A stretch of 46,724 nt of DNA from Methylomonas koyamae (GTDB lineage Bacteria; Pseudomonadota; Gammaproteobacteria; Methylococcales; Methylomonadaceae), in NCBI RefSeq assembly GCF_001644025.1, contig NZ_LUUK01000025.1:1-46724 (forward strand). Reading direction: 5' to 3'. Position numbers and translations under genes: made by a program. The notes beneath the pieces were generated by a model. It was given only the letters and a program-made list of their open reading frames with translations. It did no database searches and was not told the origin of the DNA. Positions 1 through 46,724 of this stretch are shown here, in pieces; within the stretch, counting starts at the first letter, position 1, and each line of letters begins with the position of its first letter.

Positions 1-657
1 CCTTCAAAGATCGCTTACGCTATTTTGGCTAATTCCTTTCCGGAGGAACTCAAAGAAATTGAGGCGGCCTTGCTGGCTTTCCGTATTACGAAGCGAGACT
101 TAGGAACGCAAGGTGGAAACAAATCCGATATACCCCAGAACTTTTCGCGTACTTTACGCCCTAGTGGATGGGTCGAATCACGGATTCAAGGAGACCTTAT
201 AGTGAGGCTTCATGAGTACGATGAACAGGTTTTGTCTGATGGAAAAGTCCAAAAAGTGAAACGCCCTGACACTAAAACTCAGCTGATCGAGGCCTTTACT
301 GATAGGCATAAAATCGACTATGTAAAAGGTCGTGTTGCCTTCTATTTTGAATGGAACTCAACCAAAGAAAAGTTCGACCGGGATTTGCATGCCTTTCGGG
401 CGTTCCACGAATTCGGACTGATTAGCTCGGTGGTCATCGTGACACGTAGCGATAACCTGAATCTCGTTTTGAACAAGGTGCCTCAGCTCAATAAAGCGGG
501 CGAGGAAACCGCTGAAACCGTAAAAGCAAAATACGGCGCCAGTACAACCCGGATGAACAAGCTCCTATACCGGCTCAATGCAGGATTGCATGAAGGTTGT
601 CCTGTTTTGGTATTCGGCAGAACGCCAAAATTGATTGACGATTGGGAACAAACATGA
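1..657 (+). CDS. BglII/BstYI-family type II restriction endonuclease (5' end cut by window edge)
   Basis: The frame is open from base 1 to a TGA at 655-657, so the true start is probably just outside the window. The first in-window start candidate is a TTG at 25. The core from about residue 110 (counted from that TTG) reads as the catalytic strand region of BglII/BstYI-type enzymes: IDYVKGR, then FEWNS, then FDRDLHAFRAFHEFGLIS, with Asp, Glu and Asn spaced as in the D-x(8-9)-E-x-N active site. The tail with YGASTT and CPVLVFG is also typical. These enzymes cut DNA at short palindromes, with protection by a cognate methyltransferase. No methyltransferase is visible in this window, so it must lie to the left or be absent. 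The family call is from recalled motifs; the cut specificity is unknown. Confidence 0.72.
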   Translation, partial: PSKIAYAILANSFPEELKEIEAALLAFRITKRDLGTQGGNKSDIPQNFSRTLRPSGWVESRIQGDLIVRLHEYDEQVLSDGKVQKVKRPDTKTQLIEAFTDRHKIDYVKGRVAFYFEWNSTKEKFDRDLHAFRAFHEFGLISSVVIVTRSDNLNLVLNKVPQLNKAGEETAETVKAKYGASTTRMNKLLYRLNAGLHEGCPVLVFGRTPKLIDDWEQT

Positions 658-978
658 CGGGCAAAAATCCTGATCCATGGCAATAAAGCCAATTTTAAGC
701 GCTTAGAAATATGACATATCTGTGCTTGCGTACCGATTACTGAAGCTTGAATCATCTACAGATAAATTTTAACAGCAGGAGTTAAAAGACCAGCAACCTC
801 CGGACCTGAGCCGACAGATGTAACTTAATTTGCTGTGACAGGAGTAGGCAAATAAGCTTTTGTTCCAAAATGCGATTAGCTTGCGCAATCGCACTTTGTT
901 GAAGTCAACATTCACCCGATCACCAACAGTATCGACGCGAGCTCGATAGCAACGAGCTTCTAAAAAATGCCGAGACGC
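658..978. other. Intergenic gap between convergent genes
   Basis: No credible ORF. The only structure seen is a 7-bp inverted repeat, TGCGATT (871-877) and AATCGCA (887-893), which might form a weak hairpin between the convergent restriction endonuclease and E1/JAB genes. It lacks a clear T-run on either strand, so a terminator call is not supported. Confidence 0.4.
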
Positions 979-2298
979 CTAGCTTCTTCCGCAAACGTGG
1001 CATTCGCCATTCAGTGTTTCGTCGATGCGTTCAATCGCGTGAAGACTGCCGTTATTGAAATCGCACTGCCATAAGTCCCATGAACCAAGTCCGGCTATAC
1101 GTCGCTGCAACTCAAGGACAAGCGTACCGGCGACCAGGCTGTTGATCGACATTACTGACGGTGCAGGCACATCCGGCACATAGCCGTTTTGCTGTGCATG
1201 ATCCCAAACCTCACCGCCTACATAGCGTCTGGCATCCAACGAAGCTTGGCCAGGATGCAAACGCCCTGAGCAGATCGGGCAGTAGCGTCCCAGTTCGGCA
1301 CCAGAGATTTCGGCCAACAGACGCTTTGGCTGTTCATCGAGCAGAATTTCAACGCCGCCTTGCAAAAAGACCGCACCACTCTCCAGTGCCAACTGAAGGC
1401 ATTCAATCCTTGATAGGTGATTGTCTGTCAGCGCCAAAATTACATCGCAGGCTTGCAAAGCCCTTTTACAGCGGCTCGATGCGGTGTAGACATCCTCGGT
1501 AAAGACCTTTACTTTGGTTGCCGATCCAACACTTCTACCTGCCTGGGCAATCAACCGAGACGCTACTTTGACCTTGAACCTGCCTATGTCGCGCCGATGA
1601 ACCGAAGGCAACCGATTCAGATTGGTTTCTTCCACACGGTCAAAGTCTACCAGGGTGAAGTTTTGAAATCCTGCTCTGACCAGTGGCTCGATGACGGCCA
1701 TACCTACGCCCCCAAGGCCGACAATACCAATGTGTAGTTCATTGGTTGCTTGCCTAAGCCCCTGTCCAAAAGCCGCTTGGCGTAATAACGCCGGGTTTTC
1801 ATGCTCATTCGATGCAGCACCCAACGGTCGTAACCCGGCTTGGATTGCGCATGGGTGCGTGGCATCGTCAGACCATAATCGCGCTTGCGGTTGACCCCCG
1901 CAGGGTAAAACAAGGCTCAGAAAGAGCGGCTGATTTTGGGCTCTGAGCCACCTGCTGGTCTCTGACTCATGCGAGTCATCGCAAGCGCTGAAATCATTTA
2001 CTCCTGGCGGGTGGGAATGAATATGCAGAGGAACCAAACCATCCTTTGCCGCATCGGCCGAAATCCGATTGAAATGCGCCGCCGCCGCTTGGGATAATGC
2101 CAAGCCGCCACTGCTTTGCCGCATATAATCAGTCGAATCGGGAAAAACGACATGTTCAACCGCGTAATCAATCCGTTGTCCGCCGCGTTTTTGTGGGCGA
2201 GCCAGCCCGAACGCAAAGCGCTCGGGCGGATGCGGAAGCAAGCGGTTTTGCAATGATTGCCAGTGGTGTTCCGTGAAAACCAACTTGCGCATACTCAT
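979..2298 (-). CDS. JAB/JAMM peptidase-E1 (ThiF/HesA-type adenylyltransferase) fusion
   Basis: 439 aa with two domains. Residues ~1-150 form a JAB/MPN metalloprotease-like domain with a complete JAMM signature, HSHPPGVNDFSACD (His94, His96, Ser104, Asp107). Residues ~185-425 form an E1-like domain: nucleotide-binding GIVGLGGVGM at ~191-200, then the VDFDRVEETNLNR adenylation segment at ~217-229. Two CxxC pairs (C340/C343 and C433/C436) probably bind a structural zinc. By family knowledge, E1 domains activate a ubiquitin-like C-terminus with ATP and JAB domains cleave ubiquitin-like conjugates or precursors, so one polypeptide could both load and release the modifier. Its ATG overlaps the end of the E2 gene by 4 bp, making it the last gene of a tight operon. 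Assignment to a specific published system is inference. Confidence 0.82.
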   Translation of the reverse strand: MSMRKLVFTEHHWQSLQNRLLPHPPERFAFGLARPQKRGGQRIDYAVEHVVFPDSTDYMRQSSGGLALSQAAAAHFNRISADAAKDGLVPLHIHSHPPGVNDFSACDDSHESETSRWLRAQNQPLFLSLVLPCGGQPQARLWSDDATHPCAIQAGLRPLGAASNEHENPALLRQAAFGQGLRQATNELHIGIVGLGGVGMAVIEPLVRAGFQNFTLVDFDRVEETNLNRLPSVHRRDIGRFKVKVASRLIAQAGRSVGSATKVKVFTEDVYTASSRCKRALQACDVILALTDNHLSRIECLQLALESGAVFLQGGVEILLDEQPKRLLAEISGAELGRYCPICSGRLHPGQASLDARRYVGGEVWDHAQQNGYVPDVPAPSVMSINSLVAGTLVLELQRRIAGLGSWDLWQCDFNNGSLHAIERIDETLNGECHVCGRS

Positions 2299-2705
2299 TG
2301 ATTTTCCACCTCATTGAATAGCGTCATGACCACATTTACATAGGAGAGCAAACTGTGGCGCCCTGGCCGCCATCCCTCGGCTATGCCACAGAACCATCGC
2401 CAGCCTGGTATCACCTGTGCGCCGTGGTATGCGCGGCCCTCGAATAGATGGGAGCGATCTAGCGTGCCAAGTATGGCGTTCTCCTTCAAGTAAAATCCAA
2501 TCGGCGAACTCAGCGGGTAATTTTTCGGCAGCAGCACAAGCGCATCGGTGCGAGTGCCATCGGGAAGGATCAACTCTTTTAGCCGAAGACACCATCCCCA
2601 GTCAGTTTGCTCGGGGGGACGAATCCCCCCGAAACCGGCTGACTTCAAATCCTCAAACTCGCGCTTCAATGCGGCGGGTAGCGATGTTGATGTCAACATA
2701 CCCAT
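2295..2705 (-). CDS. Prokaryotic E2-like (family E type) protein
   Basis: 136 aa. The sequence fits the prokaryotic 'E2 family E' pattern: a hydrophobic strand ALVLLP, a YPLSSP turn like the YPxxPP segment of ubiquitin-conjugating enzymes, an aromatic WRWFCGIAEGW block, and a closing helix with WRPG and a run of hydrophobics. Cys106 in the WFCG block is the only obvious candidate for a thioester-forming cysteine. The gene overlaps the ubiquitin-like gene upstream and the E1/JAB gene downstream by a few bases each, so translation is likely coupled. The role inferred is transfer of the small modifier from the E1 to a target. Family membership is from recalled patterns, not a search. Confidence 0.72.
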   Translation of the reverse strand: MGMLTSTSLPAALKREFEDLKSAGFGGIRPPEQTDWGWCLRLKELILPDGTRTDALVLLPKNYPLSSPIGFYLKENAILGTLDRSHLFEGRAYHGAQVIPGWRWFCGIAEGWRPGRHSLLSYVNVVMTLFNEVENQ

Positions 2706-2956
2706 TACCTCGTGACAAACAAAGAAGCCGCCTTCACAATCGCCGGCCCCAACGATAGCGTGTCACCCGGTTTTAAGTCCACGGATTCACCGTCGCGCAA
2801 AGGTCGAGAGCGCTTGGCTCCACCCGCTTTACTAGAGGCGTGATAGATTGCCTCCCCCCTCTCAGGCTGTAGGGATGCGGCGATTTCCGCATAGGTTCGA
2901 CGCTCGAAGCGACGCGGCCTCAAAAAGCCATTCTCTGCAGGTTCAAACGCGCTCAT
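2705..2956 (-). CDS. Small ubiquitin-like (multiubiquitin-type) protein
   Basis: 83 aa. Its second half resembles the end of multiubiquitin (beta-grasp) domains: a helix TYAEIAASLQ, a strand EAIYHASS, then LRDGESVDLKPGDTLSLGP, where the DxxVDLxPGD pattern is characteristic. The N-terminal strand pair is short or divergent, and the C-terminus (FVTR) lacks a Gly-Gly tail. The Ubl call therefore depends on the partial pattern plus position between a NYN nuclease and an E2-like gene. It overlaps both neighbours by 1-4 bp, consistent with co-translation in one operon. If it is the modifier, the C-terminus may need trimming, or it may act as a non-conjugated adaptor. The alternative is an unrelated small accessory protein of the E2. 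Confidence 0.55.
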   Translation of the reverse strand: MSAFEPAENGFLRPRRFERRTYAEIAASLQPERGEAIYHASSKAGGAKRSRPLRDGESVDLKPGDTLSLGPAIVKAASLFVTR

Positions 2957-3510
2957 GCTGTCTCCTCTGCGGCAATTGCTTCTAACAATTTTTCTAAGTC
3001 AACAACATGATAAGCGGCTTCTCGTAACTCACCGGCGACATTGCGTCCGACCACTTCGGTTCTAATTCCCCATTCCCTCAGCTCCCAAACCATCGGAGCA
3101 TAGTCACCGTCCGACGCGAACAAGGTTAAAAAATCGGGTTTTAGTCGCAAGCACGTTGACAGCGTTTTGATCATCAATCGTTGATCGTCCGACTGTTTAA
3201 AGTCACCGCTCGGCGTGCGTTTGGCAGGGCAGATGAACACGCGCGCCGCTGTTTGTCGCTGCAATGCGGCGCTGAGGTTGCGCGCCTGCAAAGTTACCGT
3301 CGCTAGCGCCTCGGCACTGTCGTTCTCGGGAACGCGTTCGGGGATGAAAATCATCTGTTCCAGGATATCCACGCCGTCATCGTTAACCTGCTTTATCACA
3401 CTCCCCCAACGTGGCAATGGGCCGCCCTGCAAGATTTTCTGGAACGCGCTGTTAGTATTTTGCCAATCAGTGGAAGTGATTTTTGTAGCTTTTGTTGTAA
3501 CTTGATACAT
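2953..3510 (-). CDS. NYN-domain (PIN-like) nuclease
   Basis: 185 aa. Acidic motifs of the NYN/LabA-type PIN fold are in order: an N-terminal TDWQN (Asp15, Asn18), a central KQSDDQRLMIKTL (Asp108/Asp109), and the signature FASDGDYAPMVWELREWG (Asp134, Asp136), followed by a strand with TEVVG. These residues coordinate metal for RNA (sometimes DNA) cleavage in the family. It is the first gene of a four-gene minus-strand operon ending in the E1/JAB gene, with its stop overlapping the start of the ubiquitin-like gene. A GAGAG-like stretch precedes the ATG. The context suggests a nuclease effector controlled by, or a target of, ubiquitin-like modification; that link is inference. Confidence 0.8.
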   Translation of the reverse strand: MYQVTTKATKITSTDWQNTNSAFQKILQGGPLPRWGSVIKQVNDDGVDILEQMIFIPERVPENDSAEALATVTLQARNLSAALQRQTAARVFICPAKRTPSGDFKQSDDQRLMIKTLSTCLRLKPDFLTLFASDGDYAPMVWELREWGIRTEVVGRNVAGELREAAYHVVDLEKLLEAIAAEETA

Positions 3511-3640
3511 AATATGCTCTCACGATGTGTGTGAAAAATACTACGCCTTGGTGCTCAAGGCGTAGCACGGTAAAAGTTGACCGTTTGCAGACGGTCAACG
3601 GGTGCTCGGCGGTTGCAGCCGCCGGGCGTCTTCCTTGCAT
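3467..3640 (-). CDS. Candidate short leader ORF upstream of the NYN operon
   Basis: Starting at an ATG whose complement is 3638-3640, a 57-codon frame runs to a TGA at 3467-3469. It overlaps the NYN start in another frame. It spans the three hairpins and encodes a basic N-terminus (MQGRRPAAATAEH), then TVLRLEHQGVVFFTHI. The pattern is reminiscent of short Ash/Icd-type ORFs in leaders of phage-satellite and prophage operons; this is an impression, not a match. An AAGG precedes the hairpins but no strong ribosome site precedes this ATG, so the ORF may be only a by-product of the structured RNA. Confidence 0.25.
   Translation of the reverse strand: MQGRRPAAATAEHPLTVCKRSTFTVLRLEHQGVVFFTHIVRAYYVSSYNKSYKNHFH
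3534..3565 (-). terminator. Intrinsic terminator-like hairpin in the leader of the NYN-Ubl-E2-E1 operon
   Basis: A perfect 10-bp inverted repeat, CTACGCCTTG (3541-3550) and CAAGGCGTAG (3556-3565), has a 5-nt loop. On the minus strand it is followed by TATTTTT (complement of 3534-3540). It lies 24 bases upstream of the NYN start codon, so it would stop transcripts coming from the right before they enter the operon, or act as an attenuator. Confidence 0.6.
3541..3627 (-). ncRNA. Three consecutive hairpins in the operon leader (structured RNA candidate)
   Basis: There are three stems in a row. The first is 3541-3550/3556-3565 (10 bp). The second is 3576-3584/3591-3599 (9 bp, GTTGACCGT with ACGGTCAAC). 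The third is 3604-3612/3619-3627 (9 bp including one G-T pair, core CGGCGG/CCGCCG). Stems 2 and 3 have unrelated sequences but the same 6-nt loop, TTGCAG (CTGCAA on the minus strand). Identical loops on different stems suggest selection on the loop, for example protein or antisense binding. The strand is assigned from the flanking minus-strand genes. Confidence 0.5.
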
Positions 3641-3685
3641 TACGAGCTCTGGGCTCTTATGAAAAAAAAGCTGTGCGCGACGTAC

Positions 3686-4735
3686 TCAATGCTCTGATCG
3701 ACATTCCTCGCCGTCATCATCAATTAATGCGCTCATTATCATGATGTCCAAACTTCTACCGTCTTTATCGAATCGATGAAGCTTTTGGCATAGAGATTTA
3801 ATCGTGCCTTCAGAGATGCAGGGGATAGTATTTTGATCCCCGCTTTCTTGGATAGCCTCCTCTACGAGCTTGTCCCAAATGTTGTTGAACGCTTTGTCTG
3901 CGCTCTCCCAAAGTTGTGGCTTTCGGTCCTTGGTTTTTGGGCGTAGTTCGTAGAACAAGTCAATGGCGCGACTTTTTACTATGTTTTTTTGGGAACGACT
4001 TTTCTTCGCATTGTCCTTGGCCCGAATCTTGGCTGCTACCGCGGGTAAACGATCCATTAAGTACCGCGCTCCGTCATACATGCCAATAAGATTATTGACA
4101 TCGAGCAAGCATGAATACGCCTCGTGCAGGAGGCCTTGGTTTTGGTACCGTTCGGCTTGAATCAAAAGGCCGAACATTCCGAAAATCGAAATCGTCGTCT
4201 GGGGAGGGGTTGTTCTGCTGTTGGCGATATTCTCGATAGAGTCATCGTCCGTTACGCCTCGGAGCAGGTTGTTTATCAAAAGGTATAAGTCATCGCCGGG
4301 GGCCTCATGCTTCTTCAGCTCCGGAACAACTTGGGTTTGCAGAGCGGATTCCAATAATTTTAGGAATTCTTGATTCACGGTTGGGTGATCAAGAAGGTAG
4401 GTATCGAATTCCGATTCTGCCTTGAGACGTCCTCTGTAGTAGATTTGATAACAAACCACAGCTCGTTGCCAAAGACGGCGACGTTCGTTTTCGAAGTTGC
4501 GATTGGATCGGCCTTTTTTATAAAGAAGTGTTTCCTTTCCAGAGTACTGTGGTTTAATTTCCGCGTCGACAAACTTGAAGGCTTCGTCGATTTGCTTCGC
4601 ATCCAGTTGTTGAGAATCTGTAGTGTTGTTGAGTATTCGGAAAAAGCTGTCGTTTTCCAACGCTTCTCGCTGCAATGCGCGTCGAAGGTCGGCCCTAGGA
4701 TGGGCTTCATCTTTGATGATTTGACGGTCGGACAT
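3686..4735 (-). CDS. Hypothetical helical protein in the defence island
   Basis: 349 aa, not recognised. It appears largely helical and charged, with no membrane segment or signal peptide. Visible traits are an N-terminal acidic/basic stretch, a basic RRRLWQRAVV segment around residue 85-95, and a Lys/Arg-rich patch (AKKSRSQKNIVKSR) near residue 245 that could contact nucleic acid. It lies on the same strand as, and upstream of, the NYN-Ubl-E2-E1 operon. The 175-bp spacer carries the three hairpins, one terminator-like, so co-transcription is possible but would pass through that structure. It could be an accessory or regulatory subunit of the island; no function is assigned. Confidence 0.6.
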   Translation of the reverse strand: MSDRQIIKDEAHPRADLRRALQREALENDSFFRILNNTTDSQQLDAKQIDEAFKFVDAEIKPQYSGKETLLYKKGRSNRNFENERRRLWQRAVVCYQIYYRGRLKAESEFDTYLLDHPTVNQEFLKLLESALQTQVVPELKKHEAPGDDLYLLINNLLRGVTDDDSIENIANSRTTPPQTTISIFGMFGLLIQAERYQNQGLLHEAYSCLLDVNNLIGMYDGARYLMDRLPAVAAKIRAKDNAKKSRSQKNIVKSRAIDLFYELRPKTKDRKPQLWESADKAFNNIWDKLVEEAIQESGDQNTIPCISEGTIKSLCQKLHRFDKDGRSLDIMIMSALIDDDGEECRSEH

Positions 4736-5200
4736 AATTAGCGCTCCTGTTTGGAGTTAGGTTAAACACGGGCGCATTTTGCTGGCTATCGTAAGGCCTA
4801 GCAATTGGTTTGCTAGCAAATTTTTTTGCATGTCGTCGCCACAGGAACGATTTCAGGATTTCAGGGTCAGGTCTTTCAATCAAGCATCCCTATCTAAGCT
4901 GGAAGAAAGGTAACCATTCCACTGCGGTCACTGACGATGAATACGCAGTCGTCAGCAATTGGCCGGTACTGTGAGTTCATCACTTTCGATAGTTGTCGTT
5001 GGGCCTTGACCCAGCCGAATGAGGAAAATCGACCCGAAACGTAAATTTACGGAACAATCTTTGATGTTAGAGCGTAATTCCTAAACAGACCATTTGATCG
5101 CGGATAGGCTTAATATCTAGGCGGGGTTGGACAAAATGGAGTCAAGCGTTTAGGCTTTGACCATTCGAATGGTACACGTCAGAAAATATAGGGTATATAA
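4736..5200. promoter_or_regulatory. Divergent intergenic region with a hairpin/T-run
   Basis: 465 bp between divergent genes, so promoters for both should be here, but no convincing -35/-10 pair stands out. One clear structure is a 7-bp stem, CTAGCAA (4798-4804) and TTGCTAG (4810-4816), followed by CAAATTTTTTT up to 4827. It is terminator-like on the plus strand although no plus-strand gene precedes it; it may insulate the AAA+ gene from antisense transcripts or belong to a lost gene. The rest is featureless. Confidence 0.45.
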
Positions 5201-6199
5201 ATGGCTTCCGGAGCACTATTAAGACAGCTTATTAAGTCAGGTTCCGAGGGCGACTCAGAATCTTTTCGTCGTGTTTCGGAAAAAATTATTCAGGAAGAAC
5301 GCGATAAGCAACACCATCTTTTGGCCAACGACTTGGAAAAAATCCTTTACGGCCGACGCAGCTCTTCCGAACAAGCAAAGCGGTTTGTATTTTCGAAACT
5401 GCCGGAAGATAAAGAGCGCGGCTTGGCGCTATTGCAGATAAAGGAGCCCTTACGCCGAATTGATGATGTGGTTTTGTCTGATGAAAACCGTTCTCTGTTG
5501 GACGAAATCCTAGAAGAGCACCATCGTGTAGAAACTCTTAAATCGCATGGCTTATTTCCCGCTGACAGATTACTTTTCTGTGGGCCACCCGGCTGCGGTA
5601 AAACTTTGTCGGCAGAAATTGTTGCCGCAGAATTGAGTTTGCCTTTGGCTATTGTCCGAATCGATAGCGTTGTTTCTTCTTATCTGGGTGAGACTGCTGC
5701 AAATCTGCGCAAAGTGTTCGACTTTATCGCCGCCGTTCCAATGGTGGTTTTATTTGACGAGTTTGATGCCTTGGCAAAAGAACGTGCCGACAGTGCAGAA
5801 CATGGCGAGTTAAAACGCGTTGTAAATGCTTTTTTACAAATGTTGGACGCTTATGACGGTAAAAGTCTGTTAATCGCAGCTACCAATCATGAAGGTATTT
5901 TGGATTCTGCAATTTGGCGACGCTTTGACGAAGTGTTAGTTTTCGAAGCCCCCAATTTGGAACAGCTTAGACGTCTACTAACGATCAAACTTAAAGGTGT
6001 ACGCAGGGAATTCGATATCGACAACAGCAAAATTTCTGGTTTATTCAAAGGAATGTCGCACGCCGATGTCGAACGGGTTTTGCGTCGTGCCATTAAGGAA
6101 AAAGTTTTATCCGGTAAAGAGTTTTTAACCGAACGCCACATTCAGTCGGCCATCCGCCGAGAAGATGCAAGAAGGAATAGGGTTTCTAAACAGGAATAG
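5201..6199 (+). CDS. ietA: AAA+ ATPase of an IetAS-type anti-phage pair
   Basis: 332 aa. It has a helical N-terminus of ~80 residues, then a single AAA+ module: Walker A GPPGCGKT (128-135), pore-like SSYLGET (159-165), Walker B VVLFDE (182-187), sensor-1 ATNH (227-230), and paired Arg in IWRRFD (240-241) as the finger, with a small helical lid at the C-terminus. This is the spastin/katanin-like classic AAA layout. The next gene, 6 bp downstream, is a subtilase. This ATPase-plus-S8-protease pair matches the reported IetAS defence system, where the ATPase probably recognises or remodels a trigger and licenses proteolysis. The ATG at 5201 is preceded by AT-rich sequence without a strong ribosome site. 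The gene name is by architecture, not by alignment. Confidence 0.8.
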   Translation: MASGALLRQLIKSGSEGDSESFRRVSEKIIQEERDKQHHLLANDLEKILYGRRSSSEQAKRFVFSKLPEDKERGLALLQIKEPLRRIDDVVLSDENRSLLDEILEEHHRVETLKSHGLFPADRLLFCGPPGCGKTLSAEIVAAELSLPLAIVRIDSVVSSYLGETAANLRKVFDFIAAVPMVVLFDEFDALAKERADSAEHGELKRVVNAFLQMLDAYDGKSLLIAATNHEGILDSAIWRRFDEVLVFEAPNLEQLRRLLTIKLKGVRREFDIDNSKISGLFKGMSHADVERVLRRAIKEKVLSGKEFLTERHIQSAIRREDARRNRVSKQE

Positions 6200-6205
6200 T
6201 TATTC

Positions 6206-8542
6206 ATGATATCAAGTTATCCACATTTGCCGTTGCAACGTGAGGAACCAATCACCGAAAAGAGACCAGGTAGTTATCATCCACCGCCACCGCCAGCCGA
6301 TCCTGCAGCGCATGCTAAAGCTCTCGGTTTACAGCTACAAAAAACTATCCAACAGACAGGTCAGGACATTGGTGGTTTTGATGATCGCAAATTGTTTCGT
6401 TTTCAGGTAGAGAAAGGCTTCAACCCCGACGAACTGAGAAAGATTTCCAGAGAAATTGAATTCGTTAGTCAAGAGAACGACGAAATCGTGGTTGCCTTTG
6501 TTAGTCAATCAGCGCTGCAATCTTTCGAAGCTAGATTAGCGTCGATAGGTAAAGGAGAATCCGTCACCAACAAACAAGTCTATTACGCATTGCATGCGAT
6601 GAGCGGATGGACTCCAGACGATAGAACCGGCTGGTCATTAAAGCAGGAAGGATTGCCAGAAACGGAAAGTTTTTATCTTGATCTTGAACTCTGGCCAATA
6701 GAGGACAACCCTAAAGAACGCCAGTTGCTTTTGAGTCGTTTCGAATCCTGGCTAAGAGAAAATGGCATCGAATCTCCTGATAGTGTTAAACAACCAGGCC
6801 TGACCATTTATCGTGTTCGCTGTGATCGTAATCAAGCAGAACAATTGCTACGTCACCGCGATATAAGGATCGTTGATTTACCGCCGCGTTTTGGCCTAAA
6901 TTTGAGGCATCTCGGTTTAGATATTCAGCACTTCCCCGTTCCCTCTTCGCCGCAACCCAATGCACCTGGGATTGTGGTTTTAGACAGTGGGTTGGCAACC
7001 GGGCACCCGTTGTTGGGATCAGCGGTGGGCGATGCACAAAGCTTTTTACCCGGCCACATGGCAGCTGACGAAACGGGGCATGGTACGCATGTCGCCGGTA
7101 TCGCTCTTTATGGCGACTTCACCAAGTCAATCGAGGCTGGCTCGTTCGTTCCGGAATTACGTCTTTTTAGCGGCCGAATTCTGGATAAAAACAATGAAAA
7201 TGATGGCTTGATTGAAAACCACATTGAGGCTGCCGTTCGCTATTTTGCCGATCAATACAGCTGCCGGGTTTTCAACCTGTCGTTCGGCGACAGCCGCAAA
7301 CCTTATCTCGGCGGGCATGTACGCGGTTTGGCATACACCTTGGACAGACTTTCACGTGAATTAAGCGTTTTATTCATTGTTTCGGCTGGAAATGTTCTGC
7401 CTGAACAGCAGGATGGTCTGGCATGGAAACAGAGCTATCCTCAGTATTTAGTCGACGATGAGTGGGCAATCATCGATCCGGCTACAGCCCTTAATGTGCT
7501 GACTGTTGGCAGTTTGGCTCGCTGGGAGGCTACCTTAAATGCTCAACGGAATAGTCACGATCCTGCTGAATTGCCAATAGCCAAAGTAGAACAGCCGTCT
7601 CCTTTTTCCCGTCACGGACCTTCTGTCGGTGGCGCCATAAAGCCTGAGTTGGTTGCTTTCGGCGGTAACTGGGCCTTGAACGCTCGTAATGGTGCCAACT
7701 ACATAATCGAGCAGGGTTTAGGCGAATTATCCACCAGCTTAGACTTTGCACAAGGTAGCCTACTCGGCGTTAAATGCGGCACAAGCTTTGCTGCTCCGCA
7801 TATTGCCCATATAGCAGGGAAAGTACTATCTGAGCATCCGGAAGCCAGCGCCAATTTAATACGGGCTTTATTGGTAACTCATGCCTCCATACCCTATGCC
7901 TCATCGGAAATTTTTGATGACCAAAATTTGATCAGAAAAGTGCTTGGCTATGGTCATGTCGATATGCGGGCATTATTCAAATCATTGGAAAATGAAGTAA
8001 ATCTGATTGCCGATGGCTTAATCGAGAACAAGCGGCATCATTTTTACGAATTATTGATACCGGACGACTTTGTTTCATCAGGCAAACGTATCCGTGAAAT
8101 AGTAGTCAGTCTGGCCCATACGCCACTGGTTCGATCAACTCGAGTCACTTACAAAGCAACCCGTTTGGATTACCGATTGATTGCTGCATCCGATCTTGAT
8201 CATGCGGTCAAAATGTTCAGCAAGGCAACGAGTAAAGACGACTTTGAAAACATCCCAGAGTTACCTAATGCAACCGTCAGTAGAAGTCTTAGAAGCAAAG
8301 GCACCGTTCAAAGTGCGATGTGGCAATTCAAGCAATTCAACCGCAATTCCAAATTAAAGACTGATAAGCTATTTGTAGTCGTTACCAGAAATGATCATCC
8401 TTGGGGTGAGGCTATTTCCAACACAACCGAGGAATATTCTCTGGTAGTTTGTTTACGTGATCGAGAGAATCAGCAAGCTAAATTATACAGCCAAATTCAG
8501 AGCCGCTTGCAGCAACGTCAACGAGCGAGGGCAAGAGGTTAA
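6206..8542 (+). CDS. ietS: Subtilisin-like (S8) serine protease of an IetAS-type anti-phage pair
   Basis: 778 aa. A long N-terminal region (1-250) has no signal peptide, so it is cytoplasmic. A complete subtilase domain follows, with Asp260 in VVLDSG, His292 in GHGTHVAG, oxyanion Asn396 in SAGN, and Ser527 in GTSFAAPH. The C-terminal ~200 residues (from ~580) look like a beta-rich domain of unknown role. Subtilases normally act outside the cell; a leaderless one coupled to an AAA+ gene fits the IetAS defence pair, where proteolysis of phage or host proteins is presumed. It begins 6 bp after the ATPase stop, so the two are one operon. All catalytic residues are intact. Confidence 0.85.
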   Translation: MISSYPHLPLQREEPITEKRPGSYHPPPPPADPAAHAKALGLQLQKTIQQTGQDIGGFDDRKLFRFQVEKGFNPDELRKISREIEFVSQENDEIVVAFVSQSALQSFEARLASIGKGESVTNKQVYYALHAMSGWTPDDRTGWSLKQEGLPETESFYLDLELWPIEDNPKERQLLLSRFESWLRENGIESPDSVKQPGLTIYRVRCDRNQAEQLLRHRDIRIVDLPPRFGLNLRHLGLDIQHFPVPSSPQPNAPGIVVLDSGLATGHPLLGSAVGDAQSFLPGHMAADETGHGTHVAGIALYGDFTKSIEAGSFVPELRLFSGRILDKNNENDGLIENHIEAAVRYFADQYSCRVFNLSFGDSRKPYLGGHVRGLAYTLDRLSRELSVLFIVSAGNVLPEQQDGLAWKQSYPQYLVDDEWAIIDPATALNVLTVGSLARWEATLNAQRNSHDPAELPIAKVEQPSPFSRHGPSVGGAIKPELVAFGGNWALNARNGANYIIEQGLGELSTSLDFAQGSLLGVKCGTSFAAPHIAHIAGKVLSEHPEASANLIRALLVTHASIPYASSEIFDDQNLIRKVLGYGHVDMRALFKSLENEVNLIADGLIENKRHHFYELLIPDDFVSSGKRIREIVVSLAHTPLVRSTRVTYKATRLDYRLIAASDLDHAVKMFSKATSKDDFENIPELPNATVSRSLRSKGTVQSAMWQFKQFNRNSKLKTDKLFVVVTRNDHPWGEAISNTTEEYSLVVCLRDRENQQAKLYSQIQSRLQQRQRARARG

Positions 8543-8907
8543 TGATTGACTCTCCAGTAGCATTATTCCCTGTGCGAATGCGAGCCTTGATGCCACAAGC
8601 TTCCTTTGAAATTTGATTGTTCATAGTCCACTTATTGCCGTGGCTTGCCGGCCAGCATTTCATAAATTGTGAGAATTTGTTAGCTTTTAACCTTTAATTA
8701 TGAGATTTTGTAAAGAAATGAAAATCTCATAATTTATGCAACTGGTTGATTTTTATGAAGGTCAATTTTTCAGAAATTATGAGATCTGACAGTCGGAATT
8801 ACCCAAAGGGGGCGGTGCCGACCATTACTATTTCCAAATGAGTTTGCAGCGCCTCCGATAACCGGTAAAGCCGACGCTAAAGCTGGGTAATGGTATGCGC
8901 CGATATT
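8543..8907. other. Gap holding the left copy of a long repeat
   Basis: No gene is seen. It contains the left ~135-bp repeat copy (8662-8796). The sequence after the repeat, up to the LysR stop, shows no ORF or tRNA-like structure. Confidence 0.5.
8662..8796 (+). repeat. Left copy of a ~135-bp direct repeat with ATTATGAGAT boxes
   Basis: Aligned by eye, this stretch is roughly 85% identical to 18256-18393, in the same orientation. Both copies contain the word ATTATGAGAT (or a decayed form) three times forward and once inverted (ATCTCATAATT), separated by T-rich spacers. In the right copy the repeat ends just before an MNT nucleotidyltransferase gene, so it looks like a promoter/operator region. 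This left copy has no gene after it and its first box is decayed (AAATTGTGAG). Confidence 0.75.
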
Positions 8908-9798
8908 TCAAACGTCGCTTAACAGCGGCCGGCTTAATGTTTGGTACCACCAATTGGCTGCTTCACCTTTATGTGCAGTGCGCATTGCCAGCCACACCGG
9001 TTCCGACGGACGCGCTTCCTCAACCTGCAATTCCATCAACGATCCGGTTTCCAGGTCGTGGGCAACTAATCGTCGCGGTAAAAAGCCAAAGCCCAATCCG
9101 GCCCGTTGAAATTGGATTTTGGTGTCGATATTCGGCACCGTAATGCGTTTTTGCCCGGACAATAAACCTACTGTTTTTGCCGGCAGCGACCGGGCGCTAT
9201 CGGCGACGGCGATGACGGTATGTCTATGCAGCATGTCGGTTTTAATTGGCTGATCCACCTTAGCCAACGGGTGAACGGGGGCGACGCAAAATGCAAAATC
9301 CACCGTATCGATCTGCCTGACTTGATAGCCGCTCCAATTCGGACAATCGCCGACGGCAACGACGATATCCGCCCGTTCCTCACGTAATGCTTCCCATACC
9401 CCACTCATCACTTCCGTGGTGAAGCGAATGCGGGTTCCGCATTCCAGGGTATTAAACTCATGCAAATCGTTAATAAACACCCTGCTGGGTATCAGGGAAT
9501 CAAACACTACGGTCAGCTCGGCTTCATATCCCGACGCGATTTTATACAGCCGAGATTCGAGATCGCCAAAGGCGTGCAATAACAAACGCCCTTCGTTTAA
9601 CAAGGCATTTCCGGCTGGAGTCAGCGAAAGCTTGGGGCCATTGCGTTCGAATAACTTCAGATTCAATTGTTCTTCCAATTTGCCCACGGCATAGGAAATG
9701 GTGGAGGGCACGCGATGCAGCAGGTCCGCCGCGCCCGACATCGATCCGGTGCGGTCGATCGCATCGATAATTTGAATAGCTTCCAGCGATAACTTCAT
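8908..9798 (-). CDS. LysR-family transcriptional regulator
   Basis: 296 aa from the ATG at 9798; the frame continues upstream, but this start is preceded by GGAG at good spacing and gives the usual LysR N-terminus. Residues 1-60 form the winged HTH, with the typical SMSGAADLLHRVPSTISYAVGKLEEQLNLKLFER-like order (AA..L...PSTIS..V..LE..L...LFER). The rest is the periplasmic-binding-like effector domain. The divergent pirin gene starts 165 bp away, so it probably controls pirin and itself from the shared region. The effector ligand is unknown. Confidence 0.9.
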   Translation of the reverse strand: MKLSLEAIQIIDAIDRTGSMSGAADLLHRVPSTISYAVGKLEEQLNLKLFERNGPKLSLTPAGNALLNEGRLLLHAFGDLESRLYKIASGYEAELTVVFDSLIPSRVFINDLHEFNTLECGTRIRFTTEVMSGVWEALREERADIVVAVGDCPNWSGYQVRQIDTVDFAFCVAPVHPLAKVDQPIKTDMLHRHTVIAVADSARSLPAKTVGLLSGQKRITVPNIDTKIQFQRAGLGFGFLPRRLVAHDLETGSLMELQVEEARPSEPVWLAMRTAHKGEAANWWYQTLSRPLLSDV

Positions 9799-9963
9799 TG
9801 GAACTCCAAAACCACTTTCGAAAAAATCGAATATTAAAAGCAAAATAACTCGTTTTAAATAATGAAAACTCAGGAGTATTCTAATTTCACTCGCTGAAAA
9901 CCCCAATATTCCATACAAAAGCTGAGTGAATGTTAATTCGAAATTTTTGAAAGGAGCTAGATC
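9799..9963. promoter_or_regulatory. Divergent promoter region lysR-pirin
   Basis: 165 bp of AT-rich DNA between divergent genes, as is usual for LysR regulators and their targets. AGGAG at about 9952 serves the pirin ATG at 9964; GGAG on the other strand serves lysR. No single T-N11-A dyad is decisive by eye. Confidence 0.5.
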
Positions 9964-10683
9964 ATGCTGGAAATTCGTCCCGCCCACCGCCGAGGTAGCG
10001 CTCAGTTCGACTGGCTATTCTCAAGACACACTTTTTCCTTCGGCAATTACTACGACCCGCAGCAAAGCGGATTTTCGGATTTGTTAGTGATCAACGAAGA
10101 TATTGTGCAGCCGGGTAAAGGCTTTGGCACGCATCCGCATCGGGACATGGAAATTTTTACCTATGTCATCGACGGTGCGTTGGCACACAAAGACTCGATG
10201 GACAACGGCTCGGTGATCGAAGCCGGCGACGTTCAGTTAATGACTGCCGGAACCGGCGTGACTCATAGCGAGTTCAATCATTCGCAGAGCGAGTTGGTGC
10301 ATTTTCTGCAAATTTGGTTGGTGCCGAATAGCAAAGGCGTCGAGCCGCGCTATCAGCAAAGTCATTTTAGCCCCGCGCAAAAACAAGGCCGTCTGGCGCT
10401 GATTATTTCGCCGGACGGTGCGGAAGGATCATTGTCGGTTTACCAGGACGTGCGGGTTTACGCCGGCTGTTTCGATGTCGGCGAACAGGCGCAGTTAATG
10501 CTCGCGGATAACCGTTATGCTTACGTGCATCTGGTAAGCGGCACCTTGACCGTGAACGGCACTGTGCTGCACGCAGGCGATGGCGCCCGCATCCGCGGCG
10601 AGCGCCTAATCGACATACAACAGGGTCACAATGCCGAAATGTTGGTGTTTGATTTACGCCCGCATGAGAAACCCAGCCGGTAG
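9964..10683 (+). CDS. Pirin-family protein (cupin, YhhW-type)
   Basis: 239 aa, two cupin domains. The N-terminal half has the pirin hallmark THPHRDMEIFTYV, whose two His and Glu are metal ligands, plus a later His in TGVTHSEFNHS. The C-terminal cupin is metal-free in YhhW-type pirins, and here it likewise lacks the His cluster. The family includes quercetin 2,3-dioxygenases and redox-responsive regulators. A strong AGGAG lies upstream. It is followed after 6 bp by the ABM-type membrane protein gene, probably one operon under the divergent LysR. Confidence 0.9.
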   Translation: MLEIRPAHRRGSAQFDWLFSRHTFSFGNYYDPQQSGFSDLLVINEDIVQPGKGFGTHPHRDMEIFTYVIDGALAHKDSMDNGSVIEAGDVQLMTAGTGVTHSEFNHSQSELVHFLQIWLVPNSKGVEPRYQQSHFSPAQKQGRLALIISPDGAEGSLSVYQDVRVYAGCFDVGEQAQLMLADNRYAYVHLVSGTLTVNGTVLHAGDGARIRGERLIDIQQGHNAEMLVFDLRPHEKPSR

Positions 10684-10689
10684 TGTGCC

Positions 10690-11268
10690 ATGAACGAAAT
10701 CAGCCAAACGTCGCCCAACAACGAACAAGTTTTTTTCGCCATCCGCCATCGGCTGAAAAAAGGTAAGCGCAACCTTCAGCAATACGAACGTTGGTTAAGC
10801 AAAATCATGCCGATCGCGGCGAGCTTTCCGGGGCATTTGGGCGTACAAGTTGTCCGGCCGCCGGACGGCCACAACGAGTATCTGATCGTGGTGCGCTTTG
10901 CCGGAATCCAGGCCTTGGAATTCTGGCAGCGGTCTCCGGAACGCCAGCAGTTGCTTCAGGAAATTACCGGGATTCTGGACAGCGAAGAAGCGATCGACAT
11001 CAAAACCGGCATCGATTACTGGTTTACCCCGCCGGCTGTGGGTAAGCATCCGCGGCGTTGGAAGCAATGGCTGGTGACGACGTCGGTGATCTGGCCGTTG
11101 ACGATGTATGTGCCGCCGGCGATGGAACCCTTGTTTGTAAAGTATCCCCAGCTGGGGGAATTCGGCATTCGCCAGGGTGTATTGGCTTTGGTTATCGTCG
11201 GTTTGGTGGTGTATTTGATCATGCCGCTCTATGTCCGGCTAATCGCGAAATGGTTTTTTAAAAGTTAG
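10690..11268 (+). CDS. Antibiotic-biosynthesis-monooxygenase (ABM)-like membrane protein
   Basis: 192 aa. Residues ~15-100 form an ABM-type dimeric alpha-beta barrel (RHRLKKGK, FPGHLGVQVVRPPDG, EYLIVVRFAG, LEFWQRSPERQQLL). The C-terminal part carries two or three membrane helices (WLVTTSVIWPLTMYV and ALVIVGLVVYLIMPLYV). This is a recurrent architecture of unknown substrate; ABM domains otherwise act on quinone-like or heme-like compounds. It is probably co-transcribed with pirin. Confidence 0.85.
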   Translation: MNEISQTSPNNEQVFFAIRHRLKKGKRNLQQYERWLSKIMPIAASFPGHLGVQVVRPPDGHNEYLIVVRFAGIQALEFWQRSPERQQLLQEITGILDSEEAIDIKTGIDYWFTPPAVGKHPRRWKQWLVTTSVIWPLTMYVPPAMEPLFVKYPQLGEFGIRQGVLALVIVGLVVYLIMPLYVRLIAKWFFKS

Positions 11269-11378
11269 CGTCCGGATTATGCCTTGGGCGAAAGTCAACG
11301 GCAGCGGATTGTGACAATCGCTTTCGCAATCCTGGCAAAGCCTATTAAAACCACTTTAATAACGGGACAGACTGAATT

Positions 11379-12203
11379 ATGGGACAAACTCCTTCCAGCA
11401 AAATACTGAACTGGCAGATTGAAGGTTGCCATTTTTCTCGCTTCGATATAACGCCCGAGCAGTCGATTTCACTGGAAAAAATCTTTCACGATGAAATTGC
11501 CATTATCGGTTTTTCCGGTGCGGTTTGGAAAAGCCGGCAAAATGGTCAGAACTATCTTGAAACGCCAAATTGTTTAGTGATGCGCGATGCGGGGCAAATA
11601 TTCTCCCTGAAATCGGCTTTTATAAATAAGGACGGTGCAATTTGTCGCGAAATTAAAATCAGTCCTAGGCAACTGATCGATTATTGCGAAAAACACGAGT
11701 TAAGCAAGTTTGTATTGGATTTCAAAAATCCGATTATTGATAACCTGTATTTACGAAATTACTTTGCCGATACGCATAGAGTTTTAGAAACCAGCCAATG
11801 CGCTCTGGAACAATCGACTTGTCTGGCTTTGTTTGTGAATCGGTTTTTGCAGCAAGTGACAGGTAATCATTACCGTTGCCCGCCACTATTAAAGCCTTCG
11901 AAAGTGAAAGTATCCGTTGAATATTTGCGGACTTTTTATAATCGAAATATTTCGCTGAACGAACTTTCGGAAATCACTAAATCGAATCCGTTTGTGCTGT
12001 TAAGAAATTTTAAAAAATGCTTGGGAATTACGCCACACGAATATCTGCAAGCGTATCGAATTATCCAAGCCAAAAAGTTTATTGCTACCGGATTCGCATT
12101 AACCGATGTGGCGATATTGTGCGGTTTTGCCGATCAAAGCCATCTAAACCGCGTGTTTAAAAGAAAAGTTGGAGTAACACCGGGCCAATTTCGAAACGTT
12201 TAA
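11379..12203 (+). CDS. AraC-family transcriptional regulator
   Basis: 274 aa. An N-terminal cupin-like sensing region (~1-160) is followed by a C-terminal double HTH (~175-272): first helix pair LNELSEITKSNPFVLLRNFKKCLGIT in order, then TDVAILCGFADQSHLNRVFKRKVGVTPGQF, which closely fits the AraC/XylS signature. It is likely the activator of the downstream isochorismatase-amidohydrolase-porin genes, 250 bp away and in the same direction. Confidence 0.92.
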   Translation: MGQTPSSKILNWQIEGCHFSRFDITPEQSISLEKIFHDEIAIIGFSGAVWKSRQNGQNYLETPNCLVMRDAGQIFSLKSAFINKDGAICREIKISPRQLIDYCEKHELSKFVLDFKNPIIDNLYLRNYFADTHRVLETSQCALEQSTCLALFVNRFLQQVTGNHYRCPPLLKPSKVKVSVEYLRTFYNRNISLNELSEITKSNPFVLLRNFKKCLGITPHEYLQAYRIIQAKKFIATGFALTDVAILCGFADQSHLNRVFKRKVGVTPGQFRNV

Positions 12204-12227
12204 TCGAGATTGTTTACCTGCCGAATT

Positions 12228-12255
12228 ACTGTCATTTGTACGGTAAAACTGTCAT
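12228..12255 (+). promoter_or_regulatory. Direct repeat, candidate AraC-type operator
   Basis: ACTGTCAT occurs at 12228-12235 and again at 12248-12255, 20 bp (about two helical turns) apart, between araC and the isochorismatase gene. AraC-family proteins bind direct half-sites with about this spacing. Confidence 0.35.
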
Positions 12256-12453
12256 AGGTTTTGTAGCAATTTTCCTACGGACACCGCCATTTTTCACTTT
12301 GTATTTTGTTTACAGGATAGATATTAAACCATTTTATTTATACGTTAATTTTTAAGAAAAAAGTCAATATTGTTCAATACCCAAGTCTTAGAACTTGGTC
12401 AAATGCAAGTCCGTGAATTCTGACCTAAGCAATCTAGTTTAAAGGAGCAATCA

Positions 12454-13119
12454 ATGAGCGCAGCCACCGAAAAACTTATTACCCCCGATAATTGTGCGTT
12501 TATATTTATCGATCATCAACCACAAATGGCTTTTGGCGTCACCAATATCGACCGCCAATTACTCAAGAACAATGCTGTCGCGATGGCCAAAACGGCCAAG
12601 TTGTTCAATATTCCTACCGTTCTCACCGCCGTCGAAACCGAATCATTCAGCGGCTATATTTGGCCCGAGTTGATGGATGTGTTGCAGCAGGACCCGATCG
12701 AACGTTCCAGCATGAATAGCTGGGAAGACGAGGCCTTCGTCGCCGCCGTTAAAAAGACCGGACGGAAAAAATTGGTGATGGCCGCGTTATGGACGGAAGC
12801 TTGTCTGATCTTCCCAACCATCTGCGCGCTGGCGGAAGGCTTCGAAGTCATCATGAATACCGATGCCTCGGGCGGTACTTCGCTAGAAGCGCACAACGCC
12901 GCCATCAGGCGCGCCGAACAACATGGGGCGGAGTCAATCACCTCGCTGCAGGTACTCTTGGAACTGCAACGCGATTGGAGTCGTAAAGAAACCTATGTCG
13001 GCACAACGGATATTGCCCGCGAACATTTTGGCGCGTACGGCATGGGTATCGACTATGCGGCCAGCCTGGTGCACGACTATGGGCAACGTGCCAAATATCC
13101 GCACAAAGTTAATCAATAA
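12454..13119 (+). CDS. Isochorismatase-family hydrolase (YcaC-like)
   Basis: 221 aa. The cysteine-hydrolase fold is seen as CAFIFIDHQPQM (catalytic Asp), a Lys in KKTGRKKLVMA, and the nucleophile Cys in ALWTEACLIFPTICAL, corresponding to the TExC motif of YcaC-like enzymes. Members hydrolyse amides or similar bonds; the substrate is unknown. A good AAAGGAG site lies ahead of the ATG. It is followed after 57 bp by an amidohydrolase, suggesting a catabolic unit under the AraC regulator. Confidence 0.9.
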   Translation: MSAATEKLITPDNCAFIFIDHQPQMAFGVTNIDRQLLKNNAVAMAKTAKLFNIPTVLTAVETESFSGYIWPELMDVLQQDPIERSSMNSWEDEAFVAAVKKTGRKKLVMAALWTEACLIFPTICALAEGFEVIMNTDASGGTSLEAHNAAIRRAEQHGAESITSLQVLLELQRDWSRKETYVGTTDIAREHFGAYGMGIDYAASLVHDYGQRAKYPHKVNQ

Positions 13120-13176
13120 GCGGCGGCGGATTGAATGCGTTTTCCTGATAAATTCAGTTGATGAGGTGCGTGGCAT

Positions 13177-15054
13177 ATGAATCCTTCTAGCCCGGAGACC
13201 ATTTTATTTAATGGCAAAATCACGACATTGGATCCTGCTCAGCCGGAGGTCAGCGCGATCGCCATCGCCGCCGGCAAAGTTCTTGCGTTAGGCTCGGATG
13301 CACAGATCCAGGTGATGGCGACCGCCGATACCGTCGCCATTGATTTGCACGGTAAACGGGTCCTGCCGGGCTTGAACGACTCGCACCTGCATTTGATTCG
13401 CGGCGGCTTGAATTACAACATCGAACTGCGCTGGGAAGGTGTCGGTAGCATCGCCGATGCCTTGGCCATGCTGCAGCTGCAAGCAGCCAGAACGCCCGCA
13501 CCGCAATGGGTGCGGGTGGTTGGCGGCTGGAGTGAGTTTCAATTTAAAGAAAGGCGGATGCCGACTCTGACGGAAATCAACGCCGTTTCGCCGGATACGC
13601 CGGTGTTTATCCTGCATCTCTATGATCGGGCGTTATTGAACGGAGCCGCGCTGCGTGCCGCCGGCATCGGTAAAGACACCCCCGATCCGCCGGGCGGCAA
13701 AATTCAGCGCGACGCCAACGGCAATCCGACCGGGATGTTGATTGCCGAACCCAATGCGATGATTTTGTATTCGACCTTGGCCAAGGGTCCGAAATTGCCT
13801 CTGGACGATCAGATCAACTCCACCCGGCATTTCATGCGCGAGTTGAATCGTTTGGGCGTGACCAGTTGCATCGATGCCGGCGGCGGTTTTCAAAATTACC
13901 CCGAAGACTATCAGGTGATTGAAAAACTGCATGCAGACGGACAGATGACCGTCCGCATCGCCTACAACTTGTTTACCCAAAACAAGGGTGGGGAGCTGGA
14001 GGATTTTCAGAAATGGGCCGGCATTGTCAAACCCTACAGCGGCGACAGTTACTTTCGCCAGAATGGCGCGGGCGAGATGCTGGTGTTTTCCGCCGCCGAT
14101 TTCGAGGATTTTCTGCAACCCCGCCCGGACATGGCGGCCAGCATGGAAAAAGAGCTGGGCGACGTGGTTCGGTTTTTGGTGGAGAATCGCTGGCCGTTCC
14201 GGCTGCATGCTACTTACGACGAAACCATCGACCGGGCGCTGGACGTGTTCGAGGCGATTGATCGCGACACCCGTTTCGACGATTTGCGCTGGTTTTTCGA
14301 CCATGCCGAAACCGTCAGCGAAAAAAATCTGGCGCGGATCAAGCAGTTGGGCGGCGGCATTGCGGTACAGCATCGCATGGCCTTTCAAGGCGAATATTTT
14401 GTAGACCGCTACGGTAAAAAGGCAGCCGAGCATACGCCGCCGCTGCGAAAAATGTTGGAAATGGGCATCCCGGTTGGCGGCGGCACCGATGCCACACGGG
14501 TTGCCAGTTTTAATCCCTGGGTCTCTTTGTATTGGCTGGTGACAGGCAGAACGGTTGGCGGGTTACCGCTCTACGGCGAGAGCAATTGCCTGGAACGCGA
14601 GGAGGCCTTGCGTCTGTGGACCGCCGGCAGCGCGTATAAATCGAACGAAGAGGCCGTAAAAGGCGCTTTGTCGCCAGACATGTATGCCGATCTCATCGTG
14701 ACATCGCACGATTTTATGACCGTCGCCGACGAGACCATCAAGGCTATTACCTCGCTGCTGACCATGGTAGGCGGCAGAATCGTTTACGCAGCGGATGATT
14801 TCAGCCGGTTCGATACGCCTTTGCCGCCAGCCAGTCCCGATTGGTCACCAGTGCGCTATTTTGGCGGCCATCAAACACCGCAAACGCATTATGCGTTATC
14901 GGCCGCTTCATGCGCAGCGCACACCTGTGCGATTCACGGTCATCATTCAGGTCACGACGGCAAGCTGTCGCGCTGGTTGGGGCTGGATAATGCTGGAAAA
15001 CAAGCGCAGTTTGACAATCCGTGGGCACTGGGCTGCGGCTGTTTTGCCTACTGA
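13177..15054 (+). CDS. Metal-dependent amidohydrolase (YtcJ-type)
   Basis: 625 aa. Amidohydrolase-superfamily marks: an N-terminal LFNGKITTLDP strand, then KRVLPGLNDSHLHL with the HxH metal pair, a long insertion typical of YtcJ/NfdA-type exo-enzymes, FRLHATYDE with His, WFFDHAETV with His, the GGGTDATR Asp segment, and a closing AADLIVTSHD-like strand (YADLIVTSHD). The C-terminal ~60 residues form an extra Cys/His-containing tail (SCAAHTCAIHGHHSGH) that is unusual. YtcJ-type enzymes release N-formyl or other small acyl groups. It sits between the isochorismatase and porin genes. Confidence 0.9.
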   Translation: MNPSSPETILFNGKITTLDPAQPEVSAIAIAAGKVLALGSDAQIQVMATADTVAIDLHGKRVLPGLNDSHLHLIRGGLNYNIELRWEGVGSIADALAMLQLQAARTPAPQWVRVVGGWSEFQFKERRMPTLTEINAVSPDTPVFILHLYDRALLNGAALRAAGIGKDTPDPPGGKIQRDANGNPTGMLIAEPNAMILYSTLAKGPKLPLDDQINSTRHFMRELNRLGVTSCIDAGGGFQNYPEDYQVIEKLHADGQMTVRIAYNLFTQNKGGELEDFQKWAGIVKPYSGDSYFRQNGAGEMLVFSAADFEDFLQPRPDMAASMEKELGDVVRFLVENRWPFRLHATYDETIDRALDVFEAIDRDTRFDDLRWFFDHAETVSEKNLARIKQLGGGIAVQHRMAFQGEYFVDRYGKKAAEHTPPLRKMLEMGIPVGGGTDATRVASFNPWVSLYWLVTGRTVGGLPLYGESNCLEREEALRLWTAGSAYKSNEEAVKGALSPDMYADLIVTSHDFMTVADETIKAITSLLTMVGGRIVYAADDFSRFDTPLPPASPDWSPVRYFGGHQTPQTHYALSAASCAAHTCAIHGHHSGHDGKLSRWLGLDNAGKQAQFDNPWALGCGCFAY

Positions 15055-15098
15055 TAGCGGCTAGCCTTCATGCGATAACGCGAAAGAGGTCATTGCCA

Positions 15099-16457
15099 AT
15101 GAAACCCGGACTCATGCCATTGGCCTTATCGCTGGTTAGCACCGCAGGGATCGCGCAAGCGTCCGAGCCGGGTTTTAACAGCAACCGCTGGCAGGAAAAT
15201 TACCAATACCTTGCCCAGCAAACTCGGCGGAGCAGCTATGAATCGCTCAAATACCTGCCGCTGACCGCCGACCGCGAGGACGTGTATTTATCCTTGGGCG
15301 GAAATTTTCGGGAACGTTTCAATAGCTACGACAACGATTTGTTCGGACTGAAAACACACGCCGACGGCCAGCAATTTTTGCATCGCTTTTTGCTGCACGC
15401 CGATCTGCGTGCCACCGAACATGTCAGGGCCTTTGTGCAATTGGCCAGCTATCTGTCCAATGATCTGGGGCTGCCGAAAGGGCCTTTGGATAACGATAGC
15501 GCGGATTTACAGCAGGGTTTTATCGACTTACATTTTCAAGCCTTGACCGCTCGAGTGGGGAGACAAGAGTTTGCGCTGGGTTCGTCCCGTTTGATCAGCG
15601 TACGTGAAGGCCAAAATGTGCGGCGGGCATTCGATGGCGTGCGACTCTCGCTAAAAAACGACAGTCTGGACCTGGATGCGTTCGGTTTTGAAGAAGTGGC
15701 GATAACACCGGCGAGTTTCGACGATCGGGGAAATACCCAAGAAAAACTCTGGGGGCTGAACAGCAAATGGTCGTTTAAGCCAACCGATGTCGAGATCTAT
15801 TACATAGGCCTGCAGCGCAAAGACGCCCATTATCAAAACACCGCCGCCGATGAATCCCGCCATTCGTTCGGCAGCCGGGTGTTCGGCAAGCGGTTCGGCT
15901 GGGATTGGAATTTTGAAGGCATTTATCAACTCGGCAGCTTCGGACCGTTGACTATCAATGCCTGGACAGCGGCATCCAACACCGGCTATACCTTTGCCAC
16001 CCCAAGCTGGCGACCGCGCTTGGGTTTAAGCGCCAATATTGCCAGTGGCGACAGGAATGCAAAAGACCGGCAGTTGAATACCTTTAATCCCTTATATCCC
16101 AATCTGTCGTATTTTGAGGAAGCGGCAATATTGGCGCCGCAGAATTTTTTTAATGTGATGCCGAATCTCTCCTTGCAGCCACTGCCGGGCATCCGGCTGT
16201 CCGTTGATTGGAATTTTTACTGGCGCTTGTCAAACAACGATGCGGTTTATGCACGTGGACTTAATCCGTTGGAACAGACGCTAGGCGCTAATGGTCGATT
16301 TGTCACCCAAGCCCTTTCCACCAATATAGAGTGGGAAATCGATAAGCATTTTTCGCTTGGTTTTAGTTACAGCCATTTTTTTGCGGAACAGGTGATTACC
16401 GAAGCGGGAGGACGGGATACCGACTACGTCCGTACCCAATTCAACGCGGTATTCTAA
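15099..16457 (+). CDS. Outer-membrane alginate-export-type porin
   Basis: 452 aa from the ATG at 15099, chosen because GAGGT lies upstream and a signal peptide (MKPGLMPLALSLVSTAGIAQA) follows immediately. The body alternates aromatic/polar strands typical of a beta-barrel, starting with LSLGGNFRERFNSYDND as in alginate-export (AlgE-like) proteins, and ends with a terminal aromatic residue (NAVF) as outer-membrane barrels do. It probably imports or exports the substrate of the two upstream hydrolases; the substrate is not known. Confidence 0.85.
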   Translation: MKPGLMPLALSLVSTAGIAQASEPGFNSNRWQENYQYLAQQTRRSSYESLKYLPLTADREDVYLSLGGNFRERFNSYDNDLFGLKTHADGQQFLHRFLLHADLRATEHVRAFVQLASYLSNDLGLPKGPLDNDSADLQQGFIDLHFQALTARVGRQEFALGSSRLISVREGQNVRRAFDGVRLSLKNDSLDLDAFGFEEVAITPASFDDRGNTQEKLWGLNSKWSFKPTDVEIYYIGLQRKDAHYQNTAADESRHSFGSRVFGKRFGWDWNFEGIYQLGSFGPLTINAWTAASNTGYTFATPSWRPRLGLSANIASGDRNAKDRQLNTFNPLYPNLSYFEEAAILAPQNFFNVMPNLSLQPLPGIRLSVDWNFYWRLSNNDAVYARGLNPLEQTLGANGRFVTQALSTNIEWEIDKHFSLGFSYSHFFAEQVITEAGGRDTDYVRTQFNAVF

Positions 16458-16550
16458 AAACGGGTTCCGTTGCAGTTGGTTGATGCAATTGCCGGCGAGT
16501 TTGCCCCATAATCGGGGAAATTTTTCCGGTTTTTACGACTAAGTTAATTT

Positions 16551-17972
16551 ATGGCTATCGATTCATCCGCCTTGCTAACCCAACCATTCCTAATCTTAGA
16601 AACGCCAATATTTACGCTGGGTACGCAATCGGTCAATGTCATTTGGTTGGCTAAATTCACGTTGTGTTTAGGGTTGATGCTGTTGGTCGTCCGCTGGATA
16701 CGCCATATCCTGAATACGCGCTTGTTGGTCGGCCTGGTTGTCAACGAAGGCGATCGCAAACTGATCGCCAATCTCGCCGGCTTTACGCTGTTGGCGGTTG
16801 GTATCGTAGCGATCATGCAAGTCATGGGCATCAACTTCGAGACACTGGCGCTCATTTTCGGCGGCCTGGGAGTCGCGGTCGGTTTTGGCTTGCAAGACAT
16901 CACCAAGAATATCGCGAGCGGCATTACCCTGATGAGCGAACGCAAACTAAAAGTGGGCGATCTTATTTATTTTGCCGGTGGCGAAGGACGCATCCGGGAT
17001 ATTTTTCTGCGCTCGACCGTGATTACGTCGTTCCAAGGTTCGGAACTGATCATTCCCAATGTTCAGCTCACCAACAATATCGTGGAAAAATGGGGGTATC
17101 AAGCCCAGCGTGGGCGGGTTGAAATTCCGGTTGTCGTCGAACACCAGAGCAATCTGGTATTGGTGACCGAGTTGTTATTGAAAGCCGCCGGCCAGGAACC
17201 CAACGTATTAAGCGATCCGGCACCTAAAGCCTTGCTTCAAGGGTTTGGCGATATCGGGTTGAATTTCGAACTTTGGGTTTGGACGGATCATATCGATCAA
17301 CGTAGTCTGATCAGAAGCGCGTTAAACTTTCGGATTGAGTACTTATTTCGACTGCATGCTATTAAAATTCCCTATCATCCGACGAATAACCGGAACCTTT
17401 ACCCGGCCACGGATGCGGCCGCCAATCTGATCAACGGTTCGCCGGAAGTGGCAAGCATGCCGTCCATACACAATGCTCTCATTGAGCTACCTTATTTTCA
17501 GTATTTCGATGAACTGGAAATACGCGAGCTGATTGAAAAGGGCTCGCCGCGTTATTTCAATCCTGGCGACATTTTGGTTAAACAGGACGAATACTTTCCA
17601 TTTTTCTGCGTCATGCTCAAAGGCGAGGTCGATGCGATATTCGAGAACGAGAAAGTCAGTCAACGCTTGTTTAGCCTGCAACATCGCGATTTTTTCGGCG
17701 AACTGCCCTTGCTTTTGAAGATTCCCTATCCGACATCGATGCGCGCCGTCGGCGAAGTTGTTTTATTTACAATACCCGAGGATTGCTTTGCGGACCTGTT
17801 AAGCCGTTATCCGCAAATCAAGGCCGCGGTTAGCGAAGAAATGCTGAAGCGGCAGGAATACATTCAACTCTGTCAATCGTCGTTGAAAAAAATGGGTTTG
17901 CTCCCCGAAGAATTCGACAATAATCCGGTCACATGGCTAAAAAGCCGGCTAATGAAGCTGTGGGGGAATTGA
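16551..17972 (+). CDS. MscS-family mechanosensitive channel with C-terminal cyclic-nucleotide-binding domain
   Basis: 473 aa. Three membrane helices lie in the first ~110 residues; the pore-lining TM3 is rich in Gly/Ala (FGGLGVAVGFGLQDITKNIASG), followed by the beta domain with VGDLI and IRDIFLRSTVI. From ~330 a cNMP-binding domain begins: FNPGDILVKQDEYFPFF, then FFGELPLLL with the phosphate-binding cassette shape. Channels of this bCNG type join an MscS body to a cNMP domain, so gating by cAMP/cGMP is possible. It stands alone, ~90 bp after the porin gene. Confidence 0.9.
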   Translation: MAIDSSALLTQPFLILETPIFTLGTQSVNVIWLAKFTLCLGLMLLVVRWIRHILNTRLLVGLVVNEGDRKLIANLAGFTLLAVGIVAIMQVMGINFETLALIFGGLGVAVGFGLQDITKNIASGITLMSERKLKVGDLIYFAGGEGRIRDIFLRSTVITSFQGSELIIPNVQLTNNIVEKWGYQAQRGRVEIPVVVEHQSNLVLVTELLLKAAGQEPNVLSDPAPKALLQGFGDIGLNFELWVWTDHIDQRSLIRSALNFRIEYLFRLHAIKIPYHPTNNRNLYPATDAAANLINGSPEVASMPSIHNALIELPYFQYFDELEIRELIEKGSPRYFNPGDILVKQDEYFPFFCVMLKGEVDAIFENEKVSQRLFSLQHRDFFGELPLLLKIPYPTSMRAVGEVVLFTIPEDCFADLLSRYPQIKAAVSEEMLKRQEYIQLCQSSLKKMGLLPEEFDNNPVTWLKSRLMKLWGN

Positions 17973-18402
17973 TCTCTTTCATTTTTTGCAGACAAGCCGT
18001 AATCTCGGTTGTTGCTGGGGCTAGGATCATGCAATATGCCTTATCCCTCGCGCCGGATAGAACAGGTTTAAGAGGATGAGCGCGCCTGGGATCTTCTGGA
18101 GGTTGGCTGACCAGAATCTGAAAGAGAGAAACTCCTATGAGTGGCAAGGCTTGATCTCGATTGAATGTCACTATAAGTACAACTTTAGTGTGTTCAAAAT
18201 CCGTTTTGCTAGTCCTGTAAGCTATTGAATTCAATGGGGGTAAATTCCCGCCATCACAAATTATGAGATTTTGTTAGGTTTTAACCTTTAAACATGAGAC
18301 TTTTTAAAAAAATGGAAATCTCATAATTTATGCAACTTGTTGATTTTTATGTGAGTTGATTTTTCAGAAATTATGAGATCTGACAATTGTCGGTTGAAAA
18401 TC
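17973..18402. other. Gap holding the right copy of the long repeat
   Basis: The first ~280 bp show no ORF or RNA. The remainder is the right repeat copy (18256-18393), which directly precedes the MNT gene and should contain its promoter. Confidence 0.5.
18256..18393 (+). repeat. Right copy of the ~135-bp direct repeat, upstream of mntA-like gene
   Basis: Same order of boxes as the left copy at 8662-8796: AAATTATGAGAT at 18258, a weaker AACATGAGAC at ~18291, inverted ATCTCATAATTT at ~18318, and AAATTATGAGATCTGACA at ~18368. Homology stops ~10 bp before the ATG of the nucleotidyltransferase, so this is probably the promoter/operator of that antitoxin gene. Confidence 0.75.
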
Positions 18403-18693
18403 ATGAAACCATCGGAAGCGCTCGAATCCAAACGCATGGCGATAAGCCAGATCGTTGGCCGGTTTCGAGCGGCCAATCCGCGTGTTTTCGGATCGGTGCT
18501 GTACGGCACCGACCGCGACGGCAGTGATCTTGATTTGTTGGTGGATACGCTGCCAGGAGCGACCTTGTTCGATCTCGGCGGTTTGCAACTTGAACTAGAG
18601 GATTTGCTGGCAGTCCCGGTCGATCTGCTGACTCCCGGCGATCTGCCAGCCAAGTTCCGCGATCGAATATTGGCCGAAGCTCAACCCGTATGA
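18403..18693 (+). CDS. MNT-family nucleotidyltransferase (MntA-type antitoxin), HEPN partner missing
   Basis: 96 aa from the ATG at 18403; an in-frame upstream ATG lies inside the repeat and gives a non-family N-terminus. The MNT signature is complete: FGSVLYGTDRDGSDLDLLV, i.e. GS-x(n)-G-x(n)-SDxDLxV. Such small proteins normally pair with a HEPN ribonuclease encoded immediately downstream with a 4-bp overlap. They neutralise it by AMPylation. Here an overlapping ATG (18690) does exist, but the frame closes after six codons at 18710, where an unrelated gene begins. The antitoxin therefore appears orphaned. Confidence 0.88.
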   Translation: MKPSEALESKRMAISQIVGRFRAANPRVFGSVLYGTDRDGSDLDLLVDTLPGATLFDLGGLQLELEDLLAVPVDLLTPGDLPAKFRDRILAEAQPV

Positions 18694-18709
18694 CAGTCAA
18701 ATTAGGATA

Positions 18710-20671
18710 ATGCTGACCTTATTCGATTTGCAATTAGATGTAGTTCCAGTACAAGTCGCGAAGCTAGCATTCGAACTTCATTGTCAATATACCCAAGAAC
18801 TCATAATTGAGCTAACAAACCCATCTACCATTTCGCCCCAAAAGATTGATGAGCTTTTTTACATTGAAGCAAATCAATTGATATTCAAATCCATAGCTGC
18901 GAGAAATCATTGCACAGCTGTAAATAGCTTTCGTAAGTTCGATAAAAATGACTCATCGATGTCTTTCAGACAGATATTTGATGAAGCTCATCAATTAGGC
19001 ATAAGTGAATTTCAAGAGATAGATACAGCTAGCGGGAGATTTTTGGGTTTAATGACTCAAACAGTGGATGTTCTAATTGCCGCAGTAGAAGCTATCGGTA
19101 GTGCGGATTCTAGTAAAGTCTTTCAAATTTTGAGAAGCATTGGAAATGCTTTGCCATTTCTAAGCAATTTTAGAGTGGAGGACTTAGTTGAATTAGTAGC
19201 TGCGCAGCATTTAAAAACTTCGGGCGATATGGCTGCGGGCATGTTTTTCGATCAATTGATTGACTACCTATCGATGGAGCCAGTACGGGCAAAAGCTCTG
19301 CATGCATTAGTTCGGGAAAACATTGCTAACGAAAATATCACTTTGTATTGCTCTGCCCTGATTGCTTTGGCAAAGGCAGAGCAAGGCCTTGAAGCCATTA
19401 AGCTTGCCTTGAATGATGTAAATTCCGATTGCATCAACCTTTCAGTAAGTGCTTTGCGGGCATTAGGTGGTATAAGTAATGAATGGGATACAGAACCGGG
19501 TTTAAAGAACGACATTCAGAAAGCCATAAAAACGTTGGTTCATCATCCAGATTCACGGATTAGTAGTCAGGCTATAAATACTTTATCCAATGCCGCAGCC
19601 GGTCAGCATGAGCTAATTCCAGAGCTATTAGCTTATGCTAAACCTGATAATCATTCAGTGATACAAGTGCTTAGTAGCTTTGTTTTTATGAATCTTGCGA
19701 TCGTCAAAGAGCTGCCAAATCTGACAGAGATATTATTAGCATTAACTAATTTAAAAGTTGGATATACACATAATTTTGACAGTGTGCTTTCGCGATTGAT
19801 TAAAAATGGTGCTCATGATCAATTGGTGTATGACTGTTTAACTATTTGGATGCTTAAAAATTACGATAGCAGAGCGTTAGACAAAAACTTTAGCTCGTGC
19901 TTTAACCAAAGCCTGATGCAATTGGTAAACAAACCTCTGTTGTCGGAATTGATTACACGTTGGCTAATTTCTGATGAACGGGCTTTGGGTGCGGCTTTTA
20001 GCGATGTTATTAGTTCTCTATGGAGTCATGGATTTCTTCAACCTGTTTTTTCTAAAGACGTTCTCGACACTTTAGAAAATGAAGATTTTAAATATCTCGC
20101 TCGGCGTTTACTCGGCTGGACATTTTTTGAAGAGCCTTTGCTTTCACTGACGTTTTCATTACTAGAGACAGAAGATGCGGAACGAAGAACCTATGGCTGG
20201 GTCCGCGCGTTGTTAGCGAATGATGTTGGACGAAATTATCCTATTGCTACACAGAAAGCCATTCAAGAAAAACTGACCAGTGCTACACCGGAGGTAGAAA
20301 AATTACTACAAGAAACGCAAGCAGAACTCCTTGTTTATGCTGACGCGATCAAGCAATTGCCTATTAGAAGCGAACTGTATCCACCGATGCCTGTGCGTAT
20401 ACGGCATGCCATTGCACTAAAAAGAGCAAAAGAACAACGAGAGGCAAGAGATAAATCTAGCGAGCACTCAATATTCCAACAACTCTTCACAACAGTCCCA
20501 ATAAAAGTTGGCACTGGCAGTTTTTCCATTTATGGCGACAAGATTGGTGAAATCACTCGCTTTGCTTCCCACTCAGTCTTTGTCACGTTACCTGCACAAT
20601 CTGTTATTGATCCTCTTAACGACGAAATTGCTCGAAGGGGCTTTAGATTGGTAAAACGAGGTGATGAATGA
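18710..20671 (+). CDS. Large helical-repeat (HEAT/ARM-like) protein, candidate defence component
   Basis: 653 aa, not recognised as a named family. From about residue 120 to 480 the sequence is a succession of amphipathic helix pairs, such as LYCSALIALAKAEQGLEAI, INLSVSALRALGG and ISSQAINTLSNAAAG, typical of HEAT/ARM-like solenoids. There are no membrane segments. The C-terminus after a charged linker (~600) ends in a small beta-rich piece. The DNA is distinctly AT-richer than the flanks, pointing to transfer. The ATG overlaps the TAA of the six-codon HEPN remnant frame (TAATG). The next gene overlaps by ATGA, so both are translated together. It could be a sensor or scaffold for the nuclease encoded next. 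Confidence 0.65.
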   Translation: MLTLFDLQLDVVPVQVAKLAFELHCQYTQELIIELTNPSTISPQKIDELFYIEANQLIFKSIAARNHCTAVNSFRKFDKNDSSMSFRQIFDEAHQLGISEFQEIDTASGRFLGLMTQTVDVLIAAVEAIGSADSSKVFQILRSIGNALPFLSNFRVEDLVELVAAQHLKTSGDMAAGMFFDQLIDYLSMEPVRAKALHALVRENIANENITLYCSALIALAKAEQGLEAIKLALNDVNSDCINLSVSALRALGGISNEWDTEPGLKNDIQKAIKTLVHHPDSRISSQAINTLSNAAAGQHELIPELLAYAKPDNHSVIQVLSSFVFMNLAIVKELPNLTEILLALTNLKVGYTHNFDSVLSRLIKNGAHDQLVYDCLTIWMLKNYDSRALDKNFSSCFNQSLMQLVNKPLLSELITRWLISDERALGAAFSDVISSLWSHGFLQPVFSKDVLDTLENEDFKYLARRLLGWTFFEEPLLSLTFSLLETEDAERRTYGWVRALLANDVGRNYPIATQKAIQEKLTSATPEVEKLLQETQAELLVYADAIKQLPIRSELYPPMPVRIRHAIALKRAKEQREARDKSSEHSIFQQLFTTVPIKVGTGSFSIYGDKIGEITRFASHSVFVTLPAQSVIDPLNDEIARRGFRLVKRGDE

Positions 20672-22377
20672 AACTGGTTATCTCCGAGTACCTTCGCACC
20701 CTTAAAGAGCGGGATGAGCTTGATCGTTTATTGCCAGACCTGTTATTGGAGATGGGTTACGTTCCTGTGGCACGTCCGCAAACGGGTAATCGACAATACG
20801 GGGTAGATATCGCAGCCAGAGGTAAAAATAAGGAAACAAAGGTTGATGAGTTGCTGCTTTTGGTGGTTAAGCAAGGAGACATTGGCCGAAGCGAATGGGA
20901 TAGCGGCAATCAGTCCGTACGCCAAAGCATCAATGAAATTTTTGACGTCTCTTCAAAGTCCAATCTCGAACCACAGGATAAAGAACGCAGCATTCGCATC
21001 GTGGTTGCCACTGGTGGAGACTTGAAACAAACCGTACAAGAAAACTGGAAGGGGTTTGTCAGTAATAACCAGGATAAAGCATGCATTGAATTTTGGGGCG
21101 CTGATGTTATCGCTACTCTGATCGAAAAATATCTTTTGGATGAACATATTTTTCTTGACGATGACCGGCGCGATTTGCGGCGTGCGCTGGCACTATCCGG
21201 CGATAGTGAATACGACAGGCAAGATTTACATCGCTTATTTATGCGTACGCTGGATTTGAATGACAACGGAGAGTTACTCGACAAACTAAAGACAGGAAAG
21301 GCCTTGTTGAAGGCTTTGCGGATCGTCAATCTGTCTGCTCAGGCGTTTGCACATTGGACACTACGAGATGATGGAGACACTCGCCAAGGTCTTTTTGCGG
21401 TAGAACAAGCCTTGCTTTGGTCGTGGCATCGCATTCAACTCGCTGACGAGAAAACCAGAAATGACGCTATTGCTGGACCTTTCGGCGCGATGTGGTGGGG
21501 TTATTACCGTTTTGCGGCGCAATACTTCGCTAGGATTCAGCCGTATTGTTTCGTGGAAAATAGTTTGACTCGATTTGCCTCTAATGGAGTGGAAGCTTCT
21601 CTGATCACCTTTGAACAAATCGGTATCCTGGCAAGCATCGCATTATTTTTAGGTTTCCATCCAGCCTCCACGGAGGAAGAGAAAAATTCTTTTTTTAATG
21701 ATGCCGGTGAGGTGATTAATGCTTTGGAGGCATTGTTAAACAATAATGGGGTTAGCAGTTCACCCTGTCTTGACCGGCATAGCCAAGACATCACCTTGGC
21801 TCTTTTTGCATTATTTGGAATGGGGCGACTAGAAACTGCCAAGGAATGGTTGCACAAACTGTTTCGCAACGTCGATTACGCTTATAAAGCTAAGAAATTT
21901 ATCCCCATTGCCACGGATTCTTTAGATGATTTGGTAGAGGAAGGCGGCTGGTTAGGAGGGCAAGCCACTGATCGTATGATGGAAATGTCTTGGACGCTGG
22001 CCACTATTGCAGGCTGGAGTGTTATTCTAGGTATGGATGATCTTTATGAAGTGTTAGCGGAAAATGTTAAAGATGCATACCCTAATGTATGTATCCAAAT
22101 CTGGCATCCTGAAAAAGACCTATATCAATATCTCTATTTCCAGACGGCTCATTTCGATTCCGGTGCGACCGAAGCGCCAATCCATTTGCCACCAACGGCA
22201 GCAGAATATAGAAAACAGATGAATATGATTCGGGAATCTGATTTTGGAAAAATTCTCTTTGACTCACCGGCAGCCAAGGAACAACTTATTGGGCTAGATC
22301 TCATTGCTTATCGTCATTTTCAAACACCGATTCCACCTTCAGTTTGGTATTCGCTTCTAAACAATGTTGCTATTTAA
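20668..22377 (+). CDS. PD-(D/E)xK-like nuclease domain protein, candidate defence effector
   Basis: 569 aa. The N-terminal ~170 residues look like a restriction-endonuclease fold: a helix-rich start, GVDIAARG with Asp47, then DELLLLVVKQGDI with Lys68 on a hydrophobic strand, followed by RSEWDSGNQSVRQSINEI and IRIVVATGGDLKQ, then FWGADVIATLIEKYL. The residue two before Lys68 is Val rather than Glu/Gln, so the canonical (E/Q)xK is altered; Glu61 may substitute. The remaining ~400 residues are helical and of unknown role. Overlap of 4 bp with the helical-repeat gene and shared AT-rich composition argue for a two-gene module. Nuclease activity is inference. Confidence 0.6.
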   Translation: MKLVISEYLRTLKERDELDRLLPDLLLEMGYVPVARPQTGNRQYGVDIAARGKNKETKVDELLLLVVKQGDIGRSEWDSGNQSVRQSINEIFDVSSKSNLEPQDKERSIRIVVATGGDLKQTVQENWKGFVSNNQDKACIEFWGADVIATLIEKYLLDEHIFLDDDRRDLRRALALSGDSEYDRQDLHRLFMRTLDLNDNGELLDKLKTGKALLKALRIVNLSAQAFAHWTLRDDGDTRQGLFAVEQALLWSWHRIQLADEKTRNDAIAGPFGAMWWGYYRFAAQYFARIQPYCFVENSLTRFASNGVEASLITFEQIGILASIALFLGFHPASTEEEKNSFFNDAGEVINALEALLNNNGVSSSPCLDRHSQDITLALFALFGMGRLETAKEWLHKLFRNVDYAYKAKKFIPIATDSLDDLVEEGGWLGGQATDRMMEMSWTLATIAGWSVILGMDDLYEVLAENVKDAYPNVCIQIWHPEKDLYQYLYFQTAHFDSGATEAPIHLPPTAAEYRKQMNMIRESDFGKILFDSPAAKEQLIGLDLIAYRHFQTPIPPSVWYSLLNNVAI

Positions 22378-22557
22378 GTTACAAAGTACTTTATATGAGT
22401 CCCTTTCAAGGTCAAATGGCTTCTAGGGAGCACAGAAACGGGGTCAAGTATTGCATAAAGCATTTACAGGTAAATACGTAAAGGCAGCTATCTATTCAAG
22501 AGCTGTCATACGTAATAGTAACGTAACGACTTGAAGGCGTTGTGACCATGATGAAAA

Positions 22558-22863
22558 TCAGCCCGTTCTATTTTCCGGATGTTCTTTCAACCACGTTTTA
22601 AGGGCGTCATTGATGCGGGTTTGCCAGCCGCTTCCGGTCGCCTTGAAAGCCTCGACAATATCGGCATCCAAACGAATGGCGGTAAACACTTTGGGATTAG
22701 CCTTGCGCGGCCTGCCGCCTTTGGGTTTTAGCATTTCAGCTGCCATTTCCGCACCAAAAAGTTCCGGTAGCACCTCTGATGACGGGCGAGCGCGGGCAAA
22801 GTCTTGTTCTGTCCACTCCGGGTTATCCTCGTCGAGCGAAGCGGGGTTAATTCGATTGACCAT
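22558..22863 (-). CDS. brnA: BrnA antitoxin
   Basis: 101 aa from the ATG at 22863; a longer frame exists but this start overlaps the toxin gene by 17 bp as usual. The middle holds GRPRKANPKVFTAIRLDADIVEAFK and the end GWQTRINDALKTWLKEHP, which is the BrnA ribbon-helix-helix with its characteristic order. BrnA binds BrnT and represses the operon promoter. It follows brnT in the same operon. Confidence 0.93.
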   Translation of the reverse strand: MVNRINPASLDEDNPEWTEQDFARARPSSEVLPELFGAEMAAEMLKPKGGRPRKANPKVFTAIRLDADIVEAFKATGSGWQTRINDALKTWLKEHPENRTG

Positions 22864-23116
22864 AGCGTTTTTCCTCTCGTTTATTCGCTTTTCTAAAACT
22901 GATGATATGCAGGGCATCGTCACGGGTGGTAAACACCATGGCAAAAAGACGATCTTCAATCCTGCCGAATGCTCTGAAGCGCCGTTCGCCATAATCCTGG
23001 CGGGTGTCTTCCATGATCAAGGCATGTTGCCAATCGAAGTTTTCGACCATAGTGAAAGGCAAACCGCGTTCCTGGATATTTCTGGCGTTCTTGGCGGGAT
23101 CAAAAGTCAATCTCAT
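22847..23116 (-). CDS. brnT: BrnT toxin (ribonuclease)
   Basis: 89 aa. The family pattern is clear: FDPAKNARNIQERGLPF, then ALIMEDTRQDYGERRF, then LFAMVFTTRDDALHIISFRKANKRE. BrnT is a RelE-like small ribonuclease that stops translation when freed from BrnA. The first gene of the pair, it is transcribed leftward from a promoter near 23130. All conserved residues expected by eye are present, so the pair looks intact. Confidence 0.94.
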   Translation of the reverse strand: MRLTFDPAKNARNIQERGLPFTMVENFDWQHALIMEDTRQDYGERRFRAFGRIEDRLFAMVFTTRDDALHIISFRKANKREEKRYGQSN

Positions 23117-24084
23117 CAGGTTATTGTATAGACAAAATCATGATAAGCCCATCCTGACGCATCCCACTGTCATGAATTTACGATGCTGACCTTGGAAAGG
23201 CTAATAACAATGTGCCATCGATACTCTGGGCTAGTTTTTTCTCTGGCTCGTGACAGACAAAATGCCATGGAGGTTTACGCCGAAACGTTGCAAGTCCAAG
23301 GTCTACTCACTCTGAGCGTATTAGACGACAGGCATGATGCGTCACACATTAGAGTGGTATTGAAACTGGGATTAGGACGGCCAGTTTTAGCCAAGACGGA
23401 TAGGATCGGTGTACTTTCCCATCTCCCATCATTTGGCTCAAAATTGGTTCTATCTGGCAAGCTTGAGCCAAACAACTGCGCCAAGTGCCATATATAAAAT
23501 AAGCGATTGTAATAAAAGGTGTTTTCTTGTGGCTCACGATTGATTTATGAGCCAAGCTTACCAGTCAAAATCGGCGAGACCCCCAGAAATTGCGGCATAA
23601 AATCGGCTTGAACGCACTCCCATGAGCCCCGACCGCATATAAACCCAAGCCGAAGGCGTATAAAAAACGCTAGAAGTTGCCTTCCGGCCTTTGGAAGGTG
23701 CCTTCGGCTGGCTTGAGCGTGCCTTCCGGTGTTTCGGATATGCCTTCCAGGGTTGCGAAGGTACCTTCCGGACATTTTTATGTGCCTTCGGGTTGCGTTT
23801 AGGTGTCTTCCAAGCCTTTGGGAACGCCTTCGCGGCCGTCGGAAACCCGCCCGGATGCTTCGGAAATGACCACAAGGCGATTGCTGATGCCTTCGCCCGG
23901 TTTTATCGGCCAACTGTGCGACATTTTACCGCACTTGTAGAAGCGGAGAGCTTACCTATAATTCGTCGCGACCTATTTTTAGTGTTAGAAATCCCGTCGA
24001 TGGATCATTTCCGCTATGCCGGCTTTCGGATTCGCCGATTCCCGCATGGCTTTAATCGCTTTGTTTTAAAAAGGAGAGCATCCC
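23117..24084. other. Long gap with tandem repeats, no supported gene
   Basis: Short overlapping frames occur on both strands but none has recognisable features, a good ribosome site or family resemblance. The right half is dominated by the 21-bp tandem repeat array (23679-23867). From ~23870 to 24084 lies the upstream region of the next gene, ending in AGGAGA eight bases before its ATG. Confidence 0.45.
23679..23867. repeat. Nine degenerate 21-bp tandem repeats
   Basis: The stretch can be laid out as nine consecutive units of exactly 21 bp, most starting GCCTTC(C/G)GG. Unit starts are 23679, 23700, 23721, 23742, 23763, 23784, 23805, 23826 and 23847. The first 6-8 bases are conserved and the remainder diverged. 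Because 21 is a multiple of three, long frames stay open on both strands and give seven-residue repeats: xAFxxxx on the plus strand, KAxPxxR-like on the minus strand. Whether any is translated is unknown. Confidence 0.8.
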
Positions 24085-24705
24085 ATGGCTAAATCGGATT
24101 ATTTTCCGCGTCCCGATGGCGAGTTATTGATGTGGCATGATCGATTTATCTTGAATCTTGCCAGTTTGAAAACGCAGCTGGGCTTATCCGATGAGGATAT
24201 TGCTGGCTGCGGTAGCGATAATAAGGAACTGCACGGTAAAGTGGCCGCCGCCAATATTGCCGCGGCTGCCTCTCATCATGCCACCGCGGAGAAACAGGCG
24301 TACCGCAATCAATTGGAAGATAAGGTAAGAGCTTTGGCTCGGCGTATCAAATCTCATCCCAGTTACACGGATGCGCTCGGCAATCTGCTGGGTATCGTCG
24401 GCGCGGAAATCAGTACGGATTTATCGGATGCCAAACCGATTTTGAAGGCGGTCGATCAGACCGGCGGTATTGTGGTGTTGAGTTTTCAAAAGTCCAAAAG
24501 CGACGGCATCAATATTTATTCGCAACGCGACAACGATAGCGAGTTTTTGTTTTTAGCGCGCGATACGCTAACCCGCTATGTCGATAACCGTCCGCTGTTG
24601 ATTGCCGGCAAGCCGGAGTTACGGCGTTATACGGCGGTTTATGTGGTCAAGGATGTCGAAGTCGGCCAATTCAGCGACGAGTTGGTCGTCAGTTGCGCGC
24701 CTTAA
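24085..24705 (+). CDS. Conserved hypothetical protein
   Basis: 206 aa of a family I recall only as 'hypothetical' in methanotrophs, planctomycetes and others. It has a MAKSDYFPRPDGE start, an Ala/His-rich helical middle (residues 50-95, possibly coiled), then ALGNLLGI, and a beta-sandwich-like second half with SKSDGINIYSQRD, FLFLARDT, YVDNRPLL and KPELRRYTAVYV. The C-terminal half resembles a fibronectin-like fold in pattern. No signal peptide or membrane segment is seen. A strong AAGGAGA site precedes the ATG. Function unknown. Confidence 0.8.
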   Translation: MAKSDYFPRPDGELLMWHDRFILNLASLKTQLGLSDEDIAGCGSDNKELHGKVAAANIAAAASHHATAEKQAYRNQLEDKVRALARRIKSHPSYTDALGNLLGIVGAEISTDLSDAKPILKAVDQTGGIVVLSFQKSKSDGINIYSQRDNDSEFLFLARDTLTRYVDNRPLLIAGKPELRRYTAVYVVKDVEVGQFSDELVVSCAP

Positions 24706-24711
24706 TCGGAT

Positions 24712-25008
24712 AACCCAAGTCTTACCGAGCGGCCTGATCGGCAAAGCCTTCGCGTACCGGGCACGCATTGGGCCGCGCTCACCGTCTATCGCGAAGAAGG
24801 GCGGCTGGACTTCGACAACAATGCCGTCGAACGCGCCATTCGCCCCTTCCGGATTGGCCGCGACAATTGGATTTTCGCCGATACCGTTAACGGCGCCAAG
24901 GCCAGCGCCAACCGGTACAGCCTGGAACCTTGCCACTATCCGAGGCATATTTTTACAGGACTGCGCAAGGCTCGGACGCCTGCGGATATCGAACGACGAA
25001 TGCCTTGA
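24712..25008 (+). pseudogene. IS66-type transposase fragment (C-terminal part, frameshifted)
   Basis: The frame from ~24766 to the TGA at 25006-25008 reads HWAALTVYREEGRL, then DFDNNAVERAIRPFRIGRDNW, and ends with RHIFTGLRKARTPADIERRMP. This is the catalytic C-terminal end of IS66 TnpC. The preceding piece, SGLIGKAFAY (~24725-24755), belongs to the same protein but lies in another frame, and several residues are missing before RHIFT. Only ~95 codons remain and no terminal inverted repeats are seen, so it is a decayed remnant. It marks the distal edge of the integron array. Confidence 0.85.
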
Positions 25009-25055
25009 TCCGTCGAATCCTACTAATTATCTAGCCGAACTAAGTGAGGTAGACC

Positions 25056-25502
25056 TCACTGCGCCCGCGCCCGCTTTGCGCTGAGTAGCGCTCGACCTGC
25101 CAAGTAAAGAAGTACTCCGAGCGGGCCAAACAGGAACGTGGCGGGCAGGGCGATAACAAGCGGAAGGCGGGAATTGCCTTCGGACGAGGCGTCGTCGACC
25201 AACCACCTGCCGACGAGAAGGTCGAAGGCGAGAAAGTGCGTCCAAGCGCCGAGCATCTTGCCAGGGGCGGCGAACAGAATCTGCACGGCCTCAAGCGACT
25301 GAAATCCTCCGCCGGGCGTTGAGCCCCAGTACCGAGCGAGAAACGCGACATAAGCCGTGCAGAGCAGGAGTGGTGCTACTCGACCGCTGACGAACAAGAT
25401 GTTCTCGCGAGTTCGGCCGGCCCGTAGTGGAGCCGCGACCGCAAGGCCCAACCAGGCCGCCATGGCGGCAATGCTTACGATGGAGAAGGCGCTTTCGGGC
25501 AA
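25056..25502 (-). CDS. ABA4-like (DUF4281) membrane protein, integron cassette gene
   Basis: 148 aa from a TTG start with GGGG upstream. Four predicted membrane helices. The family-typical stretch is GAWTHFLAFDLLVGRWLVDDA, broken here as GAWTHFLAFDLLVG and RWLVDDA, then LPLVIALPATFLFGPLGVLLYL. ABA4 (ABA DEFICIENT 4) is known from plants, where it is needed for neoxanthin formation; bacterial homologues are uncharacterised. GC is higher than in neighbouring cassettes. No attC follows its stop; the array appears broken here. Confidence 0.85.
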   Translation of the reverse strand: MPESAFSIVSIAAMAAWLGLAVAAPLRAGRTRENILFVSGRVAPLLLCTAYVAFLARYWGSTPGGGFQSLEAVQILFAAPGKMLGAWTHFLAFDLLVGRWLVDDASSEGNSRLPLVIALPATFLFGPLGVLLYLAGRALLSAKRARAQ

Positions 25503-25547
25503 GGTGATGTCCCCTATTTGGCCGCATGCGCGGCGGGTTTGTGTGAG

Positions 25548-25631
25548 GTCTAAAGCTAACCGGGCGCGGCACGGAAAACTGAAAAATAAAGCCGTTGTAA
25601 AACCGAGCTCCGGTCGAGCGTCATGTTATGC
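25548..25631 (-). other. Damaged attC site
   Basis: The GTTATGC core (25625-25631) and the interior (GCTAACCGGGCGCGGCAC, CGAGCTCCGGTCGAGCG) closely match the intact attC at 27680-27768. The opposite end reads GTCTAAAGC where the intact site has GCCTAACGTAGAGC, a loss of about 6 bp covering the cleaved core. Recombination at this end is probably lost. Confidence 0.65.
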
Positions 25632-26066
25632 ATTGGGGCCTTTGCCGAGCACACGTGTCAGACGATCAATATTCTGCTCGTTTGCGGAGCCAACCCTTTG
25701 CTTGACGGCTTGAGCTGTTTCGGCGTCTTCGAATACTTGTTCCCAAGTCAAGTGCGTACCTTCGCTGACAGGAACGAGTTGCACGGTAAGCTTGAAGTTT
25801 GGAGGGCAATCATGATGGATCACAATTTTGGTATCAGGTACAAGTTCCTCGAAGAAACTGTCATTGGGATAGTTGTTCCCATCAGGGCCGTGCATGATGA
25901 ACTTCCAGCGACCACCTTCAGTGAACTCAAAAATTTCAAAGGTGTTGGAAAAACCTTCAGGCCCCCACCATAAAGCCAACAAATCAGCTGATGAAAAAGC
26001 GCGGTATATTTCCTTGGGCGTGTATGGCAAGTTTCTGGAAGTGCGCATTGTTCTATCTTCACTCAT
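25626..26066 (-). CDS. SRPBCC/AHSA1-like protein, integron cassette gene
   Basis: 146 aa from the ATG at 26066, preferred over one two codons upstream because CGGAG is eight bases ahead. It reads as a START-like/AHSA1 fold: YTPKEIYRAFSSADLLALWWGPEGF, then FEFTEGGRWKFIMHGPDG, then LTVQLVPVSEGTHLTWEQVFE. Such proteins bind hydrophobic ligands or co-chaperone partners; the role here is unknown. Its stop codon lies inside the attC core, as is usual for cassettes. Confidence 0.9.
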   Translation of the reverse strand: MSEDRTMRTSRNLPYTPKEIYRAFSSADLLALWWGPEGFSNTFEIFEFTEGGRWKFIMHGPDGNNYPNDSFFEELVPDTKIVIHHDCPPNFKLTVQLVPVSEGTHLTWEQVFEDAETAQAVKQRVGSANEQNIDRLTRVLGKGPNA

Positions 26067-26099
26067 AACCATGACTCCGAGGTAAGTTGGGTTATTACT

Positions 26100-26207
26100 G
26101 CATAACGTCTTAATTCACCGGCCTACTCAACTTTTCGCGCAAGCGGGCATGTGAGTGGTTCTTCGATTGCGGTTGGTTTTTATTTTGAAACAACATGCGG
26201 GTTAGTA
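26100..26207 (-). other. Probable attC site (degenerate)
   Basis: GCATAAC at 26100-26106 forms a proper core; the opposing core near the gene is only GTTAGTA (26201-26207). The interior pairs poorly by eye. Accepted because of the correct spacing between two minus-strand cassette genes. Confidence 0.45.
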
Positions 26208-26214
26208 TTGAATT

Positions 26215-26523
26215 TCAAGCAACGCTGATGGCGCCAGGAATGAAGCGTATTAACCGGGCGCAATATCTAACTTTTTTTGTTTGACCTGGCGCTAGAGTAA
26301 AACGAACGGAATTTTTACCACATTCGCGCAAAATCCATGGATAGGATGCAGCGACTTCGTAATCTCCGGGAGGTAAATCATAGACATATTTCCCCCAAGG
26401 TTTGCGTTCTATATTTCCGTTGATCGTAATCGTAGCAGTGAGTGCTTTATAGAAGAACGCAAAAGGGTTGTGCGTAACTGTTACCTCAATACTACTTTTT
26501 GCATTTGAAGCGGCTGTGGGCAT
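26215..26523 (-). CDS. Hypothetical cassette protein
   Basis: 102 aa from the ATG at 26523, chosen because AGGA lies seven bases upstream and the attC boundary is only 12 bp further; the longer frame would start inside the next cassette. It looks like a small all-beta protein (IEVTVTHNPF, ALTATITINGN, WGKYVYDLPPGDYEVAASYP, VRFTLAPGQTKKVRYCA), similar in style to PEGA-like sandwich domains. No signal peptide. Function unknown. Confidence 0.7.
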   Translation of the reverse strand: MPTAASNAKSSIEVTVTHNPFAFFYKALTATITINGNIERKPWGKYVYDLPPGDYEVAASYPWILRECGKNSVRFTLAPGQTKKVRYCARLIRFIPGAISVA

Positions 26524-26534
26524 AAATATTCCTC

Positions 26535-26592
26535 GCCTAACGCTTAAATTAAGGTGTGCCGTGAGGCGTCCCGCTTGAATGAGGGGTTGGAC
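26535..26592 (-). other. attC site (58 bp)
   Basis: The GCCTAAC core (26535-26541) and GTTGGAC core (26586-26592) face each other, and the arms GCTTAAATTAAG and CTTGAATGAG are partly complementary. This is the compact attC type of roughly 60 bp. Confidence 0.7.
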
Positions 26593-26685
26593 GGCGATTT
26601 CACTTTTGCAACGGGCTGCTGGGATTAGCTTGTGTTCGCACAATTCAAACCAACATTCCTCCGATTATGCTATCGCTAATAGTAT

Positions 26686-27330
26686 CTACGCGGGCTTATT
26701 TGATGCTTTGAATCTTAGCATTCCAAATGCTGCGGCAATGCCACTGGCAAATAGTGCTAAAGCACTTGGTAGTGGCACTGGTGACGCCTCGACGTGAAAG
26801 CTATAGTAACCTCCTGACCAGTCATGCGACAGATACCCGTCGATTATAAGATGTGTGCCATCAAATGTGCCCACAAGACTTTCAGGAACGCCCCAATGCA
26901 AAGTTGTATTTGAGCACATATATCCCATTGCGGTTTCAAGAGCGCAAAAATTCCACTCAAAACCGGATATTTCTGTGCCAAACATGTTAAAAGGACCGAT
27001 GCTATATATAGGACTGAAACCAGATACTTCAGGTGGAAGATCTAATGTTGGAAAATTTATACTAATGTTACGTAAAGTTAAAGGCTCATAACTTGGAGTA
27101 CCGTCATACTTAGTATCGATATAGTAATCAGTTTGTAAGACCCGAACTAATCCACCAAAATTAGCATTAATTAGCTCTCTAGGCTCATCCCAATATGATG
27201 GGTTGTAAGTAAGTATACTTGATGACTCATTAATAATAAGGATGGTCGTTGTATCTGTTGCTGTATTTGCCCCTGCCGCCAGCAAGGGAAATGACATAAG
27301 CGTTGCAGTTGATAATAGTTTTTTAATCAT
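26686..27330 (-). CDS. PEP-CTERM-like secreted protein
   Basis: 214 aa. An N-terminal signal peptide (MIKKLLSTATLMSFPLLAAGA) precedes a Thr/Ser-rich beta domain. The C-terminus is a sorting signal: VPLPSALALFASGIAAAFGMLRF followed by a basic tail, here split as VPLPSALALF and ASGIAAAFGMLRF, the PEP-CTERM/VPLP variety processed by exosortase. The ATG overlaps the stop of the upstream cassette gene, but that overlap seems fortuitous because the upstream gene reads through a truncated attC. No attC lies directly after its stop, so its cassette status is uncertain. Confidence 0.85.
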   Translation of the reverse strand: MIKKLLSTATLMSFPLLAAGANTATDTTTILIINESSSILTYNPSYWDEPRELINANFGGLVRVLQTDYYIDTKYDGTPSYEPLTLRNISINFPTLDLPPEVSGFSPIYSIGPFNMFGTEISGFEWNFCALETAMGYMCSNTTLHWGVPESLVGTFDGTHLIIDGYLSHDWSGGYYSFHVEASPVPLPSALALFASGIAAAFGMLRFKASNKPA

Positions 27331-27656
27331 AAGTTTTCTACTTTCCTATGTATTGTATTTATAAGGTACCAAAATATTAATGTGTAGGAACTTGTCGGTC
27401 CCTTACCTTTGTTAGGCTTCTTGGACTTACTCGCGACATTATCCGCTTTGAGAAGTGCCTCGCACTCACCAGACGATCGAGCCGTGCGATCCGCATTAAT
27501 GGTATGCCAGCCACCACGGTTCGGATCTGGGTAACCACATACCGTAAAGCGCACCGGATGATTCATCAGTTCTTCACGCTTTTGAACGGCATTCGTGCGC
27601 TCTTCATCCTCGATGATATCTACGATGGCTGATCGACTGAGAAATGGGCGTGACAT
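27327..27656 (-). CDS. Hypothetical cassette protein, reading through a truncated attC
   Basis: 109 aa. The ATG at 27656 has GGAG five bases upstream and begins 24 bp from the attC boundary. The first ~80 residues are charged, with a GYPDPNRGGWHTINADRT motif, and are not recognised. From SKSKKPN the frame enters a GCCTAAC core (complement at 27411-27417) and then what looks like the start of an attC that is cut short. The last ~30 residues are therefore probably not native; the original stop was likely in the lost attC. Confidence 0.6.
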   Translation of the reverse strand: MSRPFLSRSAIVDIIEDEERTNAVQKREELMNHPVRFTVCGYPDPNRGGWHTINADRTARSSGECEALLKADNVASKSKKPNKGKGPTSSYTLIFWYLINTIHRKVENL

Positions 27657-27679
27657 AGTAGCTCCGGAAAATTTGAGGT

Positions 27680-27768
27680 GCCTAACGTAGAGCTAACCGG
27701 GCGCGACACAGAAAGCTGAGGAATAAAGCCGCATTATAACCGCGCTCCGATTGAGCGCCATGTTGGAC
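27680..27768 (-). other. attC site (89 bp)
   Basis: GCCTAAC (27680-27686) and GTTGGAC (27762-27768) cores flank an interior of GTAGAGCTAACCGGGCGCG and GCGCTCCGATTGAGCGCC. Very close in sequence to the damaged site at 25548-25631 and related to that at 29815-29901. Confidence 0.8.
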
Positions 27769-27877
27769 GAAGCCGCTAACGCGGAGAATATCCCGATTGG
27801 CAGGTAGTTCATAAAATGTAACCTCACGCCCTCTTTAAGAGTGGACATTCCACGACGAATCATGAGGTTACTCGTCA

Positions 27878-28078
27878 ATGACACCATCACCCGAATCCGA
27901 TTTCAAGCCAAACTATCAAAGCCATCTTAAACACCTCAAGCTCAAAGGGTTGCAGCCCAATACGATAGAGAGGCCTAACCGCCATCACGATCACTGCGGT
28001 CTGTTTTTTGAAAGCAACGTCATAAACAGACCGCAACCGCCCAAAACACCGAAAAGCTATTTTCTTATATTAAAGTGA
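27878..28078 (+). pseudogene. N-terminal fragment of a tyrosine recombinase, inverted inside a cassette
   Basis: The plus-strand frame of 66 codons begins MTPSPESDFKPNYQSHLKHL then KLKGLQPNTIE, which matches the start of phage-integrase/XerD-like recombinases (SAM-like N-domain) often next to IS91-type elements. After ~31 codons the resemblance ends and the rest is unrelated. It occupies a ~330-bp cassette between two attC sites (27769-28097), with orientation opposite to the other cassette genes. Either a captured fragment or a filler; not functional. Confidence 0.5.
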
Positions 28079-28097
28079 CCCACCGAACCCAGGGCTT

Positions 28098-28165
28098 GTC
28101 CAACAATCGGTTCAGATGGTGGCTTCGCGCGTTGCGCTCGCACCATCTAACCTTATTCGTTAGGC
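28098..28165 (-). other. attC site (68 bp)
   Basis: GTCCAAC (28098-28104) and GTTAGGC (28159-28165) cores. The arms GGTTCAGATGGTG and CACCATCTAACC are complementary except one unpaired base, the extra-helical base typical of attC folding. Confidence 0.88.
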
Positions 28166-28489
28166 ATTTTTCTTCTTGGGCTTGGGTTGGGGGAGCTCAT
28201 TTGCCGTAACCTGAATTAACTGGCTTAGCCAGTCTCTGTCTTCCCACAAGTCTGCGGTAACTAAAAGGTGGGGTTTTGCTCCGGGATAAGGAGAGCCTTC
28301 AATTACCTGTGAAATAAACCCTCGGCCAGTACTCGTGGGTTTTAGAAACAGCTGATCGTCGCAGACTAGTGCGACGGGTTTCCCCGCCAAATACAAACAG
28401 TACTCCCCAAACATCTTTTTTGCGGATACTTGGCCTAGACTCGAGAGTTGGTCTAGGAGAAAGTCCATGGTTGTTTGAGAGGTCGTCAT
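28160..28489 (-). CDS. TfoX N-terminal-domain protein, integron cassette gene
   Basis: 109 aa. The TfoX/Sxy N-domain pattern is clear: LDQLSSLGQVSAKKMFGEYCLYLAGKPVALVCDDQLFLKPT in order, with KKMFGEYCLY diagnostic, ending in a Lys-rich tail. Full-length Sxy controls competence genes with CRP; single-domain versions are common in cassettes and of unknown role. The stop codon lies in the attC core. An ATG follows closely on the attC boundary of the previous cassette. Confidence 0.92.
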   Translation of the reverse strand: MTTSQTTMDFLLDQLSSLGQVSAKKMFGEYCLYLAGKPVALVCDDQLFLKPTSTGRGFISQVIEGSPYPGAKPHLLVTADLWEDRDWLSQLIQVTANELPQPKPKKKNA

Positions 28490-28498
28490 GCGGTTAAT

Positions 28499-28585
28499 GC
28501 CTAACGATAAGGGTAACTTGACGGCGCAAGCGTAGCGGCGAAGGCCGCAGAGCTTTTGCCGGTCAAGTTGACCCGTGGGTTATGC
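28499..28585 (-). other. attC site (87 bp)
   Basis: GCCTAAC (28499-28505) and GTTATGC (28579-28585) cores. The arms GGGTAACTTGACGGC and GCCGGTCAAGTTGACCC are complementary with small bulges. Confidence 0.88.
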
Positions 28586-28894
28586 GATGAATTCCAATCG
28601 CGGCTCATTTTCTAATTCCAGGATGATTTCTTTCTTATCTGTACGAAGACAAAAAATATGTTCACGAACCCAATGCATGCCTACAACACCATCCATACAC
28701 ATGTCGTCGTATTCATCATCGATAGTTTCTTCGGAGTAGGAGCGGATACCGGTAAAAATTACTTTGGTGTGCGGCTTTAAGCTATTTGGGTCCGGTACAC
28801 ATTCAAGGACCAGTGTTCTGTTACCAATATCGTAGACCAAGCTGCTGATATATGGTGAACAACTTGCTAGATACCTATTTGTAAGATCTTCCAT
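28580..28894 (-). CDS. Hypothetical cassette protein
   Basis: 104 aa, not recognised. It is acidic (YSEETIDDEYDDMCMDG) with alternating strands (YDIGNRTLVLECV, TKVIFTGI, IILELENEPRLEFIA), a pattern also seen in small immunity-like proteins, though no specific match is claimed. The stop is inside the attC core, and the start is ~20 bp inside the cassette boundary. Confidence 0.75.
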   Translation of the reverse strand: MEDLTNRYLASCSPYISSLVYDIGNRTLVLECVPDPNSLKPHTKVIFTGIRSYSEETIDDEYDDMCMDGVVGMHWVREHIFCLRTDKKEIILELENEPRLEFIA

Positions 28895-28906
28895 GCCGAA
28901 TTGTCT

Positions 28907-29785
28907 CTAAAGCGCATAACGATAGGTATAACGTGCCCAGAAAAGCGGAGCGGCGATAGCGGCGGAGCTTTTTGGGGTCAAGTTGATACGCTCGTTATGA
29001 GCTTTGCCTCTATTCATTGTTTTTCCCAGATCTTTCGGATTAAACGAGAAAAGTTTCCTTTCTTCCTTTTCAACAACTTCAACTTCGGGCTTAATCTGAT
29101 CGCTCTTTTCAGGGTTTTCCACTTCTAACTTCCATTTCTCGTCCTCGGTTAGCGGCTGCTTCAAGCTGCTTCCACCTTTGTGAGGGTATGGGACATAGTT
29201 TTCCGGAGGAGAGAGAATCAGACTCTCACATTGCTCAGAAAAACTATTAATTAATAGCGGGACTACATCCGTACCAATACGAAGAGAAACCCATAGTTGA
29301 TTGGTTTTATCGTAATCCATCTCTTTGTTACAGATACTACATTTAACGGTTTCTTGTGCGTACCTCACCGGATTTCTATCAAGTCCTGGAAAGCCCATAC
29401 GATTTTTACAGTTTCCATATAATGCTCTCGTGCTAATCCGACTGCCCTTAAGCCGCTTACATCGTATAATCTCGTACGGTAACCAATGCAGCTCATAAGA
29501 AGTATACGGATCAAAAAACTCCAGCGACTCCATTTCGCCAATCTCTGGCGGAATTCTTTCTATCATGCTGCCGTAAAGCCAAACCTTCTTAACTTTATTT
29601 AATTTGGCTATTGATTCAGGTAATTCCCGAATTTCGCTAAATAATTCAGCACCTAGTACTTCCTTTGGTGAAAACTCACCACCACCATTATCTGCGAGCT
29701 CATCGACATACTCACAAAGCTTCTTCCAAGCCTCTGAAGTCCTATCTTGAACGTTATTCCTTATTGCAGATATTCGTGTGCTCAA
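28907..29785 (-). CDS. Leucine-rich-repeat-like cassette protein, frame continuing through attC
   Basis: 292 aa. The N-terminal half has short LRR-like units (IRELPESIAKLNKVKKVWLYG, IERIPPEIGEMESLEFF). A CSICNKE motif follows (~residue 150), a half zinc site. A charged Lys/Glu-rich linker near 240-260 precedes the end. From ~residue 263 the frame reads through the attC (28914-29000) and stops 5 bases beyond its far core. The last ~30 residues are therefore translated attC. Function unknown; LRRs suggest protein binding. Confidence 0.75.
   Translation of the reverse strand: MSTRISAIRNNVQDRTSEAWKKLCEYVDELADNGGGEFSPKEVLGAELFSEIRELPESIAKLNKVKKVWLYGSMIERIPPEIGEMESLEFFDPYTSYELHWLPYEIIRCKRLKGSRISTRALYGNCKNRMGFPGLDRNPVRYAQETVKCSICNKEMDYDKTNQLWVSLRIGTDVVPLLINSFSEQCESLILSPPENYVPYPHKGGSSLKQPLTEDEKWKLEVENPEKSDQIKPEVEVVEKEERKLFSFNPKDLGKTMNRGKAHNERINLTPKSSAAIAAPLFWARYTYRYAL
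28914..29000 (-). other. attC site (87 bp)
   Basis: GCATAAC (28914-28920) and GTTATGA (28994-29000) cores. The interior GGTATAACGTGCCCAGAAAAG and CTTTTTGGGGTCAAGTTGATAC shows partial pairing. Closely related in style to 28499-28585. Confidence 0.8.
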
Positions 29786-29814
29786 TGTTAAAACTCACTC
29801 TGGAATTTGGGTGT

Positions 29815-29901
29815 TCATAACGTAGAGCTAACCGGCGCTGCGCGGCTTTATCGCGCAGCGTCCAGCGACCGAAGGGAGCGAGGTTGAGCGCCGGGTTAGG
29901 C
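29815..29901 (-). other. attC site (87 bp)
   Basis: TCATAAC (29815-29821) and GTTAGGC (29895-29901) cores. The arms AGCTAACCGGCGCT and AGCGCCGGGTTAG are complementary with one extra G, the extra-helical base position. The interior GCGCGG..CGCGC forms a further stem. Confidence 0.85.
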
Positions 29902-30120
29902 GATGCCATAAATAGCAAGACCCATCTGGAGAAATGCAAATAAGATAACAACTGGCCCAAGCCATTTTAAATGCTTTCCCCATTTGCCATGGAATGCATC
30001 AAATTTAGGGTTGATGCCGGGTTTTGGACCTATTAGACGATAGCCGATCAGCAATGCCATGGCACCACCAACAATTGAAATGGCATGGTCAATAATATCT
30101 GCAATTAGTTTTGTAGTCAT
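29896..30120 (-). CDS. Small membrane protein, first cassette gene
   Basis: 74 aa with two membrane helices (HAISIVGGAMALLIGYRLI and KWLGPVVILFAFLQMGLAIYG). Not recognised. The ATG is 4 bp from the recombination boundary, GTTAGGC on the minus strand (complement at 30125-30131). It is the most proximal cassette and thus the one best placed to be expressed from any integron promoter. Its stop lies in the attC core. Confidence 0.75.
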   Translation of the reverse strand: MTTKLIADIIDHAISIVGGAMALLIGYRLIGPKPGINPKFDAFHGKWGKHLKWLGPVVILFAFLQMGLAIYGIA

Positions 30121-30248
30121 ATTTAGCCTAACGTAATGTATACGACATCGCTTGTCCTATAATCCAGGGCATTATGTCGTATAATCCTTTTTCCATGATG
30201 GCAAGTTATTGTTTGTGAAAGAATTCGCTCGGGCAAACGGGACATGTT
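30121..30248. promoter_or_regulatory. attI-like region and integrase upstream region
   Basis: A single GCCTAAC core (30125-30131, GTTAGGC on the minus strand) marks the point where cassette 1 joins. To the right is a perfect 10-bp inverted repeat, TATACGACAT (30139-30148) and ATGTCGTATA (30174-30183), and two TATAAT words (30158-30163 and 30180-30185). No good -35 pairs with either, and no LexA box was seen. Confidence 0.55.
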
Positions 30249-31229
30249 ATGGAAACAAATACGACATCGGCACCGCCAAAAAAACGACTGGATCAGGTAC
30301 GCGATAAAATTCGTTTCAAGCATTACAGCCTGAGTACCGAGGATACCTACGTGTCCTGGATTAAGCAATTTATTTTGTTTAACGCCAAGCGTCATCCGAC
30401 GAAGATGTGAGCGGCCGAAGTCGAACGGTTCTTGACCTATCTGGCAACCGAGCGGCATGGCTCCAGCTCCACGCAAAATCAGGCTTTGTCGGCCATTCTG
30501 TTTTTGTATCGCGACGTGCTGGCGGTGCAATTGCCTTGGTTGGACGGCTTCGAGCGCTCGAAAAAGCCGCGCGGATTGCCGGTGGTGTTGACGACGGCCG
30601 AAGTGCGGCAACTGCTCAAACACGCGGAATCAGCGCCGCCGCCGATAGGCCTCCTCATTCGCTTGCTTTACGGCACCGGCATGCGATTGATGGAAGCGGT
30701 GCGTTTGCGGGTCAAGGATGTGGAGTTATCCCGTAAGGAGATTGTGGTTCGCGACGGCAAGGGCGGCAAAGACCGCGTAACGATGTTGCCGGATAGTTTG
30801 TTGGAGCCGATGCGGACACAACTGACGCTGCGCAAGTCTTGGCACGACGAGGATTTGCGCTTGGGGAAAGTCGATGTCTGGTTGCCCGACGCGCTGGCGG
30901 TCAAATATCCCAACGCGGCAAGGGAATGGGGCTGGCAATACGTGTTTGCAGCGGCAAATTATTCCGTCGATCCGCGTTCCAAAGTCGAACGCCGCCACCA
31001 TGTCGATGAAAAGCAGGTGCAGCGCTATGTCAAAAAAGCGGCCGCGGCGGCGGGCGTCGTCAAGCCGACTTCGCCGCATACTCTGCGCCATTCTTTCGCG
31101 ACCCATATATTGCAAGCCGGCTACGACATTCGTACCGTGCAGGAGTTGCTCGGCCACAGCGATGTCTCCACAACCGTAACTATTCAGCGCGAAGTAAAAA
31201 CGCCCTCTCCCGACGGAGCGGGGGGGTGA
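30249..31229 (+). pseudogene. intI: Integron integrase (IntI), inactivated by nonsense codon and C-terminal loss
   Basis: The frame from the ATG at 30249 reads as IntI: RDKIRFKHYSLSTEDTYVSW, then a TGA at 30408-30410 (codon 54) where family members have a Gly-like residue, then AAEVERFLTYLA onward without shift. Arm and core motifs remain: LLYGTGMRLMEA with the first catalytic Arg, KGGKDR, the IntI-specific extra patch ending in REWGWQYVFAA, HTLRHSFATH, and LLGHSDVSTT. After TTV the sequence diverges to an unrelated tail, and the expected YTH with the nucleophilic Tyr is missing. It is therefore dead by two independent lesions. It lies divergent to the cassette array, the standard position. 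Confidence 0.93.
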
Positions 31230-31255
31230 ATACCTTGATGTCAGCTATGCCGTTC

Positions 31256-31301
31256 GCTGAGCGGAGTCGAAGCGAAATCGCTGGCTTCGGCTCCGCTCAG
31301 C
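31256..31301. repeat. REP-like palindrome after the integrase remnant
   Basis: GCTGAGCGGAGTCGAAGC (31256-31273) and GCTTCGGCTCCGCTCAGC (31284-31301) are complementary over 18 bp with one G-T pair and a 10-nt loop. The words look like dispersed repeats found between genes in related genomes; no T-run follows. The remaining bases to 31590 show no supported gene. Confidence 0.7.
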
Positions 31302-31590
31302 CAGCGGCTTACATTGACTGTAACCGCTTAACTTGACGCCATTGGTAACCACCTTCCCCCCAAACGGCCTCTGAATAGTTACCCACGACCATGATATACA
31401 CCCATGTACTGAACAAAGGCGGTAAAGGCGTGACCAGTCCGCTGGATTTAATTAAATAAGCACCAAACCGAGCAACAAGCCAGCAGAAATTCATCGGCGC
31501 CATGTCTTGCAAAACCCGCGTAAGCCGACAGGCGTTTCTCCGCATGATAGTAACCGATGGCGCTAGCACCGCTGCTGAAACACGACTAGC

Positions 31591-32181
31591 TTAACCCACC
31601 TGATTTTCGCCGTCCTCGCATACCTTGTCGTAAACCTCGCGCAAGCTGAGTTGGCAGTCGATGCTTTCAAGGGGCACGTTCGCGTCCAATCCCAGCGACT
31701 CGCTCATTATCCAGACTTCGCCTTGGCGCAGATAGCGCTCGATGCCGGGCTGATCCTGGGTGACCAGCAGATATTCGCGCAAACTGGCGATTTTTCGATA
31801 ATGGGCAAACTTTGCACCGCGGTCGTAGGCCTCGGTGGACGGTGACAACACTTCGATCAGCAGCGTGGGATTGAGCAAGGTATCCAACTGGGTGTCTTCG
31901 AACTCCGGTTTGCCGCAAACCACGGCGATGTCCGGGTAATGATAGCTGCGGGCCTTGGCGGCCTTGACCCGCATGTCGTTGACGTAGGCTTCGCAGGGGC
32001 GGTTTTTCAGTTGTCTTCGTAACTCGCCAGCAATATTGATGGTTATCAAATTATGCTCGCGGCTGGCACCGTTCATGGCTTGGATTTGCCCGTCGTGGAA
32101 TTCGCTTTTAATCGCGGCGCTGCGTTCCAGGCTTAAGTATTCTTCGGCGGTGTAGCGGGTTTGTTTAACCACGGCGGACAT
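31591..32181 (-). CDS. Uma2-family endonuclease (DUF820)
   Basis: 196 aa. The Uma2 fold is recognisable: YTAEEYLSLERSAAIKSEFHDGQIQAM, AYVNDMRVKAAKARSYHYPDIAVVCG with the catalytic-type Asp, and LNPTLLIEVLSPSTEAYDRGAKFAHYRKI with Glu and Lys of the PD-(D/E)xK set. The family is abundant in cyanobacteria and methanotrophs and of unknown physiology. It stands alone, with a free 220-bp upstream region before the rep gene. Confidence 0.93.
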   Translation of the reverse strand: MSAVVKQTRYTAEEYLSLERSAAIKSEFHDGQIQAMNGASREHNLITINIAGELRRQLKNRPCEAYVNDMRVKAAKARSYHYPDIAVVCGKPEFEDTQLDTLLNPTLLIEVLSPSTEAYDRGAKFAHYRKIASLREYLLVTQDQPGIERYLRQGEVWIMSESLGLDANVPLESIDCQLSLREVYDKVCEDGENQVG

Positions 32182-32411
32182 GAATCACCTCGACAAATCA
32201 TCGCAATTAAGGGAGCAGACCAAATGACGGTGTTGCAAATGGCGGGAAGCTCGATAGCCTTACAATTCTACGGAAAAACTAAAATAGCAAGCAACTTCCT
32301 ACTTTCCTTTTTACAGGGATTTCTTGTAATGCCGCGACCTAAATGCGCTCGGCACAAACCACCCCGGCCTGAGATAATAAGCGCTTCGTTGCTTCGCTGT
32401 ATTTGCCGTCC
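32182..32411. promoter_or_regulatory. Divergent intergenic region Uma2-rep
   Basis: 230 bp between divergent genes. No ORF or clear promoter pair by eye; no obvious ribosome site precedes either candidate rep start. Confidence 0.35.
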
Positions 32412-34463
<2,052 letters not shown>

Positions 34464-34533
34464 TTTGCATTGTATTTGCAGTAATTTCGCAGTAACCTTT
34501 TCTGCCGACGCTTTCACTTTTAGGAGCATTGAC

Positions 34534-34752
34534 ATGCCACGCTTTACGATAGATCTTTCCGCCGAGATCGACCAAAAACTCACCGAAATTTCGCGCAAGG
34601 AAGGCATCAGCAAAGCCGAAGCCATGCGCCGGGCTTTCGCGTTGCTGGCTGTTGCCGAGCAGGAGAAATCCAAGGGCAATTCATTGGGTATCGTGCGCGA
34701 AAATGCCGACAGTCATGAATTGCAAGCCATCGGCAGAATTGTGGGGGTCTGA
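34534..34752 (+). CDS. Ribbon-helix-helix (CopG-type) DNA-binding protein
   Basis: 72 aa from the ATG at 34534 with TAGGAG eight bases ahead. It starts with a single beta strand (RFTIDLSAEIDQKL), then two helices (EISRKEGISKAEAMRRAFALLAVAE), the MetJ/Arc-type RHH layout. The acidic-basic tail has no known toxin-binding sequence. Its stop overlaps the start of a small membrane protein (TGATG), so they are co-expressed; this may be a regulator of that gene. Confidence 0.8.
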   Translation: MPRFTIDLSAEIDQKLTEISRKEGISKAEAMRRAFALLAVAEQEKSKGNSLGIVRENADSHELQAIGRIVGV

Positions 34753-35018
34753 TGGCTGAAAAGCCGCAATCCCGGGACGTTGATATCAACGATGCTTTTC
34801 GGAGCGATAGCCAAGTCGGACTCGACGAGAGCGATAGGCTAAAATTGGCCCGCCAGGTGTTAATGGGCATGGCGGCGATTTGTATTGGGGTATTCGTTGG
34901 ATACGCCAGTTATCCCGACAACAAAGCGTTGGCGGATATTTTTGAGCTGATAAAGATCGGTGCTTTGCCGTTAATTACGTTAATCGTGTCGTTCTATTTT
35001 CCGAATAGTGCGAAGTAG
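34752..35018 (+). CDS. Small two-helix membrane protein
   Basis: 88 aa. A soluble acidic N-terminus (~30 residues) is followed by two membrane helices (VLMGMAAICIGVFVGYA and IGALPLITLIVSFYF). It overlaps the RHH gene by one base and is followed by a strong terminator, so the two form a small operon. Function unknown; pairs of this sort are common in the genomes of this group. Confidence 0.78.
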   Translation: MAEKPQSRDVDINDAFRSDSQVGLDESDRLKLARQVLMGMAAICIGVFVGYASYPDNKALADIFELIKIGALPLITLIVSFYFPNSAK

Positions 35019-35026
35019 CTCGATGA

Positions 35027-35060
35027 AAGCCGGGGCAATCCAGTTTACCCCGGCTTTTTT
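35027..35060. terminator. Bidirectional intrinsic terminator
   Basis: Stem AAAGCCGGGG (35027-35036) and CCCCGGCTTT (35048-35057), then T-run to 35060; AAA on the left side gives U-rich ends in both directions. It ends the RHH/membrane operon and the convergent degQ gene. Confidence 0.9.
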
Positions 35061-35064
35061 CAAT

Positions 35065-36414
35065 TTATTGCAGTACTACGAAAAACGCTTCTCCGCCGCG
35101 TTGCAGATTGACCAGCAGCGGGGCATTCGGATTAACCACCTGTTTTATTTCATCGAGATTGCGCACCCGGTAGCGGTTGGCGGTGACAATGATGTCGCCG
35201 GGGCGTAAGCCGGTTTTCCAGGCCTTGGAGTTTTGCTCGACCTTCTCGATCAACACGCCTTCGACCTGATCCTTGGGCGTCACGCCCAGCGCCGCGCCGC
35301 TCAGCGTGGGGTGCAGTTTGTCGCCGGCCAATTGCGGACGCTTGGGTTTGCCTATCGTGGCTTGCAGATTCATCCGCTCTTCGCCGCGCACGACGTCCAG
35401 ATTGGCGGTATCGCCGATTTGCAGCAAGCCGACGGCATTGCGGATTTGGGCACTGCCGCCCTTGACGTCCTGACCGTTGATGCCGACGATGATGTCGCCG
35501 GGTTCCAGGCCGGCTTTCTCGGCTGGCGAACCGGCTTCGACCCGGCTGACCACGGCGCCGTGCTGGCTTTTCAACGAAAAGGCCTTGATCAGATCCGGCG
35601 TCAAATCCTGAGTGGTCACGCCGAGCAGGCCGCGGCGGACTTCGCCGTGCTGAACCAACGACTCCATCAGGCGCATCGCCATATTGGACGGAATCGCGAA
35701 ACCGATACCGACGTTACCGCCGCTGGGCGCCAGAATCGCGGTGTTCATGCCGACGAATTCGCCGCGCAGATTGACTAGCGCGCCACCGGAGTTGCCGGGG
35801 TTGATCGAGGCGTCGGTTTGAATGAAATCTTCGTAACCTTCGATACCCAAATTGGAGCGGCCCAAGGCGCTGACGATGCCGGAGGTCACGGTTTGGCCGA
35901 GGCCGAACGGGTTGCCGATCGCCACGACGAAGTCGCCGACCTTGAGTTGGCCGGAGTCGGCGACTTTCAACGCGGTCAGATTGTCGGCCGGAATTTGAAT
36001 AACCGCCACGTCGGCTTCCGGATCGGCGCCGAGCAGTTTGGCGTTCAATTGCCGGCCGTCCGCCAAGGTCACGGTGATCTTGTCGGCCTTGTCGATGACG
36101 TGGTTATTGGTCAGCACGTAACCTTGATCCTTATCGACGATGACGCCGGAACCGAGACTGTTTTTTTGTTGCTGGCGCGGATTGTTAGGTATGTTGAAGA
36201 AGCGCCGAAACACCGGATCGTTCATCAACGGATTTTCCTGCATCCGCACATTGGTGGAGGTGGAAATGTTCACCACGGCGGGCATGCTTTGTTCCAGCAT
36301 CGGCGCCAACGACGGCAGCGGACTGCCATCCACTTGGCCAGGCAGCGCGGCCATGCCCCCGGTGCTTTGGAGACCTATCGCTATAATCAGTAACAATCGG
36401 GTAATCTTCATCAT
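35065..36414 (-). CDS. degQ: Periplasmic DegQ/HtrA-type serine protease
   Basis: 449 aa. A signal peptide (ends ~GMAA) is followed by a trypsin-like domain with catalytic His in LTNNHVID, Asp in PEADVAVI and Ser in NPGNSGGAL. Two PDZ domains follow (from ~260 and ~370; GSPAEKAGLEPGDIIVGING and AWKTGLRPGDIIV). This is the DegP/DegQ 'Do' layout. It acts in the periplasm on misfolded envelope proteins. It is divergent from the CNB-rhodanese gene, with 143 bp between. Confidence 0.95.
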   Translation of the reverse strand: MMKITRLLLIIAIGLQSTGGMAALPGQVDGSPLPSLAPMLEQSMPAVVNISTSTNVRMQENPLMNDPVFRRFFNIPNNPRQQQKNSLGSGVIVDKDQGYVLTNNHVIDKADKITVTLADGRQLNAKLLGADPEADVAVIQIPADNLTALKVADSGQLKVGDFVVAIGNPFGLGQTVTSGIVSALGRSNLGIEGYEDFIQTDASINPGNSGGALVNLRGEFVGMNTAILAPSGGNVGIGFAIPSNMAMRLMESLVQHGEVRRGLLGVTTQDLTPDLIKAFSLKSQHGAVVSRVEAGSPAEKAGLEPGDIIVGINGQDVKGGSAQIRNAVGLLQIGDTANLDVVRGEERMNLQATIGKPKRPQLAGDKLHPTLSGAALGVTPKDQVEGVLIEKVEQNSKAWKTGLRPGDIIVTANRYRVRNLDEIKQVVNPNAPLLVNLQRGGEAFFVVLQ

Positions 36415-36557
36415 GGTTTCGGGTTTTAGGCGGTTAAAAATGCCAGCATGGACAAGCTGGATGACGAAATGTTTCTACAAGCCTATAAGTAATAATGTTC
36501 TATCATAATTCAAGTGCATCCGACGCAATCCCACCACTTTTTATCCGCAACTGACCC

Positions 36558-37907
36558 GTGGCTGTCGATATCCATTCCGCCGAAGGCCGGGTCATCCGGC
36601 AACTGATACCGCTGTCGACGCTGCCGTTCAACAAGTTCGAGGAGTTGTGCGGGCTGGTCGAGATCGAACAGGCCGAAGTGGGCGATTATTTGTTTCGCTA
36701 CGGCGAGGATCGTAACGATCTGATTTATTTGATCGACGGCAGCGTCACACTGCAGACTGACGAGTTGACGATAGAAACCATCAAGGCCGGCGGCACGTCG
36801 GCCCGCTTCGCGCTGGCGCACCAGATCCCACGAAAAGTCAATGCGCTCGCGGATAGCAGGATTCGATTTTTACGCTTGAGTGCTGATATGATCAGGGCCG
36901 CGCAAGAGCCGCCGTACGAAGAAACCGAGAGTTATATGATAGTTGACGATGTCGAGGAAAACGACGATTGGATGACGACGTTGTTGAAGTCCCCGGTATT
37001 TCGCGCGTTGCCTCCCGCCAATTTGCAAAAAATTTTGATGGGTTTGCAGGAGGTCCGCTTCAATCCCGGCGACGTCATTGTCAGGCAAGGCGATGTCGGC
37101 GACTATTACTACATCGTCAAGAAAGGCCAATGTCTGGTCAGCCGCAAGCCGGCGCCCAACGCCAAGGACATTAAATTGGCGCAGTTGGGCAATCAGGATA
37201 CCTTCGGCGAGGATGCGCTGATTTCCGGCGAGCCTCGTAACGTTTCGATCACCGCGCTGACCGAGGTGTCGTTGTTGCGCCTGGCCAAGGAAGCCTTCAT
37301 CACGCTGATCAAGACGCCCACGTTGAAGTACGTCGATTATTACGAGATGCAGGATCTGGTGGCCAAGGGCGCCGATTTGATCGACGTGCGCGAGCCGGAC
37401 GAATATCGCCGAGGTCATTTGCCGCTCAGTATCAACGTGCCGTTTTACTCGTTGCGGATGCAGATCAAGACCTTGAATCGTCAACACCCCATCGTGGTGG
37501 TTTGCCAAAGCGGCCGCATGAGCGCCACCGCCGCGTTCATCCTGCTCCGGCACAAATTCAACGCTTTGATCCTGAACGGCGGTTTAGACCAGATCGATCC
37601 CGGTCAATTGAAAACGGCCTCGTCGTTTCCGATCGACGACGGCGTCGAAACCAGTAACTTCATCGACACCACCGGTAGCGAACCGCAACCGGTCAGCAGT
37701 TTGCCGGCGACGACCCAGGCATCGTTTGCCGAATCGTCGTCGCTGCAAGACGATACGGTCCGCATGCGCCGCTTGTTGCAGCAACTGAAGACCAAATACA
37801 ATATTTTGGATGCCGAGAAAAAGGCTTTGGAGATGAAGTATCTGGCACTCGCCAAATACACTGAAGCGTTGAAGGCCGAACTGGCCGAATTGAAAAAACC
37901 GCGCTAG
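36558..37907 (+). CDS. Double cyclic-nucleotide-binding domain protein with rhodanese domain
   Basis: 449 aa from a GTG at 36558. The first CNB-like domain (~10-115) is degenerate. The second (~140-255) has RFNPGDVIVRQGDVGDYYYIVKKG and FGEDALISGEPRNVSITAL, a good phosphate-binding cassette. A rhodanese domain (~265-355) has VDVREPDEYRRGHLPLSINVP and the catalytic Cys in VVCQSGRMSATAA. A coiled-coil ends the protein (~400-449). This layout suggests a cNMP-gated or nucleotide-sensing sulfur-transfer protein; the substrate is unknown. Confidence 0.88.
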   Translation: MAVDIHSAEGRVIRQLIPLSTLPFNKFEELCGLVEIEQAEVGDYLFRYGEDRNDLIYLIDGSVTLQTDELTIETIKAGGTSARFALAHQIPRKVNALADSRIRFLRLSADMIRAAQEPPYEETESYMIVDDVEENDDWMTTLLKSPVFRALPPANLQKILMGLQEVRFNPGDVIVRQGDVGDYYYIVKKGQCLVSRKPAPNAKDIKLAQLGNQDTFGEDALISGEPRNVSITALTEVSLLRLAKEAFITLIKTPTLKYVDYYEMQDLVAKGADLIDVREPDEYRRGHLPLSINVPFYSLRMQIKTLNRQHPIVVVCQSGRMSATAAFILLRHKFNALILNGGLDQIDPGQLKTASSFPIDDGVETSNFIDTTGSEPQPVSSLPATTQASFAESSSLQDDTVRMRRLLQQLKTKYNILDAEKKALEMKYLALAKYTEALKAELAELKKPR

Positions 37908-37958
37908 CCGGGCCGGCGATGCGATGGCATCCGGCCCAATCCAGCGGACGGAAAGCCT

Positions 37959-38114
37959 TTATTTGATTTTGGCTTCTTTGTACATCACATGCTTGCGAAC
38001 GACGGGATCGTATTTTTTGATCTCCATTTTTTCGGGCATGGTTTTTTTGTTTTTGGTGGTGGTATAGAAATGGCCGGTGCCTTCGCTGGATACCAATTTG
38101 ATTTTGTCGCGCAT
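37959..38114 (-). CDS. rpmG: 50S ribosomal protein L33
   Basis: 51 aa, too short to stand out by length. The complement reads [19 protein letters not shown], then [18 protein letters not shown], then [14 protein letters not shown], a textbook L33 without the zinc-type Cys pairs. It lies 11 bp after rpmB in the same orientation, the conserved bacterial rpmB-rpmG operon. Confidence 0.97.
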
Positions 38115-38125
38115 GGTCAGTCTCC

Positions 38126-38362
38126 TTAAACTTTTTCGCCGCGTTTGCGGATGTCGGCCAACACTGAGTCTATGCCGTTTTTATCGATGATGCGCATGCC
38201 TTTCGGCGACACTCTCAAGCGGACCCAACGGTTTTCGCTCTCGACCCAAAATCTGTGGTAATGCAGATTGGGCAGAAAACGTCTTTTGGTGTGGTTCATT
38301 GCGTGCGACACGTTATTGCCGCTCAGCGGGTTTTTACCTGTTACTTGGCATACTCTGGACAT
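38126..38362 (-). CDS. rpmB: 50S ribosomal protein L28
   Basis: 78 aa from the ATG at 38362; a longer frame runs upstream but the L28 N-terminus [21 protein letters not shown] fixes this start. It continues [20 protein letters not shown] and ends RKRGEKV, as expected. First gene of the rpmB-rpmG pair, divergent from gshB. Confidence 0.97.
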
Positions 38363-38501
38363 GACTACCTCAGTGCGAGCTTTTAATTCAAAATAGCCGC
38401 GCTTTATATCAAAAAAACTTAAGCCGGTAAACCACAGCGCGGAAAATAAATTTGATAGAATCGGACTTATTTTCTCCGGTTTTCCCCGCGAAAGGACAAC
38501 A

Positions 38502-39452
38502 ATGGCTATCAAACTCGGCATGGTCATGGACCCCATAGACCAAATCAACATCAAGAAAGACACCAGTTTCGCCATGCTGTTGGAGGCCCAGGCGCGAGGC
38601 TGGGAATTGCATTATCTGGAGCTCGCCGATCTTTACCTCAGCAACGGCCATGCTTATGCCCGCAGCCGGCTGCTGAGGGTGGAACGCAATCCGAACGGAT
38701 GGTTTGAGTTTACCGGCGAACAACGCATTGAATTGGCCGATCTCGATGCGATTATCATGCGCAAGGACCCGCCGTTCAATCAGGAATACATCTACGCGAC
38801 CTACATGCTGGAACAGGCCGAGCGTCAGGGCGTTTACGTGGTCAATAAGCCGCAATCGCTACGCGACGCCAACGAAAAAATGTACACGGCCTGGTTCCCG
38901 CAATGCTGCACCGACACCTTGGTGGCTCGCGAACGGCAACGCATTCGCGAATTCCTGGCGGAGCACCGCGAAATCATTCTGAAGCCGCTGGACGGCATGG
39001 GCGGCGCGTCGATTTTCTACGTCCGCGAAGGCGATCCCAACCTGAGCGTGATTCTGGAAACGATGACCGACCACGGCAGCCGCTTCATCATGGCGCAAAA
39101 ATACCTGCCGGAAGTCAGGGACGGCGACAAACGCATCTTGATGGTCAACGGCGAGCCGGTGCCTTATTGCTTGGCCCGCATCCCGGCCAGCGGCGAAAGC
39201 CGGGGCAATCTGGCGGCCGGCGGCCGCGGCGAAGGACGCGAATTGAGCGCCAGGGATCGCTGGATCGCCGAGCAAGTCGGCCCGGTGTTGCGCGAAAAAG
39301 GTCTGATTTTTGTCGGTCTGGACGTGATCGGCGACTATCTGACCGAAGTCAACGTTACCAGCCCGACCTGCGTTCAGGAATTGGACAAGCAATTCGGCAT
39401 CAACATCAGCGCCCAGTTGATGGACCATATCGCCGCCAAGGTATCCGCCTGA
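38502..39452 (+). CDS. gshB: Glutathione synthetase
   Basis: 316 aa, the normal length. Prokaryotic GSH-synthase N-domain ([22 protein letters not shown]), [19 protein letters not shown], then ATP-grasp with [33 protein letters not shown] and [14 protein letters not shown]. Joins gamma-glutamylcysteine and glycine with ATP. It is followed after one base by a TonB-like gene, a frequent gammaproteobacterial order. Confidence 0.97.
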
Positions 39453-39453
39453 A

Positions 39454-40347
39454 ATGTCCGCACCGCCATTGACGCCAACGCCGTTATCGCAAAGCGACAC
39501 GCTGCTCACCGCGCTATTCGTCGCGGCGATCATTCATGTCGCGGTCCTGCTCGGCGTCAATTTCACCGCGCCGCATCCGCCCAAGGCCGACAAATCGATC
39601 GAAATCACGGTCTCGCACGCGCCGGCCAAGCAGGCCCCCAAGGAAGCCAAATACTTGGCCGCCGATCACCAAATAGGCGCAGGCCGCGAAACCCGTAAGC
39701 CGGCGACGATTCCGCAAACTCTACCGAGAGCGGAACAAACCGAAAGTCAGCCGCGGCCTAAAGCCGCGCCCGTGCCGGCGGCACCGTCTCCCAAACCCGT
39801 CGTGCAAAAAGTCCTGACCCAGGCGCAAGCGCCGGTCAAGGTCGAATCGCGCCCCGAGCAGCCGGTCGAACCGGAACAGGTGGCCGAGCCGCTCGAAGAC
39901 AAACCGAAATTGTCGGCCGAAGCCTTGCAACAGCAGATCGCCCAACTTGGCGAACGCATCCGGGCCAGCCAGCTCAGCGCCGAAAACACCAAGATCAAGT
40001 CCGTCAACGCCATCAGCACGCATAAATATTTGGCGGCGCAATACGTCAAGGATTGGGAGGACAAGGTTGAGCGTACCGGCAATCTGAATTATCCTGAGGC
40101 TGCGCGTAAAGCCGGCTCCCAGCAAATGCTGACCATGGATGTCGGCATCAACGCCGACGGCAGTATTTACAGCATGCGCATCGTCCGGTCTTCCGGCAAC
40201 CCGGCCTTGGACGACGCCGCCAAGCGGATTGTCAAGATGAGCGCGCCGTTTGCCGAATTGCCCGAGGAATTGATGCGCGAAGTGAACGTTTTGGTAATAA
40301 CCAGAGTCTGGAAATTTTCAGACGAAACCGGGATGACCGCCCGCTAG
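39454..40347 (+). CDS. TonB-family energy-transducer protein
   Basis: 297 aa. A single N-terminal membrane helix (TALFVAAIIHVAVLLGVNF) precedes a long Pro/Ala/Lys/Glu-rich periplasm-spanning stretch (~45-140), a helical segment, and a TonB C-terminal domain (~205-290: GNLNYPEAARKAGSQQMLTM, DVGINADGSIYSMRIVRSSG, LDDAAKRIVKMSAPF in order). It sits between gshB and yqgE as in other gammaproteobacteria. It may drive an outer-membrane receptor, but no ExbB/ExbD genes are nearby. Confidence 0.9.
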   Translation: MSAPPLTPTPLSQSDTLLTALFVAAIIHVAVLLGVNFTAPHPPKADKSIEITVSHAPAKQAPKEAKYLAADHQIGAGRETRKPATIPQTLPRAEQTESQPRPKAAPVPAAPSPKPVVQKVLTQAQAPVKVESRPEQPVEPEQVAEPLEDKPKLSAEALQQQIAQLGERIRASQLSAENTKIKSVNAISTHKYLAAQYVKDWEDKVERTGNLNYPEAARKAGSQQMLTMDVGINADGSIYSMRIVRSSGNPALDDAAKRIVKMSAPFAELPEELMREVNVLVITRVWKFSDETGMTAR

Positions 40348-40362
40348 CCCAACAGTATTCCC

Positions 40363-40929
40363 ATGACAGACGCGACTTATCTGAATAACCAATTTCTGAT
40401 CGCCATGCCCAGTTTGGCCGATCCGCACTTTTTTCATACCGTGACCTACCTATGCCAGCATAACGACGAAGGCGCGCTGGGTATCGTCATCAATCGACCG
40501 ACCGGTATGAAATTGCGCGACATCTTCGAACAAATGGGCATCGATTGCGACCTGAACGACGTGCTGGAAACGCCGGTGTTCGCCGGCGGACCGGTGCAGC
40601 AGGAACGCGGCTTCGTCATCCACGGTTTTTGCGAACAGCACTGGGATTCCAGCATTCCGACCGCTGAAAACATTACGTTGACCAGCTCGCGCGACATCCT
40701 CGAAGCCATTGCCAAGGGCAAGGGGCCTAGGGATTATCTGATCGCTCTCGGTTACGCCGGCTGGGGTAGCGGCCAACTGGAAAAAGAGATCGTCGAAAAC
40801 GCTTGGCTGAATACCCCGTCCGGCGAAACGATCCTGTATCACACGCCGATCAGCCAGCGCTGGAATGCCGCCGCCAGCCAACTTGGCATCGACATCAATC
40901 GCCTGACCACGCCGGCCGGCCATGGTTAA
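40363..40929 (+). CDS. yqgE: YqgE/AlgH-family protein
   Basis: 188 aa, standard length. Family signature NNQFLIAMPSLADPHFFHTVTYLCQHN, then GALGIVINRPTGMKL, FAGGPVQQERGFVIH, FLGYAGWGSGQLEKE-like (ALGYAGWGSGQLEKEI) and NAWL. Role unclear in most bacteria. It overlaps ruvX by eight bases, the conserved yqgE-ruvX pair. Confidence 0.96.
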   Translation: MTDATYLNNQFLIAMPSLADPHFFHTVTYLCQHNDEGALGIVINRPTGMKLRDIFEQMGIDCDLNDVLETPVFAGGPVQQERGFVIHGFCEQHWDSSIPTAENITLTSSRDILEAIAKGKGPRDYLIALGYAGWGSGQLEKEIVENAWLNTPSGETILYHTPISQRWNAAASQLGIDINRLTTPAGHG

Positions 40930-41368
40930 CCGCGACCCCTTGGCCGCCAAACTGAGTAGCGACACGTATCTGGGTTTCGATTTCGGCAACAAGAAAATCG
41001 GCGTCTCGGTCGGCCATGCCGACACCGGCATCGCCAGTCCGCTGGCCACGTTGCGCTCGATTCAGCAAGTGCCGGACTGGCAAGCCATCGGCAAATTGAT
41101 TGTCGAATGGCAACCGGTCGGCCTGGTGGTCGGCATTTCCCGGCAACAAGACGGCAGCGACAACGTCATCACCCCCCGTATGCGGAAATTTTGCCGGCAA
41201 TTGCACGGCCGCTACCAACTGCCGGTGCATCAGATCGACGAAACCCTGACCACGTTCGCCGCCAAGCAAATGCTGTACGACGATCTGCATGTCAGCGCTG
41301 CTAAACTATGGGCCGTGCAGGACCAATTGGCCGCTCAAATCATTCTGCAGAGCTGGTTCGACCGCTAG
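40922..41368 (+). CDS. ruvX: RuvX/YqgF Holliday-junction resolvase-like protein
   Basis: 148 aa. RNase-H-like fold with LGFDFGNKKIGVSVG (catalytic Asp), LVVGISRQQDGSD, and IDETLTTFAAK (Glu). In several bacteria it processes 16S pre-rRNA 5' ends. Within the yqgE-ruvX-pyrR-pyrB operon. Confidence 0.95.
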   Translation: MVNRDPLAAKLSSDTYLGFDFGNKKIGVSVGHADTGIASPLATLRSIQQVPDWQAIGKLIVEWQPVGLVVGISRQQDGSDNVITPRMRKFCRQLHGRYQLPVHQIDETLTTFAAKQMLYDDLHVSAAKLWAVQDQLAAQIILQSWFDR

Positions 41369-41441
41369 TCGAGGCCGCTTCGGCCCGGTTTTTTCTTCGC
41401 TGGTTTTTCCTATAATAATTACAATCCAACCGCCAACCGCC

Positions 41442-41963
41442 ATGTCAACCGCTACTTTAAACATTGATGTATTACTCGACGCGCTGGAGTTGGCGATACG
41501 CCAGCAAATCGCCGAACGCAAGCTGCACAACCCGCTGCTGATCGGGATTCATAGCGGCGGCGCCTGGGTCGCCAATCACATGCATCGCCGCTTGGGTGGC
41601 AGCGAGCCGTTGGGCTTGTTGGACATCACCTTTTACCGAGACGATTTTTCGCAAATCGGCATGCATCCCAAGATCAAAACCAGCCAATTGCCGCCGCATC
41701 TGGAAGGCCGCGACATTATTTTGATCGACGACGTGTTCTATACCGGTCGCACCGCGCGGGCCGCGCTGAACGAAATTTTCGACTACGGCCGGCCCAACCA
41801 AGTGGTGTTGGCAGTGTTGATAGAACGCGACGGTCGGCAGATACCGCTGCAACCGGATTGCAGGGGCATCCGCATCGATTTGTCCGGCAATCAGCGCATC
41901 AAACTGACCGGCCCGGAACCCTTGGGCATCGAAATTCAAACCCCTAGCGGAGTACCTGCATGA
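41442..41963 (+). CDS. pyrR: PyrR-type uracil phosphoribosyltransferase/regulator
   Basis: 173 aa from the ATG at 41442; the frame extends upstream into ruvX but this start gives the family length. PRPP-binding motif [17 protein letters not shown] and the PyrR loop [12 protein letters not shown] are clear. In proteobacteria it is usually kept for UPRT activity and its RNA-binding role is uncertain; no attenuator hairpin was recognised ahead of pyrB. Overlaps pyrB by 4 bp. Confidence 0.95.
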
Positions 41964-42925
41964 CCAAGCATTTGCAGCTCAACGAGCAGGGTAAGCTCAA
42001 GCATTTTCTATCCATTGAAGGTCTGAGCCGCGAACTGTTGACCGAGATCCTCGACACCGCCGAATCCTTCGCCGGCATGTCGGAGCATCAAGTCAAAAAA
42101 GTGCCGCTGCTACGCGGCAAAACCATCGTCAATCTGTTTTTCGAAAACAGCACTCGTACCCGCGCCACGTTCGAACTGGCCGCCGCCCGGCTGTCGGCCG
42201 ACGTGATGAATATGAACATCGCCACTTCGTCAACGGCCAAGGGCGAAAGCCTGCTGGACACGATACATAACCTGGAAGCGATGCACGTCGACATGTTCGT
42301 GGTCCGTCACGCATTGAGCGGCGCCGCGCATTTCATCGCGCAGCATGTCGCGCCGCATATCAGCGTGATTAATGCCGGCGACGGTCAACATGCCCATCCG
42401 ACCCAGGCGATGCTGGATATGTACACGATCCGCCAATATAAACAGCGTTTCGAAGGACTGAAGGTCGCCATCGTCGGCGACATTTTGCATTCGCGGGTAG
42501 CCCGCTCGCAAATCGTCGCGCTGAATACCTTGGGTGTTGCCGAAGTCAGGGTCATCGCCCCAAAAACCTTGTTGCCGGCTCAGGTCGCCAGCATGGGCGT
42601 CGTCGCCGTGCATGACATGGATGAGGGCTTGGACGATGTCGATGTGGTCATCATGCTCAGATTGCAAAAAGAGCGGATGAATTCGGCCTTTTTGCCGAGC
42701 GAAAGCGAATTTTTCCGTTGCTTCGGCCTGACCGAAGCCAGGCTGCAACGCGCCAAGCCGGATGCCGTCGTCATGCATCCCGGCCCGATCAATCGTGGCG
42801 TGGAGATCGCCTCCAGCGTCGCCGACGGTCCCCAGTCGGTGATTCTGCAACAGGTTAGTAACGGTATTTCGGTGAGAATGGCGATTATGTCGATGACGAT
42901 GTCCGGTCAGGGAGGAACGGCGTGA
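41960..42925 (+). CDS. pyrB: Aspartate carbamoyltransferase catalytic subunit
   Basis: 321 aa. Carbamoyl-phosphate motif [16 protein letters not shown], the ATST..KGES loop, [17 protein letters not shown], and [12 protein letters not shown]. Second step of pyrimidine synthesis. It overlaps the following pseudo-dihydroorotase by 4 bp; in Pseudomonas-type systems this partner is needed for the ATCase dodecamer. Confidence 0.97.
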
Positions 42926-44202
42926 GCAAAATATTGATCAAGAACGGCCGGGTGATCGACCCGGCCAACCGGATCGACGCCCAAGCCGATCTGGCGATCG
43001 CCGACGGTAAAATCGTCGGTTTAGTCGGCGACGACTTCAGTGCGGATCAAATCATCGACGCCGCCAACCAAATCGTTTGTCCCGGCTTCGTCGATATGAG
43101 CGTGCGGCTGCGCGAGCCGGGCCAAACCCAAAAAGGCAATATCCTCGGCGAATCGCGCGCCGCGCTGGCCGCCGGCGTCACCTCGTTGTGCCTGCCGCCG
43201 GATACCCAACCGGTCATCGATACGCCGGCCGTCGTCGAATTCATCAAGGACAAGGCCGAAAAAGCCGAATACCCGCAAATCCACCCGGTCGCCGCCTTGA
43301 CGCAACGCCTGGCGGGCAGCGAGCTGAGCACGATGTTCGCACTGAAACAGGCCGGCTGCATCGCGGTCGGCAACGCCAGCGCGCCGCTCGCCAACCTGTT
43401 GATCCTGCGCCGGGCCATGGAATACGCCGGCAGTCACGGTCTGTTGTTGATGTATCGCGCCAACGAAGCCTCGCTGAGCGGCAAGGGATGTGCCCATGAA
43501 GGCGCGGTCGCCAGCCGTTACGGTCTGCCGGGCATTCCGGAAGCGGCCGAGTCGATTGCGTTGGCCCAGTGCCTGGAACTCGCCGAGCTGACCGGTTGCC
43601 GCGTGCATATCAGTCAAATCAGCTGCCGACAGTCGGTGATTAAAATTCAGCAGGCGAAAAAATACGGGCTGAACGTCACCGCCGACGTCGCGGTACACCA
43701 ACTGCACCTAACTGAGAACGACATTACGCCGTTCGACAGCAATTACCACGTGATTCCGCCGCTACGCAACGATATCGACCGCCAATATCTGCGCGACGGT
43801 CTCGCCAACGGTACGCTAGACGCGATTTGTTCCGACCATCAGCCCCACGACCTGGACGCCAAACTCGGCGCGTTTCCGGAAACCGAGCCCGGCGTCGCCG
43901 CGTTGGAGACGCTGCTGCCGTTGACCTTGGCCTACGCCCGCCAACATGGCTTGAGTCTGGCGCGCGCCATCGCCAGTCTCACCGAGAAGCCGGCGGGTAT
44001 ATTGAGCCTGAACGCCGGCTCGCTGACGCCGGGGCGCCCCGCCGACGTTTGCGTGTTCGATCCCGAGTACCTTTGGCGGGTCGAACGTGGCCAATGGCTG
44101 AGCGCCGGTTGCAATACGCCCTATTGGGGACAAACCTTGACCGGCCGGGTCACGCACACCCTGCTCGGCGGTAGATTGGCGTATCGATTGCCACCCGGAT
44201 GA
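42922..44202 (+). CDS. pyrX: Non-catalytic dihydroorotase-like subunit (PyrC'/PyrX type)
   Basis: 426 aa, the length and order of type I dihydroorotase. The metal ligands are gone: the normal DxHxH reads DMSVRL (Ser60, Arg62 instead of two His). The HCED-type His is Arg (MYRANEASL, ~177-185). The HISH of the next ligand reads HISQ (Gln232). SDHQPH (Asp305) is kept. Such inactive homologues next to pyrB form a structural subunit of aspartate transcarbamoylase in Pseudomonas and relatives. The true pyrC must be elsewhere. Overlaps pyrB by 4 bp. Confidence 0.9.
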
Positions 44203-44264
44203 TGCTAGCTCGCCTCCGCTAACCCCATTTTGCGCCGCCACGCGGCATCTTTCAGGAAATACCC

Positions 44265-44957
44265 ATGGTTTGTATCAAAAACAGGAATAGCTCGCCGAGC
44301 ATCATCGACGACTTGAAAGGCGATCAGTCTTGGCGCATTTTCCGGATCATTAGCGAATTCACCGAAGGCTTCGACGAACTGTCGGATCTGTGCGACGCGG
44401 TTTCCATTTTCGGCTCGGCGCGGCTGGAGCCGGAACACTTTTATTACCAAAAGACCGTCGAATTGGCCGAGCTGCTCAGCCAACAGGGTTTCGCGATCAT
44501 CAGCGGCGGCGGGCCGGGCATCATGGAAGCCGCCAACAAGGGTGCGCTGGCCCAGGGCCAGACTTCCATCGGTCTGAACATCGAGTTGCCGATGGAGCAA
44601 AAGCCCAACCCCTACCAAAGCCTGTCGCTGAATTTTCGCTATTTTTTCGTCCGCAAGGTCATGTTCGTCCGCTATTCGATGGGTTACGTGTGCATGCCCG
44701 GCGGTTTCGGTACGTTGGACGAGTTCTTCGAAGCGTTGACGCTGATGCAAACTCACAAGATCTATCCGTTGCCGCTGGTCTTGTTCGGCGGCGATTTCTG
44801 GAACGGATTGGTGGATTGGATGAAATGCAAGATGCTGGAATACGGTACGATTTCCGAGGAGGACCTGTCGTTGATCACGATCACCGACGATCCCCGCCAA
44901 GTCGTCGACATCATGATCGCCCATCGGGAATGGAAAGACCAACAGCGGCGCAATTAA
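44265..44957 (+). CDS. LOG-family protein (nucleotide 5'-monophosphate phosphoribohydrolase type)
   Basis: 230 aa. LOG signature ISGGGPGIMEAANKGA and PGGFGTLDEFFEALTLMQT are both intact, as are the Arg/Glu residues of the active site by position. Members cleave cytokinin-type or purine nucleotide monophosphates. It stands apart from the pyr operon by 62 bp and may be read with it. Confidence 0.92.
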   Translation: MVCIKNRNSSPSIIDDLKGDQSWRIFRIISEFTEGFDELSDLCDAVSIFGSARLEPEHFYYQKTVELAELLSQQGFAIISGGGPGIMEAANKGALAQGQTSIGLNIELPMEQKPNPYQSLSLNFRYFFVRKVMFVRYSMGYVCMPGGFGTLDEFFEALTLMQTHKIYPLPLVLFGGDFWNGLVDWMKCKMLEYGTISEEDLSLITITDDPRQVVDIMIAHREWKDQQRRN

Positions 44958-45012
44958 ACTTTCCGGGCCGCCATCTGTCACAACCTTGCTTTAAACCAGG
45001 ATTTTATTCGAC

Positions 45013-45999
45013 ATGACCGAGACCAGTCTCAGTACCAGCCAAGCCGCCCTCCAACAACTGCAAGCCCACATCAACACCCAAATCATCGGCCAGGCCGTTC
45101 TGGTGGAGCGGATGCTGATCGCGCTGCTGGCCGACGGCCACTTGCTGGTCGAGGGCGCGCCGGGATTGGCTAAAACCCGTGCCATCAATGTGTTGGGTCA
45201 GGGTCTGGAAGCCGATTTCCATCGGGTGCAATTCACGCCAGACCTGCTGCCGGCCGATTTGACCGGCACCGAAATTTACCGTCCGCAACAAGGTAGCTTC
45301 GAATTTCAAAAAGGTCCGCTGTTTCACAACCTGATATTGGCAGACGAAATCAATCGGGCGCCGGCCAAGGTGCAGGCGGCGCTTTTGGAAGCGATGGCGG
45401 AACGCCAGATCACGGTCGGCAAGGCCACATACCCGCTACCGCCCTTGTTCATGGTGATGGCCACCCAAAACCCGATCGAACAAGAAGGCACCTACCCGTT
45501 GCCGGAAGCCCAGCTCGACCGTTTCCTGCTGCACGTCAAAATCGATTATCCCAGCCCGAGTCACGAGCAGGCGATTCTGCACCTGGCCCGAGCCGAGGCG
45601 CGCGGCGAGCTGGCGCACAAGACCGCGGCGCCGACCAAGGTCGGCCAACAAACTTTGTTCGCGGCGCGCGCCGAGGTGCTGGATTTGTACATGGCTGAAA
45701 GTCTGGAGCAGTATTTGCTGCAAATCGTGCTGGCAACCCGCAATCCGGGCGCGTACGGCCAGGACTTGGCCGGCTGGATACAATACGGCGCCAGCCCGCG
45801 CGCCAGCATCGCGTTGGACCGGTGCGCCCGGGCCAAGGCCTGGCTGCAACAGCGCGATTTCGTCGATCCCGGCGACATCCAGGACCTGGCCTACGACGTG
45901 CTGCGCCATCGTTTGATTCTGTCCTACGAAGCGGAAGCGGAAGGCATCAGTCCGGACCACGTCATCAAAGAGTTGATCGCCCGTATCGCGGTACCCTGA
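45013..45999 (+). CDS. MoxR-family AAA+ ATPase
   Basis: 328 aa. The MoxR subgroup features are GQAVLVERMLIALLADGHLLVEGAPGLAKTR (Walker A variant GAPGLAKT), ILADEINRAPAKVQAALLEAMAERQ (Walker B), MVMATQNPIEQEGTYPLPEAQLDRF (sensor 1) and a C-terminal lid with SPRASI. Acts as a chaperone-like partner of the DUF58/VWA proteins encoded next. Its TGA overlaps the ATG of the DUF58 gene. Confidence 0.95.
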   Translation: MTETSLSTSQAALQQLQAHINTQIIGQAVLVERMLIALLADGHLLVEGAPGLAKTRAINVLGQGLEADFHRVQFTPDLLPADLTGTEIYRPQQGSFEFQKGPLFHNLILADEINRAPAKVQAALLEAMAERQITVGKATYPLPPLFMVMATQNPIEQEGTYPLPEAQLDRFLLHVKIDYPSPSHEQAILHLARAEARGELAHKTAAPTKVGQQTLFAARAEVLDLYMAESLEQYLLQIVLATRNPGAYGQDLAGWIQYGASPRASIALDRCARAKAWLQQRDFVDPGDIQDLAYDVLRHRLILSYEAEAEGISPDHVIKELIARIAVP

Positions 46000-46724
46000 T
46001 GAACCAGTTCCAAATCGCCGGCAACGAACGCATCGCGGTCGACTTAAAGACGCTGCTCGATTTGGCCAAACCGGCCGCCGCGTTGAAACTGGGCAGCGGC
46101 ACGATTCGCGCCAGCCAGGGCGGACATTATCTGTCGCGCTTCAAGGGGCGCGGCATGGCCTTCGATGAAACCCGTTTGTACCAACCCGGCGACGACGTGC
46201 GCCGCATCGATTGGCGGGTGACCGCCCGCACCGACAAACCGCACAGCAAAATCTATCGCGAAGAGCGCGAGCGGCCGATGTTTATTGCCGTCGATTATCG
46301 CGCCAGCATGCAATTCGCGACCCGAGGCGTATTCAAGGCGGTGCAGGCCGCCCGACTGGCGGCGCTGCTGGCTTGGGCCGCCTGGCATCAGGGCGACCGG
46401 ATCGGCGGGCAGATTTTCGCCGAACACGGCTGCCAGGAATTCAAGCCGCAAAACGGCAAGGCCGCTGTGTTGCGTTTCCTGAACGCGCTGGTTCGGCCGG
46501 ATTTTGCCGGCGACCCGGTGACCGGTTTGGACCAGCCTTTGGCGCGTTTGCTGCACCACGCCCGCCCCGGCAGTCGGGTCTATATCCTCAGCGATTTTCG
46601 CGGACTGAACGCCGCCGCCGAAAATCATTTGGCTTATCTGGCTCGCCACTGCGACATCGTATTGGTGCAAATTTTCGATCCGTTCGAGCTTGCCTTGCCG
46701 GCGAGCGGCAGATTCCGATTGGTG
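45999..46724 (+). CDS. DUF58-domain protein (3' end beyond the window)
   Basis: The frame is open from the ATG at 45999, which overlaps the MoxR stop by one base, through the right edge: 242 codons without a stop. DUF58 signature: FKGRGMAFDETRLYQPGDDVRRIDWRVTARTDKPHSKIYREERERPMFI in sequence, with GDDVRRIDWRVTAR the diagnostic part, followed by a VWA-like domain start (IAVDYRASMQFA with DxxxSM-like metal site). Usually a partner of MoxR ATPase in envelope or metal-insertion roles. Confidence 0.93.
   Translation, partial: MNQFQIAGNERIAVDLKTLLDLAKPAAALKLGSGTIRASQGGHYLSRFKGRGMAFDETRLYQPGDDVRRIDWRVTARTDKPHSKIYREERERPMFIAVDYRASMQFATRGVFKAVQAARLAALLAWAAWHQGDRIGGQIFAEHGCQEFKPQNGKAAVLRFLNALVRPDFAGDPVTGLDQPLARLLHHARPGSRVYILSDFRGLNAAAENHLAYLARHCDIVLVQIFDPFELALPASGRFRLV

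What the first reader, a model, noticed from the sequence alone, without database searches (positions are those of the whole stretch)
979..3510. NYN nuclease-Ubl-E2-(JAB/E1 fusion) operon
Four genes overlap by 1-4 bp and together hold every part of a minimal ubiquitin-like pathway (modifier, E2, E1, de-conjugating peptidase), with E1 and JAMM peptidase on one chain, plus a NYN nuclease read first. JAMM residues, the E1 nucleotide loop and the E2 Cys are visible directly. Known bacterial Bil and Bub-type systems have Ubl, E1, E2 and peptidase; a NYN-led version with a fused E1/JAB is, as far as I can recall, not a described defence type. Modification could switch the nuclease on or off.
Basis: partly seen in the sequence, partly recalled or inferred. 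Interest (0 to 1): 0.85.

Follow-up and report, generated by a model that had tools for sequence, protein, structure and literature searches.

The report
Ubiquitin-like cassette paired with RNase
A bacterium carries a compact set of ubiquitin-like tagging genes read together with a predicted RNA-cutting enzyme; the same pairing turns up in some distant bacteria, a few times beside CRISPR genes, which suggests a little-known branch of bacterial ubiquitin-like pathways.

Summary
In detail: four minus-strand genes (979-3510) overlap by 4, 1 and 4 bases and encode a NYN nuclease, an 83-aa putative ubiquitin-like protein (Ubl), an E2 with a Cys, and a JAB-E1 fusion. The fusion is not new: it defines operon type 6e / Bub; its closest solved relative is Citrobacter BubCD. 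New is a separate branch: ten such JAB-E1 rows split from 16 multi-ubiquitin rows with 100/99 support. Nine of nine readable loci carry NYN, against 0 of 19 other loci opened. Ten of ten E2s read GWxW[FY]C where ten multi-ubiquitin E2s and BubB have Ser (SxH). Three cyanobacterial members lie in CRISPR loci (two annotated type III-B), one from the window's order beside a CRISPR-type reverse transcriptase and double Cas2; the window's copy is stand-alone, in a defence island with IetAS and Olokun. Best guess: Ubl conjugation controls or targets the NYN RNase in defence. Unproven: Ubl fold (model inconclusive), conjugation (tail ...IVKA-ASLFVTR, no Gly; E1 without a conserved catalytic Cys), phage protection. 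New variant of a known kind.

The parts
2953..3510 (-). NYN (PIN-like) nuclease gene, 185 aa, first gene of the operon; conserved D15, N18, D109, D134
   Evidence: PF01936 E 1.2e-8 over cut-off; 48-50% identical to NYN of L057/L058/L060, 25-27% to L015/L020; residues invariant in six aligned rows, window included; nearest solved sequence relative of the profile 2qip E 5.7e-7
2705..2956 (-). putative ubiquitin-like protein, 83 aa
   Evidence: Multi_ubiq E 0.007, under cut-off; 43% and 39% identical to the Ubl part of L057 and L058; three of eight aligned members match ThiS-like ubiquitin PF14453, best E 5.8e-4; structure model inconclusive
2708..2728 (-). 7-residue tail ASLFVTR of the Ubl after ...GPAIVKA; cyanobacterial and L015/L020 relatives have ...KG where this reads KA
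   Evidence: alignments; ends
2295..2705 (-). E2 (UBC-fold) gene, 136 aa
2388..2390 (-). codon of E2 Cys106 in GWRWFC, the position held by Ser in multi-ubiquitin E2s and BubB
979..2298 (-). JAB peptidase-E1 fusion, 439 aa
   Evidence: ThiF E 1.7e-26, Prok-JAB E 2.5e-4; best PDB match Citrobacter BubCD E 3.6e-17 over residues 4-398, profile E 1.5e-43
1954..2232 (-). JAB/JAMM domain match within the fusion (H94, H96, S104, D107; E26)
   Evidence: (place of the Prok-JAB match)
1348..1776 (-). ThiF/E1 adenylation domain match within the fusion, residues 175-317
   Evidence: invariant residues

Best explanation
A cassette of the Bub / type-6e superfamily, but of its own NYN-linked branch. Proposed working: (1) the JAB domain trims the Ubl tail (...IVKA|ASLFVTR here; ...SKG|E2 in fused relatives) [inferred]; (2) the E1 domain adenylates the trimmed Ubl tail [inferred from conserved ATP-site residues]; (3) as the E1 has no conserved catalytic Cys, the Ubl passes from AMP directly to the E2 Cys106, where BubB carries Ser [inferred]; (4) the E2 places the Ubl on a target, most likely the co-translated NYN RNase or a protein bound to it, and the JAB domain removes it again, so that RNA cutting by NYN is switched by infection or stress [inferred]. 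Shown here: the gene set, the catalytic residues, the family ties, the recurring NYN partner and the E2 Cys. Family placement about 0.9 likely; NYN as the regulated effector about 0.4; defence as the role about 0.65.
For: JAB-E1 aligns with Citrobacter BubCD over residues 4-398 (profile) and the E2 model best with BubB. NYN-type JAB-E1 rows (10) separate from multi-ubiquitin rows (16) with 100/99 support and in 100% of 200 bootstrap trees. NYN sits in the same gene cluster in nine of nine readable loci, from the window's order, cyanobacterial plasmids and a Desulfobacula MAG, and in 0 of 19 other loci opened. The relatives were found by JAB-E1 or E2, not by NYN. GWxW[FY]C in ten of ten E2s or E2 pieces of the branch. 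Ubl and E2 occur fused in L015, L020 and L057 and as separate genes in the window and cyanobacteria. Defence setting: IetAS and Olokun in the window, CRISPR genes beside four relatives; a same-species genome (G066) has no JAB-E1 match.
Against: No experiment. The Ubl model (pLDDT 70.3, pTM 0.41) matched no Ubl, the Ubl profile found no Ubl in the PDB, and its profile comparison with multi-ubiquitin proteins gave 33% probability. The E2 model is one usable model of five (pLDDT 65.1, the others 35-50). The Ubl tail lacks Gly. Nothing shows that NYN is a substrate. NYN genes are common (8 of 14 control genomes), and L039 has a second NYN on the other strand. Gene order varies (L020: NYN, JAB-E1, Ubl~E2). 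Rows include near-copies (L057/L058 NYN 99% identical; L015/L059 E2 98%), so independent cases are fewer than nine. The 19 contrast loci were picked, not sampled: of 107 and 138 plasmid records with a JAB-E1 match I opened 13 neighbourhoods. The own genome has no Cas10, so the CRISPR link is not general.
Confidence: 0.5

Rival explanations
1. Two-armed defence: the Ubl is conjugated to phage or other foreign proteins, as in Bil, and NYN is a separate effector that cuts RNA; the genes share an operon but NYN is not modified.
For: Bil tags phage proteins (recalled; Bil parts in a review's passages, PMC11354881). Gene order and spacing of NYN vary among relatives, and in the three cyanobacteria another gene (CorA-like in PADLOC for L033, E 1.6e-6) lies between NYN and Ubl, so strict NYN-Ubl coupling is not conserved.
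Against: NYN is present in all nine readable loci of the branch and absent from the 16 multi-ubiquitin loci opened, which suggests more than a chance effector.
Confidence: 0.25
2. An RNA-handling or stress module rather than defence: Ubl tagging adjusts an RNase of host RNA metabolism or of CRISPR RNA/adaptation.
For: Four relatives sit beside adaptation genes (cas1 and/or cas2, or reverse transcriptase plus Cas2), and others carry a REC-like gene downstream. Bub operons may be stress systems (PMC13373217 passages).
Against: Patchy presence (6 of 311 genomes with a NYN-type E2), plasmid copies in cyanobacteria, and a defence-island setting fit accessory defence better.
Confidence: 0.2
3. The Ubl is not conjugated: the E1 only adenylates it (or binds it), and Ubl-E2 acts as a non-covalent adaptor, as in inactive E2/RWD domains.
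For: No Gly at the window's Ubl end; Ubl fused to E2 in L015, L020 and L057; E1 without a conserved catalytic Cys; 6e E2s were read as inactive (PMC1779556 section 14).
Against: E2 Cys kept in ten of ten, JAMM and ATP-site residues conserved, Gly-ended Ubl in two of three cyanobacterial members.
Confidence: 0.12
4. A decaying remnant of a Bub-type operon.
For: Ubl tail without Gly; G066 of the same species has no JAB-E1 match.
Against: All four frames open with tight overlaps and the expected catalytic residues.
Confidence: 0.05

Closest known systems
Bub (bacterial ubiquitination-like) systems, Citrobacter BubCD/BubB
   Same: JAB and E1 on one chain, aligning along most of their length; separate E2 of the same fold; small Ubl; many in immune settings (passages)
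   Different: E2 has Cys where BubB has Ser in SxH; NYN gene present; JAB-E1 on a branch apart from multi-ubiquitin JAB-E1s (BubCD itself was not in the tree); one Ubl domain; no DUF6527 gene seen in the window
Operon type 6e of Iyer, Burroughs and Aravind 2006 (multi-Ubl, inactive E2/RWD-like domain, JAB-E1, Zn-finger protein)
   Same: JAB-E1 fusion, Ubl and E2-like domain fused or separate (PMC1779556 section 14)
   Different: 6e E2 domains are described as lacking Cys; here Cys is kept; NYN occurs in that paper only in the reference list
Operon type 6d of the same paper
   Same: stand-alone Ubl and stand-alone E2 with Cys
   Different: 6d has JAB on a separate chain with a JAB-N domain and an extra helical protein
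Bil (BilABCD)
   Same: Ubl, E1, E2 and JAMM peptidase in one operon
   Different: JAMM and E1 as separate proteins, E1 with a Cys domain, E2 with a Cys-Glu-His-His motif (review passages, PMC11354881)
CBASS Cap2/Cap3 and 6A-MBL
   Same: related ThiF/E1 domain
   Different: E2-E1 on one chain with other partners (recalled); the own genome has a separate 6A-MBL-like 1135-aa protein by eye (L023)
LabA-like NYN accessory (PADLOC PDLC01154)
   Same: NYN domain; matches the Microcystis (E 1.4e-9), L020 (3.7e-6) and window (0.0083) proteins
   Different: weak match for the window; no Ubl partner in that model

Membership tests
Bub / type 6e | JAB fused N-terminally to E1 on one chain | tested here: met
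Bub / type 6e | JAB-E1 homologous along its length to BubCD | tested here: met
   residues 4-398 to BubCD 7-399, E 3.6e-17
Bub / type 6e | separate or Ubl-fused domain of E2 fold | tested here: met
Bub / type 6e | E2 without the Cys (SxH at that place) | tested here: not met
   Cys in 10 of 10 E2s or pieces of the branch, window included; SxH in 10 of 10 multi-ubiquitin E2s and in BubB
Bub / type 6e | Ubl with one to three Multi_ubiq-type domains | tested here: inconclusive
   PF14452 E 0.007 under cut-off; hhalign prob 33%; model inconclusive
Bub / type 6e | JAB-E1 inside the multi-ubiquitin branch | tested here: not met
   split 100/99 between 10 NYN-type and 16 multi-ubiquitin rows, unrooted, long branches flagged; BubCD not included
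Bub / type 6e | DUF6527-type Zn-finger gene after JAB-E1 | tested here: inconclusive
   none in the 978 bases between JAB-E1 and the contig end, but the contig ends there
Bil | JAMM peptidase and E1 as separate proteins | tested here: not met
   one 439-aa chain
Bil | E1 with catalytic Cys domain | tested here: not met
   only the two CxxC pairs are invariant Cys in 10 aligned rows; the window protein has further, unconserved Cys
Type 6d | JAB on its own chain with JAB-N domain | tested here: not met
   JAB-E1 fusion
NYN nucleases | PF01936 over the curated cut-off and conserved acidic residues | tested here: met
   36 bits against 24.2; D15, D109, D134 invariant in six rows
NYN nucleases | RNase activity | not testable with these tools
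   needs an enzyme assay
Type III CRISPR accessory module | lies with type III cas genes | tested here: not met
   no Cas10 in the own genome with TIGR02577 or TIGR02578 at E 0.001. Relatives: L033 and L038 annotated type III-B, L039 CRISPR with a RAMP protein
Anti-phage defence system | protects cells against phage | not testable with these tools
   needs phage challenge

The most novel reading that the evidence does not exclude
A third kind of bacterial ubiquitin-like pathway beside Bil and Bub: an E1 without its own catalytic Cys loads a short Ubl (...KG or ...KA after JAB trimming) straight onto an E2 Cys, and conjugation switches a dedicated NYN RNase. The module works alone or as an RNA-cutting accessory of CRISPR loci, giving a prokaryotic parallel to the NYN proteins N4BP1 and KHNYN that are tied to ubiquitin/NEDD8 in animals.
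Probability: 0.3. Interest if true: 0.85.

Novelty: new variant of a known kind. Interest (0 to 1): 0.62.

Why it matters
BubB has Ser where eukaryotic E2s use Cys (Ser seen; that Bub uses Ser-linked intermediates is recalled). A sister branch that keeps the E2 Cys but has no conserved E1 Cys is a natural test of how the two chemistries are related. A recurring RNase partner gives Ubl conjugation in bacteria a concrete candidate substrate or effector. The placing of the module beside CRISPR genes in four relatives would link two immune branches; I saw no paper that does so in the listings.

Tried and rejected

Choices and dropped rows: of 107 and 138 plasmid records with a JAB-E1 match I opened 13 neighbourhoods, cyanobacteria by preference after the first CRISPR case. 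Of the 16 multi-ubiquitin loci, eight bear that annotation (L029, L030, L032, L037, L040, L041, L042, L044) and eight were so read by eye (L016-L019, L021, L034-L036). Flanks of the 30 loci are limited (4.5 to 19 kb in all). The L060 Ubl row (partly out of frame) was left out of A9. L013 (JAB-E1 cut by the contig end) is not in the tree. L014 and L059 are counted as NYN-type in the tree by kinship, though their NYN region is not visible (transposase-like ORFs by eye; contig start); they are not in the nine. L023, L031 and L043 are in the 19 but not in the tree. The NYN profile holds seven of the nine NYN rows, so only L058 and L060 are not self-matches, and L058 is a near-copy of L057.

Literature: the paper search failed six times; paper reading by DOI failed. 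Searches that ran: 0 papers; 0; 7; 29, 20 listed; 1; 1,143, 12 listed; of listed papers I saw titles and abstract starts. None of those listed was, by title and abstract start, on a NYN-Ubl-E2-JAB/E1 operon. Seen: PMC1779556 outline, section 14 whole and passages; passages only of PMC11354881, PMC13373217, PMC12687455, PMC3710099, PMC4012209, PMC2848206. Not held: PMC12885553 (Ye 2026), PMC12145246 (Gong 2025), PMC11476048 (Chambers 2024), PMC5938088, PMC2732565, PMC6546367, PMC6003329. So 'not described' is a weak claim. N4BP1/KHNYN: titles and abstract starts, the rest recalled.
Full report
1. What is there. The four genes lie on the minus strand, in the order NYN (2953-3510), Ubl (2705-2956), E2 (2295-2705), JAB-E1 (979-2298), with ATGA, TAATG and ATGA junctions. 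Pfam names NYN and ThiF over cut-off, Prok-JAB somewhat under cut-off, Prok-E2_E and Multi_ubiq only weakly.

3. The branch. Relatives were collected by JAB-E1 or E2 similarity. JAB-E1 matched 9 of 201 genomes of the order at E 1e-10. The E2 profile matched 7 of 311 genomes of the order at E 0.001, of which G088 is weak and of multi-ubiquitin type by eye, so six are of this kind, the own included. The Microcystis E2 matched 3 of 72,556 plasmid records, its own and two more, all three with NYN and CRISPR genes. A Desulfobacula MAG gave JAB-E1 on one contig end and NYN, Ubl, E2 and the start of JAB-E1 on another, with frame breaks. G029, in the same order, matches a plasmid of Methylomagnum ishizawai in contig length and nearly in hit position, so the window's order is very likely Methylococcales; the genus was not established.

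4. NYN recurs. Nine loci have a readable neighbourhood: the window, L015, L020, L033, L038, L039, L057, L058 and L060. All nine carry NYN. With a NYN profile over six frames of 30 loci, hits fall in eight loci, all of this branch, and in 0 of 19 others (16 multi-ubiquitin loci, L023, L031, L043). Seven of the nine NYN rows built that profile; L058 and L060 did not, and L058 is 99% identical to L057. The other three of the 30 are L013, L014 and L059: L013 starts inside JAB-E1, transposase-like ORFs (by eye) abut JAB-E1 in L014, and L059 starts inside E2, so NYN cannot be judged there. The 19 were picked from larger lists, not sampled. The own genome has two NYN genes in 5.41 Mb, so adjacency by chance in even one genome is unlikely (inference). 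Near-copies mean that independent cases are fewer than nine.

5. The tree. Twenty-six JAB-E1 rows give a split of 10 NYN-type against 16 multi-ubiquitin rows, support 100/99 and in 100% of 200 bootstrap trees; within the branch three deep groups appear (window with L014, L057, L058; L015, L059, L020; the cyanobacteria) whose mutual order is not firm (87/75), long branches being flagged. The tree is unrooted and does not hold BubCD.

6. E2 Cys against Ser. Ten of ten E2s or E2 pieces of the branch read GWxW[FY]C. Ten of ten multi-ubiquitin E2s have SxH at the aligned place, as has BubB in the printed alignment. Iyer et al. 2006 describe type 6e E2 domains as lacking Cys. That Bub uses Ser-linked intermediates is recalled; the papers were not held. 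In the E1 only the two CxxC pairs are invariant Cys over ten rows, so a direct transfer from Ubl-AMP to the E2 Cys is the simplest reading.

7. The Ubl tail. Two cyanobacterial Ubls end exactly in ...VPKIVKG; the third goes on for eight residues; L015 and L020 read ...MPDRSKG and run on into E2; the window reads ...GPAIVKA-ASLFVTR and stops; L057 reads ...GPRVTKA and runs on into E2, and L058 likewise but with its E2 in another frame. A trimming step by JAB would make sense of these, but the window's Ubl would then end in Ala. This is the main weak point of the conjugation reading.

8. Surroundings. Window: BglII-type endonuclease at 25-657, IetAS at 5201-8542, PDC-S09 at 18373-18693 and Olokun OloA/OloB at 18710-22377, a phage-type integrase at 30432-31229. 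The same-species genome G066 has no JAB-E1 match at E 1e-10. Relatives: L033 (cas1, type III-B), L038 (cas2, type III-B) and L039 (cas1, cas2, RAMP) by annotation; L020 is followed by a reverse transcriptase whose best solved relative is Cas6-RT-Cas1 and by a protein with two Cas2 stretches. L015, L057, L058, L014 and L059 are followed by a protein with a GHKL-like C-end (by eye; Pfam sees only Sel1 in L015; the L057 protein matches only those of L015 and L058) and a response-regulator-like protein (Pfam E 1e-5 for L015, under cut-off) that matches across all five and has an Rx4H motif in four of four full-length copies, which recalls HEPN RNases (by eye). The own genome and G082 have no Cas10; G097, G976, G977, G1019 and G072 have, on other contigs than the module.

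9. Reading. It works most likely like Bub, by Ubl activation, E2 transfer and JAB reversal, but it fails two features tested for Bub/6e (E2 without Cys; place among multi-ubiquitin JAB-E1s), so I file it as a sister variant, not as a Bub operon. The recurring RNase partner makes NYN the best candidate for client or effector. A 2026 paper states that Bub operons have not been shown to protect against phage (passages); a 2025 review holds that Bil and Bub appear to act mainly against phages (passages). For this branch defence is inferred from neighbours only.

10. Verdict. Observation confirmed; interpretation partly supported; new variant of a known kind; interest 0.62.

Noticed in passing
window 5201-8542 (+): IetAS anti-phage system (AAA ATPase and subtilase), divergent from the NYN operon
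   Followed up: partly
window 18373-22377 (+): PDC-S09-like nucleotidyltransferase followed by Olokun OloA/OloB: the contig looks like a defence island
   Followed up: partly
window 25-657 (+): BglII-type restriction endonuclease (PF09195 E 7.3e-36) at the contig end; no methyltransferase between it and the operon
   Followed up: no
window 3686-4735 (-): 349-aa protein between NYN and IetAS with no Pfam family; no match in the 30 loci compared
   Followed up: partly
L057 7812-11683, L015 6288-9983, L058 3222-6914, L014 2946-5951, L059 1698-4468: Two genes after JAB-E1: a protein with GHKL-like end (by eye; Sel1 repeats in L015), then a REC-like protein with an RNW..H (Rx4H, HEPN-like) motif; perhaps a two-component RNase system of its own
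   Followed up: partly
L058 7192-8877, L014 619-2322, L015 10573-11499: A further conserved gene (about 560 aa, Nudix-like by eye) after the REC-like gene; a fragment match also in L057
   Followed up: no
L033 3223-3810, L038 5020-5484, L039 5331-5702: Cyanobacterial members have an extra protein, coiled coil and membrane helix by eye (PADLOC CorA-like E 1.6e-6 for L033), between NYN and Ubl
   Followed up: partly
L020 3100-4608: Reverse transcriptase (best solved relative Cas6-RT-Cas1) and a single protein with two Cas2 stretches, directly after NYN/JAB-E1/Ubl~E2
   Followed up: partly
L023 3239-6646 (own genome, C162): Separate 1135-aa protein with MBL-like start, E1-like region and JAB end (6A-MBL-like by eye; Prok-JAB match), so the genome may have a second Ubl-type system
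   Followed up: no
L039 3511-4479 (-): A second, divergently placed NYN protein next to the NYN-Ubl module in a Nostoc plasmid
   Followed up: no
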